NCBI GenBank assembly: GCA_001730085.1
Contig: MDLB01000108.1
Coordinates: forward strand, 1-64,000
From: PVC group bacterium (ex Bugula neritina AB1)
Lineage (GTDB): Bacteria; GCA-001730085
Direction: 5' to 3'
DNA length: 64,000 nt
Part shown: positions 1-64,000 of the stretch, piece after piece
Layout: each line of letters opens with the position of its first letter
How positions within the stretch are numbered: the first letter of the stretch is position 1
Program-made: the position numbers and the translations under genes
The notes under the pieces: model-generated
Database searches by the model: none
Seen by the model: the letters and a program-made list of their open reading frames with translations, nothing else
What the model was told of the DNA's origin: nothing

Positions 1-72
1 TTCTAAAATTTTATGGAGCGTTGGATTTCTTTTTGCAAAACGTTCATATGCTTCATAGCTTACAAAACTCAT
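1..72 (-). CDS. N-terminal fragment of an unidentified protein, cut by the window edge
   Basis: An ATG on the minus strand at 72 opens 24 codons that run off the left edge without a stop. The peptide begins MSFVSYEAYERF and has a soluble, charged composition. A purine-rich ribosome site (AGAGGGG) lies about ten bases upstream of the ATG, which supports this start. It points the same way as the gspDEF cluster, with a gene-free gap of 700 bases between them. Too little is visible to name a function, and chance coding cannot be excluded. Confidence 0.4.
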   Translation of the reverse strand, partial: MSFVSYEAYERFAKRNPTLHKILE

Positions 73-772
73 TTGTATTTTTTCCCCTCTATATCTATTT
101 ATTTTTTTGATCATAATCTTAGCCACTTTATCTTTGAATTATATTTATTTTTAGATTATTTAAGGCAATTCTTTATTCTATATTATACTTCAATTGTAAC
201 TATATGTGTATCTATTTTATGTGTTTTTTCTCTTTATAGTCTTAACTTTTATACTTTTTTTATTTTAGTGCAGAGGTTTCAAAAATTTTATTATTTAGAA
301 AAAAGCCGGATCTATTTGAGGATATGAACTTTTTTAGAAATGACAAACTATGGTAAACTTCTTTCAATAAAGTCTAATGGATATTTTGAACGGTCTCGAT
401 TTATAATTTTTATCTCATAGTGGATGTCATAACTATAGAGGCTTAAAGTCAAATGTTATGGGGCAGATGAAGGGTTAAAATGCCTATCTTTTATGTTTAA
501 TATACCTTGTCATTTTTTATGCAAAAATATTTTTCCTATGGGGATTGAGAGTGTCTTTTAATAGATACATTTTTATCTCTTATTGGTTTAAAAAAATCAT
601 GCTTATAAAGAAGATTTTTTACAAGACCGTAATCGGCTTCAAAATAACTACAGAATAAATAAAAAAGATGACTCAGTAAAGATTATCTTTGGGTTTAGAT
701 AGTTATTTCGCGTATCATATATTTTTTATTTTAAAAGAAATTTTTTATCTGATATTAAAGTCTTGAATTTTT
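73..772. other. Gene-free A+T-rich spacer
   Basis: About 700 bases separate gspF from the partial gene at the left edge. One open frame on the plus strand (13-327) has a phenylalanine/tyrosine/isoleucine-rich composition typical of chance reading of A+T-rich DNA and lacks family resemblance. No tRNA, clear terminator or repeat was seen. Confidence 0.5.
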
Positions 773-1999
773 TTAAGAAATCATGTGTGTTGCGTTCAGT
801 AGAGGCAAAAGTACGGACATGATGATGATCCCTACAATTAGCCCCATGCTTAAGATAAGGATGGGAGATAAAAGAGTAGTTATCGCTTTTAAAATAGAGC
901 GAGTGTCATTTTCATAAATAGAGGATATATTTTTCAGACTGTGAGTTAATGAGCCTGTTTTGTCTCCTATTGCTAACATTTGGACCATGAGGTCTGGAAA
1001 AACTAAAGGGTATTTTTTCATCGTGAGGTGCATGGCAACCCCTTTTTGAAGGCCTTCTTTGATATTTTTTATAGCATTTTTCATATATAAATTAAAAATG
1101 ATTTCTTGAGTGCAACTTAAAGCTGGAATAATAGATAATCCTCCTTCTGTAAGGATCCCTAAAGTGGAGCAAAAACGAGCGTTAGCTATTTTTTTTTGAA
1201 TAGGGCCGATGTAAGGAAGTTTAAGAGAAAAGTGATGCAGAAGTGGTTTCACTTTTCTATTATTTTTGAGGATTATAAAGAGAACGAAAGCTATAAAAAA
1301 GGATGAAATCAACGCTAAAAAATAGTGGCGGAAAAGGTCACTCAGTTGAACAATCACTTTCGTGATAAAAGGAAGGTCTTGTCCAAGATCTTCAAAAATA
1401 GTAACAAATCGAGGGATAACAAAACCTAGTATGATAGCGATGGATGAAACGCATGTTAGAGTTAGAATGACTGGGTAAATCAAGATCCCTTGAATCGTTT
1501 TTTTTAGATGAGCTTGTTCAGATAGAAAAATGTGAAGACGTTTAAAAATATAAGGAAGGTTACCGATTTCTTCTCCTGACTTTATTAAGCCAACATAAAA
1601 AGGTCTAAATGATGCACTTGAAGATTTTAAAGATTGAGATAAAGACTGTCCTTCTTGCAAGGACTGTAAAATTGCCTCACAGACATTTTTGAGAGGCGAG
1701 GATTTCTTTGATGTTTGACCAAGAGTTAAAATGGCTTGATCGATGGGGAATCCGGCTTCTAAAAGATTGGCACATGAGGAAGTGAAACTGAGTAATCGTT
1801 TACTGTTCAAAGATATTTTTTTTGAAGCAGAAGCAGAGAAAGAAAAAGATGTTTTTTCCTTTTTTTGTTTGACTTCAACAGGGATCCATTTGTTTTCATG
1901 AAGGGTTTCAATCGCGGCATTTTTATGAGGTGCTTCTAAGATGCCTTCATGAAAGTTTCCTTCATTATCGATAGCTTTGTATTCAAAAAAAGCGCTCAT
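773..1999 (-). CDS. gspF: Type II secretion / type IV pilus inner-membrane platform protein GspF (PilC family)
   Basis: At 408 residues this is the usual length for the GspF/PilC family. Those proteins sit in the inner membrane and couple the cytoplasmic assembly ATPase to pseudopilus or pilus assembly. The N-terminus (FEYKAIDNEGNFHEG) is the typical start of the family. Two homologous T2SSF domains follow, at roughly residues 65-190 and 270-395, with hydrophobic segments near 170-195, 220-243 and 375-400. The ATG overlaps the gspE stop by four bases (ATGA), so the two are translationally coupled. It is last in a gspD-gspE-gspF run. Family assignment is firm; whether the machine secretes proteins or builds a pilus is not shown. 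Confidence 0.9.
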   Translation of the reverse strand: MSAFFEYKAIDNEGNFHEGILEAPHKNAAIETLHENKWIPVEVKQKKEKTSFSFSASASKKISLNSKRLLSFTSSCANLLEAGFPIDQAILTLGQTSKKSSPLKNVCEAILQSLQEGQSLSQSLKSSSASFRPFYVGLIKSGEEIGNLPYIFKRLHIFLSEQAHLKKTIQGILIYPVILTLTCVSSIAIILGFVIPRFVTIFEDLGQDLPFITKVIVQLSDLFRHYFLALISSFFIAFVLFIILKNNRKVKPLLHHFSLKLPYIGPIQKKIANARFCSTLGILTEGGLSIIPALSCTQEIIFNLYMKNAIKNIKEGLQKGVAMHLTMKKYPLVFPDLMVQMLAIGDKTGSLTHSLKNISSIYENDTRSILKAITTLLSPILILSMGLIVGIIIMSVLLPLLNATHMIS

Positions 2000-3705
2000 T
2001 TGGAAAAACTTTCAGAAGAAGTTACTCTTAAGACTTCTTCTATCGTCGTTTCACCCTCTTTGACTTTTAATAAACCTTCCTCTTGGAGGAAAGACATCTT
2101 ATTTTTTTTAGCTTCTTTAAAGAGGGCTTTTTCATCAGCTTTTTGAATAATCTTTTCTTTTATATTGGGGGTGATTTCAAAAACTTCATAAATAGCTGAG
2201 CGACCTTTGTATCCTGTTTTCATGCATTCCGCACAGCCTAAACCTTCAAAAACATGACCTTGTCCATCTAAAATTTTTTCTAAACTTGGTATGTCACAGA
2301 TGTCTTCTTGATTTAAGATCTTTGCGGTTTTACAACTTGGACAGATTTTTCGAACCAAACGTTGAGCGACAATAGCTGTTATTGTTGATGAAATAAGATA
2401 AGGTTGTATCCCCATATTGATTAAGCGAGTCACAGTCCCTATGGAGTTATTGGTGTGTAATGTGCTCAAGACTAAATGTCCTGTAAGGGAAGAGCGCATT
2501 GCTACCTCAGCAGTTTCGTGATCTCGGATTTCTCCTAGCATGATCACATCTGGATCTTGACGAAGTATATGGCGTAAAGCGGTTGGGAAATTAAAATTAA
2601 TAGATTTTTTGATATTCACCTGATTGATACGATCCAATTTATATTCAACGGGATCTTCTAATGTTATGATCTTTTTTTCATGAGACTGTATATGCATCAA
2701 TGCCGCATAGAGAGAGGTAGTTTTACCCGAACCTGTTGGACCGGTTAACAAGACTATTCCATGAGGCTTTTCAATAGCGGATGCGAAAGTTTTTAAAGAC
2801 TTTTCACGGAGACCTAACTGTTCAAGGTTTAGCAGCTTGTGGTTTTTATCAAGAAGCCTTAGAACAAGACCTTCTCCGTGTATAGAGGGGAGTGTTGAGG
2901 CCCGAAGATCTATGTTTGCAGTGTTTGTTGTATAGGAAAAACGTCCATCTTGAGGTAATCGTTGTTCAGCAATATTCATATTCGAGAGCAATTTTATGCG
3001 AGAAATGATTACAGAAAACATTTCCTCGGGTGGAGACTTCATATCATGGAGAATACCGTCTATCCTGTAACGAATGATTGAGTTTTTCTTATACCTTTCA
3101 ATATGGATATCACTTGCTTGTTTCTCGATAGCTTGCTGTATGATTAAATCTACGAGTTTTATAATGGGTGCATCATTAGCTGCTTGCTCAGCTGATTTAG
3201 AGTGATCTAAGTCTTGAGACATATCATCATGAACGTCATCAACCAATGAGTCTAAAGATAGTCTTTCATGCAGAGAAACATTGTCTTGGTTAGAAAAAAC
3301 ATCCGATAAGGAGGAAGAAGTACATATACCTGCTTCAACGTCTTTATCTAACATGAATGAAATTTCTTCCAAAGCTTGTATATTTAAAGGGTCAGCCATA
3401 GCTATAAAAATAGAAGACTCATTTTCGTCATAAGGAACAAGTTCATTTTCTCTACAATATTGTTGAGGTAAAAGAGACAAAGTATCTTTTGATATCGAGA
3501 AATCTTCCAAAGGAACAATAGGTAATCCACTATGTTGACTTAAAGCTTCTAAGAGCTGCTGTGAAGTTATGTGACCTAAGGAGACAGCTGTTTTTCCTAA
3601 GCGACTTTTCGTGATGCTTGATTCAAGCAAACACTCTTCTAATTTTTTCTTATTCAGAAGTCTCTTGCGAATAAGAAGTTGCCCCAAAGTCCCCTTTTTT
3701 TTCAT
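1996..3705 (-). CDS. gspE: Type II secretion / type IV pilus assembly ATPase GspE (PilB family)
   Basis: This is a hexameric cytoplasmic ATPase that powers pseudopilin or pilin assembly. The 569 residues show an N-terminal MshEN-type domain (from about residue 5), a linker, and the T2SSE ATPase core. The core has Walker A GPTGSGKTT near residues 322-330, an Asp box and Walker B (DPDVIMLGEIRD) near 390, and a His box (STLHT). The zinc tetracysteine CPSC...CAEC lies in the C-terminal region, as expected for GspE/PilB and not for the retraction ATPase PilT. Four-base overlaps with gspD upstream and gspF downstream indicate a single translation-coupled operon. Confidence 0.94.
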   Translation of the reverse strand: MKKKGTLGQLLIRKRLLNKKKLEECLLESSITKSRLGKTAVSLGHITSQQLLEALSQHSGLPIVPLEDFSISKDTLSLLPQQYCRENELVPYDENESSIFIAMADPLNIQALEEISFMLDKDVEAGICTSSSLSDVFSNQDNVSLHERLSLDSLVDDVHDDMSQDLDHSKSAEQAANDAPIIKLVDLIIQQAIEKQASDIHIERYKKNSIIRYRIDGILHDMKSPPEEMFSVIISRIKLLSNMNIAEQRLPQDGRFSYTTNTANIDLRASTLPSIHGEGLVLRLLDKNHKLLNLEQLGLREKSLKTFASAIEKPHGIVLLTGPTGSGKTTSLYAALMHIQSHEKKIITLEDPVEYKLDRINQVNIKKSINFNFPTALRHILRQDPDVIMLGEIRDHETAEVAMRSSLTGHLVLSTLHTNNSIGTVTRLINMGIQPYLISSTITAIVAQRLVRKICPSCKTAKILNQEDICDIPSLEKILDGQGHVFEGLGCAECMKTGYKGRSAIYEVFEITPNIKEKIIQKADEKALFKEAKKNKMSFLQEEGLLKVKEGETTIEEVLRVTSSESFSK

Positions 3706-6461
3706 AAAAGTCTGTCTTGGTGCAAGATTTTTTCAACTTCTTTGTCCCACTCAGAAAATTTTCTGGAGTGCTTTAATTGGAAACCAGTTTCTTCAGTGTT
3801 TAAAGTCTGATGCCAACCGAGCTGATCAACCTGTTTGGAAAATGTTGAATCTGTTTTCTTAGTGAAAAATTTTGGATGCCCCACGCGTCTAACGACTGTA
3901 ACATGGGTGCTAGGATCTTTTTTTATCAAAGGGCCAAACGGGGAATCGGTATGTTGTTTCTGATTGTATGACATGGGGTAGGAAGGTTTTGTAGGTTGAC
4001 TTTGTCCAGAAGAGATAAAGGGGCTTTGGTTATGAAAATTTTGAGAAGAGTGAGGGTGTCTAGATAAGTCAATATTGTTGTGGGTATGAAAATTTTGGGA
4101 TTGGTGATTGTTTCTAGGCGAGTAAATATCATTGGGGGTGCGGTTATGAAAGGCTTGGCGAGGGGCTTGGGTTTTCCAAGAAGGTCTAAAGGTATTTTGA
4201 CTCTGGAAAACCTGCGAAGGGGCAGTACGTTGGAACTGTGAATGACCTGAATCGCAAATAGTATTCAAATGCCTTGGAACAGGTAGTTGATGATGAGGAT
4301 TTTGAGGTGCGGAGAGTGAGAAGTGATCTTGCTGAAAGAAGCTTTCTTGAGAAGGTGTTGGTGATAATGGGGATACTTTTCCCCTATTGGGTGTGGGGAA
4401 TGAAGCATGCTGAGATTTTTGAGAGTAAGCTTGGTGTGATGTAACATGCTGAGAGTTTTGAGAGTAAGCTTGGTGTGGTGTAACATGTTGAGAGTTTTGA
4501 GAATAAGATTGATGAGATGGAACATTTGCTATTTTTTTTTGAGGAGCACCATAAAACGCACGAGAAAAGGAAGGTGAAGTCAAGGTTTTCGTAGCAGAAT
4601 AGGGGTGTTTTTTTTGTGAGAATAGAGGTGCCTTCGAATTTTTATTTGGAGTTTGAATTTCATTATCATTCGAAATAGTAGGAGTTATATAAAACACCAA
4701 CTCGGTACGATGTTTTGTTATGCCCTTATTTTGAAGAATGTCTTTAATAAGAGGGACTTTTGAGAGGAATGGGATACGGCTCTGATTTTCTTTCTCTAAC
4801 GTTTGTATAAGACCACCAATCACAATAGTTTTACCATTTTGGATTTTAAGGACAGTTTTAGCCTTGCGTTTAGTTGTCTGAGGCAAGTTATCTGAACTTA
4901 AACTTCCTGTAGCACTACTGACCTCTGGTTCAATCTCTAGGTTTATTTGATCGCTACCTGTTATCCAAGGTCTAATTTTTAATTTGACACCAGACTCAAT
5001 AGTACGAGGTGTTCCAACTGGCTCAAGCCTAGAAGATGTTTCATTATAACGAAGTTCTCGGAAACGGTCTTCTGTTAAGACATCAATGGTTGCCTCTTTT
5101 CCATTTAAGGTCCAAATACTGGGGTTTGCCGTGACTTTTGCTTTATTATTTTGAATCAAAGATTGGAGATTTAACTTAAAAGCTCTTGTTAATGATTTAG
5201 CAACATCATAGGTAAGGTTAAGAGTATTCGGGATGCTTGGAGAAAGGTCAAGGCGAGAGTGCTCGTTACCAAAAGAGCCCTGAATATCTCTCAAGTTAAG
5301 GCCATGTGTTTTGTTTGCAGAAAGATCGTATTCTATGATTAAAACGTCTATTTTTATTTGAGGAACAGGTTTATCTATTTCTTTTAAAAAGGCTTCAACT
5401 TCTTTCACGAGAGAGGGAGAGCCAGCGATTGAGATGGCATTTTGTTCTTCAAAAAACTGAAGGTTAGAAGAAGGTATAGATGGAGGAAGTTTCTTGATAA
5501 CTTCTTCAGCACGTAGATGTTTCAAATTATAAAGGCTTGACTCTATGAAGAATCTAGAATGGCCCTGAAGGTCATCGCCATTCCCTATAACGTAAACATC
5601 TCGATATTTGCGATATTGAAAACCACTCCCTGTTAAAATGAGGCGAATAATGGTTTCAATACTTTCATTTTTGACAACAGCATTCACATTACCTTTAACA
5701 TAGGAGCTGCAGACAATACTTGTTCCTGTTTGAAGAGAGATTTCTTGAAGAACAGCTCTCACAGGTGCTTCATAAGCTTCTATTGATAATAGATCATTCA
5801 TATAAGAGATTTTAAACTTTTGTGGGCGGGAAGCTCTTTCGATGGAATAAATATGTTTATCTTTTTTTAAGGTGTAGCGGTTATCTTTCAAAATGGCTTC
5901 CATCCCTTTGAATAAATCTACGTTTTCCATTTTCGCCGAAACGCGTCCTCTCAAGTTAGCACTAAAAGCGATATTAATGTCGGTTTGGTTAGAGATTTCT
6001 TGAATGATATCGGGAAGACTTGCTTCATGTGCGAGCAAGTTAATCAGACCATCTTTAACCGTGAGGTGAAACTTTTTATTTTGTTTTTCCATACTCGATA
6101 TTTTAGGTTTGTTTGAAACGTAGTAAAGACCATTCTTTTTGGTGAAAGTTGCGCCAATTGACTCTAAAAGATAAGAGAGGCTTTCTTCAAAATTTAGACT
6201 GTTCAAATGGATAGTCACGTTTCCAGAAACGTCTGATGCTTTAACAATATTGACGCCATTTTGTATAGATAAAGCCCTTAAAACATCTTGAATAGGGACA
6301 TCATAAAAATCCAAGCTCATGCTATTTAAGACTTGGCCTTTTCCAGAATTAAAAGACTTAGATAAAAATCTATCACTTGTTGGGGCGATTTCCCCTGTTG
6401 CTATCGAAGAAAAAAAACATATATTGAGTATGCCCAAAAGGGGCATTTTTCTTATTTTCAT
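3702..6461 (-). CDS. gspD: Secretin GspD/PilQ-like with three STN modules and a long low-complexity tail
   Basis: Outer-membrane secretin channel partner of gspE and gspF. I place the start at the ATG at 6461, which has AGGA eight bases upstream and opens a signal peptide (MKIRKMPLLGILNICFF). The frame stays open to 6563, but those extra codons look non-coding. Of 919 residues, about 47-117, 143-208 and 225-292 are three related STN-like periplasmic modules. An N1-type domain follows (about 308-365), then the secretin core (about 370-597) with VTANPS, an IRPWI strand and IVIGGLIQ. Residues about 598-919 are rich in Q, S, N, H and P and look disordered. Secretins normally end soon after the core, so the tail is unusual. 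Confidence 0.9.
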   Translation of the reverse strand: MKIRKMPLLGILNICFFSSIATGEIAPTSDRFLSKSFNSGKGQVLNSMSLDFYDVPIQDVLRALSIQNGVNIVKASDVSGNVTIHLNSLNFEESLSYLLESIGATFTKKNGLYYVSNKPKISSMEKQNKKFHLTVKDGLINLLAHEASLPDIIQEISNQTDINIAFSANLRGRVSAKMENVDLFKGMEAILKDNRYTLKKDKHIYSIERASRPQKFKISYMNDLLSIEAYEAPVRAVLQEISLQTGTSIVCSSYVKGNVNAVVKNESIETIIRLILTGSGFQYRKYRDVYVIGNGDDLQGHSRFFIESSLYNLKHLRAEEVIKKLPPSIPSSNLQFFEEQNAISIAGSPSLVKEVEAFLKEIDKPVPQIKIDVLIIEYDLSANKTHGLNLRDIQGSFGNEHSRLDLSPSIPNTLNLTYDVAKSLTRAFKLNLQSLIQNNKAKVTANPSIWTLNGKEATIDVLTEDRFRELRYNETSSRLEPVGTPRTIESGVKLKIRPWITGSDQINLEIEPEVSSATGSLSSDNLPQTTKRKAKTVLKIQNGKTIVIGGLIQTLEKENQSRIPFLSKVPLIKDILQNKGITKHRTELVFYITPTISNDNEIQTPNKNSKAPLFSQKKHPYSATKTLTSPSFSRAFYGAPQKKIANVPSHQSYSQNSQHVTPHQAYSQNSQHVTSHQAYSQKSQHASFPTPNRGKVSPLSPTPSQESFFQQDHFSLSAPQNPHHQLPVPRHLNTICDSGHSQFQRTAPSQVFQSQNTFRPSWKTQAPRQAFHNRTPNDIYSPRNNHQSQNFHTHNNIDLSRHPHSSQNFHNQSPFISSGQSQPTKPSYPMSYNQKQHTDSPFGPLIKKDPSTHVTVVRRVGHPKFFTKKTDSTFSKQVDQLGWHQTLNTEETGFQLKHSRKFSEWDKEVEKILHQDRLL
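4406..4524 (-). repeat. Three tandem 39-bp repeats inside the secretin tail
   Basis: Three in-frame copies of a 39-base unit encode a 13-residue motif (HQAYSQNSQHVT and close variants). Copies differ at only a few bases, so the expansion looks recent. The repeat lies in the disordered C-terminal tail of the secretin and could vary in copy number without shifting frame. Confidence 0.75.
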
Positions 6462-6586
6462 GAAAATATTCCTGTGGTTTAGACCTCTGCACATCATATT
6501 ATTTACCATTTTTCCTAAAGAACATAGTTGAGCTTGCAGCGAAATATCGATAGAGACGAGCATCTATGATAAAAAATATAGACAGA

Positions 6587-6595
6587 ATTATATCA
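6587..6595 (-). promoter_or_regulatory. Probable extended -10 promoter for gspDEF
   Basis: On the minus strand TGATATAAT combines a consensus -10 (TATAAT) with an extended -10 TG. It lies about 125 bases before the chosen gspD start. No good -35 is present at 17 bases, consistent with an extended -10 promoter. The rest of the spacer up to 6945 holds no recognisable gene. Confidence 0.4.
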
Positions 6596-6945
6596 TGTAA
6601 TGATAGATAAAGAAACCTCTCTATAGTATCGATAATCTCTTTAAAAGTTATGAGGTATTAAAGGCTAGAGGATTCTAATCTAATAAAGGAAAATTATAGG
6701 AAATAAAAGTTATAGATAAGGTGATTTTTAGGTGTTATAGGGATATAAAATAATAACGTAAATGATTTATTAAAACTAGATGGAGGCTAAATCGATCATT
6801 TTTTGCTGACTCAGTCTTTTGAGTGGCGAAAGTGTCACGAAATGAAATGTTTTAAGAGCGAGTCATGGCAGGCATTTCCATCTTTGCTTCGGTTCTATTT
6901 TTATCATTAAAATTATCTCTTGTATTTTTTAATATTGCTGGTATG

Positions 6946-8148
6946 TTAAGAGGAAGTTGATCGGTTTCTTTGATATCTATAATTAGAGTCGCTAGTAAGC
7001 CTTGGCTTGCTAGAACAATAAGGGCATTTAGGTGTTTTATTATTTCTCATTTCATTTATACTAGCTTCAAATTCTGCGTAGCATAATTTGCACTTCCAGA
7101 TATGTTGCTCCCCATCGTCTATAACATTTTCTGATTTAAATTCAAATGGAAAGCTAGGATTACTCGTGAAAGATTTGATGCTTTTCAATGTGTATTTATT
7201 GGGATTTGAGGGTTTAGGTCTTTTTATACGCGTAGGGTTGTTTTTCTCTGTAATCTCTAATGTGCTTTTCTGTTTTCTTTTTTTGCATTCCCAAGAATAG
7301 ATCTCTTTATTTGTCGTATATTTTTCAGAGAGGAATAGGCCTTCTTTTTGAGCTGCTATATTTTTTGCGTGATCGATAGTTAATCTTCGACGTTTTGTAG
7401 AGCATTTAGAGCATAATCTCCTTCTAAAATCAGATAATGTAGCCCACCAAGTATGGCTGTTAGTGCAACCCCATTCATATCTAGTTTTATTGTTCGTATA
7501 GCTGTTAGATAGAAATTGCATACCTTTATCTGTAGCTATTTTTTGGACCTCGTCAAGAGTGTATTTTACTGACTTTCGTGAGCATATGATACAGGTAAAG
7601 TTTTTTCTAGTGAAGTTCTTTTTTGAACTAGATATTTTATGACCTTTAGGACATTCAAAGGGAAGTGGTGTAAGTTGATTTTTATACATATTAGCCTTAA
7701 ATAAGCAAGAGTAGCCCTTATCCTCTGCTATTTGTTTAATTTTTTTATAAATTAGATCCTTTCTTTGTGATGAACGGTTACAGCCAGGGCACCCCGCACC
7801 TCTTTTTAAAGCAGCAATAGTGGTTTTCCAAGTATGTTTTTTGTCACACTTAATCAATATTTTGTCGTCCATTCTTTTTATTTGTTTAGTTTTGCAAACA
7901 TATTTCCTTCCCTTAATTAAATCTTTTATTTCCTGAAGTTTAAAGTTATAGAAATCCAAATTATTAACGGTATCGGTTGGCATATCTGTAGATTCTCTGC
8001 TAGGATCTTCTCTTTCTTTATTGTTATTTTTATTGCAAGTCGGACAACCTGATCCTTTTTGTAAATTAGATACACTCTCTTTAAAGGAGTGATTCTTTTG
8101 GCATGCCCAAAGGTGTTTTGTTGTAGATTTTTCATATTTATTAGACAA
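6946..8148 (-). CDS. Multi-repeat zinc-ribbon protein (DUF4379-like modules)
   Basis: The open frame from a TTG at 8148 encodes 400 residues built from five or six modules of about 55-65 residues. The intact modules follow the pattern W/F-x-C-x2-(G)H-x-W...CPxC, a treble-clef or zinc-ribbon type seen in DUF4379-like proteins. Clear copies end in GCPTC, GCPGC, CIIC, CSKC and CPYC; one copy has lost its cysteines. The same frame stays open upstream to 8400 and encodes another full module, so the TTG is not the natural start. No enzyme domain is visible in this part. The protein probably binds nucleic acid (inference). An IS256 relic lies just beyond. The gene is probably broken or frameshift-expressed (see next entry). 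Confidence 0.6.
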   Translation of the reverse strand: MSNKYEKSTTKHLWACQKNHSFKESVSNLQKGSGCPTCNKNNNKEREDPSRESTDMPTDTVNNLDFYNFKLQEIKDLIKGRKYVCKTKQIKRMDDKILIKCDKKHTWKTTIAALKRGAGCPGCNRSSQRKDLIYKKIKQIAEDKGYSCLFKANMYKNQLTPLPFECPKGHKISSSKKNFTRKNFTCIICSRKSVKYTLDEVQKIATDKGMQFLSNSYTNNKTRYEWGCTNSHTWWATLSDFRRRLCSKCSTKRRRLTIDHAKNIAAQKEGLFLSEKYTTNKEIYSWECKKRKQKSTLEITEKNNPTRIKRPKPSNPNKYTLKSIKSFTSNPSFPFEFKSENVIDDGEQHIWKCKLCYAEFEASINEMRNNKTPKCPYCSSKPRLTSDSNYRYQRNRSTSS

Positions 8149-8678
8149 AAATTGAATGGATTTTTCGTCTTCTATGCTTTTGAGGGTGGGAGTAGTTCGT
8201 CTTTTTTTTATAGTACATTTTTTACAAGAAAAGGTCTTTCTTGTAAAATTGCTTACTGAAGAGAGTATTTTATGTTTTTTAGGACATGAAAAAAGAAGCT
8301 TTATACGTTGATCTGTATATTCGTGGGCCTGAAATAAGCAATTATACCCATTTTGTTTAGCGAAAATTTGTATATATGCAAATCTTTTTTTCTTGGGTTT
8401 TTATAAGCTGGTGGTGATTCTTCGGGACCTAAGTCGATAGTGTCAAAATTCACATCAGCCCCAAGTTGATCGTTTAACATTTGATATTCGAAGATATTAT
8501 AAGCATCTTTGTAAGCATCTGGATGTAACTTCTTATGTTTGTTAATAGCTTTCTCAACTGTAGTTTTGAAAGAACATAGATCACAATGGTATATATGTTT
8601 CGTATTTCTTAAATTTAGCAGATTACTTTCTATAGATAAAGAAAATCCTTTTGGTAAAAAAAAATGAAATAAAAAAGA
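8149..8678 (-). pseudogene. Upstream part of the zinc-ribbon gene: extra module, frameshift and C2H2-like finger
   Basis: From 8400 down to 8149 the frame of the 400-residue protein continues without a stop. It encodes a further module (NYGNQKAF region, CPKKH...CKKC). Upstream of 8400 coding jumps to another frame that runs from 8678. That frame contains a C2H2-like finger at 8523-8590 (YHCDLCSFKT ... HKKLH), then an acidic linker ending PPAYKNPRKK. The two frames join through a -1 shift at a run of seven A (A AAA AAA in the upstream frame, plus-strand positions 8385-8391). No ATG, GTG or TTG precedes the finger after the stop at 8679, so the 5' end is missing or degraded. I read this as a decaying gene; programmed frameshifting or a homopolymer sequencing error are alternatives. 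Confidence 0.55.
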
Positions 8679-8695
8679 TCAAGACATAGTTAATA

Positions 8696-8981
8696 AAAGC
8701 ATTAATAGAAGAGGAAGAAAATCAAGATTTATTTGGACAGGAATGATTTTTCCAAAAACTTAAGAGAGAGCCTAGCAAATGAAATATTCGAATGAAAACT
8801 GGAGGATCATTTAGGGTATAAAAAACACGGAAAAGCTCTTCAATTCCAAGAAAACAGACGAAATGGTTATTATGATAAATCACTTTTTAGTGATCAGAAC
8901 CCTCTTTCTGTGGAAATACTCTGAGATCGTAAGAATAGTTTTGAACCAAGACTAGTGAAAAAGGAATATGGATTCGGTAGG
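8696..8981 (+). pseudogene. Decayed IS256-family transposase fragment
   Basis: Conceptual translation gives the N-terminal hallmark of IS256/Mutator-type transposases: DLFGQE, then LEDHLGYKKHG, ENRRNGYYDKS and DRKNSFEPRLVKK, in the right order and spacing (compare the family pattern HLGY...NGY...PRDR..SFEP). The frame is interrupted by TGA codons at 8744 and in the EIFE-KLED and EIL-DRK positions, and by one frame change near 8766. The DDE catalytic region is absent. It is a dead N-terminal remnant lying between the broken zinc-ribbon gene and the small zinc-ribbon membrane protein gene, marking this patch as a past insertion site. Confidence 0.72.
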
Positions 8982-9008
8982 TAGTAAATTAGATAAATTT
9001 ACTACCTA
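8978..9008. repeat. Perfect 13-bp inverted repeat with a 5-base loop
   Basis: TAGGTAGTAAATT at 8978-8990 pairs perfectly with AATTTACTACCTA at 8996-9008 around the loop AGATA. It starts exactly where the transposase relic stops. No clean T-tract follows on either strand, so it is not a standard terminator. The rest of the spacer to 9120 is plain A+T-rich sequence. Confidence 0.7.
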
Positions 9009-9120
9009 AAATCTATATTTTTAATACATACACCTTTCATCATTAATAATTTTTCTTCTTATTCGAGTTATGTTTTTCATTTTTTTTGTTTTGCAACAGT
9101 CGTATTATATATATTAAATT

Positions 9121-9702
9121 TTAAAGACCAGGTCTTTTTCTGTGTTTTTTTTCTTTTGATATCTTCCTTTTCTGAGAGTAAAAGTTCTTGAAAGGAAGTT
9201 GCGAAGAAAAATAAATAGGTTTTGATTCATTAGGATTTGATTTTTGAGAGGAGCGACTCTTTTTGAAAGATAGAAAGAAAAAAATAGCGAGCATTATTAT
9301 GGCTAAAACTATAACAAGAAAAGTGAAAAAATACTTTACAATAGGGTTTCGGATTTTATGTATCTCTCCTCCATCTAACCATTCCCCATGTTTTTGAATA
9401 CACTTATAAATCGTGATTTTTTTGTAATGACAAGGCTTTAAATGTTCAGTTTTTTTCTCTTTAGGGCAAAGGGGGCAGATGGCAGGTTTTGACAGAATCT
9501 CTTTGGATAGACGGAAGTGTTTACTAGAATAATTTAAATCGTTTAGGTCTGTTGAGTTAAAACACAAAGTATCTCGTCGGAGGAGTTTTTTCAAAGATTT
9601 ATGAGTTATCCATATTCCACTACAGATGTTGCATAGGTGAAAATAAACATCCTCAACTGTAGTTTTTTCCAAGGATCCTGTGCATTTGGGGCATTCTAAC
9701 AT
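9121..9702 (-). CDS. Small zinc-ribbon protein (zf-TFIIB type) with one C-terminal membrane segment
   Basis: The ATG at 9702 gives 193 residues. A TTG six codons earlier is also open, but the protein begins naturally at MLECPKC. Two zinc-ribbon motifs are visible. The first is CPKC...CNICSGIWI (residues about 4-32). The second is CPLC...C-x4-GEWLDGGEI (about 85-120), which matches the zf-TFIIB pattern of small bacterial proteins. One hydrophobic stretch (FLVIVLAIIMLAIFFFL, about 133-150) predicts a membrane anchor, and a basic C-terminus follows (KRKISKEKKHRKR). No ribosome site is obvious. Function is not known; a cytosolic zinc-binding scaffold tied to the membrane is an inference. Confidence 0.65.
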   Translation of the reverse strand: MLECPKCTGSLEKTTVEDVYFHLCNICSGIWITHKSLKKLLRRDTLCFNSTDLNDLNYSSKHFRLSKEILSKPAICPLCPKEKKTEHLKPCHYKKITIYKCIQKHGEWLDGGEIHKIRNPIVKYFFTFLVIVLAIIMLAIFFFLSFKKSRSSQKSNPNESKPIYFSSQLPFKNFYSQKRKISKEKKHRKRPGL

Positions 9703-9803
9703 GGCTATTTTGAAAGACAAAAATCATTTTTTATATTTTTAAAGCAGAACATAAAAGACTCCTTTTAGCGATTTTTAGACTATTGTAACACAGAGACATA
9801 GGT

Positions 9804-11450
9804 CTATCTCTCTATTTTCATAGCGATGGGCATTCGTCGTCCTTTCCCAAAAGCGCAAGAACTAACTTTAAAACCGATAGGCATTTGTTTGCGTTTATGC
9901 TCGTTTTGATCGACTCTTTGAAGGATCCAAAAAACAAGATCTTTGTCGAAACCCATAAGCTCGATGTCTTTATGTGATTTTTTTTCTATCAAATAAGCTG
10001 TTAAGATTGCATCGAGGATAGGATATGGAGGAAGAGTATCCTCATCTTTTTGGTTAGGTTTTAGTTCAGCAGAAGGAGGCTTAGTTAGAATATTTTGAGG
10101 GATTAAATCTTTTTCTTGATTGATATATTTAGCAAAATCATATAGTGTGGTTTTGAAAATATCAGATATAACAGCTAGAGCGCCACACATGTCTCCATAA
10201 AGAGTACAGTAACCCATGGCTATTTCGCTTTTGTTTCCTGTCGTAATCAGTAATGTTTTGGGTTGATTAGCAAAGGCCATCAAAATGTTGCCTCGAATAC
10301 GTGCTTGGATGTTTTCTTCCACAGAAGGAGCGGGGGGAGTTGAAAAAGAGCTTTTAAAAAGGTCGGAATAGGTGTCGACGAGGTTTTCTATCGAGATAGT
10401 TTTACATTCAAGAGAAAGGTTTTTTGCTAAATCATAAGAGTCTTTTGCACTTCCCTCTGATGAATATTTCGATGGCATTGTTATCCCTAAAACATTTTGA
10501 GATCCGAGGGCTTTACATGCTAAGACCGCTGCTACCGCGGAATCGAGGCCGCCAGATAAGCCTAGAACAGCTTTTTCGTTTTTAGACTTTTCAAAGTAAT
10601 CCCGAATCCCCAAGATCAAAGCTTTTTCTAAGTCTTCCATAGAGTTATTTTGGGAAAGAGAGATAACACTTTTTTGTTCTAGAGAAAAGGTTTGACTATC
10701 GACTTCAAAATTTTTTAACTTTGATAAGAATTTTCCTCTTGCATTCATCGCAAAGCTATTTCCATCAAAAATGAGGTCATCATTAGCACCGACTTGATTA
10801 ACAAGGATAAAAGGGATGTTATATTTTTTCACATACTCATGACCTAGGTTGTACCGTACCGTCGGCTTGTTAACTTCGAAAGGCGAGGCCGAGAGATTTA
10901 TGATAAGTTCTGCTCCTTGAGATACGAGACTTTCTACGGGGTCAAAGGGATATAAAAACTTTGTTGTCGAAGGGGCTAAGCACCAAATGTCTTCACAAAT
11001 GGTTATCCCTAGACATCTTTTTTTAAATAAAAGAGGTTTGGGTTTGTTATGTAGATAGTCGGGGGAGTTAAAGTAACGGGTTTCATCAAAAACATCGTAG
11101 CTTGGGATCAAGTATTTGTGTTGTTCAAATATACATTTTCCCTTAAAAAAAAGACGAGCGCTATTATAAAGGCCATTTCCTTTTAAAGTGGGAGTGGGTG
11201 TTCCAATAAGAATTCCTGTTTCCGGGAACTTTGTTGAGATTTTTTCCAGCTCTTTCTGAGCCGTGACGATACTATTAATAAATGAAGGGTGTTTTAGTAA
11301 ATCTCGAGGGGGATAACCTGTTAGAGCGAGCTCTGAAAAGATCAGAAGGTCTGTACTCGTTGGTGCTTCTGAGATAGCCTTTTCAATCTTTAAAAGATTG
11401 TTACTGATATCTCCAACCGTGGGGTTGATTTGGGATAAGGTGATATTCAT
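9804..11450 (-). CDS. nadE: Glutamine-dependent NAD+ synthetase
   Basis: This enzyme amidates nicotinic acid adenine dinucleotide to NAD+ using ammonia from glutamine. The 548 residues hold an N-terminal nitrilase-type glutaminase domain (about 1-260). Its likely catalytic Glu lies in FSELALTGYPP, its Lys in HKYLIPSYD and its Cys in TICEDIW. The C-terminal synthetase domain has the PP-loop GLSGGLDSAV near 285 and the TTGNKSE motif. Start at 11450 (MNITLSQINPTVGD) because family members begin this way; the frame is open six codons earlier. tRNA-Pro lies directly upstream on the same strand. Confidence 0.93.
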   Translation of the reverse strand: MNITLSQINPTVGDISNNLLKIEKAISEAPTSTDLLIFSELALTGYPPRDLLKHPSFINSIVTAQKELEKISTKFPETGILIGTPTPTLKGNGLYNSARLFFKGKCIFEQHKYLIPSYDVFDETRYFNSPDYLHNKPKPLLFKKRCLGITICEDIWCLAPSTTKFLYPFDPVESLVSQGAELIINLSASPFEVNKPTVRYNLGHEYVKKYNIPFILVNQVGANDDLIFDGNSFAMNARGKFLSKLKNFEVDSQTFSLEQKSVISLSQNNSMEDLEKALILGIRDYFEKSKNEKAVLGLSGGLDSAVAAVLACKALGSQNVLGITMPSKYSSEGSAKDSYDLAKNLSLECKTISIENLVDTYSDLFKSSFSTPPAPSVEENIQARIRGNILMAFANQPKTLLITTGNKSEIAMGYCTLYGDMCGALAVISDIFKTTLYDFAKYINQEKDLIPQNILTKPPSAELKPNQKDEDTLPPYPILDAILTAYLIEKKSHKDIELMGFDKDLVFWILQRVDQNEHKRKQMPIGFKVSSCAFGKGRRMPIAMKIER

Positions 11451-11489
11451 ATATTCAAAACATATCAAAAGATTTTTTAATTAAAAATA

Positions 11490-11563
11490 TCGGGGTGACA
11501 GGATTTGAACCTGCGACCACACGACCCCCAGCCGTGTGCGCTACCGGACTGCGCCACACCCCG
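11490..11563 (-). tRNA. tRNA-Pro (anticodon GGG)
   Basis: Read on the minus strand it folds into a full cloverleaf. The acceptor stem is CGGGGTG/CACCCCG, the D-arm GCGC/GCGC, the anticodon stem CACGG/TCGTG (with one G-T pair) around the loop CTGGGGG, and the T-arm GCAGG TTCAAAT CCTGT. The discriminator is A, and the CCA tail is not encoded. The 226 bases between it and gpsA contain nothing else that I recognise. Confidence 0.95.
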
Positions 11564-11789
11564 TAAAATCAAAGACTTTTCAAAAATACCAACGACAGAA
11601 GAACAATGGGAAATCATAAGAATTTTACACTGTTTTTGGAACCATAATTATAAGTTCTAGGGGGTAATCGAATGGTAATATATAAGCCTATTCTATCATA
11701 TTTTGATAAGATTGCACAGCAGAGCCTTATCTCAAAACCCTAAGCGAGACCTTGCAATAGTTTACTGTTTTGTAACAAAATTTATGTTT

Positions 11790-12797
11790 TTAGAGTAAAA
11801 ACTCTTGTTTTTGAGGTCTATGAAGTAAATCTGCTAAAGCTTGCTTCGAGGGCTTGTTTTCAAAAAGGATATTGTAAATCTCTTGGATAATCGGTGCTTC
11901 GATTTTGTGTTTCTTTATAAGAGAGTGTGCACTGTGTGAGGTTTTTACCCCTTCGGCGACCATGTGCATAGAGTCTATGATTTCTTTAAGGTTCATACCT
12001 TTTCCTAGTTTGCGCCCAACATAAAGGTTTCGACTATGCTCGCTTGTACATGTTGTGATCAAGTCACCCATTCCTGAAAGACCTGAAAAAGTTTCAGTAG
12101 AGGCCCCCAAGGCTTGGCCTATATTTTTAATATCAGAAAGTCCTCTTGTCATGAGAGCTGCTTTGCTATTTGCTCCTAAATTCAGACCGTCCGCAATGCC
12201 TGCTGCGATCGCGATGGTGTTTTTTAAAGCGCCGCCCAGTTCAACGCCGATAATATCAGTGCTAGTATACAGCCTAAAAGTGTCGGTGTTAAAAAGGGAT
12301 TGAACTTCTTCGCTCAAGGAGATATCAGAAGAGGCAATTACTGCCGCAGAAGGGATGCCTTTGGCAACTTCTTCTGCGTGTGTTGGACCAGAAAGACATG
12401 TTACTTTTTGATGAGAACCTGTTTCTTCTAGTATGATTTCGGACATTCTACATAAAGATTCTTGTTCGATGCCCTTTATGGCACTAACCCATAATAACGG
12501 AGAGGCAGGTAAGTATGGGGAAAGCTTTTGTAAGAAAGATCTTAAAACATGAGAAGGAATAACGAGGAGGTGTATGTTGGTCTGTCCCAAAGCTTCAGAT
12601 ATATCAGATGTTACAGTAATGGATGAAGGGAGAGGGTGTCCAGGTAGAAAAAGTTTATTTTCTCTTTCGGAAGCTATTTGTGAAGCTTCTTTTGGACAAT
12701 GTGTCCATAGAGAAACTTTGTGATTTTTATTAGCTAAAAGAATGGCTAAGGTTGTTCCCCAGCTACCTCCACCCCAAACAGTGATAGATTTTTTCAT
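11790..12797 (-). CDS. gpsA: Glycerol-3-phosphate dehydrogenase [NAD(P)+]
   Basis: This cytoplasmic enzyme reduces dihydroxyacetone phosphate to sn-glycerol 3-phosphate for phospholipid synthesis. The 335 residues match the family length. The N-terminal dinucleotide fold begins VWGGGSWGTTLA (GxGxxG-like). The substrate-binding lysine lies in SAIKGIE, the catalytic-domain lysine in GGALKNTIAIAAGI, and GLSGMGDLITTC is the family signature. It follows plsY on the same strand with a 206-base gap. Together the pair supplies G3P and then acylates it, a common functional pairing. Confidence 0.95.
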   Translation of the reverse strand: MKKSITVWGGGSWGTTLAILLANKNHKVSLWTHCPKEASQIASERENKLFLPGHPLPSSITVTSDISEALGQTNIHLLVIPSHVLRSFLQKLSPYLPASPLLWVSAIKGIEQESLCRMSEIILEETGSHQKVTCLSGPTHAEEVAKGIPSAAVIASSDISLSEEVQSLFNTDTFRLYTSTDIIGVELGGALKNTIAIAAGIADGLNLGANSKAALMTRGLSDIKNIGQALGASTETFSGLSGMGDLITTCTSEHSRNLYVGRKLGKGMNLKEIIDSMHMVAEGVKTSHSAHSLIKKHKIEAPIIQEIYNILFENKPSKQALADLLHRPQKQEFLL

Positions 12798-12906
12798 GTG
12801 TTTTTCTCCTATTTTGAAACCCCTTAGATATCAAGATGTTTGCAAAGTGCATCACATGTTATAGGGGGATCTTTTTGAATAGTGAAACCGATCTGTACTT
12901 TTAAAA

Positions 12907-12927
12907 TTATTGAATTTTATTCAATAA
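12907..12927. repeat. 9-bp inverted repeat upstream of gpsA
   Basis: TTATTGAAT and ATTCAATAA flank a three-base centre, about 110 bases before the gpsA start. It lies in the plsY-gpsA spacer, could be an operator or a small hairpin, and has no T-tract. A+T-rich palindromes also arise by chance. Confidence 0.4.
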
Positions 12928-13003
12928 AACGGTTTACAATGATTTTTTTTGTTTTGGCAACCCTTAAAGTCAGAGGGTTTTGAAACAGTTTAAAGGTTTC
13001 AAT

Positions 13004-13594
13004 TTATAAACGCCACTTATTCTCCTCTTTAAGAAGCAGTCTTTTTATATTTTTTTTGTGCTTAAGCATTGTTATGGTTGCGATAACAATAGAGGCTATA
13101 AAAATAGATTTAGGAGATTTTAAAAGGTAAACCCAGATAGGAAAACCGATAGCTGCAAGGATAGATCCTAAAGAAATATAACGGGTAAAAAAGACAGTGA
13201 TCAAAAAAATTGCGAAGCTAAATGCGACTCCCAGAGGAGAAAGTACTATAAATGCGCCCAAGCTTGTGGCAACACCTTTGCCTCCTTTAAATTTTAAAAA
13301 TGGGCTCCAGATATGTCCAATAATGGCAAGAGAACCACAAATGGCTTGCTCCGTTACCAAAGGAAGTTGAGATGAGTGAAAAACTTTAGCTAGTAAAAGG
13401 CACGGTACTGCTCCTTTGAGAGTATCTAAAAAAAGAACAATGAGTCCGTATTGATAGCCTAAAACACGATGAATATTTGTTGCACCAATATTGCCACTCC
13501 CTTTGGTTTGGATATCAATATTCTTAAGTCTTCCAATAATGTATCCAAAGGGAATCGAGCCTAAAATGAAGCTAAAAAAGAAACTTTTTAACAT
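13004..13594 (-). CDS. plsY: Acyl-phosphate:glycerol-3-phosphate acyltransferase PlsY
   Basis: This integral membrane enzyme transfers an acyl group from acyl phosphate to G3P, the first step of phosphatidic acid synthesis. At 196 residues it has family length. Family motifs are GSIPFGYIIGR (residues 12-22), KGSGNIGATN (31-40) and the glycine-rich GGKGVATSLG (about 103-112). Five or so hydrophobic segments are visible. It sits 13 bases after der and upstream of gpsA, which makes its substrate. Confidence 0.95.
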   Translation of the reverse strand: MLKSFFFSFILGSIPFGYIIGRLKNIDIQTKGSGNIGATNIHRVLGYQYGLIVLFLDTLKGAVPCLLLAKVFHSSQLPLVTEQAICGSLAIIGHIWSPFLKFKGGKGVATSLGAFIVLSPLGVAFSFAIFLITVFFTRYISLGSILAAIGFPIWVYLLKSPKSIFIASIVIATITMLKHKKNIKRLLLKEENKWRL

Positions 13595-13607
13595 GAAGAT
13601 TTTTTCC

Positions 13608-14924
13608 TCACTTTTTATCTTGGATATTTAAACGGATAGGTGTTCCGGTGAAGCCAAATGCGAGCCTGAGTTTATTTTTTATCAAGTTGAGGTAAGACGC
13701 ATCAAGAAGCTCTTTGTTATTAACTGATATTTGAAAAGTTGGAGGCAAGCGGTCCACTTGGGATATATAATAAAACTTCACCAAGCTACCTCTACGTCTT
13801 GGAGGAGGTGTGGCTTTAACGATTTTCTGAAAAAAGCGATTTAAAATACCGGTTGAAATTCTTTGGTGTTGCTCTTTGTCTAGGAAGCTGATCAAATCTA
13901 GGATTTTACCTGTATTTTTACCTTCCGTTGCCGAAATAAATAGGTTGGGAATATGTTTGTAAGGTTTGAGTTTGTAAGCTTGATCTAACATATAATCTTT
14001 TTGATGAATCCCAGAGAACATGTCCCACTTGTTTACAATCAAGGCACAAGCTTTTCCGGCATCGTCAATCATGCGTATGATTTTAAGGTCTTGGGTAGAA
14101 ATCCCATCATTCGCATCTATCATAACCATTGCTATGTCACATCTTTCTAAGCTTTTCTGTGTCCTTGTAGCACTAAAAAACTCGATACTTTCCTTAATTT
14201 TTTTATTATAACGTAATCCTGCGGTGTCAATAAAAGTGTAAATGTGTCCATTATATTTCACCTGAACATCGATAGAGTCTCGGGTTGTACCAGACTTTTC
14301 AGATACGATAACCCGTTCCGAGTTGGATAGTTTGTTGATTAGAGAAGATTTGCCAACGTTTGGGCGACCCAAAATAGCGATCGTATGCTTTACTGAAGGT
14401 GCGGAAACTTTACCGGGTTCACAATCTTTTAGGATAGAGTCAACGAGGACTGTGAGACCTAAATTTTGTTTAGCAGAGATACCTACCGTTTTTTGATAGC
14501 CTAATTCAAAAAAGTCAGCTATATGAGCCATGTGATCGTCGGAGTCTAATTTATTAACGGCAACGACACAAGGTTTTCCCTGATTCCTTATTAGGTTGGC
14601 GATGACATGGTCTAAAGGATGAATCCCACTTTTACCGTCAACAACAAAGAAAAAGCCTTGGCACTGATCTAGGGCTAAGTGAACTTGTGTTTCAATATCT
14701 TTTTGAAAGATATTTTGATCGTTAAAAGATAATCCGCCAGTATCAATTAGTCCAAAGCTTTGTGAGAATCTTTCAACCACTGTATAAATACGGTCACGGG
14801 TGACACCTTCTGTGGAATCAACAATAGAAAGTTGCTTACCAAGAAGGCGATTAAACAAAGAGGATTTTCCTACATTAGGTCTCCCTATTATAGCTATAGT
14901 TGGGAGTTTTTTTTTCGCAGACAT
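13608..14924 (-). CDS. der: Ribosome biogenesis GTPase Der (EngA)
   Basis: Tandem GTPase that acts in 50S subunit maturation. I take the ATG at 14924 (MSAKKKLPTIAIIGRPNVG), giving 438 residues and a 16-base gap to lepB. The longer frame to 14981 would overlap lepB. Two G domains each have GRPNVGKSS, a DTxG switch (DTGGLS, DTAGLR) and an NKxD motif (NKLD, NKWD). A KH-like C-terminal domain follows, with PPRRRGSLVKFYY as the conserved signature. It forms a tight minus-strand run with lepB and plsY. Confidence 0.96.
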   Translation of the reverse strand: MSAKKKLPTIAIIGRPNVGKSSLFNRLLGKQLSIVDSTEGVTRDRIYTVVERFSQSFGLIDTGGLSFNDQNIFQKDIETQVHLALDQCQGFFFVVDGKSGIHPLDHVIANLIRNQGKPCVVAVNKLDSDDHMAHIADFFELGYQKTVGISAKQNLGLTVLVDSILKDCEPGKVSAPSVKHTIAILGRPNVGKSSLINKLSNSERVIVSEKSGTTRDSIDVQVKYNGHIYTFIDTAGLRYNKKIKESIEFFSATRTQKSLERCDIAMVMIDANDGISTQDLKIIRMIDDAGKACALIVNKWDMFSGIHQKDYMLDQAYKLKPYKHIPNLFISATEGKNTGKILDLISFLDKEQHQRISTGILNRFFQKIVKATPPPRRRGSLVKFYYISQVDRLPPTFQISVNNKELLDASYLNLIKNKLRLAFGFTGTPIRLNIQDKK

Positions 14925-14940
14925 ATCATGAGGTTCTTTA

Positions 14941-15612
14941 TCATTTGACAATTCTAAATTTGTGCAGGGGCCAATAAACAAGGAGAACTTTCCCGTGAAC
15001 CATATGTTTGGGGATATAACCCCAGTAACGGCTATCGCTACTGTTTGGGCTATTGTCTCCTAGTACAAAATAGGAATCTTTGGGAACAAAGAAGGTTTGG
15101 CCATCTAGACCTAAACCTTGAAAATAACGCTGATAAGCTCCTTGTCTCGTGTCGTAGTGGATATGGTTGCCTTTGACATAAGATCGCATATGGGAAATCA
15201 TGTTGTAGTAATAAACATCTAAAGCTGGGTTTTTAAATAGCGTGTCATTAATCCATACCTGACCATTTTTGATAAAAATTTTGTCCCCAGGAAGGCCCAC
15301 GAGGCGTTTAACAAATTCTTTTTTAGGGTCGGAAGGTGATTTAAAAATGATCACTTCGCCGCGTTTGGGTTCTCGGAAACGAAAGTTGAACTTTGTTGCT
15401 AAAAGTCTGTTCCCGATTTTGAGAGTTGGAACCATAGAGGGAGAAGGGATTTTGAAAGCTTGAATAAGAAAAGTTTTTATAAACATCGCACAAATGAAGG
15501 CGACTAAAATAGACTCAGCAGTTTCAACGTATTTAGCTTTTTTTGAAAAAAACAGAACGACCAAAGATATGGCTAATAAAAACGCAATGCAAGCGTAAAA
15601 AGTTGGTGACAT
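14941..15612 (-). CDS. lepB: Signal peptidase I
   Basis: Membrane serine protease that removes signal peptides from exported proteins. The 223 residues show two N-terminal hydrophobic segments (about 3-22 and 35-55). The catalytic serine motif PSPSMVPTL is near residue 57-65, the lysine motif EFVKRLVGLPGD near 100, and GDNSPNSSDSRYWG near 188-200. All catalytic residues are present. It would process exported proteins such as the secretin and porin. The start lies 15 bases downstream of the lepA stop, so the two may be cotranscribed. Confidence 0.95.
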   Translation of the reverse strand: MSPTFYACIAFLLAISLVVLFFSKKAKYVETAESILVAFICAMFIKTFLIQAFKIPSPSMVPTLKIGNRLLATKFNFRFREPKRGEVIIFKSPSDPKKEFVKRLVGLPGDKIFIKNGQVWINDTLFKNPALDVYYYNMISHMRSYVKGNHIHYDTRQGAYQRYFQGLGLDGQTFFVPKDSYFVLGDNSPNSSDSRYWGYIPKHMVHGKVLLVYWPLHKFRIVK

Positions 15613-15627
15613 TTTTTGATTCCTTTA

Positions 15628-17424
15628 TCAGTCTAGTTTTAAAACAGCGAGAAAAGCATCTTGAGGGATGTCTATATTGGCGACTTGCTTCATCCTCTTT
15701 TTTCCCTCTTTTTGTTTTTCTAAAAGTTTACGTTTACGTGAAATATCTCCTCCATAACACTTGGCTGTTACGTTTTTTCGGATAGCTCTGATCTGTGTTT
15801 TAGCAACAATTTTTCCTCCAATAGCAGCTTGAATGACAATTTCAAAAAGCTGGCGAGGGATCAGTTCTTTTAGTTTTTCAATAAGTTTTCGGCCTTTTTC
15901 TGTAGCCTTGTCATTACTCACAATGATCGAAAGAGGGTCTACACTTTCTCCATTGACCAATATACGTAGTTTCACTAATGGACCAGGTCTGTAGTCCATA
16001 AACTCGTAATCGAAAGATGCATACCCACGGGTGACTGACTTAAGTTTATCATAAAAGTCATTTACGACTTCTGCTAAAGGGAGTTCGTATTTTAAAATGA
16101 CACGTTTTTCATCTAAATATTCCGTGCTTTCATAAATCCCGCGACGGTCTTTAATGAGAGTCATGATTCCTCCGATATATTCTGAGGGAACGATGATCAT
16201 TGCTTTCACGTAAGGTTCTGAAACATGATCCATTTCATGAGGTTCAGGCATTTCAGAAGGACTGTTCACAAGGATTTCTTCTTGAGAGTTGAGGCATGCT
16301 AAATAAGGAACATTAGGCGTTGTCGTGATGACATTTAGATCGAATTCTCGCTCTATCCTTTCTTGAATAATTTCCATATGTAAAAGACCTAAAAACCCAC
16401 ACCGAAAGCCAAATCCAATCGCAGAAGATGTTTCCGGTTCATAAAAAATTGAGGCATCATTGAGTTTGAGTTTGTCCAATGCCTCTCTTAAAAGACTGTA
16501 GTCGGCAGAAGATACAGGGTAAAGTCCGCAGTAAACCATCGGTTTAGCTTCTTTGTATCCAGGCAAAGCGACCTCTGCTGGTTTTTTAGATAGAGTGATA
16601 GTGTCTCCAATGCGAACATCTGAAACTTCTTTAATGTTAGCAACAATGTACCCAACATCTCCTGTAGATAGTTTGTCCTTAGGACAATATGTGGGTGTGA
16701 AAATCCCAACTTCGAGTGCTGTGTACTCTCTGCGTTGTCCCATCATTAAAAAAGGGAGGTTCTTTTCTAAAGTACCTTCAAAAATCCTTACAAAAATGAT
16801 GATGCCGCGATAAGTGTCGTAGACCGAGTCAAAAATAAGAGCTTTTAGCGGGGCAGAGGGGTCTCCTTCGGGGGCAGGAATCCTTTCCACGATACTTGTG
16901 AGGATATCTTCGATCCCTATCCCAGATTTTGCACTAGCTAAAATGGCTTCTTCTTTTGGGATTGCAAGGATCTCTTCTAGCTCTTTCTTTACCCTTTCGG
17001 TATTTGAACTTTGGAGGTCAACTTTGTTGATCACAGGGATAAGGGTTAAGTCTTGCTCTGTTGCAAGGTACACATTGGCAACGGTTTGAGCTTCGATGCC
17101 TTGAGTAGCATCTACAACCAATAAAGCGCCATCGCAAGAAGAAAGACTACGTGAAACTTCATAAGCGAAGTCAACGTGTCCAGGGGTATCAATCATGTTA
17201 AGCTGATAAGTCTCGCCGTCTGAGTGTTTATAGAGCATGCGGACGGCTCTAGCTTTAATGGTGATTCCTTTTTCTCGCTCCAAATCCATGTCATCAAGGA
17301 GTTGAGCTTTCATATCTCTTTCGGAAACAAGTTTTGTTGTTTCCATTAATCTGTCTGCGAGAGTTGATTTGCCATGATCTATATGAGCGATAATGCAAAA
17401 GTTTCTAATATGTTTTTGTTTCAT
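15628..17424 (-). CDS. lepA: Elongation factor 4 (LepA)
   Basis: Ribosome-binding GTPase related to EF-G. The ATG at 17424 ([21 protein letters not shown]) gives 598 residues, the normal size. The frame extends 57 codons further upstream, but those residues do not fit the family. G motifs are [17 protein letters not shown] and NKVD. Domain II and EF-G-like domains III and V follow, and the LepA-specific C-terminal domain ends in [12 protein letters not shown] and [16 protein letters not shown]. No strong ribosome site is seen. lepB follows after 15 bases. Confidence 0.96.
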
Positions 17425-17701
17425 TGGCGTAAGTCGACTTTGTCCTTTTTGTGTATCAGATAGAGATTGATATGAAAACTTGGGGTGCCACTTTGAAAGA
17501 GTTTTACTATTCTCCCATAGAATAAAGTATTGGCAATTTATAACAAAATGATTATAGCAGTTTACCATATTTGAGAGAGCTATGTACAATCTCAAGTATC
17601 TCTTTAAAAAGATATGTCTAAAATAATGAGATTTCTAAAGCTACTTTTCTTAACTTCGTTTAGATGTTTTTGTTTAAAGGAGGTTGCGAGAGGGATTTTA
17701 T

Positions 17702-17737
17702 ATGAAGAGTGATATGCTCCCTCCACTAAATAGCTAA
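17702..17737 (+). CDS. Possible 11-residue leader peptide
   Basis: ATG at 17702 opens MKSDMLPPLNS and then TAA. It is preceded by two strong ribosome-site-like stretches (AAAGGAGG and GAGAGGG, the latter seven bases away). A good ribosome site without a downstream gene is unusual in a divergent spacer, but a frame this short can easily be chance. Confidence 0.2.
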   Translation: MKSDMLPPLNS

Positions 17738-17763
17738 AACTGTTATATTGGGGACTTCTTTCG

Positions 17764-17827
17764 ACCTAGCTACCTTTATGAGGCAACCCTTTCGCCTTAG
17801 ACCCTACGCTGATAGGTATTTCTAAGG
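17764..17827. other. Structured, possibly RNA-coding element in the lepA-tmk divergent spacer
   Basis: The 550-base gap between the divergent lepA and tmk genes is otherwise gene-free. It contains a nested hairpin: CCTTAGA (17795-17801) pairs with TCTAAGG (17821-17827), enclosing CCTA/TAGG around CGCTGA. GGC...GCC and CCT...AGG pairs lie just before it, and the 3' arm overlaps an AAGGAGG ribosome-site-like sequence. The local base composition is richer in G+C than the surrounding spacer. It could be a leader of tmk (plus) or lepA (minus). I cannot assign it to a known RNA family. Confidence 0.35.
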
Positions 17828-17977
17828 AGGAACTCTTTACAAATTTGAAAAAATCTCAATTTTTGCAATGATTTTTATGTTTTCAGGCTAAATATATGTT
17901 AAAATTTTTCATTTGTTATTTTTTATAAAAAATGTTTTTTTTTGCCATTTACAAGGGTATTCCTGGAGGGGTCGAGT

Positions 17978-18592
17978 ATGAGCGGTTATTTTTTTTCCTT
18001 TGAGGGTATTGATGGCTCGGGGAAAACGACACAGGCAAATCTTTTAATGGAGCATTTGTCAAAAAGTGGCTACGAAACGCTTTTGACGCGAGAGCCGGGA
18101 GGGACCCCTGTTGGTGAAAAAATACGTAAAATATTGCTTGAAAATAACTGTCATGCAATGAATATAACAACAGAGTTACTTTTACTTGTTGCCTCGAGAG
18201 TTCAACATATTCAAGATGTGATTCAGCCTGCATTGGAAGCCGATCAGATAGTATTGATCGATCGTTTTTCCGATGCGACACGTGCCTATCAAGGGTATGG
18301 AGGTGGATGCAGTTTGGAGAGTATCGAACAAATATTAAAACTGAGTGGATGTTGTTTAGAACCCAATCTCACATTTATCTTAGATATTCCTGTTGAGAAG
18401 AGCTTCCAAAGACTTTTTGAGAGTAAAGATCGCTTTGAGAATAAAAAGTCTTCTTATTTTGAGAAAGTTAGAGAGGGTTATCTTGACCTTGCGAAGAAAT
18501 ATCCCAATAGAGTGAAGGTTATCAACGCAGAAGATTCGCTTCAAGACGTTTTTGAAAAAGTAAAGGGATACGTGGATGAGTTCATTGCATGA
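17978..18592 (+). CDS. tmk: Thymidylate kinase
   Basis: Phosphorylates dTMP to dTDP for DNA synthesis. The ATG at 17978 has a GGAGGGG ribosome site and gives 204 residues; the 12 codons open upstream do not fit. The P-loop is FEGIDGSGKTT (about 6-16), followed by TREPGGTPVGE and the DRFSDATRAYQGYGGG motif. The stop lies 17 bases inside holB, so these are coupled. It opens the plus-strand cluster tmk-holB-ricT-metG-tatD, whose order is conserved in many bacteria. Confidence 0.96.
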   Translation: MSGYFFSFEGIDGSGKTTQANLLMEHLSKSGYETLLTREPGGTPVGEKIRKILLENNCHAMNITTELLLLVASRVQHIQDVIQPALEADQIVLIDRFSDATRAYQGYGGGCSLESIEQILKLSGCCLEPNLTFILDIPVEKSFQRLFESKDRFENKKSSYFEKVREGYLDLAKKYPNRVKVINAEDSLQDVFEKVKGYVDEFIA

Positions 18593-19499
18593 ATTATGTC
18601 TAAACTACCCTAATTTAAATATAATTAAAACAGATTTGAATCAAGATCGTCTTTCTCAAGCCTACCTTTTTTTAGGGCAAGAGGAAGTTGTTTGGGAAGC
18701 CCTAAAAGCTTTTGTGCTTCTTTTGCAGTGCTCGCAGGGTGAAAAAGAAGCGTGTGGAGAATGTGATTCATGTTTGCGGATTAAGAAAGACTTTCTTTGG
18801 GGCGCTAGTAAAGTTGAACCTTCTGGTCGAGCAAACTCTATTAAGCTTGAAGATATCTCTACTTTGCAATCAAAAGTGGCCACAAAGCCAATGGGCTTAG
18901 CCTATCATGTTTGCTTTATCAAAGATGTTCAATGCTTTGAAAAAGTGGCTGCGAATGCTTTTCTTAAAGTTTTGGAAGAACCACCACCTTCAACTGTTTG
19001 GATTTTGTCAGCGCCACATCAACAAGTGGTTTTAGATACACTGGCCTCTCGTTGTCGGAAAATCATTTTAAACGCGGATCCTGAAAGTCAAATCATAAAA
19101 AAATATTTTGAAGAAGATGATTTGTTTTGTTCAGGGCTTTTGGAAGTGCTTGCTGGGGAGTCAGATCTCTCTCTTTCTTCTTTTGTTGATAAAATGTACG
19201 AATACCTAGAAAAAGATAAAGAAAAAAATCATAAAAAATATATATCAATGGTTATCAATATCTTTGCTGTGATTATAAGGAATAGTTATGTCTATGAGAA
19301 GTGTGATGTTTCTCAAATTGAACTAGTTGCACCTTGTTTAAGAAGTGTTTCTGAAAAAGCCGCTAATAGTTGGTCTGTGAAGACAAAAGAAGACATTTTA
19401 GAGCGGTCGTCAAATTTAAAGAGAGATGAGTTTTTTAATGTGAACTTTAAAACAGGTTTGAGCTATTTGATGAGTCCTTTAAGTGAGCAAGCCGGATGA
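18576..19499 (+). CDS. holB: DNA polymerase III delta-prime-type clamp-loader subunit
   Basis: The 307 residues fit the delta' subunit, which helps to open the sliding clamp on DNA. A zinc module is visible (C...C-x2-C-x2-C in QCSQGEKEACGECDSC, about 47-65). The family segment FLKVLEEPPPSTVWIL and the arginine-finger-like SRCRKI follow. The P-loop position (LGQEEVVWEA) lacks a Walker lysine, as is usual for delta' and unlike DnaX. It overlaps tmk by 17 bases and ricT by four. Confidence 0.9.
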   Translation: MSSLHELCLNYPNLNIIKTDLNQDRLSQAYLFLGQEEVVWEALKAFVLLLQCSQGEKEACGECDSCLRIKKDFLWGASKVEPSGRANSIKLEDISTLQSKVATKPMGLAYHVCFIKDVQCFEKVAANAFLKVLEEPPPSTVWILSAPHQQVVLDTLASRCRKIILNADPESQIIKKYFEEDDLFCSGLLEVLAGESDLSLSSFVDKMYEYLEKDKEKNHKKYISMVINIFAVIIRNSYVYEKCDVSQIELVAPCLRSVSEKAANSWSVKTKEDILERSSNLKRDEFFNVNFKTGLSYLMSPLSEQAG

Positions 19500-20308
19500 T
19501 CAAGATTGTCACAGTGAGACTGGGATTAGCAGGAAAGCTGGTTGATTATGATGCCGGATTGTTAAATGTTTCTATTGGAAATATTTGCATCGTGGAGGAT
19601 GATAGAGGGAAGCATTACGCAGAAGTTGTCGACTATTCTCAAATCAAAGAGTCGATATGTCCGACATCGAAATCTCCTAAGATTTTAAGATTGGCAACAA
19701 AAGAAGATCAAGAGCAAATCAAAAAAAACAGAGAAGATATCTTTCAGAAAAAACAAGTGGCGCAACAGAAGGTTAAGCAAAGCTCCTTGGCTATGAAAAT
19801 CATAGATATGGAGTATGTGTTTGATCGTTCTAAAGTTATATGCTATTTTTCAGCGAAAGGACGTGTGGACTTTCGCCGATTAGTTTTAAAGCTTGCCAGA
19901 ATGTTTCATTTAAGGGTAGAGTTAAGACAAATAGGTGTGAGAGATCATGCTCGTCTAAAAGGAGGATTCGGTAGATGTGGAAGAGAGCTATGTTGTTCTT
20001 CCCATCTTAAAAAGTTTCACCATGTGTCGATTAAAATGGAAAAAGAGCAAAACTTGGCGTCTTTACCGGGGAACTCTTTGGGTGTCTGTGGGAGATTGAT
20101 GTGTTGTTTGGCTTATGAATATGATCTGTACAAAAACTTTCGAAAAAATATTTACCCAAAAGGTACAGCCTTAGAGTTAAAAATGGGAAAAGGAACTGTT
20201 GTTGATGTTGATATCCTAAAGCAACAGTTAAAAATTGAACTGTGGGAAACAAGACAAATTGTAAAGTGTGGCCTTTCGGATGTTCAAAAAGTGATTAAAG
20301 TTTCTTAA
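19496..20308 (+). CDS. ricT: PSP1-domain protein, RicT/YaaT family
   Basis: The 270 residues carry the PSP1 C-terminal domain with its cysteine clusters: CGRELCCSSHLKKF and CGRLMCCLAYE, plus the highly conserved RQIGVRDHARLKGGFGRCG just before. In Bacillus the RicT (YaaT) homologue works with RicA and RicF in an Fe-S-containing complex that affects RNase Y. That role is known from other species and is not shown here. The start overlaps holB (ATGA), and metG begins 16 bases after the stop. Confidence 0.88.
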   Translation: MIKIVTVRLGLAGKLVDYDAGLLNVSIGNICIVEDDRGKHYAEVVDYSQIKESICPTSKSPKILRLATKEDQEQIKKNREDIFQKKQVAQQKVKQSSLAMKIIDMEYVFDRSKVICYFSAKGRVDFRRLVLKLARMFHLRVELRQIGVRDHARLKGGFGRCGRELCCSSHLKKFHHVSIKMEKEQNLASLPGNSLGVCGRLMCCLAYEYDLYKNFRKNIYPKGTALELKMGKGTVVDVDILKQQLKIELWETRQIVKCGLSDVQKVIKVS

Positions 20309-20324
20309 GAAAAGGGTTTTTAAA

Positions 20325-21833
20325 ATGTCGAATTTTTATTTAACAACACCGATATATTATGTTAATGGTGAACCACATATCGGACACGCGTATACAACTA
20401 TCGCTGCTGATGTTGTAGCTCGGTATCATCGCCTCGCTAAAGATGATGTTTTTTTTGCGACTGGGACGGATGAACATGGTCAAAAGATTGAAAAAGCAGC
20501 TAAAGAAAGGGGTGTAACTCCGCAGGCTTTGACCGATGAAGTTTCGAGTGTTTTTTTGAAACTTTGGGATGCTTTAGACATAGAGTACACCTCTTTTATC
20601 CGAACAACAGATTCCTCTCATGTAGAAAAAGTTAAAGAGTTTCTAGATAAGCTTTATCAAAAAGGAGATATTTACCTTGGAGAGTATGCGGGCTGGTATT
20701 GTGTTCCTTGTGAAAGTTTTTTTCCGGAAAAGCAATTAGAAGATAAAAAATGTCCAGATTGTTCTAGGGATGTTGAAAGCTTAAAAGAAACCTGTTACTT
20801 TTTTCGTTTGTCGGCTTATCAGGATTGGCTTATTGAATGGATAAAAAGCAATAAAGAAGGTTGGATTTCACCAGTTTCTCGTGAAAATGAAGTCTTGGGT
20901 TTGCTTAAAGAGCCATTAGAGGATCTTTGTATTTCTCGCCCTAAAGAAAGGTTGACATGGGGAGTTGAGCTTCCCTTTGACCCTCAACATGTCACGTATG
21001 TTTGGTTTGATGCTCTTATTAATTATTACAGTGTTCTCTGTCGTGATAATCAGGAAAAAGTTTTTTGGCCGTGTGATGCTCACTTGATAGGGAAGGATAT
21101 TTTGAGGCCACATGCTATTTTTTGGCCCATTATTTTGCATGCAATGGGATTAGAATTGCCTAAAAAACTAGTTGTTCATGGGTGGTGGACTGTTCAAGGT
21201 GAAAAAATGTCCAAATCTAAAGGGAATATCTTAGATCCATATGAAATTGTTGAGGAATATGGCTTGGATGCTTTTCGTTACTTTTTGTTAAGAGAAATAC
21301 CTTTTGGCTCAGATGGGGTTTTTACAAAAGAGCAGTTGATCCAAAGGGTTAATACAGAGCTTGGCAATGACTTTGGTAATTTTATTTCTAGGACATTGGG
21401 AATGTTGGATAAGTATTGCCAAGGGAATGTTCCTGTTTTTTTAAAAAATAAGACAGATTTAGAAGAAAAGATGGATGCTATTTACGAAGCGGTATGCATA
21501 AAAGTCAATGAGAACATGAAAGACTTTGCCTTTTCGCTTGCTCTCGAGAGTATCATGGAGTATGTCAGGAGTATGAATAGCTATATTGAAAATGTTTCTC
21601 CTTGGAAGTTGGCAAAAGATCCTAAGGCAAAGGCTAGGTTGGATGATGTGATGTCTTATTTATTGCAGGCTATTATTCGAATGGTAAGATTCATGGAGCC
21701 CTTTATTCCTAAAACTGTGAATAGGGTTAAGGCTCACTTGAAAGTGACAGATAGTGAGTACGAGGGGCATGTTTTAGAAGAAGGAAAAAACATTGATAAA
21801 TCACTTATTTTATTTCCAAGGATAGAAAAATGA
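20325..21833 (+). CDS. metG: Methionyl-tRNA synthetase
   Basis: Charges tRNA-Met. The 502 residues form a class I synthetase with the HIGH motif (PHIGHAYTT, about 17-25) and a KMSKS loop (KMSKSKG, about 294-300). A zinc knuckle has CVPC and CPDC, and an anticodon-binding helical domain runs to the end. No C-terminal tRNA-binding EMAP/Trbp111 extension is present, making this the short form. It lies in the tmk-to-tatD run, and its stop overlaps tatD (ATGA). Confidence 0.96.
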   Translation: MSNFYLTTPIYYVNGEPHIGHAYTTIAADVVARYHRLAKDDVFFATGTDEHGQKIEKAAKERGVTPQALTDEVSSVFLKLWDALDIEYTSFIRTTDSSHVEKVKEFLDKLYQKGDIYLGEYAGWYCVPCESFFPEKQLEDKKCPDCSRDVESLKETCYFFRLSAYQDWLIEWIKSNKEGWISPVSRENEVLGLLKEPLEDLCISRPKERLTWGVELPFDPQHVTYVWFDALINYYSVLCRDNQEKVFWPCDAHLIGKDILRPHAIFWPIILHAMGLELPKKLVVHGWWTVQGEKMSKSKGNILDPYEIVEEYGLDAFRYFLLREIPFGSDGVFTKEQLIQRVNTELGNDFGNFISRTLGMLDKYCQGNVPVFLKNKTDLEEKMDAIYEAVCIKVNENMKDFAFSLALESIMEYVRSMNSYIENVSPWKLAKDPKAKARLDDVMSYLLQAIIRMVRFMEPFIPKTVNRVKAHLKVTDSEYEGHVLEEGKNIDKSLILFPRIEK

Positions 21834-22591
21834 TTGATACGCATTGTCATGTTAATTTTGAAGCTTATGATGAAGATAGAGACGAGGTATTAAAAAGAGC
21901 CATAGAGGTAGGAGTTAAAACTATTTTAATACCAGGAACGACAATAGAGACCTCTGTTAGTGCCATAAGTATGGCAGAATCTTTTGATTTTATTTATGCG
22001 GCGGCAGGGGTACACCCCACAGAGGTTAATGATGTTTCCGAAGATGTGTATCAACAGCTTTCGGATCATTTGGATCACCCAAAAGTCAAGGCTCTTGGGG
22101 AAATCGGTATGGACCTTTTTCATGATCCAACTTTGAATAAAAAGCAAAGAGAGTGTATGGAGCGTTTTGCTGATCTTTCTATTCAAAAAGATAAACCCTT
22201 AATTATTCATAACCGAGATTCAGAAAAAGAAATGAGAGATTTTTTAAGTTCATGTTCTTTAAGAGAGACCCCAGGTGTTTTTCATTGCTTTGCTGGAGAT
22301 GTAGATTTCGCGAAATGTGTTCTTGACTATGGATTTTATATCTCTTTTACGGGAATTGTGACCTTTAAAAATGCAAAAACTCTTCAGGAAGTTGCTAAGT
22401 ATGTCCCATTAGATAGAATTCTTTTGGAGACCGACTCCCCGTATTTAACGCCTCATCCGTATAGAGGGAAACGCAACGAACCTTGTCATGTCAAATTGGT
22501 TGCAGAAAAAATAGCTTCTTTAAAGGATGAATCCTTTGAGCGGATTTGTGAAGTTACAACAGCTAATGCTTGTGGTTTATTTGACTTTTAG
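21830..22591 (+). CDS. tatD: TatD-family metal-dependent DNase
   Basis: Hydrolase with a TIM-barrel fold. The 253 residues show DTHCHVNF near the start, the metal-binding glutamate in GEIGMD, HNRDSE and HCFAG with their histidines, and LLETDSPYL with the C-terminal aspartate. All expected metal ligands are present. The ATG overlaps the metG stop by four bases. It is the last gene of the cluster and is followed by a hairpin plus T-tract. Confidence 0.94.
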   Translation: MIDTHCHVNFEAYDEDRDEVLKRAIEVGVKTILIPGTTIETSVSAISMAESFDFIYAAAGVHPTEVNDVSEDVYQQLSDHLDHPKVKALGEIGMDLFHDPTLNKKQRECMERFADLSIQKDKPLIIHNRDSEKEMRDFLSSCSLRETPGVFHCFAGDVDFAKCVLDYGFYISFTGIVTFKNAKTLQEVAKYVPLDRILLETDSPYLTPHPYRGKRNEPCHVKLVAEKIASLKDESFERICEVTTANACGLFDF

Positions 22592-22618
22592 AGCTTTTTG
22601 AGACATTTATTGAAAAAT

Positions 22619-22658
22619 ATCTCTTGCTTTTTTAAGAATGCGAGGCAGAGATTTTTTT
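22619..22658 (+). terminator. Intrinsic terminator after tatD
   Basis: ATCTC-T-TGC pairs with GCA-GAGAT (eight pairs, one bulged base) and is followed by seven T. It lies 28 bases after the tatD stop, so it probably ends the tmk-tatD transcript. The loop is long (17 bases), which lowers confidence. Confidence 0.55.
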
Positions 22659-22792
22659 ATTTTTTTCGAGATTAGAGCTAGCTATATATTTATAAAGAAA
22701 GGTGAACGAAAGTTAATCCTCTGCTTCAGCAATAGCTTAGTGATCGTTTAAAACGTTTTTTAGTGAAGTTCTTTTTTGTTTTAAAAATACTT

Positions 22793-22821
22793 TTGCAAAT
22801 CAGGTGTTTTTAGAGGATAAT
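22793..22821 (+). promoter_or_regulatory. Probable promoter before the sugar-binding lipoprotein gene
   Basis: TTGCAA, 17 bases, then GATAAT gives a good sigma-70-type promoter about 220 bases ahead of the gene at 23041. The long untranslated leader shows no feature that I recognise. Confidence 0.45.
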
Positions 22822-23040
22822 AGTATATTAAGAGTAATTATTTATACAAGATTTTTATGTAGTACCCTCTGCTTTTTCTAACTTAATGCTTTATACTTTT
22901 TTTACTTGTAGAAGTCTTCGTAATCTTTTATAGATAGTTTTTTGATTCTAATCTTTTTGTAAAAGGACGCTATGAGTACCTTGTCAGGGGCTTTTTACCC
23001 TTTTCAATATATGAAATATTTATGGAGATAAGATATAGTT

Positions 23041-24336
23041 ATGCGACGTATATTAGGTTTGTTTTTTGTTTTTCTTATAATCATGGGTTGTGGTTCTTCT
23101 GAAGGTCGTCAGGGTATGGAGGTTGTTACTCTTGGAGTTTGGGGAACACCTCAAGAATTGAAAATTATAAAAAAGATTATCTCTGACTGGGAAAAGAAAA
23201 ATCCAAAAGTTAAAGTTCGTATAAATCATACGAACTATTCCGGATATACAAGCAAAATTTTAACGCAGGTTTCTGGAGGAGTGGCGCCGGATATTATTTG
23301 TACAGAAGTTGATATGTTTGTTAACTACGCTAAAAAAGGGCTTTTTGAGCCACTAAACCTTTATATTGAGAATGATGAAGATTTTCATGTGGAAGATTTT
23401 TTTTCGGAAGTTATTGATCGATTTTCTCTTGATGGGAATCTGTACGCGCTTCCTAGAGATACGGCACCGTTCGCCTGTGTTTTCTATAATAAAGATCTCT
23501 TTGATCAAGCTGGAATTCCTTACCCTAAAGATGATTGGGATTGGGCAAACATGTTGGATTTGGCACAAAAACTAACTAAATTCGATCAAAAAGGCATGGT
23601 TGAGCAATATGGTTTTTATACGTGGGCTTGGAAAAACTTTGTTTTTAGTAATGGGGGAAGAATTGTTGATAATGTGAAAAACCCTAAGAGACTTCTTTTG
23701 GGGGAAGATGAAGCTATCGAAGGCTTGAACTTTTATGTTGACTTGATTCATAAATACCGTGTAATGCCATCACCAGAAGCATTTTCAAACCTAGGGATGG
23801 GTATTCAAACAATGTTTACCTCGGGGAGATTGGCTATGTTTGCTTCTGGGATATGGGAAACCCCAACTTTAAGAGATAAAACAATGGCGATGAGAGCGAA
23901 GGGTATGGATTTTCGTTGGGATGTTGTTATGTTTCCTAAGGGGAATAGCGGAATCAGAGGTTTTGGTACTGGGGGTTCTGGTTATGGGATATTGAAAACC
24001 TCACGTCATAAAAAACAAGCTTGGGAAGTTCTTAAGGCTCTATGTAGTGAAGAAGGGCAAAAAATGTTAGTTTTATCAGGCTTAGCTCAGCCAGCAAATA
24101 GTCGTATTTCGAAGAGTGATTTGTGGTCGAAAAGTGAAAGTTTGCCTAAAAACAAAGGTATGCTTAATGAGGCTGTTAAGTATGTTCACTATGATCCGTT
24201 TCATTCTAGATGGAGAGAAATTTACCAACAATATATTCTCTCAAACCTTGAGCTGGTTTTTAATGGCAAGAAAAAGGCAAAGGAAGTTATTGAGGCGTTT
24301 CTTCCTATCGTAGATCAAAAACTTCAAGAGGGGTAA
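23041..24336 (+). CDS. Extracellular solute-binding lipoprotein (family 1, sugar-type)
   Basis: The 431 residues begin with a lipoprotein signal: basic start, hydrophobic core and the lipobox IMGC (Cys at about 17). The mature part fits ABC sugar-binding proteins of family 1: TLGVWGTPQELKIIKKIISDWEKKNP region, GGVAPDII, a central ALPRDTAPFACVFYNKDLF segment, and a C-terminal YVHYDPFHSRWREI. No permease or ATPase gene lies nearby, so it is an orphan component here. The next gene starts six bases after its stop and is probably cotranscribed. Ligand unknown; a saccharide is likely. Confidence 0.85.
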   Translation: MRRILGLFFVFLIIMGCGSSEGRQGMEVVTLGVWGTPQELKIIKKIISDWEKKNPKVKVRINHTNYSGYTSKILTQVSGGVAPDIICTEVDMFVNYAKKGLFEPLNLYIENDEDFHVEDFFSEVIDRFSLDGNLYALPRDTAPFACVFYNKDLFDQAGIPYPKDDWDWANMLDLAQKLTKFDQKGMVEQYGFYTWAWKNFVFSNGGRIVDNVKNPKRLLLGEDEAIEGLNFYVDLIHKYRVMPSPEAFSNLGMGIQTMFTSGRLAMFASGIWETPTLRDKTMAMRAKGMDFRWDVVMFPKGNSGIRGFGTGGSGYGILKTSRHKKQAWEVLKALCSEEGQKMLVLSGLAQPANSRISKSDLWSKSESLPKNKGMLNEAVKYVHYDPFHSRWREIYQQYILSNLELVFNGKKKAKEVIEAFLPIVDQKLQEG

Positions 24337-24342
24337 GCTTTT

Positions 24343-25647
24343 ATGCCTTGGGGCATGACACTTTTTTTTTTCTTTTTTGTGTGCAAGATAGCGTTTTGTG
24401 TTGATGAGAAATTACCTGAAACTTATTTGGATTCCATAGCTTTAGGTGATCACTATTTTCAATCACAGGATTATTTTTTGGCATTTGAAACTTATTTGAA
24501 AGGTGCGAATGTACTAAGTGATAGACCCGAAATACATTATAGATTGGGTCGTTTGTATGGTCTTTTAGAACCTCAAAAAGCTCTGTGCGACAAAGAATAT
24601 ATTGTTGCAATAACCTTGATGTTAAAAAAAATTCCTAAAATTCATCAATTGAGTGCGAGTCATTTTCGTTGTCTTTTAGAGATTCCCATAGACCCAAAAG
24701 AACAGGCAGATAAGAACTTTTTAAACCCTGTTTCTGTCATAAAAACAGACCTAGATAAAGATGAAAGTAAAGAGTGTTTTGTTTTATTTAAAAGAGGTAA
24801 TTATGCATACACACTTTTTGTGATTGATTTTTTTGATAAATTGCCACGTGTGAGTCATTTAGCCACTTTTTTCACGGGGATATCTGGAGATGCGAGCATC
24901 TTATTTGAAGATCTTAATAAGGATGGAGTAGAAGAGATTGTTGTTGAAAGTCGCATGAAAGATTTTTTAAACCTTTTTGTTTTTCAAAAAACAGTTAAAA
25001 AAGATTATCAGGAAGTTTTAAGTTTACCGGCTCTTTGGGGTGCGGAGTACTTTTTTCTTGATTTTGATGGGGATCAAGCCAAAGAAATAGAGGTGTATGA
25101 AAAGATACGTGAAGATAAGGGTGAGGCTCGCTTTTCTGAAAACGGGCTTTGCTTAACCCAGAGGTCAATTTATTTTTGGCTTGAGAATAGATTAAAGTTG
25201 TTCAGTTCAGAGGTGGTGCATGATGACGCGTATGTTATAAATAAGTTTTTTTTAGAAATTATAAACGGTAAAGATGTCTCTTTCACAAGAGCCTATGAAT
25301 ATATTCATCCTGATTATTTTTTTGGATTTTTAAATCATGATAATGCTAGGGTGCAAAATTTAAAAGATTTTTTTCAACAAGAAGATTATCAAGATTTCTT
25401 GGGAAAAAAAATCAAAAAAATTGATATTTTTAAAAATATTCGGTTTGAAAAAGATGAAAGGTATAATAGTTACTTGGGGTGGGATGAAGATAGGAAGTCG
25501 CCTGATGTTGCCAAAGAAGAAGTTGCTTACAGGGTTTATTTGAATGAAAAAACTTATCTCCTTGTTCTGAGGAATAGAGGGGAATGGAGAATTGAAGAAT
25601 TTAGTAGGATTAAGAATAAAGAAGAAGGCTGGATGTTTTCTAAGTGA
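24343..25647 (+). CDS. Exported protein with TPR-like and VCBS/FG-GAP-like repeats
   Basis: The 434 residues start with a hydrophobic signal segment (MTLFFFFFVCKIAFC). A TPR-like helical region follows (about 30-80: ALGDHYFQSQDYFLAFETYLKG and on). Aspartate-rich strands then recur: DLDKDESKECFVL, DLNKDGVEEIVVES and DFDGDQAKEIEVY, spaced like the calcium-loop repeats of VCBS/FG-GAP propellers. The C-terminal third is not recognised. It is coupled to the sugar-binding lipoprotein upstream (six-base gap), suggesting a shared periplasmic or surface role; this is inference. Confidence 0.55.
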   Translation: MPWGMTLFFFFFVCKIAFCVDEKLPETYLDSIALGDHYFQSQDYFLAFETYLKGANVLSDRPEIHYRLGRLYGLLEPQKALCDKEYIVAITLMLKKIPKIHQLSASHFRCLLEIPIDPKEQADKNFLNPVSVIKTDLDKDESKECFVLFKRGNYAYTLFVIDFFDKLPRVSHLATFFTGISGDASILFEDLNKDGVEEIVVESRMKDFLNLFVFQKTVKKDYQEVLSLPALWGAEYFFLDFDGDQAKEIEVYEKIREDKGEARFSENGLCLTQRSIYFWLENRLKLFSSEVVHDDAYVINKFFLEIINGKDVSFTRAYEYIHPDYFFGFLNHDNARVQNLKDFFQQEDYQDFLGKKIKKIDIFKNIRFEKDERYNSYLGWDEDRKSPDVAKEEVAYRVYLNEKTYLLVLRNRGEWRIEEFSRIKNKEEGWMFSK

Positions 25648-25781
25648 TTATTATGCCAGATTTTTTATGACGATATTTTTTTTGCTTTTTTCACTGTTAA
25701 AAAAGTTTTTTCTTGTTTTATGTTTTTTAAGTATAGAAATTTAGATTTATTTAAGATCTATTTTGGAGAAAGAAAAGTTTT

Positions 25782-27155
25782 ATGTGCGGAGTTTTTGGAG
25801 TTCAAGGCAGTTTAGATGCCACAAAATATACATTTCTTGGTTTGTATGCTTTGCAGCACCGTGGAGAGGAGAGCGCAGGTATTGTCACTTTTAATCGTGA
25901 AAAAGCCAATATAGTTAAAGGTTGTGGACTGGTTGAAGAAGTTTTTAAAAAAGTTAACTTAGATGAGATTCAAGGGTCACTCGCTATGGGGCATGTCCGT
26001 TATTCGACAACAGGTTCCAGTAATGATATTAATGTCCAACCGTTTATGGTTAAGCATAGGGGAAAGACCCTTGCTGTTGTTCATAATGGGAATTTGACGA
26101 ATACGAGTTTTCTTAGTCAACAACTGGAATCTTCAGGTTCTATATTTCAAACGAGTATGGACTCCGAAATTTTGATTCACCTTTTAGCAAAGTCTTCGGA
26201 AGATGATTTAGAAAATAAATTTGTTGAAGCCTTGGGACATGTTGAGGGAGCTTATTCTGCTCTTTTTATGGTTGATGATATTTTAGTGGGTGCTCGAGAC
26301 CCTTATGGAGTTAGGCCACTATCGCTTGGAAAGAAAGATGGAGCTTATTTTTTCACAAGTGAAACGTGTGCATTTGACTTGGTTGGTGTCGAGTATATTA
26401 GAGATATTGCGAGAGGTGAGATTGTCTTTATATATCCAGATGGTAAGATAGCTTCGAAACAGATGAAAAAAGCAAAGGCCTCTAGGTGCGTTTTTGAGCA
26501 GGTTTATTTTGCTAGACCAGATAGTCTTGTTTTTGGCCAAAGTATTTCTAAACAACGCAAAAGGTTGGGACATGTTTTGGCTGAAGAGAGTTTTGTGGAT
26601 GCAGATATGGTATTAGCTGTTCCTGATTCGGGGAATTTTGCGGCTATGGGGTATGCCGAAAAATCAGGGATTCCTTTTGAAATGGGTATTGTTAGGAATC
26701 ACTATATAGGGAGAACTTTTATAAAATCTTCACAATTAATAAGAGAGTTCTCTGTGAAAATTAAGCTTAACCCCATACGAGACTTGGTTGATGGAAAAAA
26801 GATAGTTTTAGTGGATGATTCTATTGTTAGGGGTACGACCAGTAAGCGAAGAGTTGAGGCTTTGAGAGAGTGTGGGGCGAAGGAGATTCATATGAGAGTA
26901 AGCTGTCCGCCTGTGGTTAGTCCTTGCTTTTATGGTATGGACTTTCCTTCCACAAAGGACTTGATTGGTGCTCAAAAGTCTGTTGAGGCTATTGGGGATC
27001 ATATTGGCGTTGACTCTTTAAGTTATCTTAGTTTGCAGGGCATGAAAAATGCTTTAAATGGAGAAAAAGATGAATTTTGTGATGCTTGTTTTTCTAAGAG
27101 TTATCCTATAAAGGTTGACCAGTCAGCCAATAAGTATGTTATGGAGAATGCTTAA
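25782..27155 (+). CDS. purF: Amidophosphoribosyltransferase
   Basis: Catalyses the first committed step of purine synthesis, PRPP + glutamine to 5-phosphoribosylamine. The 457 residues begin MCGVFGV, so Cys2 is the glutaminase nucleophile without a propeptide. RHRGEES-type (LQHRGEESAG) and GHVRYSTTG motifs follow. The C-terminal phosphoribosyltransferase domain has the PRPP loop KIVLVDDSIVRGTT. ATG at 25782 has a GGAGA ribosome site. No other pur gene is near; rfbA starts three bases after its stop. Confidence 0.96.
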   Translation: MCGVFGVQGSLDATKYTFLGLYALQHRGEESAGIVTFNREKANIVKGCGLVEEVFKKVNLDEIQGSLAMGHVRYSTTGSSNDINVQPFMVKHRGKTLAVVHNGNLTNTSFLSQQLESSGSIFQTSMDSEILIHLLAKSSEDDLENKFVEALGHVEGAYSALFMVDDILVGARDPYGVRPLSLGKKDGAYFFTSETCAFDLVGVEYIRDIARGEIVFIYPDGKIASKQMKKAKASRCVFEQVYFARPDSLVFGQSISKQRKRLGHVLAEESFVDADMVLAVPDSGNFAAMGYAEKSGIPFEMGIVRNHYIGRTFIKSSQLIREFSVKIKLNPIRDLVDGKKIVLVDDSIVRGTTSKRRVEALRECGAKEIHMRVSCPPVVSPCFYGMDFPSTKDLIGAQKSVEAIGDHIGVDSLSYLSLQGMKNALNGEKDEFCDACFSKSYPIKVDQSANKYVMENA

Positions 27156-27158
27156 GCC

Positions 27159-27890
27159 ATGAAAGGTGTTATTTTGGCTGGAGGGTTAGGGACAAGACTG
27201 ATGCCTCTTACAAAAGTCACGAATAAGCACTTGTTACCGATTTATGATAAACCCATGATCTATTATCCTCTAGAGCTTTTGGTTCAAGCTCAGATTAAAG
27301 ATATCATGATTGTTACAGGTGGTAATGAGGCTGGTGGATTTTTAAGGCTGCTGGGTAATGGTAAGAACTTTGGGGTAAAGCAGTTGCATTATGCTTATCA
27401 GGAGGGGGAAGGTGGCATCGCAGAGGCATTAGGCTTGGCAGAGGACTTTGTTGATGATGAACCTTTTGTGGTTGTTTTGGGTGATAATATTTTTGAAAAA
27501 AGTATACTTTCTATCGTTGAATCTTTCAAAAGTCAAAAAGTTGGAGCCAGGGTTGCTTTAAAAAAAGTTGAAGATCCTTCTCGCTTTGGGGTTCCATCTA
27601 TCAAGGATGGTCGGATTTCCTGTATTGAAGAGAAGCCTGAGAATCCTAAAAGCTCTTATGCTGTAACGGGGTTGTATTTTTATCACCCAGATGTTTTTGA
27701 TATTGTAAAGACGCTTAAGCCTTCTTCAAGAGGAGAGTTAGAAATATCTGATGTTAATAATCACTATGTCCATAAAGGGGAGATGCTTTTTGATGAGATA
27801 GATGGTTGGTGGAGTGATGCAGGTACCATTACATCTCTTTATAGGACAAATCAGCTTGTTGCTTCTTTAAGGGAGAAAGAAAGTTTATGA
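27159..27890 (+). CDS. rfbA: Glucose-1-phosphate thymidylyltransferase (short form)
   Basis: Makes dTDP-glucose from glucose 1-phosphate and dTTP. The 243 residues show the nucleotidyltransferase signature GVILAGGLGTRLMPLT, NKHLLPIYDKPMIYYPLE, GDNIFE and EEKPENPKSSYAVTGLYFY. It is shorter than the roughly 290-residue RmlA of enterobacteria, matching short RmlA-like enzymes. The start is three bases after purF, and the stop overlaps rfbB by four bases. It is the entry step for the dTDP-sugar genes that follow. Confidence 0.9.
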   Translation: MKGVILAGGLGTRLMPLTKVTNKHLLPIYDKPMIYYPLELLVQAQIKDIMIVTGGNEAGGFLRLLGNGKNFGVKQLHYAYQEGEGGIAEALGLAEDFVDDEPFVVVLGDNIFEKSILSIVESFKSQKVGARVALKKVEDPSRFGVPSIKDGRISCIEEKPENPKSSYAVTGLYFYHPDVFDIVKTLKPSSRGELEISDVNNHYVHKGEMLFDEIDGWWSDAGTITSLYRTNQLVASLREKESL

Positions 27891-28840
27891 TTAATGTTTT
27901 GATAACAGGAGGTGCGGGTTTTATAGGCTCTTGTTTTGCAAGAACAGCTGCTTTAGAAAAGGCTGATTGGAACTGTGTTGTTTTGGATAAATTGACATAT
28001 GCTGGATCGGAAACAAATTTGGAACCTGTAAGTGATAAGGTGACTTTTGTTAAAGGTGATATTGCAGATACAGATTTGTTGAATAGGTTGTTCCAAAAGT
28101 ATGAGTTTAGAGTTGTTGTGAATTTTGCAGCAGAAACCCATGTTGATCGCTCGATCAAGAATCCGGAAGCTTTTATAACGAATGATATTATAGGGGCGTA
28201 TCGATTGTTAGAGGTTTGTAAAAGTTATGATTTAGATCAATTTGTTCAAATAAGTACGGATGAGGTTTATGGTGAAGTATTAGAGGGGTTCTCGGTGGAG
28301 ACGGATCCTCTTATGCCAAGAAACCCATATTCAGCGAGTAAGTGTGCCTCTGATAGATTGGCTTTTTCTTACTTTGCAACATATGATCTACCTGTTGTGA
28401 TTTCGAGATGTTCAAATAATTATGGTCCTTACCAGCATCCAGAGAAACTTATCCCGTTATTTGTCACAAGGTTGATGGAGGGTAAGAAAGTTCCCCTCTA
28501 TGGAGATGGCATGAATATCCGAGACTGGCTCTATGTGGAAGACCATGTTAGAGCTATTTTTTGTTTGATTGATAAGGCGGAAATAGGCGAAGTTTATAAT
28601 ATTAGTGCTAACGAAGAGCACGTGAATAAAGAAATTACTCATATGATCTTAGAAGAAATGTCCTTAGGGTTGGAAAGAATAGAGTATGTGGAAGATAGAG
28701 TGGGGCATGACCGCAGATACTCTATGAATAGTCAAAAAATAAGAGATCTCGGTTGGAAGCCTCGCTACTCTTTTCAGGAATCGTTTTCTAAAACTGTTCA
28801 GTGGTATAGGCAGAACGAGTCTTGGTGGAAGTCATTATAA
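27887..28840 (+). CDS. rfbB: dTDP-glucose 4,6-dehydratase
   Basis: Converts dTDP-glucose to dTDP-4-keto-6-deoxyglucose. The 317 residues form an extended SDR enzyme. The NAD-binding motif is GGAGFIGS (about 7-14), with AAETHVDRSI, the catalytic STDEVYGE and YSASK (Tyr and Lys), and SNNYGPYQHPEKLIP. The start overlaps rfbA (ATGA). A 118-base gap to rfbD holds no gene. Confidence 0.94.
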   Translation: MINVLITGGAGFIGSCFARTAALEKADWNCVVLDKLTYAGSETNLEPVSDKVTFVKGDIADTDLLNRLFQKYEFRVVVNFAAETHVDRSIKNPEAFITNDIIGAYRLLEVCKSYDLDQFVQISTDEVYGEVLEGFSVETDPLMPRNPYSASKCASDRLAFSYFATYDLPVVISRCSNNYGPYQHPEKLIPLFVTRLMEGKKVPLYGDGMNIRDWLYVEDHVRAIFCLIDKAEIGEVYNISANEEHVNKEITHMILEEMSLGLERIEYVEDRVGHDRRYSMNSQKIRDLGWKPRYSFQESFSKTVQWYRQNESWWKSL

Positions 28841-28958
28841 AGATTATTTTTTTTGAATCTAGATTTTGGCTTAAGACAGCCTGACTTTAGTAAATTCTAG
28901 AGTGACTTTGATTAAAATTTCATGGTAATGTTAATTTTTTTATAAACTTAGAGGTCTA

Positions 28959-29831
28959 ATGAAAAAAAGAGTTTTAATTACAGGTGCCGGAGGTTTACTA
29001 GGTCGAGAACTTTCTCGTGCCTGGGAAAAAATATATTCTTTGACCACTTTGGATCGACAGAATCTTGATATTTGTGATTTTGAAGCTGTTTTAGAGCTTT
29101 TTAACAAGATAAGACCTGATGTTGTTGTGAATGCAGCTGCTTATACAAATGTTGAATTAGCAGAGAAAAATCCTGAGAGATGTTTCGAAGTTAATGTTGA
29201 AGGTACGTATAATGTTGGAAGAGCATGTTCCTTGGTTAATGCTAGGATGTGTCACATAGGGACTGACTATATTTTTGATGGTAAAAGCCATAGCCCGTAT
29301 ATTGAGGAAGATAAGGCTTCTCCTTTAAATGTTTATGGAAAAAGTAAGTGGGACTCGGAGAGAGTTTTGGAAAAAATTTCTGCTAAATATTTGATTGCTA
29401 GAGTTTCTTGGCTTTGTGGCATTTATGGTTCTAACTTTATTAAAACTTTGTTGAAAAAAGCATCGCAAGAAAAAAGTATTAAAGTTGTTAATGATCAAAT
29501 TGGCGTTCCTACATTCACGAAAGATGTTTCCGTCGCTTTGCAGGCATTGATAGATGCTGAGGAGGAGGGCGTTTATCATGTCACTTCTGGGGGATCCTGC
29601 AGTTGGTATGAATTGGCACAGGAGCTAGTGAAGCAAGAGAGAATGGATACAGAGATACTTCCTTGTTCGAGTGGAGATTTTAAAAGTGATGTTTCTAGAC
29701 CACCTTACTCTGTGCTAGATAGTTCGAAGCTGAAAAAAGTTTTAGGTAGAAATATTATGCCTTCTTGGCAAGAAGGTCTTCATGATATGCTTTTCTCTTT
29801 AAAAAATCAAACTGAGCCTGCTCAGAAATAA
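28959..29831 (+). CDS. rfbD: dTDP-4-dehydrorhamnose reductase (RmlD family)
   Basis: NAD(P)H-dependent last step of dTDP-L-rhamnose synthesis. The 290 residues contain GAGGLLGREL (about 7-16), VVNAAAYTNVELAE, STDYIFDG-like GTDYIFDG, YGKSKWDSE (catalytic Tyr and Lys) and the family block VNDQIGVPTFT. The 3,5-epimerase gene rfbC, which normally supplies its substrate, is not in this window. A related 6-deoxysugar product therefore cannot be excluded. glgA starts about 30 bases downstream. Confidence 0.9.
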   Translation: MKKRVLITGAGGLLGRELSRAWEKIYSLTTLDRQNLDICDFEAVLELFNKIRPDVVVNAAAYTNVELAEKNPERCFEVNVEGTYNVGRACSLVNARMCHIGTDYIFDGKSHSPYIEEDKASPLNVYGKSKWDSERVLEKISAKYLIARVSWLCGIYGSNFIKTLLKKASQEKSIKVVNDQIGVPTFTKDVSVALQALIDAEEEGVYHVTSGGSCSWYELAQELVKQERMDTEILPCSSGDFKSDVSRPPYSVLDSSKLKKVLGRNIMPSWQEGLHDMLFSLKNQTEPAQK

Positions 29832-29862
29832 GATTATTCAAAAAAATCAAAAGGTGTTTTTT

Positions 29863-31332
29863 GTGAAAATTTTGATGGTTTCTTCCGAATGTTACCCTTA
29901 TGCTAAAACTGGTGGAATGGCAGATGTTGTGGGTGACTTGGTTAAAAGTTTAACATCTATGGGGCACGAAGTGTCTGTTATTCTTCCTTTTTATAGAGAT
30001 GTTAAAAATTATTTAAATTTAGAAAATATTAACATAGATAAAATAAATATTTCTATTGATATGAAGACAGATAGTTTCCTTTTTGAGGGTTCTGTTTTGA
30101 AGTGGGAAGTCAATGGTTGTTGTTTTTATGCGATTCAGAACGATAGATTTTTCGATCGTGACTTTTTGTATGGAGATAGTGGTGGCGACTATTTCGATAA
30201 CTCTAAGAGGTTTGCTTTTTTTTGTCAAGGAGTCGTTCGTTTTATTGATTCTTTCTCAGATTATTTTGATATTGTTCATTGTCACGATTGGCAGACAGGT
30301 TTGGTTCCTGTTTGGTTGAAAAAGGGTATTGATACTTTGTGGGGAAAGCGGCGATCTGCTTTTTCTTGTCGCACATTATTGACCATTCATAATCTAGCCT
30401 ATCAAGGTGTTTTTGATAGGCAAGAAATGAACTTTATTAACGAAAAAAAGCCTTTTTATGATTACTTGCAAATGAATGGCAAAGTTAACTTTTTAAAAGG
30501 AGGGCTTTTGGGGGCTGATTCTATTAGTACGGTGAGTCCTCAGTACGTTAAAGAGATTCAAGAAAAGGCTTTAGGTCATGGGCTGCACCGTATCATGATC
30601 CTTAGATCGCAAAATTTGTGGGGTATACTTAATGGGATTGATATAGAGCATTGGGACTCACAGAAAGATATTTGGATCACTAAAAACTTCGATAAAGATA
30701 GTCTCTCGAATAAAGAAGAGAATAAAAACTGTTTATATGAAAAAATGAACTGGGAAAAGTCAGATGATCTTTTGTTGGGGATGGTTTGTAGGTTAGTTAC
30801 GCATAAAGGCTTAGATCTTTTAGAGGAAGGTTTTGATAGACTTATGAGTCTTTCTATTCGCTTTATTTTAATTGGGACAGGAGATGCCTACTGGTGTGAC
30901 TTTTTTAAAAGAATGGAGAAGAAGTATCATAATTTTCGATGCTTTTTGTCGTATGAGGATCGATTGGCACATCAACTTTATTCATCGATTGATGGTTTTC
31001 TTATGCCTTCCAAGTTTGAGCCTTGTGGGCTTACTCAGATGATAGCTATGAGATATGGTGCGATCCCTTTAGTGCATAAAATAGGGGGCTTGGCTAATAC
31101 AGTTGAGCATTGGAGTGAAAAAGATCAAAGCTCTAAGGGGAAGGGTTTTGTTATGCAAAAATATGATGTTGAAGATCTTCTGATTAATATTGAAAACATG
31201 CTGCTGCTTTATCAAGATAAGAGGAAGTGGGAGGTGTTAGTGCGAAAAAATATGTCTTTAGATTTTTCATGGAAAAGTGCCGCTCAAAAATATTTGGCAC
31301 TTTATCGCTATCTTGTTACAATAACCCCTTAG
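29863..31332 (+). CDS. glgA: Glycogen synthase (ADP-glucose type)
   Basis: GT5 enzyme that adds glucose from ADP-glucose to alpha-1,4-glucan. I choose the GTG at 29863 (MKILMVSSECYPYAKTGG) because AAGG lies eight bases upstream; the GTG at 29854 sits on that ribosome site. The 489 residues show KTGGMADVVGDL (ADP-glucose loop), HCHDWQTGLVP, TIHNLAYQG and NGIDIEHWD. The C-terminal KFEPCGLTQMIAMRYG motif has the catalytic glutamate. No other glg gene is nearby; it is next to dTDP-sugar genes. Confidence 0.93.
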   Translation: MKILMVSSECYPYAKTGGMADVVGDLVKSLTSMGHEVSVILPFYRDVKNYLNLENINIDKINISIDMKTDSFLFEGSVLKWEVNGCCFYAIQNDRFFDRDFLYGDSGGDYFDNSKRFAFFCQGVVRFIDSFSDYFDIVHCHDWQTGLVPVWLKKGIDTLWGKRRSAFSCRTLLTIHNLAYQGVFDRQEMNFINEKKPFYDYLQMNGKVNFLKGGLLGADSISTVSPQYVKEIQEKALGHGLHRIMILRSQNLWGILNGIDIEHWDSQKDIWITKNFDKDSLSNKEENKNCLYEKMNWEKSDDLLLGMVCRLVTHKGLDLLEEGFDRLMSLSIRFILIGTGDAYWCDFFKRMEKKYHNFRCFLSYEDRLAHQLYSSIDGFLMPSKFEPCGLTQMIAMRYGAIPLVHKIGGLANTVEHWSEKDQSSKGKGFVMQKYDVEDLLINIENMLLLYQDKRKWEVLVRKNMSLDFSWKSAAQKYLALYRYLVTITP

Positions 31333-31428
31333 AAGAATTTTCTGTAGATATAATTTTTTAGTTGAAAAAGTTAAAAAAATAATGTTTCTTGTTGCGATGT
31401 TTTTTCGCTAAAAAATCAGATTATTAGA

Positions 31429-31463
31429 ATGTGGGCCGACTGTAAAAGGGCTCATGCTTTTTT
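31429..31463 (+). terminator. Possible terminator after glgA
   Basis: TGTGGGCC pairs with GGGCTCATG including wobble pairs, and six T follow. It lies about 100 bases after glgA. The rest of the 270-base spacer to the porin gene is A+T-rich with no other feature. Confidence 0.4.
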
Positions 31464-31602
31464 GATCTTTCTTTAAGGAGTATGGATTTTTCTTAAGATA
31501 AAAATATTGAAGGCCTGCGAATGATGAAGGGGGTGGGCTACTTCCTGATTATTTTGATTTTTAAGGAATATTCAAAGCATTGAATTGAAAGGGGGTATTT
31601 CT

Positions 31603-32895
31603 ATGTTTTTTTTGCGTTTTTTTTCTTTATTATGTGTGTGTTACTTTTTTGTTTTAGGTTTTTTTTCTTCAAGGGTGCTCGTTGCTAAAGAAGCTGATCT
31701 CGATTTGAGTCGGCTTTTGGTTCAGAAGGGTGTTTTGTCTTCTGAAGATTCAAACAGTGTTAAAAAAAATGTCTGGAGAAAAAAAAGCTACTCTTCGTGT
31801 AAGGAGAGTTTGTTGAATAGATGTCAAACCGTCTTGCCTTCTTGGGTTTCGGATCTTAAATGGGAGGGAGATTTTAATGTTATTTGCGATTCATTGGATA
31901 GAGATACTACTCCTGTTGAAACCCCAAAAAGGAAGCGTTTAAGAGCTAGGGTTCGTTTTGGGTTTAAAACCGACCTAGATAGTAAAGTTGAGGCTGGGTT
32001 TAGAATGATAACAGGTAGTAAGGGCGCTCCTGTATCGACGAACTCAGATTTTTCAAGTATTTTTAATTCTCAAGAGATTTCGATAGATAGGGCGTATGCT
32101 AAATATACGCATAATGACTATCTCTCTTTGCTTTTTGGTAAGTTTTCTAATCCGTTCTTTTCAACGTCACTTATTTTTGATAAAGATTTAGCCTTTGATG
32201 GTTTAGCTGAAATGTTTAAATACAAAACAAATGATATTGATTGTTACCTTATAACAGGTCAGTTCCCTATAGATGCTAATGACTTACAAGAAGATTCGGC
32301 TTGGTTGTATGCTGGTCAATGTGGAGCTATTTTTTCGCCACAAAAAGGAGTGAAAATGGAAGTAGCTTTGGCTAATTACCGGTACTCTAATATGTTTAGA
32401 CGTCTTTCACTGGGGGATGCATTTGGAGGAATTGATCTTTCCGGTGCGAGTATGTTATCAGATTCGCGTTATCTGCATGATTATAATATTTATAATGTGA
32501 ACAGTCAGGTTGATTTATTTATGGCAGATGTTCCATTTACATTTTTGTGTGAATATGTCAAGAATGTCGGAACGATTGATTTGGATTCAAAAGAATATGA
32601 TACAGGTTATCAAGTAGGTGTTCATGTTGGAAAAGCAAGTCATCCTAAAACATTGGAAGCTTTTTTGTATTATAGAAAACTTGATCCGAATGCAGTTGTG
32701 GATGTTTTTACTGATGCTGACTTCGGAGGTGGTGGAACAAATTGTAAAGGTATAAAAACAGGATTGAAGTATCAGTTGAGTCAAAATGTTCAGTTTGGAA
32801 TGACTTATGTGGATGCAGGACTCGTAACAAAAAAACCTAATGTGGAAACAGAAGATACCCAATCTTTTAGATTGGATATGAATGTGAAATTTTAA
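31603..32895 (+). CDS. Putative outer-membrane porin
   Basis: The ATG at 31603 has an AAGGGGG ribosome site eight bases ahead; the frame is open six codons earlier. The 430 residues begin with a signal peptide ending near SSRVLVAKEA. A short helix follows (LSRLLVQKGVLSSED), a motif common at the start of putative-porin families. Alternating strands then end in an aromatic/hydrophobic terminal residue (FRLDMNVKF), typical of beta-barrels. Strand-rich segments such as RARVRFGFKTDLDSKVEAGF support a barrel. Substrate unknown. Confidence 0.75.
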   Translation: MFFLRFFSLLCVCYFFVLGFFSSRVLVAKEADLDLSRLLVQKGVLSSEDSNSVKKNVWRKKSYSSCKESLLNRCQTVLPSWVSDLKWEGDFNVICDSLDRDTTPVETPKRKRLRARVRFGFKTDLDSKVEAGFRMITGSKGAPVSTNSDFSSIFNSQEISIDRAYAKYTHNDYLSLLFGKFSNPFFSTSLIFDKDLAFDGLAEMFKYKTNDIDCYLITGQFPIDANDLQEDSAWLYAGQCGAIFSPQKGVKMEVALANYRYSNMFRRLSLGDAFGGIDLSGASMLSDSRYLHDYNIYNVNSQVDLFMADVPFTFLCEYVKNVGTIDLDSKEYDTGYQVGVHVGKASHPKTLEAFLYYRKLDPNAVVDVFTDADFGGGGTNCKGIKTGLKYQLSQNVQFGMTYVDAGLVTKKPNVETEDTQSFRLDMNVKF

Positions 32896-32978
32896 TAGTG
32901 CGCGTTACTTAAAGTCTTAACTATTGGGTTTATTTTTCAATACCTTTTTTTGTTTTTCGAGATCTTTAAAAAATATGT

Positions 32979-33007
32979 TTGACAAAAATATTTACTTTTT
33001 GTATGAT
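32979..33007 (+). promoter_or_regulatory. Strong promoter for the tRNA-Thr-tuf1-rpoBC supercluster
   Basis: TTGACA (32979-32984), a 17-base spacer and TATGAT (33002-33007) make a near-perfect sigma-70-type promoter. Transcription would begin near 33014 and run through a leader of about 390 bases before tRNA-Thr. The leader is very A+T-rich and contains the palindrome at 33057. Confidence 0.75.
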
Positions 33008-33056
33008 GTAACGTCTTTGGAGCTTCAGCAGAATGTTTTTATTTGCAGACTTTTTT

Positions 33057-33078
33057 TTATTATTTATATAAATAATAA
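33057..33078. repeat. 22-bp perfect palindrome in the supercluster leader
   Basis: TTATTATTTA-TA-TAAATAATAA is a perfect self-complementary sequence 50 bases downstream of the -10. It may be an operator or an RNA hairpin. It is pure A+T, so thermal stability as RNA is low. Confidence 0.55.
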
Positions 33079-33406
33079 CAAAGTTCTTTGATTGGTTTTT
33101 TTTGTTGAAAAAAGTGAAGAATCCCTTGAATTAAGTGAGTTTTTCGATTTTTTACGGGAATTTTAAAGCTTTTTGAGCTCTTATTTTTTTTAGATAAAGA
33201 TTTTTGTAATTGATCAGTTTTTAAGATTTCTTTTCTTACTCTTTATAAAGGATATCTTTTTTGCTTGGTTAGTTCTTTTTTTTGATTTAATTTTTTAGAT
33301 CAAAAATATCTTTCTGATTAAGATAAAAAATATTTTATATGTATTCTTTCTTTAAGATAACTGAGAAATTAAACTTGGTTGCTGAAAGAATATTTTTAAA
33401 ATAGAT

Positions 33407-33478
33407 GCCTGCGTAGCTCAGGGGCAGAGCACGTCATTGGTAATGACGAGGTCGCCGGTTCAATTCCGGCCGTAGGCT
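33407..33478 (+). tRNA. tRNA-Thr (anticodon GGT)
   Basis: Cloverleaf with acceptor GCCTGCG/CGTAGGC (one G-T pair), D-arm GCTC/GAGC, anticodon stem CGTCA/TGACG around TTGGTAA, and T-arm GCCGG TTCAATT CCGGC. The discriminator is T, and CCA is not encoded. It sits about 100 bases before tuf1, a placement seen in many bacterial tRNA-tuf operons. Confidence 0.95.
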
Positions 33479-33580
33479 TAATTGGTGATATTTTTGGCAT
33501 TGTATTAGTTTTATTTTTACAATTATTTTTTTTAAAATACTTGTATTTTTTTAATGGTAAAAGTCTTTGGAGGAAGATTC

Positions 33581-34774
33581 ATGGCTAAAGAAAAATTTGA
33601 GCGCAATAAACCACATGTTAATGTTGGAACAATAGGGCATGTGGATCATGGAAAAACAACACTAACGGCTGCTTTGACAACTGTTTTGGGTTCGCAGGGC
33701 TTAGCTGAGACGCGTTCATTTGACTCTATAGATAATGCTCCAGAAGAAAGAGAACGTGGTATAACGATTGCTACTGCTCACGTTGAATATGAGAGTGACT
33801 CTCGTCATTATGCTCACGTTGACTGTCCAGGGCACGCCGATTATGTGAAAAATATGATCACAGGGGCTGCTCAAATGGATGGAGCTATTCTTGTTGTTTC
33901 TGCTGCTGATGGTCCTATGCCTCAGACGAGAGAACATATCTTATTAGCTGGACAGGTTGGTGTTCCTTATATAGTTGTTTTTATGAATAAGGTTGACCAG
34001 GTTGATGATCCGGAACTTTTGGATTTGGTAGAATTAGAAATTAGAGAGCTTTTGAGTAAGTATAATTTCCCAGGTGATGATATTCCTGTTGTTCGTGGAA
34101 GTGCTTTGGGAGCTTTGAATGATCTTTCTAATCCTGAAGCAACAAAACCTATTACTGACTTAGTTGCAGCGATTGATGATTATGTGCCAACTCCAGTTAG
34201 AGATGTTGATAAGCCTTCTCTTGTTTCGATAGAGGATGTTTTCTCTATTAGTGGAAGAGGAACGGTTGCAACCGGACGTATTGAGCAGGGTATTGTTAAG
34301 GTTGGAGATTCGGTTGAGATCGTCGGTATTAGAGAAGAAATTCAAAAGACAACAGTTACTGGTGTTGAGATGTTTCGTAAAGAGATGGATCAAGGTGAGG
34401 CCGGTGATAATGTTGGATTGCTTTTAAGAGGTATAGAAAAAGATGATATTGAAAGAGGGCAGGTTATTGCTGCTCCTGGATCAATAACTCCTCATACTAA
34501 ATTTAAGGCAGAAGTTTATATATTGAAGAAAGAAGAAGGTGGAAGACATACTCCTTTTTTTAAAGGATATCGTCCTCAGTTTTATTTTAGAACCACGGAT
34601 ATTACTGGACAGGTTATTTTGCCAGAAGGTGTTGAAATGGTTATGCCTGGAGATAATATTAGTATCGAAGTTCATATTATTAATCCCGTAGCAATGGAAA
34701 AAGAATTACGCTTTGCTATTAGGGAAGGTGGAAGAACAGTTGGTGCTGGTGTTATTTCAGAAATTATCGAGTAG
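33581..34774 (+). CDS. tuf: Elongation factor Tu, copy 1
   Basis: Carries aminoacyl-tRNA to the ribosome. The ATG at 33581 ([20 protein letters not shown]) with a GGAGG ribosome site gives 397 residues; the nine codons open upstream are not coding. G motifs are [17 protein letters not shown] and NKVD, and the C-terminal beta-barrel domains are complete. It is nearly identical in protein to tuf copy 2 at 48991, with roughly a dozen substitutions mostly in the first 240 residues. Lies between tRNA-Thr and rpmG. Confidence 0.97.
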
Positions 34775-34780
34775 GAAATT

Positions 34781-34933
34781 ATGAGAGATATTATTTTGCT
34801 TTTTTGCTCAGGGTGTAAGCGTCGGAATTATAGTACGACAAAAAATAAAAAAACGATTGTTGGAAAGTTTTCTATCCGCAAATATTGTTCTTTTTGTAAT
34901 AAGCATATTGAGCATAAAGAGACCAGTCCTTAA
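34781..34933 (+). CDS. rpmG: 50S ribosomal protein L33
   Basis: Short gene found by direct translation: 50 residues starting MRDIILLFCSGCKRRNYST and ending KHIEHKETSP. Two CxxC pairs (CSGC and CSFC) mark the zinc-binding form of L33. It begins six bases after tuf1 and precedes tRNA-Trp, the standard tuf-rpmG-trnW-secE order. Confidence 0.93.
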   Translation: MRDIILLFCSGCKRRNYSTTKNKKTIVGKFSIRKYCSFCNKHIEHKETSP

Positions 34934-34970
34934 AACTTGCTAAGATGCTTTTGTGTTTTCAGATTTTTTA

Positions 34971-35044
34971 AGGCCTGTAGCTCCAATTGGCAGAGCAGCG
35001 GACTCCAAATCCGCGTGTTGGGGGTTCGAATCCCTCCAGGCCTG
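34971..35044 (+). tRNA. tRNA-Trp (anticodon CCA)
   Basis: Cloverleaf with acceptor AGGCCTG/CAGGCCT, D-arm GCTC/GAGC, anticodon stem GCGGA/TCCGC around CTCCAAA, and T-arm GGGGG TTCGAAT CCCTC. The discriminator is G, and CCA is not encoded. Position between rpmG and secE is conserved widely. Confidence 0.96.
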
Positions 35045-35086
35045 TAAATAAATGATTTTTTGCAATAGGCTTAAGGGGAACTAAAA

Positions 35087-35266
35087 ATGAAATTAAAGGG
35101 ATTTCTAGGAGGAATTCAGTCAGAACTTAAGAATTCTACTTGGCCAACAAAGCAGGAAATTAAGGATTCTGCTTGGGCAGTTATAGTTAGTATGATTCTT
35201 TTGGGCGCTTTTGTAGGTGTTGTGGATTTTATTTTGTCTCGTGGGGTTGCATTGTTAATCCGTTAA
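35087..35266 (+). CDS. secE: Preprotein translocase subunit SecE
   Basis: Short gene found by direct translation: 59 residues, beginning MKLKGFLGGIQSELKN. The conserved STWPTKQEI motif precedes a single membrane segment (AVIVSMILLGAFVGVVDFIL). This is the single-span SecE seen in most bacteria, partner of SecY at 58943. It lies between tRNA-Trp and nusG. Confidence 0.95.
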   Translation: MKLKGFLGGIQSELKNSTWPTKQEIKDSAWAVIVSMILLGAFVGVVDFILSRGVALLIR

Positions 35267-35298
35267 AAATGATAACGAACCTTTAGGGAAGTTAATTG

Positions 35299-35679
35299 AT
35301 GAGTAAATCTTGGTATGTTGTTCATACTCAAACAGGATTAGAGCAGAGAGTGAAGCATTATTTGTGGGAACGTGCTCGCTTGGCTGGTGATGAGACTATT
35401 TTTGAAAAAATTTTTGTTCCAACCGAAAATATATCCGAAGTTAAAGATGGGAAAAGAAAAGTTACTACTCGTAAATTTTTCCCTGGATATGTTTTGGTTT
35501 TAATGGAAATGAGTGATAAAAACTGGTTTATGGTTCGTCAGACACCGGGAGTTACTGGTTTTGTTAGTGCTTCTAAATATCCTGTTCGAGTTTCAGAAGA
35601 GGAAGTTTCTAGAATAATGCAGCAAACAGAAGAGACGAAAGATAAGCTTCAGCCAAAAGTTCTTTTTGAAAAAGATTAA
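35299..35679 (+). CDS. nusG: Transcription factor NusG, NGN domain only (ends at an in-frame TAA)
   Basis: NusG binds RNA polymerase through its NGN domain and links it to Rho or the ribosome through its KOW domain. The ATG at 35299 opens a full NGN domain: WYVVHTQTGLEQRV, the FPGYVLVLMEM motif and TPGVTGFV. After codon 126 (PKVLFEKD) an in-frame TAA at 35677-35679 stops translation where most NusG proteins continue straight into KOW. One base (GAA to TAA) would account for it. Neighbours secE and rplK are in the standard order. Sequencing error, a recent nonsense mutation or readthrough are all possible. Confidence 0.85.
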   Translation: MSKSWYVVHTQTGLEQRVKHYLWERARLAGDETIFEKIFVPTENISEVKDGKRKVTTRKFFPGYVLVLMEMSDKNWFMVRQTPGVTGFVSASKYPVRVSEEEVSRIMQQTEETKDKLQPKVLFEKD

Positions 35680-35829
35680 AAAGTTAAAATTGTTGAGGGC
35701 CCCTTTCTTAGTTTTTCAGGTGTTATTGAAGAAGTTCAGCCCGAAAAAGGCAAACTTAAGGTTATGGTATCGATTTTTGGTCGCTCAACACCTGTGGAAC
35801 TTGAATATTGGCAGGTAGAGAAAATATAG
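35680..35829 (+). pseudogene. nusG: NusG KOW domain, in frame after the TAA and without its own start
   Basis: The same frame continues for 49 sense codons to a TAG at 35827. It encodes a perfect KOW domain: [36 protein letters not shown] and the usual end QVEKI. There are no other disruptions. The only ATG (35764) is inside the domain, and no ribosome site precedes it, so independent translation is unlikely. rplK starts 10 bases later. Confidence 0.85.
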
Positions 35830-35839
35830 GAGACGATTC

Positions 35840-36268
35840 ATGGCCGATAAACCTGTAAAAGGATATATTAAGCTTCAGGTGCCTTCTGGACAGGCAAACC
35901 CAGCTCCTCCAGTTGGTCCAGCTCTTGGGCAGCATGGTGTTAACATTATGGAGTTTTGCAAAGCTTTTAATGACGCAACTAAAGATAATGCAGGGATGAT
36001 TGTTCCTGTTGTTATAACTGTTTATCAAGATAGAAGTTTTGATTTTGTTGTTAAATCGCCTCCTGCAGCTGTTTTGTTGAAAAAAGCTGTTGGTTTGGCA
36101 AAGGCGTCAGCTGTTCCTAACAGAGATAAAGTTGGAACAGTTACAAGGGCTCAGCTAGAGTCTATTGCCGAAACAAAAATGAAAGATTTGAATGTTCACA
36201 CGTTGGACCAAGCTGTTAAAGTTATTATGGGAACAGCAAGAAGCATGGGAATAGAGGTGGAATTGTGA
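35840..36268 (+). CDS. rplK: 50S ribosomal protein L11
   Basis: The 142 residues have the normal L11 length. The N-terminal motif [20 protein letters not shown] is unmistakable, and the C-terminal rRNA-binding domain ends in [13 protein letters not shown]11 shapes the GTPase-associated centre contacted by EF-Tu and EF-G. The ribosome site is AGGAGA. Its stop overlaps the rplA GTG by four bases. Confidence 0.97.
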
Positions 36269-36945
36269 AAAAAGTAAGTAAGCGCTTAAAGAAAGCAAGA
36301 GAAATGTATGATTCATCTGTTTCTTATAGTCTTCGTGATGCTGTGTCTTTGATCAAAAAACTGCCATTGGCATCTTTTGATGAGACCCTTGACTTGGCTT
36401 TTAAACTTGGTGTTGACGCAAGGCATGCTGATCAAGTTGTAAGAGGGGTTGTTGTTTTACCACATGGTTTAGGACGTTCACAGCGTGTTTTAGTTTTTGC
36501 CAAAGGTGAGAAGGCTCAGGAGGCTCAAAAGGCTGGTGCGGATTATGTCGGAGACCAAGACCTTATAGCTAAAATAGAGTCGGGCTGGTTGGACTTTGAT
36601 TCAGTTGTTGCTGTTCCAGAAATGATGAAAGATATAGCCAAAATAGGTCGTATCCTCGGAACTAAGGGTTTGATGCCTAATCCAAAGGTTGGAACTGTGA
36701 CTCAAAATATTGATCAGACAGTTAAAGAATTAAAGGCTGGTCGATTAAGCTTTAGGGTTAATAAGGCGAATGATATACATGTTCCTGTTGGGAAAGTTTC
36801 CTTTACGGAAGATTGTATTGTTGAGAATGTTGAGGCATTGATTGATGCGGTTGTTAAGGCTAAGCCTTCTGCTGCTAAAGGACAATATCTTCGAAAGATA
36901 AGTCTTTCTTCCACAATGGGTTGTGGTATTAAATTGAATATTTGA
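36265..36945 (+). CDS. rplA: 50S ribosomal protein L1
   Basis: The 226 residues start at a GTG overlapping rplK (GTGA). Family motifs include [28 protein letters not shown] and the C-terminal [11 protein letters not shown]1 forms the mobile L1 stalk near the E site, and in many bacteria it represses its own rplKA mRNA. No such leader site can be confirmed here. Confidence 0.97.
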
Positions 36946-36974
36946 CGGTATGTTTTTGTAAGGAGATGACGATC

Positions 36975-37502
36975 GTGCCAGGATTTGTCAACGACGAAAT
37001 AGTCAAGGTTTATCAGAAAAAACTAGAAGGGGCCACGGGTGTTGTTTTGACAGACCTTTGTGGTATGCCTGTTGCGACTAGTGATGAGGTTCGCTCTGGT
37101 TTTTTTAAAGCAGAAGGTTCTTTTTTTGTTGTTAAGAATCGGCTATTAAAAATTGTTTTAAAAAATAAGGGTTTTGAAGGTCTCGATGATGACTGTAAGG
37201 GAATGACGGGAGTTGTTGTTTTAAAGGATGAGCCTGTTGCCGTAGCTAAGGTGGTTCGAGACTTTGAAAAGAACATAGAGCAGTTTAAAATAAAAAAAGG
37301 ATATTTAGATGGAAGTCTACTTGATGCTTCAGACGTGAGGGAATTAGCGAAAATTCCTTCGAGAGAAGTATTACTTTCCAGACTTTTGATGTGTTTGAAT
37401 TCTCCCGTTTCGGGATTTGTAACTGTTTTGAGTGGCCTTTTAGGTAAAACAGTTAGAGTGTTTGATGCAATTAGAGAAGAAAAAGAAAAAAATGCGGAAT
37501 AG
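36975..37502 (+). CDS. rplJ: 50S ribosomal protein L10
   Basis: I start at the GTG at 36975 (MPGFVNDEIVKVYQKKL). TAAGGAG lies nine bases before it, and that same site is too close to the ATG at 36966. The 175 residues contain FFVVKNRLLKIVL and GMTGVVV, typical of L10, and a C-terminal L7/L12-binding helix. L10 anchors L7/L12 dimers at the stalk base. Confidence 0.95.
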   Translation: MPGFVNDEIVKVYQKKLEGATGVVLTDLCGMPVATSDEVRSGFFKAEGSFFVVKNRLLKIVLKNKGFEGLDDDCKGMTGVVVLKDEPVAVAKVVRDFEKNIEQFKIKKGYLDGSLLDASDVRELAKIPSREVLLSRLLMCLNSPVSGFVTVLSGLLGKTVRVFDAIREEKEKNAE

Positions 37503-37519
37503 CATTTTAGGAGGAAAAA

Positions 37520-37936
37520 ATGTCCGAAGAAACAAATAATGAAATAAAATTAACTCCTGGGATGGAAACTGTTGTTGAGCAGGTTGAAAACATGACTGTC
37601 CTTGAGTTGTCTAATCTTGTTAAGGTTTTGGAAGAAAAATTTGGCGTTAGTGCCGCAGCACCTGTTGCTGTTGCAGCTGCACCAGGTGGAGGTTCCGAGG
37701 GTGGAGAAGCTGCAGCTGCAGAGAAAACATCTTTTGATGTTATTTTAACATCTTTTGGATCTGGAAAAATTGGAGTTATTAAAGAAGTTCGTGGTTTAAC
37801 AGGCTTGGGGCTTAAAGAGGCTAAGGAACTCGTTGATGGTGTTCCTTCACCTTTAAAAGAAGGTGTTTCAAAAGAGGAAGCTGAAAAAATTAAAGCTGCA
37901 ATGGAAGGCGCAGGCGCTGCTGTTGAAGTTAAATAA
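37520..37936 (+). CDS. rplL: 50S ribosomal protein L7/L12
   Basis: The 138 residues show the N-terminal dimerisation domain ([19 protein letters not shown]), an alanine/glycine-rich hinge (about 50-70) and the conserved C-terminal domain [19 protein letters not shown]. It is slightly longer than usual because of an acidic N-terminus ([18 protein letters not shown]). AGGAGG precedes the start. The hairpin at 37962 follows. Confidence 0.97.
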
Positions 37937-37961
37937 GCTTTCATAATATTTTGGTTTTAGA

Positions 37962-37998
37962 AAATCCGCTAGAGGAAGATTTCCCTCTATGCGGATTT
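37962..37998 (+). terminator. rplL-rpoB intergenic hairpin (attenuator-like)
   Basis: AAATCCGC-TAGAGG pairs with CCTCTA-(T)-GCGGATTT, 14 pairs with one bulged T and a loop of about eight bases. A short pyrimidine/T stretch (CTACCTTTTTA) follows. It lies 26 bases after rplL and about 40 before rpoB. That is the position of the partial terminator and processing site that lowers rpoBC output in other bacteria (inference). Confidence 0.65.
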
Positions 37999-38039
37999 CT
38001 ACCTTTTTATTAATTTGTAAAAGCCTGTAGGAGATTTGA

Positions 38040-41000
38040 ATGAGCATAGAAAAAGCTGAAAATATTCGTTCTTATGCGAAGTTGGTTGACAAAGTAAATA
38101 TTCCATTTTTATTGCATACGCAAATGGCTTCTTATGACCATTTTCTTAAAAAAGGTATCAAAGAAGTTTTTAAAGAAGTATTTCCCATTGAAAGCTATGA
38201 TGAAAACTTTGTTTTGCAATTTGTTAAATATCGCTTTGATGCTCCCAAATATGACATTGAGGAATGTCGTAGAAGAGGGTTAACATATGCCTCTGCTCTT
38301 AAGGTTCTTCTAAGTTTAAAATGCCAAGGTGATGATGTTCGAGAACAAGAAATATATCTTGGAGATATACCTCTTATAACAAATACAGGTGGATTTGTCA
38401 TTAATGGTGCCGAGAGAGTTGTTGTTAGTCAGTTGCAACGTTCTCCAGGAGTGTTTTTTGAAAAAAAGACACAGCCTAATGAGAAAAGAGTTTTTTCTTC
38501 CAAAATTATACCTTATAGAGGTGCTTGGATAGAATTTGAATTTGATGAAAATGACACTCTTTACATTTATATTGATCGTCGTCGTAAAATGATTGGGACA
38601 ACTTTTTTTAGAGCCTTAGGATATGCTACAGATAAAGATATTTTAGAGCTTTTTTACGAAACAGAAGTTATTGATATTTCAAAACTTACGGACTTGTCAA
38701 ACCTTGTTGGTCGCCGTCTTTTAGAGCCTATTGCTGATCCTAATACTGGAGAAGTTTATATAGAGACATTGGAGCCTATTCGTTCTGAACAAGCCAAAGC
38801 TTTAGTTAAAGCAGGTATAAAAGAACTCTCTTTACTCTGTACAGATGGTGATTCTTCTATTATTACAACTTTGCAAAAAGATACAAAAAAGACAGTTGAT
38901 GATGCGTTGATAGATATTTTTCGTCGCATGAGACCAGGTGACCCATCTACTGTTGAAAATTCAAAAGGATTGCTTCAGAGATTGTTTTTCGATCCGAAGA
39001 GATATGACTTGGCTAAAGTGGGTCGTTTTAAACTTAACAAGAAATTAGACTTAGATGTTCCTGAAACTCAGACAATTTTGAGAAAACAAGATATTGTTGA
39101 GGTTGTTAAGTATTTAATAAAGGTTAAAAATGGACAAGGAGCCTTTGATGATATAGATCATTTGGGAAATCGTCGTGTTATAACTGTTGGAGAACTTGTT
39201 CAGAATCAATTAAGAATTGGTCTTGTTAGATTAGAGCGTTCAGTTAGAGAAAGAATGTCTTTGCAAGATGCTGAAAGAATGCTTCCTCATAACCTTATTA
39301 ATTCAAAAATGGTTTCTGCGACGGTTAAAGACTTTTTTCAAAGAAGCCAATTGTCTCAGTTTATGGATCAGGTTAATCCGCTTGCTGAATTGACACACAA
39401 GAGACGTTTGAGTGCCTTGGGACCTGGAGGTTTAAGTAGAGAGCGTGCAGGTTTTGAAGTGCGAGATGTTCATCATTCTCATTATGGGCGTATATGTCCT
39501 ATTGAAACTCCTGAAGGACCTAATATTGGGCTTATTTCTTCTCTCGGTACTTATGCTAGGGTTGATCAATATGGTTTTATTGAGACACCTTACTTTAAAG
39601 TGGTTGATGGTCAAGTGACAAAAGAGTTGGAATACTTATCTGCAGATAGAGAAGATAAGTATGTTGTTGCGCAGGCGAGTACACCTATTGACGAAAATGG
39701 TTACTTTGTTGAAAAAGAAGTTTCTTGTCGATCTCTAGATAATTATCCTATTGTTCCTGCTAAAAAAGTTGACTATATGGATGTTTCGCCTAAACAGCTT
39801 GTTTCTCTTGGAACATCTTTGATTCCTTTTTTAGAGCATGATGATGCGAATAGAGCTTTGATGGGATCGAACATGCAACGACAAGCTGTTCCTCTTTTGG
39901 CAACAGATGAACCTTGTGTTGCGACAGGGATGGAAGCTAAAGCCGCTATCGACTCTGGTGCAGTTATTGTTGCTAAATATTCTGGTAAAGTTGTAAAAGT
40001 TGATGCCAGTGAGATTGTTGTTTCAACGAAAATGTGTGACTATGTCTATAATCTTAGAAAATTTCAGAGGTCTAATGCCGGTACATGTATAAATCAGAGA
40101 CCATTGGTGAAGTTAGGGGATAAGGTCAAAAAAGGTGATGTTTTGGCTGATGGTCCTGCCACCGAGAATGGTCGTTTGGCTTTGGGTCGAAATATTCTAG
40201 TTGCCTTCATGTCTTGGGGTGGATATAACTTTGAAGATGCTATTTTGGTGAATGAAAATCTCGTAAAAAATGATGTCTATACCTCTGTCCATATCGAAGA
40301 GTTTTCTGTTGAAGCTAGAGATACGAAGCTTGGAGAAGAGGAAATAACCAGTGATATACCAAGTGTGAATGAGGATGCTTTACGTAATTTAGATAAAGAT
40401 GGTGTTGTTCGTGTTGGTGCGGAAGTTTTCCCCGGAGACATGTTGGTTGGGAAGGTTACTCCTAAAACAGAGACGGAGTTAACCCCTGAAGAAAAACTAC
40501 TGAGAGCTATCTTTGGAGAGAAAGCTAGTGAAGTTAGAGATGCTTCTTTAACTGTTCCTTCAGGTGTTGAAGGGATTGTTTTAAATACAAAAGTTTTTTC
40601 TAGAAAAGAGAAGGATCTTTCACCAGATCAGCGAGCAGAAGAAAAAGATGCTGCTGATCGGATTGCCAAAGAATATGATCAATCTATTGAAGAAGTTAAA
40701 CAGTTTCTGCTTGATAGGTTGGAGGATCTTATTCTTGATCAAAAGCTTGCTGAAAACTTTTCTGATAAAGATAAAAATGTTTTGATTAAAGCGAATAAAC
40801 CTTTGACTAAAAAAGATCTTGTACATTTTTTAGATTCAGATATTTCTGAGGTCGCTTTTAAAGATGATCAAAACTTGACAAGTAGTTTTCATATTTTGAT
40901 GGCGATACAAAAGCAAAGATTGGAAGAACTCCGGACACAAAAAGAGAGAGAAGTTGGTCGATTTTTTAGAGGGGATGAATTGCCCCCAGGAGTTATAAAG

Positions 41001-41789
41001 GTTGTTAAAGTTTATGTTGCTTGTACAAGGCGTTTGTCTGTAGGTGATAAAATGGCTGGTCGACATGGGAATAAAGGTGTTGTTGCTAAAATTCTTCCAG
41101 AAGAAGAAATGCCATTTCTTTCAGATGGAACCCCTGTTGATATTATATTAAATCCCTTAGGTGTACCTTCTCGAATGAATTTAGGTCAAATCTTAGAAAC
41201 ACACTTAGGGTTTGCTGCTAAAAACTTAGGAGTCATCGCTCAAACTCCTATTTTTGACAGTGCCACTGAAGAAAATATTCGAGCTTTGTTGAGAGAGGCT
41301 AGGGATACTTTTCCTGATAAAGACTATATTGATGAAACAGGAAGCTCGTATCTTTATGATGGTAGAACCGGAGAGCGTTTTTCTCAAAAAGTTACTGTTG
41401 GGTATATGTATATGTTGAAATTGGCACACCTTGTGGATGATAAGATTCATGCTAGGTCTATTGGGCCCTACTCCTTGGTTACACAGCAACCTTTGGGTGG
41501 AAAGGCTCAATTTGGTGGTCAAAGATTTGGAGAAATGGAAGTGTGGGCTTTGGAAGCTTATGGTGCAGCATATGTTCTTCAAGAAATGTTAACTGTAAAA
41601 AGTGATGATGTTTTTGGGCGAGCTAAAATGTATGAATCTATTGTTAAAGGTGAAAATATTTTGAAATGTGGAACACCAGAATCATTCAATGTTCTTATAA
41701 AAGAATTGCAAAGTTTGGCTTTAGATGCTCGTGCGGCCCATCTGGAACAAGTGACCACTTTGGAAGAAAAAGGAGAGTCAAATGAGTAG
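38040..41789 (+). CDS. rpoB: DNA-directed RNA polymerase beta subunit
   Basis: The 1249 residues cover the full beta subunit. Visible landmarks are [13 protein letters not shown], the rifampicin region [60 protein letters not shown] and the C-terminal [26 protein letters not shown]. The rifampicin cluster matches a sensitive type (Q, D, H and S present at the usual places by eye). Its stop lies eight bases inside rpoC. AGGAGA precedes the start. Confidence 0.98.
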
Positions 41790-44700
41790 CAAGAATGTTA
41801 ATACTTTTGATTGTGTAACAATTGGTTTGGCGTCTCCTGAAAAGATCTTAGACTGGTCTTATGGGGAGGTAAAGAAAACAGAAACAATTAACTATAGGAC
41901 ATTTCGTACAGAAAGAGATGGCTTATTTTGTGAAAAAATCTTTGGTCCAAGCAAGGATTGGGAATGTTTCTGTGGAAAATATAAAAGAATTAAACACAAA
42001 GGTGTTGTTTGTAGTCGCTGTGAAGTTGAAGTGACTTTGTCAAAAGTTCGACGAGAGAGAATGGGACATATAAAACTTGTTTCTCCTGTTGTTCACGTCT
42101 GGTTTTTTAAGACACCTCCTAGCCGTTTAGGTACCTTATTGGAAATGTCTTTAAGGTCTTTGGAAAGAGTTATCTATTTTGAAGAAAGAATTGTTTTAGA
42201 TCCAGGTGAAACTCCTTTGGAAGAAAAGCAATTGCTTTCAGAAGTAGAATATCAAGATTTTCGTAACAGATACGGGAATGCTTTTAAGGTTGGTATAGGT
42301 GCAGAAGCTATTGGAGAGCTTTTGAAGAAAGTTGATTTAGCTGCAATGTGCGTTAAATTGCGAGATGCTATTGAAAAAACAAACTCTAAGCAAGTTAAGA
42401 TAAAAATTGCTAAGAGCTTAGAAGTCGTAGAGTCATTTAGAATGTCTAGTAATAAACCTGAGTGGATGTTGATGGATTTGGTTCCAGTTATTCCTCCTGA
42501 CTTGAGACCATTGGTTCCCTTAGATGGTGGTCGTTTCGCTAGTTCAGATCTTAATGATCTTTACAGAAGAGTTATAAATCGTAATAACCGCTTGAAAAGA
42601 TTGCTATATCTTAAAGCTCCTGAGGTTATTCTTAATAATGAAAAAAGAATGTTACAAGAAGCTGTTGATGCACTTTTTGATAATGGTAAACATGGTAGAC
42701 CTGTTCTTGGAGCTGGAAATCGCCCATTAAAGTCCTTGAGTGATATGTTAAAAGGTAAGCAAGGTCGTTTCCGTCAAAACCTTTTAGGGAAGCGAGTTGA
42801 CTATTCTGGAAGATCGGTTGTAGTTGTTGGCCCAGAGTTAAAACTAGATCAATGTGGGGTCCCAAAGAAAATGGCTTTGGAGCTTTTTGAACCTTTTATT
42901 ATCCGTCGACTGCGAGAGAAAGGCTTTGTCCATACGATCAAATCAGCGCGAAAGATGCTTGATTGTGTTCATCCAGAAGTTTGGGATATTCTAGAAGAAG
43001 TTATTAAGGAGCACCCTGTTATGTTGAACAGAGCTCCGACACTTCACCGCTTGGGGATTCAGGCTTTTGAACCTGTTTTAGTCGAAGGGAAAGCTATTAA
43101 GGTTCACCCTCTTGTTTGTACAGCTTTTAATGCAGATTTTGATGGGGATCAAATGGCTATTCATGTGCCTCTATCTTTAGAAGCTCAAATGGAATGTCGT
43201 GTTCTGATGTTGTCAAAAAATAATATTTTTGCTCCTTCTAATGGACATCCCATAACAACTCCTACACAGGATATGGTTTTAGGTATTTATTATCTGACCA
43301 AGGATAGATCTGGTTTGATTGGAGAAGGTTTGAGCTTTCGTAATTCGAGTGAGGTTCTTTTAGCAAAAGAAGAGAAAGCTGTTGAATTACATACTAAAAT
43401 CAAAATCCTGCATAAAGGAAAATTGCTTGATACTACGGTTGGACGGACCATCTTGCAGGACATTTTGCCAGAAGAAATGGACTTTATTGATCATACGGTT
43501 GATAAAAAAAGATTGAGTGGTTTGATCAATGACTGTTATAAGCGTTGTGGACATGATCGAACTGTTCAGCTTTTAGATGATTTGAAAGAAGTTGGTTTTG
43601 AGCAGGCAACATTAGCTGGTGTTTCTATATCTATTGAAAATATTAAGATACCGAATGAAAAGATTGATTATCTAGATGCTGCTCATAAAGAAACTCAAGG
43701 CTTAAGAGCTCAGTATCAGCAGGGTTTGATAACTAATGCTGAGAGGCATAATAAAGTTATCGATATTTGGACAGAAACGACTGAAAATGTTGCTAACACT
43801 ATGTTCGAAACGATTAAAGAAGATAAACAAGAAGGTATTCCTCTGAACTCTGTTTATATAATGGCTGATTCAGGAGCTAGAGGTAGTAAGGCTCAGATTC
43901 GTCAGTTGGCTGGAATGAGAGGCTTGATGGCGAAACCTTCTGGAGAAATTATTGAGTTTCCAATAACATCGAACTTTCGTGAAGGTTTAACCGTTTTGGA
44001 ATACTTTATTTCAACACACGGTGCACGAAAAGGTTTGGCAGATACAGCTCTTAAAACAGCCGACTCTGGTTATTTGACTCGTAGGCTTGTTGATGCTGCT
44101 CAAGATGTTATTGTTAAAGAACAGGACTGTAAAACTTTAAATGGGATTCTTATGGATGCTATCGTTGAAGGAGAGAATGTTGTTGTTCCTCTAAAAGATC
44201 GTATTGTTGGAAGGATAGCCCTAGATAATATTGTTGATGTTGTTTCTGATAAGAAAATCGTATCAGTTGGAGATATTATTACAGAAGAAATTGCCGATAA
44301 AATTGAAGAGATGGGGATAGAGCGTATTAAGATACGTTCAGTTCTTACGTGCGAAATGTATCATGGTATTTGTGCGAAGTGTTATGGGAAAGACTTGGCA
44401 AGAGGGTACTTGGTTGAACAGGGGACAGCCGTCGGAGTTATTGCGGCCCAGTCGATTGGAGAACCAGGGACACAGCTAACCATGCGTACTTTTCACATTG
44501 GAGGTGCTGCAAGTAGAATTGTTGAAGAGTCTGAAATCAAGTCAAATAAAAAGGGTTCTATAAAGTACCATAACCTTCGAACAGTAGTTAACAAAGATAA
44601 AAAAATAGTTGTTTTGAACCGGAATGCAGAAGTTACCATTTCTGATGATGAGAGTCGGGTTCTGCAACGTCATTTGATTCCTGCTGGTGCTTTTTTACAC

Positions 44701-45813
44701 TTTTCAGAGGGCGACCAAATAGAAAGAGGTGATATTTTAGCAGAATGGGATTCTCATTCATTGCCGATGGTGACCGAGGTTGCTGGAAAAATTCGATTCG
44801 AAGATATTATTAAAGATGTTACTATGCATATGGAGAAAGATCCAGTTACAGGTGTTGTTGAAATCGTTATTCTTGAGCATCGAGAAGATTTATATCCTCA
44901 AATTTTTGTTGAAAGTGATGAAGGTGAATCTCTAGGGGTATATAGTATCCCTGCAGGAGCTCATATTTTAGTGAAGGATGGGGATATGGTTCAAGCTGGT
45001 GATATTTTGGCGAAAACAACAAGGCAGGCTTCCCGTACGCGAGATATTACTGGGGGGCTCCCTCGAGTTGCAGAGCTATTTGAGGCGCGGAAACCTAAAA
45101 ATCCAGCTATTATAGCGGAGATTTCTGGAACTGTTGACTTTGCTGGATATGCTAAGGGTATGCGTAAGATCATAGTTAATGGTGAAACAGGAACACAAAA
45201 AGAATATCTTATTCCTTACAGTAAACACTTGTTAGTTTATAAAGGTGATCATATTCACGCGGGAGAGCCTTTGACAGATGGCCCTATTGCTCCTCACGAT
45301 ATTCTTAGGGTTAGAGGTGATAGAGCGTTACAAGACTACCTTGTTAATGAAATACAAGAGGTTTATCGTCTTCAGGGTGTTACCATTAATGATAAACATA
45401 TTGAGGTGATTGTGCGTCAAATGTTAAAGAAAGTTCGTATAGAGGACTCAGGAGATACCTCTCTTCTTGTTGGAGCTCATGCTGATAAAATGAAGTTTAA
45501 ACAAGAAAATGAGAAAGCTATTGAAGCTGGAAAAAGACCTGCTCGTGCTGAACAAATTTTACTGGGGATCACAAAAACTTCTTTGAATACTGAAAGTTTT
45601 ATTTCTGCAGCTTCTTTTCAAGAAACAACAAAAGTCTTGACACGTGCTGCAGCTGCGGGACAAGTCGATCAATTGATTGGTTTGAAAGAGAATGTGATTA
45701 TGGGACATTTGGTTCCAGCTGGAACAGGTTATAAAACGGTGGAAGTTCATCAATCTCTTTTTCCTTCTTCGGATAAGTTGAAGGAAGATAAAGAAAGTGA
45801 TAAATTATCCTAA
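41782..45813 (+). CDS. rpoC: DNA-directed RNA polymerase beta-prime subunit
   Basis: The 1343 residues form a single-polypeptide beta-prime. N-terminal zinc site C-x-C...C-x2-C ([14 protein letters not shown]) is near 65-85. [19 protein letters not shown] and the catalytic [16 protein letters not shown] (metal-binding aspartates) follow. The second zinc site is [13 protein letters not shown], and the bridge helix and trigger loop regions include [16 protein letters not shown]. The start overlaps rpoB by eight bases; rpsL follows after 30 bases. Confidence 0.98.
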
Positions 45814-45843
45814 AAAAGTTTGACAATAAGAAAGGGGTATCAT

Positions 45844-46215
45844 ATGCCTACAATTAACCAACTGGTTCGCAAGGGAAGAAAAAGAACCTTTACTAAAAAG
45901 AAGTCACCAGCTTTGGAAGGGTGTGCCTTTAAAAGGGGAGTTTGTTTGCAAGTTAAAACAGCGACACCGAAAAAGCCTAACTCGGCATTGAGAAAAATAG
46001 CTAGGGTAAGAATCTCTAATGGAATGGAAGTTACAGCTTATATTCCAGGTGAAGGTCATAATTTGCAAGAACACTCAATTGTTTTATTGAAGGGTGGTCG
46101 TCGTTTGGATTTACCAGGTGTTAGATATATTGTTGTGAGGGGAGCTTTAGATACAGCCGGTGTGACGGATAGGAAGACGAGCCGTTCTTTGTATGGTTTG
46201 AAGAAACCCAAGTAA
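45844..46215 (+). CDS. rpsL: 30S ribosomal protein S12
   Basis: The ATG at 45844 ([13 protein letters not shown]) has an AAAGGGG ribosome site and gives 123 residues; a TTG eight codons earlier is open but not used. Decoding-centre motifs are [11 protein letters not shown] (with the streptomycin-site lysine) and [10 protein letters not shown]. It follows rpoC closely, so the str genes appear joined to the rpoBC transcript. Confidence 0.97.
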
Positions 46216-46241
46216 AAATTATTATAGGAGATTAGTCGTAT

Positions 46242-46715
46242 ATGTCTAGACGTAGAGCGGTTGTTAAGAGAGAGGTTTTACCTGATCCCAAGTTTTGTAG
46301 TAAAAAAGTTTCTAAGTTCATAAACATGATTATGTTAAACGGCAAAAAGAGTTTGGCCGAAAAAATTGTTTATGCGGCGTTGGATATTTTGGACGCTAAG
46401 GTTAAAGATGAAACACCATTGGAAGTTTTTGAAACTTCTTTGAAAAATGTTAGTCCTCAGTTGGAAGTGAAGTCTCGACGTGTAGGAGGGGCTACATATC
46501 AAGTGCCTTGTGAAGTTATTCCACATAGGTCTTTGGGTTTAGCTATGAGGTGGATCATTTCTCACTCTCGCTCACGTGCAGGTCAGAATATGCAAGAAAA
46601 ATTAGCAGCAGAATTACTAGATGCCTATAATGGCACGGGTGCTTCTATTAAAAAGAAAGATGACACACATAAGATGGCAGAAGCCAACAAAGCTTTCGCG
46701 CATTTTCGCTGGTAA
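46242..46715 (+). CDS. rpsG: 30S ribosomal protein S7
   Basis: The 157 residues have normal length and start [18 protein letters not shown]. Conserved [11 protein letters not shown] and the C-terminal [21 protein letters not shown] are present. S7 nucleates the 30S head and lies at the E site. It sits between rpsL and fusA in standard str order. Confidence 0.97.
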
Positions 46716-46748
46716 TTTTAAAACGGATACCAAGATGGAGAAAATTTT

Positions 46749-48821
46749 ATGAGTAGTGACTTAAAAAAAGTCAGAAACGTGGGTATTATGGCCCATATTG
46801 ACGCCGGAAAGACAACCACAACCGAAAGAATTTTATATTACACAGGTCGTTCTCACAAGATTGGTGAGGTTCATGATGGTAACGCCACAATGGACTGGAT
46901 GGAGCAAGAGCAAGAGAGAGGAATAACAATTACCTCTGCTGCGACAACTTGTTTTTGGGGAGATACTCGGATTAACATAATAGATACCCCTGGACACGTT
47001 GACTTTACGGTTGAAGTTGAGAGATCCTTGAGGGTTTTAGATGGATCTGTTGCTGTTTTTTGTGCTGTTGGTGGTGTTGAGCCTCAGTCAGAAACCGTTT
47101 GGAGACAAGCTGATCAGTATGGTGTTCCTAGGATAGCTTTTATCAATAAAATGGACCGTTCTGGAGCTGATTTTTTTAATGCGTTTAAAACAATTCGTGA
47201 ACGTTTAGGAGCTAATCCTGTAGCTATTCAGCTTCCAATAGGTGCCGAGAATGATTTTCAAGGAGTGATTGACTTAGTCGAGCAACAAGAAATCATATAT
47301 CAGGGGGATGATCTTGGTGCAACATTCGAAAAGAAAGATATTTCAGATGCTTATCTTGAGCAAGTCGAGAAGTATCGAGGGATAATGTTGGAATCTTTGG
47401 CGGAAGAAGATGAAGACTTTATGGAAAAGTTTTTGGAAGGAGAAGAGTTATCTACTGCTTATATAAAAGAAACTATACGAAAACTTACTTTGGCCAATAA
47501 GATTAATCCTGTTCTTTGTGGTAGTGCCTTTAAGAACAAAGGTGTTCAAATGTTGCTTGATGCGGTTGTTGATTTTTTACCTTCACCTATTGATATTCCT
47601 GCGATAAAAGGTGTTGATGCGATGGATGCAGAGATTGAGATTGAAAGAAAACCCGATCCTAAAGAATCTTTTTCTGCTTTGGCTTTTAAAATCATGACAG
47701 ACCCTTATGTGGGACGTCTTATATTTATCCGTGTCTACTCAGGTGAATTGAAGTCAGGTTCTTATGTTTATAATTCTGTTTCAGGAACAAAAGAAAGAAT
47801 CGGTCGTATTTTGGAAATGCATGCCAATAATCGTAATGAAATTGAAACAGTTTCTGCAGGAAATATTGCGGCGGTTGTTGGTTTGAAAAAGACCAAAACA
47901 GGAGACACTTTGTGTGATGAAGACTCTAAAGTGATTCTTGAATCTATGGACTTTCCTGAATCGGTTATTTCGATGGCTATTGAGCCTAAGACTAAGGCGG
48001 ATAGGGATAAGCTTGCAGAGGCGATGCAGCGTTTAGCTGAAGAAGATCCTACGTTTAGAGTTTCTTCCGACCATGAAACAGGTCAGACGATTATTTCAGG
48101 TATGGGAGAGTTACACTTAGAGGTTATTAAAGATAGGATGTTTCGCGAATTTAAAGTTGAAGCGAATGTTGGTAAACCTCAAGTTGCTTACAAGGAAACT
48201 ATAACAAGTAAAGTTGATATTGAAGGTAAGCATATACAGCAAAGTGGTGGACGAGGTCAATACGGGCACGTTAAAATGATTGTCGAGCCTCAGGAAAGCG
48301 GTAAAGGTTTTGAATTTGAAAATAAAATCGTTGGTGGATCTATCCCTAAAGAATATATTCCTGCTGTGGAAAAAGGTATAGTTGGTGCTATGGATAATGG
48401 GGTTTTAGCTGGTTATCCTGTCGTCGATGTTAAAGTGACTTTATATGATGGATCTTTTCACGATGTGGATTCTTCTGAAATGGCTTTTCAAATTGCTGGT
48501 TCTAAGGGATTTAAAGAGGCCTGTCGTAAAGCTAATCCTATTTTGCTGGAACCTATCATGAAAGTTGAAGTTGTAACTCCAGAAGAGTATATGGGAGATG
48601 TTATTGGAGACATGAACTCACGTAGAGGAAGAGTTGAATCTATGGAAGATAAAGGTGCTGCTAAATCTGTGAGAGCAGAAGTTCCTTTAGCGAGTATGTT
48701 TGGATATGCAACTTCATTAAGATCTTTGTCTTCTGGTAGAGCAAGTTTTTCAATGGAACCATACTGTTATCGTCAGGTGCCTAAAAACGTGCAAGAAGAA
48801 ATAGTTTCTGCAGATTCTTGA
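46749..48821 (+). CDS. fusA: Elongation factor G
   Basis: GTPase that drives ribosomal translocation. The 690 residues carry G motifs [23 protein letters not shown] and [10 protein letters not shown]. They also carry the [10 protein letters not shown] switch, domain [17 protein letters not shown] and the C-terminal [18 protein letters not shown]. It is one continuous copy with no defects. A 169-base gap with its own promoter separates it from tuf2. Confidence 0.98.
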
Positions 48822-48906
48822 TTTTAAATTTGTACTTTTTGCCGCCATTAGTGCTGCTTTTTTTGGTACAATAAGAAGTTAAAAAAAATATTCAGATGAA
48901 AAACAG

Positions 48907-48934
48907 TTGACATTTAAAAAGTTTTTGATATAAT
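48907..48934 (+). promoter_or_regulatory. Strong promoter for tuf2 and the S10-spc-alpha genes
   Basis: TTGACA (48907-48912), 16 bases, then TATAAT (48929-48934): both hexamers are perfect consensus. The predicted start near 48941 is about 50 bases before the tuf2 GTG. This is the only clear promoter seen between fusA and the end of the window. Confidence 0.8.
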
Positions 48935-48990
48935 TTTTTTTCTGTTTTTCTGTTTTTCGTTTGTGATCAATTTAAAGAAAGGAGCCAACT

Positions 48991-50184
48991 GTGGCAAAAG
49001 AAAAATTTGAACGTACTAAACCTCATGTGAATGTTGGGACTATAGGTCACGTTGATCACGGCAAGACAACTTTGACAGCAGCTTTAACAACTGTTTTAGG
49101 CAAAGAAGGTCTAGCGGAAACACGTTCCTTTGACTCTATAGATAATGCCCCAGAAGAACGAGAAAGAGGTATAACGATTGCTACAGCTCATGTTGAGTAT
49201 GAAAGTTCCAATCGACATTATGCCCATGTAGACTGCCCAGGTCACGCTGATTATGTTAAAAATATGATCACAGGTGCAGCTCAGATGGATGGAGCGATTT
49301 TGGTTGTTTCAGCGGCTGACGGCCCAATGCCTCAAACAAGAGAGCATATATTATTGGCTGGACAGGTCGGTGTTCCTTATATCGTCGTTTTTATGAATAA
49401 AGTAGATCAAGTTGACGATCCTGAACTATTGGACTTGGTTGAGTTAGAAATTAGAGAACTTTTGAGTAAATATAATTTTCCTGGAGATGACATTCCTGTT
49501 GTTCGTGGAAGTGCTTTAGGAGCTTTAAATAATTTGACAGATGCTGAAGCTACTAAGCCTATTTTAGAGTTGGTTGCAGCTATTGATGAATATGTTCCAA
49601 CACCAGTTAGAGATATTGATAAACCTTCTCTTGTTTCAATAGAAGATGTTTTCTCTATAAGTGGTAGAGGAACTGTTGCTACTGGTCGTATTGAACAAGG
49701 TGTTGTGAAAGTCGGTGACAGTGTTGAAATTGTTGGAATTAAAGAAGAAATTCAAAAAACAACAGTTACAGGTGTTGAGATGTTTCGCAAGGAAATGGAC
49801 CAGGGAGAAGCAGGTGATAATGTAGGCCTACTGCTAAGAGGTATTGAGAAGGATGATATCGAAAGAGGACAGGTTATTGCTGCTCCTGGATCAATAACGC
49901 CTCATACCAAGTTTAAGGCAGAAGTTTATATTTTGAAAAAAGAAGAAGGTGGAAGACATACGCCTTTCTTTAAAGGGTATCGCCCACAGTTTTATTTTAG
50001 AACGACAGATATTACTGGACAGGTTATTTTGCCAGAAGGTGTTGAAATGGTTATGCCTGGGGATAATATAAGTATTGAAGTTCATATTATAAATCCCGTA
50101 GCGATGGAAAAAGAATTGCGCTTTGCTATTCGTGAAGGTGGACGAACAGTTGGGGCAGGGGTTATTTCGGAGATAATTGAGTAA
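48991..50184 (+). CDS. tuf: Elongation factor Tu, copy 2
   Basis: The 397 residues start at GTG with AAAGGAG upstream. The protein is nearly identical to copy 1 (33581): substitutions cluster at KEG/SQG near 45, SSN/SDS near 78 and around 185-205. The last 150 or so residues are identical. Synonymous sites differ in many places, so the copies are not a recent duplication. Its TAA shares one base with the rpsJ ATG. Confidence 0.97.
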
Positions 50185-50489
50185 TGGCTGATAAAATTCG
50201 TATTCGCTTAAAAGGTTTTGATCATAAGTTGTTGGATCAATCTACTTCTGAAATTGTTGAGAGGGTTAAGACGAGTGGAGCAAAAATACTTGGCCCAGTT
50301 CCTCTTCCTGTGAAAAGGGAAAGATATTGTGTTTTAAGATCGCCTCACGTCCATAAAAAATCTCGTGAGATTTTTGAATTGAGGACGTACAAAAGATTAC
50401 TTGATATTATAGCTCCAACATCTAAAACGATGGACTCTTTGATGAAATTAGATCTACCTGCTGGGGTAGATATTGAGATAAAAGTTTAA
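50184..50489 (+). CDS. rpsJ: 30S ribosomal protein S10
   Basis: The 101 residues contain [27 protein letters not shown] and the conserved [20 protein letters not shown]10 also pairs with NusB in antitermination, and NusG-KOW/S10 contact links transcription to translation. That is relevant because nusG in this window is interrupted. First gene of the S10 operon, overlapping tuf2 by one base. Confidence 0.97.
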
Positions 50490-50508
50490 AAGAGAGGTTT
50501 CTTGAAAA

Positions 50509-51150
50509 ATGATCGGTGTTTGTGGAAAAAAACTTGGAATGACTCGACTCTATAATGCTTTGGGTGAAGTTCTTCCTGTTACAGTTGTTGAGGCTCTTTC
50601 GGGAGTTGTTATTCGCAAGAAATTTATCGATAAAGATGGATATGACGCGGTACAGGTAGGTTATGGTGATAAAAAAAAGAGCAATTTGAATAAACCTGAT
50701 AAAGGTTATTTCGCTAAGCAAAATTTAAAGCCAAAAGATCTTTTGAGAGAGTTTAAAGTTGACAACATTGATGAGTTTGAGGTTGGACAGGTTCTTGATA
50801 CTAAAGATTTATTTTCTACTGGTTCTTTTGTAGATGTTACAGGAACGAGTAAGGGTAAAGGATTTGCAGGTGTTATAAAAAGGCACGGGTTCTCTCGTGG
50901 GCCAGAAACACATGGAAGTCGTCACCATAGAGAGCCTGGTTCGGTTGGGAGTACTGGTCCTTCTAGAGTTTTTAAAGGTAAGAAGTTGCCTGGAAGAAAA
51001 GGGAATAAAGCTGTTACGGTTCAAAATTTAAAAGTAGTTAAAGTTGATCCTCAAGCACAGTTGATTTATCTTGTGGGTGCTGTTCCTGGTAATCGTTTTG
51101 GCTGGGTAACTATAAAACCTGCGGTAAAAAAACAAAAAGATGTGGAGTAA
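50509..51150 (+). CDS. rplC: 50S ribosomal protein L3
   Basis: The 213 residues start MIGVCGKKLGMTRLY. The central loop motif FSRGPETHGSRHHREPGS is the signature that reaches the peptidyl transferase centre. AGAGAGG precedes the start, and rplD follows after six bases. Confidence 0.97.
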   Translation: MIGVCGKKLGMTRLYNALGEVLPVTVVEALSGVVIRKKFIDKDGYDAVQVGYGDKKKSNLNKPDKGYFAKQNLKPKDLLREFKVDNIDEFEVGQVLDTKDLFSTGSFVDVTGTSKGKGFAGVIKRHGFSRGPETHGSRHHREPGSVGSTGPSRVFKGKKLPGRKGNKAVTVQNLKVVKVDPQAQLIYLVGAVPGNRFGWVTIKPAVKKQKDVE

Positions 51151-51156
51151 ATTTAA

Positions 51157-51789
51157 ATGAGTGTTGTGACAGTCATAGATCAAAAGGGCGAAAAAGTTAA
51201 AGAGATAACATTTTCTCTTCTCGAAGGTGAAGTTCGGAAGTCTCTTGTTCATGAATGTATAAGATATTACCGCGCTGCACAAAGGCAGGGAAATGCTTGT
51301 ACAAAAACTAGAGGTGAAGTCACAGGTAGTGGAGCAAAGCCTTGGAAACAAAAAGGATCAGGTCAGGCTCGTGCAGGGACAAAAAAAAGTCCTATATGGA
51401 GAGGTGGAGGGGTTGTTTTTGGACCTAAGCCTCGCTCTTATAGATTTGCCATGCCTAAGAAAAAGAGAAAACTAGCTCTTTTATCTCTGCTAAGATCTCG
51501 TTATCAAGAGGAATCTTTGCTTGTGATTGATGAATTAAAGTTTGAGTCGGTTGCTACGAAGAATGTTCAAGCAACATTGAACGACCTAAAACTTTCGTCA
51601 CATGTTTTATTTGTTACATCTGGGAAAGACGAAAACTTTTTGAAAATGACATCCAACTTAGAGAATATTGGAGTTAAAGAGAGCGCCATTGTTAATGCTT
51701 TTGATGTGATCAAATATAAAAATATTGTTTGCACAGAAAAGGCTTTTCAAGATTTAGAAAATCGTTTGCAAAATAAGGAAGCAGTATAG
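51157..51789 (+). CDS. rplD: 50S ribosomal protein L4
   Basis: The 210 residues contain the tunnel-loop region TRGEVTGSGAKPWKQKGSG and ARAGTKKSPIWRGGG, typical of L4. In E. coli L4 represses the S10 operon; no such leader is recognisable here. The stop shares one base with the rplW GTG. Confidence 0.96.
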   Translation: MSVVTVIDQKGEKVKEITFSLLEGEVRKSLVHECIRYYRAAQRQGNACTKTRGEVTGSGAKPWKQKGSGQARAGTKKSPIWRGGGVVFGPKPRSYRFAMPKKKRKLALLSLLRSRYQEESLLVIDELKFESVATKNVQATLNDLKLSSHVLFVTSGKDENFLKMTSNLENIGVKESAIVNAFDVIKYKNIVCTEKAFQDLENRLQNKEAV

Positions 51790-52067
51790 TGAGTTCGTAT
51801 CATGATCTTGTTTTATATCCACATTTAACAGAAAAATCGGCAAAAATGAGTGATGAGAATAAATATGCTTTTGTTGTTTCTATGGATGCGAATAAAATTG
51901 AAATAGCTAAGGCGATAGAAAGTATTTATAACGTTAAAGTTCTTAAGGTCAACACTTTGAAAATCAAATCTAAGAAAAAACGTGTCCGTTACTTTCTTGG
52001 TAAAACAGTAGAGAGAAAGAAAGCTATTGTAAAATTGGACAAGGGTTCTACCATAGACCTTATTTAG
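51789..52067 (+). CDS. rplW: 50S ribosomal protein L23
   Basis: The 92 residues start at GTG (MSSYHDLVLYPHLTEKS). The conserved PHLTEKS and NVKVLKVNTL motifs are visible. L23 lies at the tunnel exit and docks trigger factor and SRP. It is directly coupled to rplD. Confidence 0.95.
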   Translation: MSSYHDLVLYPHLTEKSAKMSDENKYAFVVSMDANKIEIAKAIESIYNVKVLKVNTLKIKSKKKRVRYFLGKTVERKKAIVKLDKGSTIDLI

Positions 52068-52097
52068 ACTTTTGATTGAGTATGAGGAATAGTAAGA

Positions 52098-52919
52098 ATG
52101 GGAATAAGAAATTATAAAGCGATTACGCCAGGGACACGTCATAGGTCTGTTTCAACTTTTGACGAAATAACAACCTCTTCTCCTGAAAAATCTCTTCTAA
52201 AACCTATAAAGAAAAAAGCAGGAAGAAATAATGATGGAAGAGTTACGGTAAGACGTAGAGGTGGTGGACACAAACGTCGCTATAGACAGATAGATTTTAA
52301 AAGAAATAAATATGATATTCCTGCTGTTGTTGAAAGTATTGAATATGATCCTAACCGTACGGCGAATATAGCTCTTTTGCTTTATAAAGATGGAGAGAGA
52401 CGGTATATTTTAGCTACGGATGGTATGTCTGTTGGGGATACAGTGGTTTCAGGACCAGCTGTTGATTTTGCAGAAGGAAATAGTTTGCCTTTAAAGTCTA
52501 TGCCTTTGGGTGTTATGGTTCATAATATTGAGTTAAAACCAGGAAAAGGTGGGTCGATGGTTCGCTCAGCTGGTGCTGCTGCGCAATTGATGTCCCAAGA
52601 AGGGGCTTATGTTTTACTTAAAATGCCTTCTTCTGAAATGAGACAAGTTTTAGGTGACTGTTATGGAACTATTGGTCAGGTTGGAAATAAAGACCATGGT
52701 AACATTTCCTTAGGAAAAGCTGGTGCTAGCCGTTGGAGAGGTCGTCGTCCTAAAGTTAGAGGTGTTGCTATGAACCCTGTTGATCACCCTCATGGTGGTG
52801 GGGAAGGTAGAACCAGTGGAGGCCGCCATCCAGTTTCTCCTACAGGGGTTAAAGCTAAAGGGTTTAAAACTCGAAAAAAGAAAAAAAAGAGTGATAAATT
52901 TATTGTTAAAAAACGTTAA
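52098..52919 (+). CDS. rplB: 50S ribosomal protein L2
   Basis: The 273 residues show [16 protein letters not shown], the [16 protein letters not shown] block, and the C-terminal [16 protein letters not shown] with its essential histidine. The last residues are very basic ([17 protein letters not shown]). L2 is needed for subunit joining and peptidyl transfer. Confidence 0.98.
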
Positions 52920-52939
52920 AGTTAATTAGGAGATATGAA

Positions 52940-53209
52940 ATGCCTCGTTCTTTAAAAAAAGGACCTTTTGTCGATGAGCATTTGTTAAAAAAAGTAAACG
53001 CTTTGGAAGAAAAGAAAGAAAAAAAGGTTGTTAAGACCTGGTCTCGTCGTTCAACTATTATTCCCAAGTTTATTGGCCATACTTTTGCTGTACACAATGG
53101 GAAGGTTTTTCATTCGGTTTTTGTTACAGAAAGCATGGTGGGACATAAGTTGGGTGAATTTTCTCCCACGCGGACTTTTCGTAAGCATAGTTCTAAAGGG
53201 AATAAATAG
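52940..53209 (+). CDS. rpsS: 30S ribosomal protein S19
   Basis: The 89 residues start [19 protein letters not shown] and carry [16 protein letters not shown] and [13 protein letters not shown], all S19 signatures. AGGAGA precedes the start. S19 contacts S13 in the 30S head. Confidence 0.97.
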
Positions 53210-53222
53210 GAGATTCTTTGAG

Positions 53223-53582
53223 ATGTTACATGTCGCTACAGCTAAGGCAAAACATTTAAAAATAACAGCAAGAAAGTTACGCTTGGTAGCTGACCTTATC
53301 AGAGGTCGTAGTGTTAATGAGGCTTTAAGATTGCTTTTTGTAAGCACTAAAAAAGCTTCAGATATTGTGGAAACAACCTTGAAAAATGCTGTTGTGAATG
53401 TTTCTCATACTGAAAAAGGTAAAAATTTAGATATTGATGATCTCTATGTTTCCGAAGTTTTGGTTGATGAAGGTGCCACAATGAAACGTTGGACACCCAG
53501 AGCTATGGGTAGGGCTTCTCGTATTTTAAAAAGGACAAGTCATATCAAAATTTCACTTGGATTTAAAGAAGGGCTAAAATAA
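53223..53582 (+). CDS. rplV: 50S ribosomal protein L22
   Basis: I use the ATG at 53223 (MLHVATAKAKHLKITARKLR), which has AGGAGA ten bases ahead. The frame stays open far upstream, but that part overlaps rpsS out of frame and is not L22. The 119 residues include RLVADLIRGRSVNEAL and the tip-loop MKRWTPRAMGRAS. It ends two bases before rpsC. Confidence 0.95.
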   Translation: MLHVATAKAKHLKITARKLRLVADLIRGRSVNEALRLLFVSTKKASDIVETTLKNAVVNVSHTEKGKNLDIDDLYVSEVLVDEGATMKRWTPRAMGRASRILKRTSHIKISLGFKEGLK

Positions 53583-53583
53583 G

Positions 53584-54249
53584 ATGGGGCAAAAAACACA
53601 CCCGGTGGGTTTTCGTTTAGGTATTTTTAAGACATGGCAATCGAGATGGTTTGCTCAAAAAAAAGAGTATGCCAAATATTTGCATCAAGATTTAAATCTA
53701 AGACAATTTATAAAAAAGAGACTTTCTTTTGCGGGGATATCTTCTGTTAAGTTTGAACGTGCAGGGGAAAAGCTTACTGTAAAAATCAATGCATCTCGTC
53801 CTGGAGTAGTGATAGGTCGTAAAGGTGTAGAAGTTGATAATTTAAAAGTTCAAATCGAGAAGATGACAAAATGTCGTGTTGTCATAGATATCAACGAGGT
53901 TAGAAACCCTGAAAAAGATGCACAATTAGTTGCAGAAAGCATAGCTTTGCAATTTGAAAAAAGGGCTTCTTTTCGTCGTGTGATGAAAAAAGCTATTTCG
54001 TCTGCTTTAGCAGCTGGAGTCGAAGGTATAAAACTTGAGGTTTCTGGTAGATTAGGTGGAGCTGAGATGGCTAGAAGAGAAGGTTATAAGGAAGGTAAAA
54101 TCCCTTTGCATACTTTACGTGCTGATATTGATTATGGATTTGCACAAGCCTATACCACCTACGGTGTTATTGGAGTTAAAGTTTGGATATATAAAGGTGA
54201 AATTTTGAGATCATCTCCCCTTGAAGGGAAAGATAATCGTTCAAAGTAA
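53584..54249 (+). CDS. rpsC: 30S ribosomal protein S3
   Basis: The 221 residues begin MGQKTHPVGFRLGI. The KH domain has PGVVIGRKGVEVDNL, and the C-terminal domain has GRLGGAEMARREGYKEGKIPLHTLR. S3 lines the mRNA entry tunnel. Position between rplV and rplP is canonical. Confidence 0.97.
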   Translation: MGQKTHPVGFRLGIFKTWQSRWFAQKKEYAKYLHQDLNLRQFIKKRLSFAGISSVKFERAGEKLTVKINASRPGVVIGRKGVEVDNLKVQIEKMTKCRVVIDINEVRNPEKDAQLVAESIALQFEKRASFRRVMKKAISSALAAGVEGIKLEVSGRLGGAEMARREGYKEGKIPLHTLRADIDYGFAQAYTTYGVIGVKVWIYKGEILRSSPLEGKDNRSK

Positions 54250-54261
54250 GGAGATTGTTTT

Positions 54262-54675
54262 ATGGCAATGATGCCAAAAAAAATAAAATATCGTAAATCT
54301 CATCGTGGTCGTATGCGAGGTTTGGCCACTTCTGGAGCGAAATTAAGTTTTGGCAGATTTGGATTGCAGACTTTAGAATGCGCTTGGATAACAGCTCGTC
54401 AAATTGAAGCAGCTCGTGTCGCAATTAACAGGCATGTTCGAAGAGGTGGAAAAATGTGGATAAGACTTTTTCCAGATAAGCCGATATCTAAAAAACCTGC
54501 GGAAACAAGAATGGGAAAAGGTAAGGGAGATACTGAGTTCTGGGTTGCTGTTGTAAAACCAGGACGTATCATGTTTGAACTTGATGGGGTTCCTGAGCAG
54601 TTGGCTCGAGAAGCCTTAAGACTGGCAGCTTATAAATTGCCTGTTAAATCAAAATTTGTTTCCCGTACATACTAA
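54262..54675 (+). CDS. rplP: 50S ribosomal protein L16
   Basis: The 137 residues begin [20 protein letters not shown]; the ATG at 54262 has AAGGAGA seven bases before it. The [21 protein letters not shown] segment is diagnostic. L16 helps to position tRNA at the A site. Confidence 0.97.
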
Positions 54676-54699
54676 TTAGTATCGGAAGAGGTGGTAAAA

Positions 54700-54903
54700 G
54701 TGAAAGTTTCTGAAATAAAAGAATTAAACTGCGAAGAGCTAAAACAAAAAGAGTCGGAGATCCGAGAAAATTTGTTTTATTTAAGAATGCAAAAAAGGCT
54801 GGGAAAATTAGACAAACCTTCGCAGCTTAAAATATTGCGGAAAGATTTAGCTCGAGTTAAAACAGTACATGAAAGTAAGCTTCGAGGAGAGCGTGGATTA
54901 TGA
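54700..54903 (+). CDS. rpmC: 50S ribosomal protein L29
   Basis: I choose the GTG at 54700 (MKVSEIKELNCEELKQKE) because GAGGTG lies six bases upstream; the GTG at 54691 sits inside that site. The 67 residues form the two-helix L29 fold, with FYLRMQKRLGKLDKPSQLK and the end RVKTVHESK. It overlaps rpsQ by four bases. Confidence 0.92.
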   Translation: MKVSEIKELNCEELKQKESEIRENLFYLRMQKRLGKLDKPSQLKILRKDLARVKTVHESKLRGERGL

Positions 54904-55169
54904 AAGAATCTCATCGTAAAGAGCGTTTAGGGGTTGTTATTGGCGACAAAATGGATAAAACTATAGTCGTAAAGTCAACAAGACGCAAAAGACACCCTGT
55001 TTATGGCAAAGTTATTAATCAGTCTCGTCATTTTTATGTTCATGACGATCAAAATCAAGCTCGGGTTGGAGACAAAGTTAAGATTCTAGAAACACGTCCT
55101 TTAAGCAAATTGAAGAGATGGAGATTGATTGAAATTTTTGATAAGTCTGTAGGAAGTGAAACAAAATGA
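54900..55169 (+). CDS. rpsQ: 30S ribosomal protein S17
   Basis: The 89 residues show [27 protein letters not shown] region and the [20 protein letters not shown] signature. Overlaps both rpmC and rplN by four bases, so translation is coupled on both sides. Confidence 0.96.
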
Positions 55170-55534
55170 TACAAGCGGAGAGTCGATTAAAGGTTGCCGA
55201 TAACACAGGCGCCAAAGAGGTTTTGTGCATAAAGGTTTTGGGAGGATCTCGTCGTAGATATGCTCGTGTTGGAGATATCATAGTTGTGACGGTTAAGCAT
55301 GCCGATCCAGGTGGATCTGTAAAGAAGGGGGACGTTTGTAAAGCTGTTGTTGTTAGGACAAGAAAATCTATTTGTCGTAAAGATGGCTCCTTTCTTCGTT
55401 TCGATGGGAATGCGGTTGTTATTATAGATGATCAAAAAAACCCAAAAGGTACAAGAATATTTGGACCAATTGCTCGTGAGTTAAGGGATTTAGACTTTGT
55501 AAAAATTGTTTCATTGGCTCCGGAGGTTATTTAA
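55166..55534 (+). CDS. rplN: 50S ribosomal protein L14
   Basis: The 122 residues begin [18 protein letters not shown] and carry [16 protein letters not shown] and [13 protein letters not shown]. All are standard. L14 forms an intersubunit bridge. This is the first gene of the spc group. Confidence 0.98.
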
Positions 55535-55537
55535 ATT

Positions 55538-55864
55538 ATGTCTGCTAAAACAAAAATGCGTATAAAAAAAAATGACAAGGTGATTGTTGTTACTGGTAAG
55601 GATAAAGGCAAAGTTGCGGAAGTTACAAAAGTTATCCCGCAAAAGAATAGAGTTATAGTTGCCGGTATCAATATGGTCTCTAAGCACCAACGTCCGAATG
55701 CTCAAAATCAAAAAGGTTCGATTATTCGAAAAGAGGCTTCTCTAGATTATTCCAACGTTATGATTTACTCTGAAAAAGAGAGTAAAGGAGTTCGCTTGGG
55801 GATAAAGGAGAAAAAGGACAAAAAAGTTGTGCGAGTATGTCGCAAAACAGGTGAAGAATTTTAA
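55538..55864 (+). CDS. rplX: 50S ribosomal protein L24
   Basis: The 108 residues include the KOW motif KNDKVIVVTGKDKGKVAEV and the NMVSKHQRP segment. The start may be ATG 55538 or the in-frame ATG six codons later (MRIKKNDKV), which fits the family better. L24 starts 50S assembly. Confidence 0.95.
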   Translation: MSAKTKMRIKKNDKVIVVTGKDKGKVAEVTKVIPQKNRVIVAGINMVSKHQRPNAQNQKGSIIRKEASLDYSNVMIYSEKESKGVRLGIKEKKDKKVVRVCRKTGEEF

Positions 55865-55879
55865 GGATAGCTATTTATC

Positions 55880-56422
55880 ATGAATCGTTTATTTGAAAAA
55901 TATAAAAATGAAGCAAAGCCTTTATTAATGAAAAAATTTTCCTTAAAAAATGTGATGCAGGTTCCTCGTTTTAATAAGATTGTTATTAATATGGGAGTTG
56001 GGATTGCTTCTCAGGATCCTAAGTACTTGGAACTTGCTTTGAAGGATTTAGAATTAATTGCTGGTCAAAGGCCTGTAGCTACCTTAGCTAAAAAAGCTGA
56101 AGCGAGTTTTAAAATCCGTGAAGGTATGAAGATAGGTGCGAAAGTAACTTTGCGAGACCAACGCATGTATGCTTTTTTTGACAAGTTGGTTAATGTTGCG
56201 ATACCTAGGATTAGAGACTTTCGAGGCCTTAATCCTAATTCTTTTGATCAACAAGGGAATTATTCTATGGGTTTAAAAGAGCAAGTTATTTTTCCAGAAA
56301 TAAATCCCGATGCGGTTAAACATTTTCAAGGAATGGACATCACCATAGGAATTCACTGTCATGCTGTTGAGCATGCACGTGAACTTTTAAAAATCATGGG
56401 TGTTCCTTTGAAAGATAAATAG
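55880..56422 (+). CDS. rplE: 50S ribosomal protein L5
   Basis: The 180 residues carry [14 protein letters not shown], the [21 protein letters not shown] block and the end [20 protein letters not shown]5 binds 5S rRNA and contacts S13. Normal length and order. Confidence 0.97.
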
Positions 56423-56435
56423 AGAGGAAATTGAT

Positions 56436-56621
56436 GTGGCCAAAGAATGTTTGATTCATAAGCAAAGGCGTCAGCCTAAATTTGCTGTTAGAGGATATAC
56501 TCGTTGTCAACAGTGTGGACGTCCTAAAGGGGTTTATAAAAGATTTCACTTGTGTCGAATTTGTTTAAGAAAACTTGCTTTGCAAGGTGAAATTCCTGGA
56601 TTGGTTAAAGCGAGTTTGTAA
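56436..56621 (+). CDS. rpsN: 30S ribosomal protein S14, zinc-type
   Basis: The 61 residues start at GTG ([19 protein letters not shown]); the ATG two bases earlier is out of frame. Zinc ligands form CQQC...CRIC (C-x2-C-x12-14-C-x2-C), the short zinc-binding S14 type. GAGAGG precedes the start. Confidence 0.96.
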
Positions 56622-56641
56622 GTTGTTGGAGATAATTAAAG

Positions 56642-57040
56642 ATGTCAATGAATGATCCTATTGCTGATATGTTGACCCGTTTACGGAATGCAAGTGTAGC
56701 TTCTCATAAAGAAACACTTATTCCGTGTTCTAAAATAAAACTAAGCATTGCTGAGATCCTCAAAGAGCATGGCTTTATAACAGATTTTTCTGTAGAAGAA
56801 GAAGGTGTTAAAAAAACTATTCGAGTTGTTTTGAAATATTCTGCAACTAGAGAGAGTGCTTTAAGGGGAATTGAAAGAGTTAGTTCCGGTAGCAGACGCG
56901 TCTATATTCCTGCTGATAAGGTCTTTCGTGTTCAAGGAGGTCTTGGTATTTCCATTTTGACCACCTCTAAGGGGGTGATAACAGATATAGAAGCTCGCAA
57001 TCATGGTATTGGTGGAGAGCTTCTTTGTAAGGTTTGGTAG
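56642..57040 (+). CDS. rpsH: 30S ribosomal protein S8
   Basis: The 132 residues begin MSMNDPIADMLTRLRNAS and end with the S8 signature GVITDIEARNHGIGGELLCKVW. In E. coli S8 represses the spc operon; no target site was confirmed here. Confidence 0.97.
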   Translation: MSMNDPIADMLTRLRNASVASHKETLIPCSKIKLSIAEILKEHGFITDFSVEEEGVKKTIRVVLKYSATRESALRGIERVSSGSRRVYIPADKVFRVQGGLGISILTTSKGVITDIEARNHGIGGELLCKVW

Positions 57041-57053
57041 GAGTTTATAGAAT

Positions 57054-57590
57054 ATGTCTCGAATTGGAAAATTACCTATACCTATTCCCGCTTCTGTAAA
57101 GGTTAGTATTGGAGAGAAAGAAATTTCTGTTGAAGGAGCAAAAGGCAAATTAGTTTCTCCTTCTTTCGAAGGGATCTCTTGTCTTGAAAAAGAAGGTCAA
57201 ATTGTTTTAACATGCGAAGAGACTTCAAAAGTTTTTCGTGCGAGACATGGTTTGGCTAGAGCTTTGATTGCCAATATGATTAAAGGTGTCTCGGAAGGTT
57301 TTACAAAAAAACTCGAGATCATAGGGGTAGGTTATCGTGTACAATTAAGTGGAAATGTTTTAAATTTTACGATTGGTAAATCGCACCCTGTTTTATTTAC
57401 TGTTCCCAAAGAACTTTCTGTGACAGTTAGTGACCCTACACATTTTGAAATTTCTGGAGCTGATAAACAGTTGGTTGGACAAGTTGCTGCAGATATCCGT
57501 TCTCTTGCTACTCCTGAGCCATACAAAGGAAAAGGGATACGCTATGAAGGTGAATATGTGCGTAGAAAAGCTGGAAAGTCTGTAGGATAA
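57054..57590 (+). CDS. rplF: 50S ribosomal protein L6
   Basis: The 178 residues start MSRIGKLPIPIPASVKV, with two homologous domains. The C-terminal motif PEPYKGKGIRYEGEYVRRK is diagnostic. L6 lies near the factor-binding site. Confidence 0.97.
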   Translation: MSRIGKLPIPIPASVKVSIGEKEISVEGAKGKLVSPSFEGISCLEKEGQIVLTCEETSKVFRARHGLARALIANMIKGVSEGFTKKLEIIGVGYRVQLSGNVLNFTIGKSHPVLFTVPKELSVTVSDPTHFEISGADKQLVGQVAADIRSLATPEPYKGKGIRYEGEYVRRKAGKSVG

Positions 57591-57619
57591 TAATTTTAAG
57601 ATAATGAGGTATATTATTT

Positions 57620-57994
57620 ATGAGTGGATTTAAATCTTCGGAAAAAAGACGTCAGTCGCGTCTGAGTAGAAAAGTGCGTTTGAGAAAAAAAATCAAGGGG
57701 ACGGAGGAGCGGCCTCGTTTAGCCATTTTTCGTTCTTCAAAACATATTTATGCTCAGTTGATAGATGATACTTCTCACTCTGTTATATGTGCATCTTCCA
57801 CTTGTGCTAAAGATTTTGAATCCGAAGGTTCTACAGGCAATGTTTTATCAGCGAAAAAAGTGGGCGAAACATTGGGAGAACGCGCGAAAGCTAAAGGCTT
57901 TCATAAAGTTGTTTTTGATAAAGGTGGTTTTCGTTATCATGGTAGAGTGAAAGCTTTGGCTGATGCTGCTCGTGAAGCTGGTTTAGAATTTTAA
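57620..57994 (+). CDS. rplR: 50S ribosomal protein L18
   Basis: The 124 residues have a basic N-terminus (KRRQSRLSRKVRLRKKIKG), RPRLAIFRSSKHIYAQLIDD and the end FDKGGFRYHGRVKALADAAREAGL. L18 binds 5S rRNA. A weak ribosome site only. Confidence 0.96.
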   Translation: MSGFKSSEKRRQSRLSRKVRLRKKIKGTEERPRLAIFRSSKHIYAQLIDDTSHSVICASSTCAKDFESEGSTGNVLSAKKVGETLGERAKAKGFHKVVFDKGGFRYHGRVKALADAAREAGLEF

Positions 57995-58006
57995 AGGAGA
58001 GTTTTT

Positions 58007-58513
58007 GTGAGACCGAATAAGCATAGTTCCTCTGACGAGGTTCAATTAGAGGAAAGAGTTGTTCAAGTTAATCGTGTTGTCAAAGTTGTGACAGGTGGAA
58101 GGCGTTTTAGTTTAAATGCTTTTTCTGTTGTTGGAGATGGCAAAGGTTCAGTTGGTTTTGGAGCTGGAAAGGGAAGTGAAGTTCCTGATGCTATTCGGAA
58201 GTCTATTAAGAATGCTAAAAAGCGTATGACTAAAATATTTTTTCAAGGAAATACTATTCCTTATGTTGTTGAGGCTGAGTTTTGTTCAGCACGTGTTATT
58301 TTGAAACCTGCGAAAGAAGGTACAGGTATTATTGCTGGTGCAGCGGTTCGTGCTGTGATGGAAGCTGTTGGTATTCATGATGTTGTAACAAAGTCCTTAG
58401 GTTCTTCTAATAAGGCAAACATTGTGAAGGCAACTTTGAAAGCTTTAAAAAGTTTGCTTGATGCCAAGGAAGTAGAAAGATTAAGAGGAGTTAAGATTTA
58501 TGCAACTTCATGA
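58007..58513 (+). CDS. rpsE: 30S ribosomal protein S5
   Basis: The 168 residues start at GTG ([19 protein letters not shown]) after [42 protein letters not shown] and [16 protein letters not shown] are S5 signatures. Its end overlaps rplO by 14 bases, leaving no room for rpmD (L30), which usually lies between them. Confidence 0.97.
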
Positions 58514-58940
58514 TTTGTCTCCAGCGAAAAACTCGCGTTTTTCTAGAAAACGTGTTGGAAGAGGCGATGGTTCTGGGCTTGGTAAAACAAGTGGTAGAGG
58601 CGAAAAAGGTCAGAATGCTCGTTCTGGTGGGGGAGTAAGACTTGGATTTGAAGGTGGACAGATGCCTTTGATTCGACGAGTTCCTAAGCGTGGGTTTGTT
58701 AATATTTTTGCTAAAGAGTATGTATTAGTTCATATCCGTGATTTGTCTTGTTTTGAGGAAGGTTCTAAAGTTCGCCTGAAAGACCTCGAAGCAAAGGGGC
58801 TTATTCCTTCTTTGAAGAAGCCTGTCAAATTGCTAGCGGATGGAGATCTTGCTGTTTCTTTGGATATTAAAGTTAATGCTTTTTCTGTTGCGGCCAAGGC
58901 AAAGATTGAAAAGGCAGGGGGAAAGTTGGGGTTAATTTAA
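58500..58940 (+). CDS. rplO: 50S ribosomal protein L15
   Basis: The 146 residues begin [22 protein letters not shown]. The GSGLGKTSGRGEKGQNARSGG segment and GFEGGQMPLIRRVPKRGF are diagnostic. The start lies 14 bases inside rpsE, with GAGG-type purines within rpsE as the ribosome site. Confidence 0.97.
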   Translation: MQLHDLSPAKNSRFSRKRVGRGDGSGLGKTSGRGEKGQNARSGGGVRLGFEGGQMPLIRRVPKRGFVNIFAKEYVLVHIRDLSCFEEGSKVRLKDLEAKGLIPSLKKPVKLLADGDLAVSLDIKVNAFSVAAKAKIEKAGGKLGLI

Positions 58941-58942
58941 TT

Positions 58943-64000: not shown

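Follow-up and report, generated by a model that had tools for sequence, protein, structure and literature searches.

The DNA analyzed here, referred to as the window, comprises the first 64 kb (64,000 nucleotides) of an 89 kb contig from the draft genome of PVC group bacterium (ex Bugula neritina AB1), an assembly of 1.91 Mb in 108 contigs that is 97.6% complete. Its forward strand carries a gene cluster in the usual order tuf, tRNA-Trp, secE, nusG, rplK, rplA, rplJ, and rplL. Profile searches recovered an intact tuf gene for EF-Tu (33554-34774) and intact rplK, rplA, and rplJ genes (35840-37502), while secE (35087-35266) matches TIGR00964 with 51.4 bits and a tRNA search located tRNA-Trp(CCA) at 34971-35044. 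The secE-nusG-rplK-rplA neighborhood expected of NusG is present, and every neighboring gene tested is intact. Beyond rplL, two long open reading frames (ORFs) of 1249 and 1343 amino acids occupy the places of rpoB and rpoC, and they are assigned to these genes by position. Both partners of the NusG KOW domain, Rho and S10, are retained in this genome. An intact rpsJ gene for S10, the ribosomal partner, was found by profile search on the forward strand at 50184-50489, and an intact rho gene resides on another contig (C92). The window also holds a second intact tuf gene (48991-50184), and a 773-base stretch common to the two copies has 86% DNA identity.

The nusG ORF starts with ATG at 35299, ends with TAG at 35827-35829, and is interrupted by an in-frame TAA at codon 127 (35677-35679). 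The portion upstream (codons 1-126 plus the TAA; 35299-35679, forward strand) encodes the NGN domain and linker, and scores 98-99.8 bits against PF02357. This 126-amino-acid product, as written, reaches 123.4 bits against TIGR00922, which is below the curated cut-off of 135.7 bits for that family. When codon 127 is instead treated as a residue, the match spans positions 1-172 of 172 and rises to 211.7 bits, exceeding the cut-off. Following the TAA, 49 sense codons continue in the same frame to the terminal sequence QVEKI and the usual stop (35680-35829, forward strand), and these supply the undamaged remainder of the KOW domain, as judged from KOW profile matches and from sequence constraint. 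These codons alone score 78 bits against TIGR00922 positions 124-172 (E 7.4e-22), and therefore the KOW coding capacity after the stop is not due to chance.

These results confirm two statements of a first-pass annotation of this DNA, namely that codon 127 of nusG is an in-frame TAA and that the 49 in-frame codons from there to QVEKI encode a KOW domain. The same annotation placed the stop exactly between the NGN and KOW domains, and this needs to be corrected. In the read-through protein, the Pfam NGN domain covers residues 3-107 and the Pfam KOW domain begins at residue 125, so the stop sits within the first residues of KOW. The gene at 35299-35829 is a housekeeping nusG. It resembles other members of its family (TIGR00922; PF02357 plus PF00467) in read-through length, in the presence of both domains, in operon context, and in conserved KOW residues including IFGR, but differs from them by the single in-frame TAA at codon 127 of the assembled sequence. 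The NusG paralogs RfaH, LoaP, and UpxY share the two-domain layout, but the scores obtained here are far below the cut-offs of their profiles.

To place codon 127 in context, 86 related nusG genes were aligned. A scan using one genome per species yielded 80 loci, nearly all titled Omnitrophota, with identities to this nusG of up to 60%. Codon 127 encodes Glu in 83 and Asp in 3 of the 86 relatives, which agrees with the earlier proposal that a single base change from GAA explains the stop. None of the 86 genes has an internal stop anywhere in the aligned sequence, and so the search for the same TAA in related genomes that the first-pass annotation had recommended was negative in this set. The only other genome of this phylum in the comparison has an intact nusG that is 51% identical. 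Among 146 genomes of a different phylum, 133 carry nusG above the cut-off, and no internal stop is seen among the matches listed; three further phyla were very small and supplied no base rate. In-frame nusG stops are thus rare and, so far as sampled, are not a lineage trait. We also found no precedent in the literature for natural truncations of nusG.

Among the 86 relatives, 21 KOW columns show a conservation of at least 95%, and this gene retains 20 of them. The one exception is N138, which is replaced by S, as it is in one relative. The earlier description of these codons as free of any other defect is therefore essentially right. The codon directly before the stop (35674-35676) specifies D126, a position held by Gly in 81 and by Asp in 2 of the 86 relatives, and this residue probably represents natural variation. 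The NGN half is more divergent than average, with a mean identity to the relatives of 48% versus 59% among the relatives themselves, and the corresponding values for the KOW half are 72% versus 75%. In a regression of KOW identity on NGN identity, the KOW half shows a residual of +0.063 (sd 0.030), which places it above the NGN-based prediction. Because KOW is, if anything, better conserved than NGN predicts, this domain was under full selection until very recently, and too little time has passed for the downstream half to decay.

A second source of NusG or of a KOW domain was sought in the ~1.84 Mb of readable sequence from the same genome (107 of 108 contigs; 1.90 Mb including 66 kb of N, nearly all of which is in contig C105, whose 64.9 kb fall outside this search). 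Within this sequence, there is no second NGN domain and no second match to the whole NusG protein. Only two KOW matches are present, one in nusG itself (35680-35763) and one at 55568-55660 that corresponds by position to ribosomal protein L24. The readable genome therefore has no spare NusG-type KOW domain and no RfaH-like paralog, and the second full-length NusG or RfaH gene that the first-pass annotation had suggested looking for is not found there. Compensation by such a gene or by a separate KOW protein is accordingly rejected for this portion of the genome. The same-phylum genome compared above carries a second, divergent NusG-like gene (C130:16246-16650; 27% identity), which this genome seemingly lacks.

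We also searched the genome for other genes split in the same manner, using a dicodon coding score that detects same-frame coding directly after a stop and before any start codon. When virtual stops were introduced into genes of this genome, the scan recovered 31% of them, and so a few split genes may be missed. The scan returned 55 candidates, with nusG ranked second, and among the 14 top candidates that were inspected nusG is the only recognizable and otherwise intact gene. The top candidate (C106: 12407) lies in a decayed-looking region, and another (C64: 13442) appears by eye to represent neighboring genes in one frame, yebC-like and then ruvC-like. The remaining inspected candidates are antisense or noncoding frames, or again neighboring genes in one frame. 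Finding one split gene at ~31% detection agrees with a small number of random base errors in each draft genome. Given that 5% of substitutions create stops, 1-3 nonsense changes per genome would imply roughly 20-60 substitution errors across 1.9 Mb, which we consider plausible for a metagenome bin of draft quality.

The assembly also contains two families of contigs (C17, C18, C56, and C60; C30, C67, C85, and C86) that are 83-92% alike and carry long tRNA arrays, and C86 encodes two nad proton-pump subunits, nad1, and cytochrome b. Judging from this gene content, these contigs apparently derive from the mitochondria of several related protists or algae and were binned with the bacterium. The presence of such contigs indicates that the genome is most probably a metagenome bin, in which one would expect consensus errors at single bases or a mixture of strains.

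Several explanations for the stop can be weighed against these data. The open and conserved frame that continues directly past the TAA might suggest that full-length NusG is supplied by readthrough, either through leaky termination or through a suppressor tRNA. However, ARAGORN identified 90 tRNA genes and one tmRNA in the ~1.84 Mb of readable sequence, and none of these tRNAs has a UUA anticodon. TAA is also the main terminator, ending 327 of the 643 ORFs of at least 300 codons, and TAA-A, the context of the nusG stop, is the commonest context at true stops (163/327). With two intact release-factor genes present as well, recoding of TAA or its suppression by a tRNA encoded in the readable sequence is rejected, and structure-driven readthrough is likewise rejected because the RNA downstream of the stop is less folded than shuffled sequences (z +1.0). 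The stop is also shared by none of the 86 relatives, nusG is intact in the same-phylum genome, and we consider readthrough extremely unlikely. Equally improbable is a stable, selected split that yields NGN and KOW as separate polypeptides or has NGN by itself as the adaptive form, even though the stop is near a domain border. There is no in-frame ATG, GTG, or TTG between the stop and codon 156, which lies in mid-KOW and is thus too late to launch a KOW domain, and so reinitiation yielding free KOW is rejected. Moreover, an NGN-only product would free KOW to decay, which has not occurred, and no relative has such an arrangement.

Another possibility is a genuine and very recent stop, present in the sampled strain or in part of its population, whose cells would make NGN only. 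In this case, NGN would still bind and act on RNA polymerase, but the KOW contacts to S10 and Rho would be lost, as is implied by published work on NusG (PMC7819879). This would be an ordinary loss of function, probably deleterious and transient, and the NGN-only NusG with lost coupling that the first-pass annotation described would follow only from a real base. In its favor, some bacteria (B. subtilis) can do without nusG, and the contacts made by NGN are enough to affect RNA synthesis (PMC7819879). Furthermore, no other clear in-frame stop is found in the readable genome, which gives no obvious sign of a high error rate, and the scarcity of other broken genes indicates that the assembly is good overall. 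In contrast, nusG is single copy and universally kept, Rho and S10 are intact, and a deleterious allele is unlikely to become the consensus. We therefore view a real, recent stop as possible but rather unlikely. It is very unlikely that a population lives with an NGN-only protein as its single NusG and yet retains Rho and S10, a state in which the KOW functions would be naturally uncoupled.

The explanation we favor is that the TAA is probably the wrong base for most or all cells, arising either as a base-call or consensus error or through the fixation of a minority allele during assembly. The gene would then be an ordinary nusG in its usual operon place, with one isolated substitution converting a near-invariant acidic codon into TAA, and living cells would make a normal two-domain NusG. 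The artefactual nature of the base is inferred because a single base change suffices, because KOW shows undiminished constraint, and because there is no second NusG, spare KOW, suppressor tRNA, or unusual use of TAA in the readable part of a genome that keeps Rho and S10. The rarity of in-frame nusG stops and a fragmented assembly with apparent organelle DNA of other organisms argue in the same direction. An isolated change without decay of the downstream frame, as expected of a sequence or consensus error, is what we observe. However, a real and very recent mutation leaves an identical trace. Thus, of the three origins put forward by the first-pass annotation, the very recent change and the sequence error are both supported by the predominance of Glu and the undecayed KOW domain, whereas readthrough finds no backing. 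The data support no new mechanism, recoding, split-gene system, or adaptation.

The programmed frameshift of prfB offers a comparison, since there too a conserved gene has a premature in-frame stop and intact sequence after it. In prfB, the frame changes at the early stop and the signal is widely conserved (PMC12421855). In nusG, the frame does not change and the stop is shared with none of its relatives. Should the base be both real and fixed, this cell would naturally lack a NusG KOW domain while still having Rho, and would test the dispensability of NusG coupling outside Bacillus-like bacteria. As it stands, the locus mainly shows that what looks like a striking gene split can come from one base in a draft genome binned from a metagenome, and that copy number, tRNAs, relatives, and constraint can be used to narrow the explanations even before reads are consulted. 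The survey of stop codons additionally encountered an open frame of ~9,673 codons on the minus strand of C104, with its stop near 6712, which represents a gene for a giant protein.
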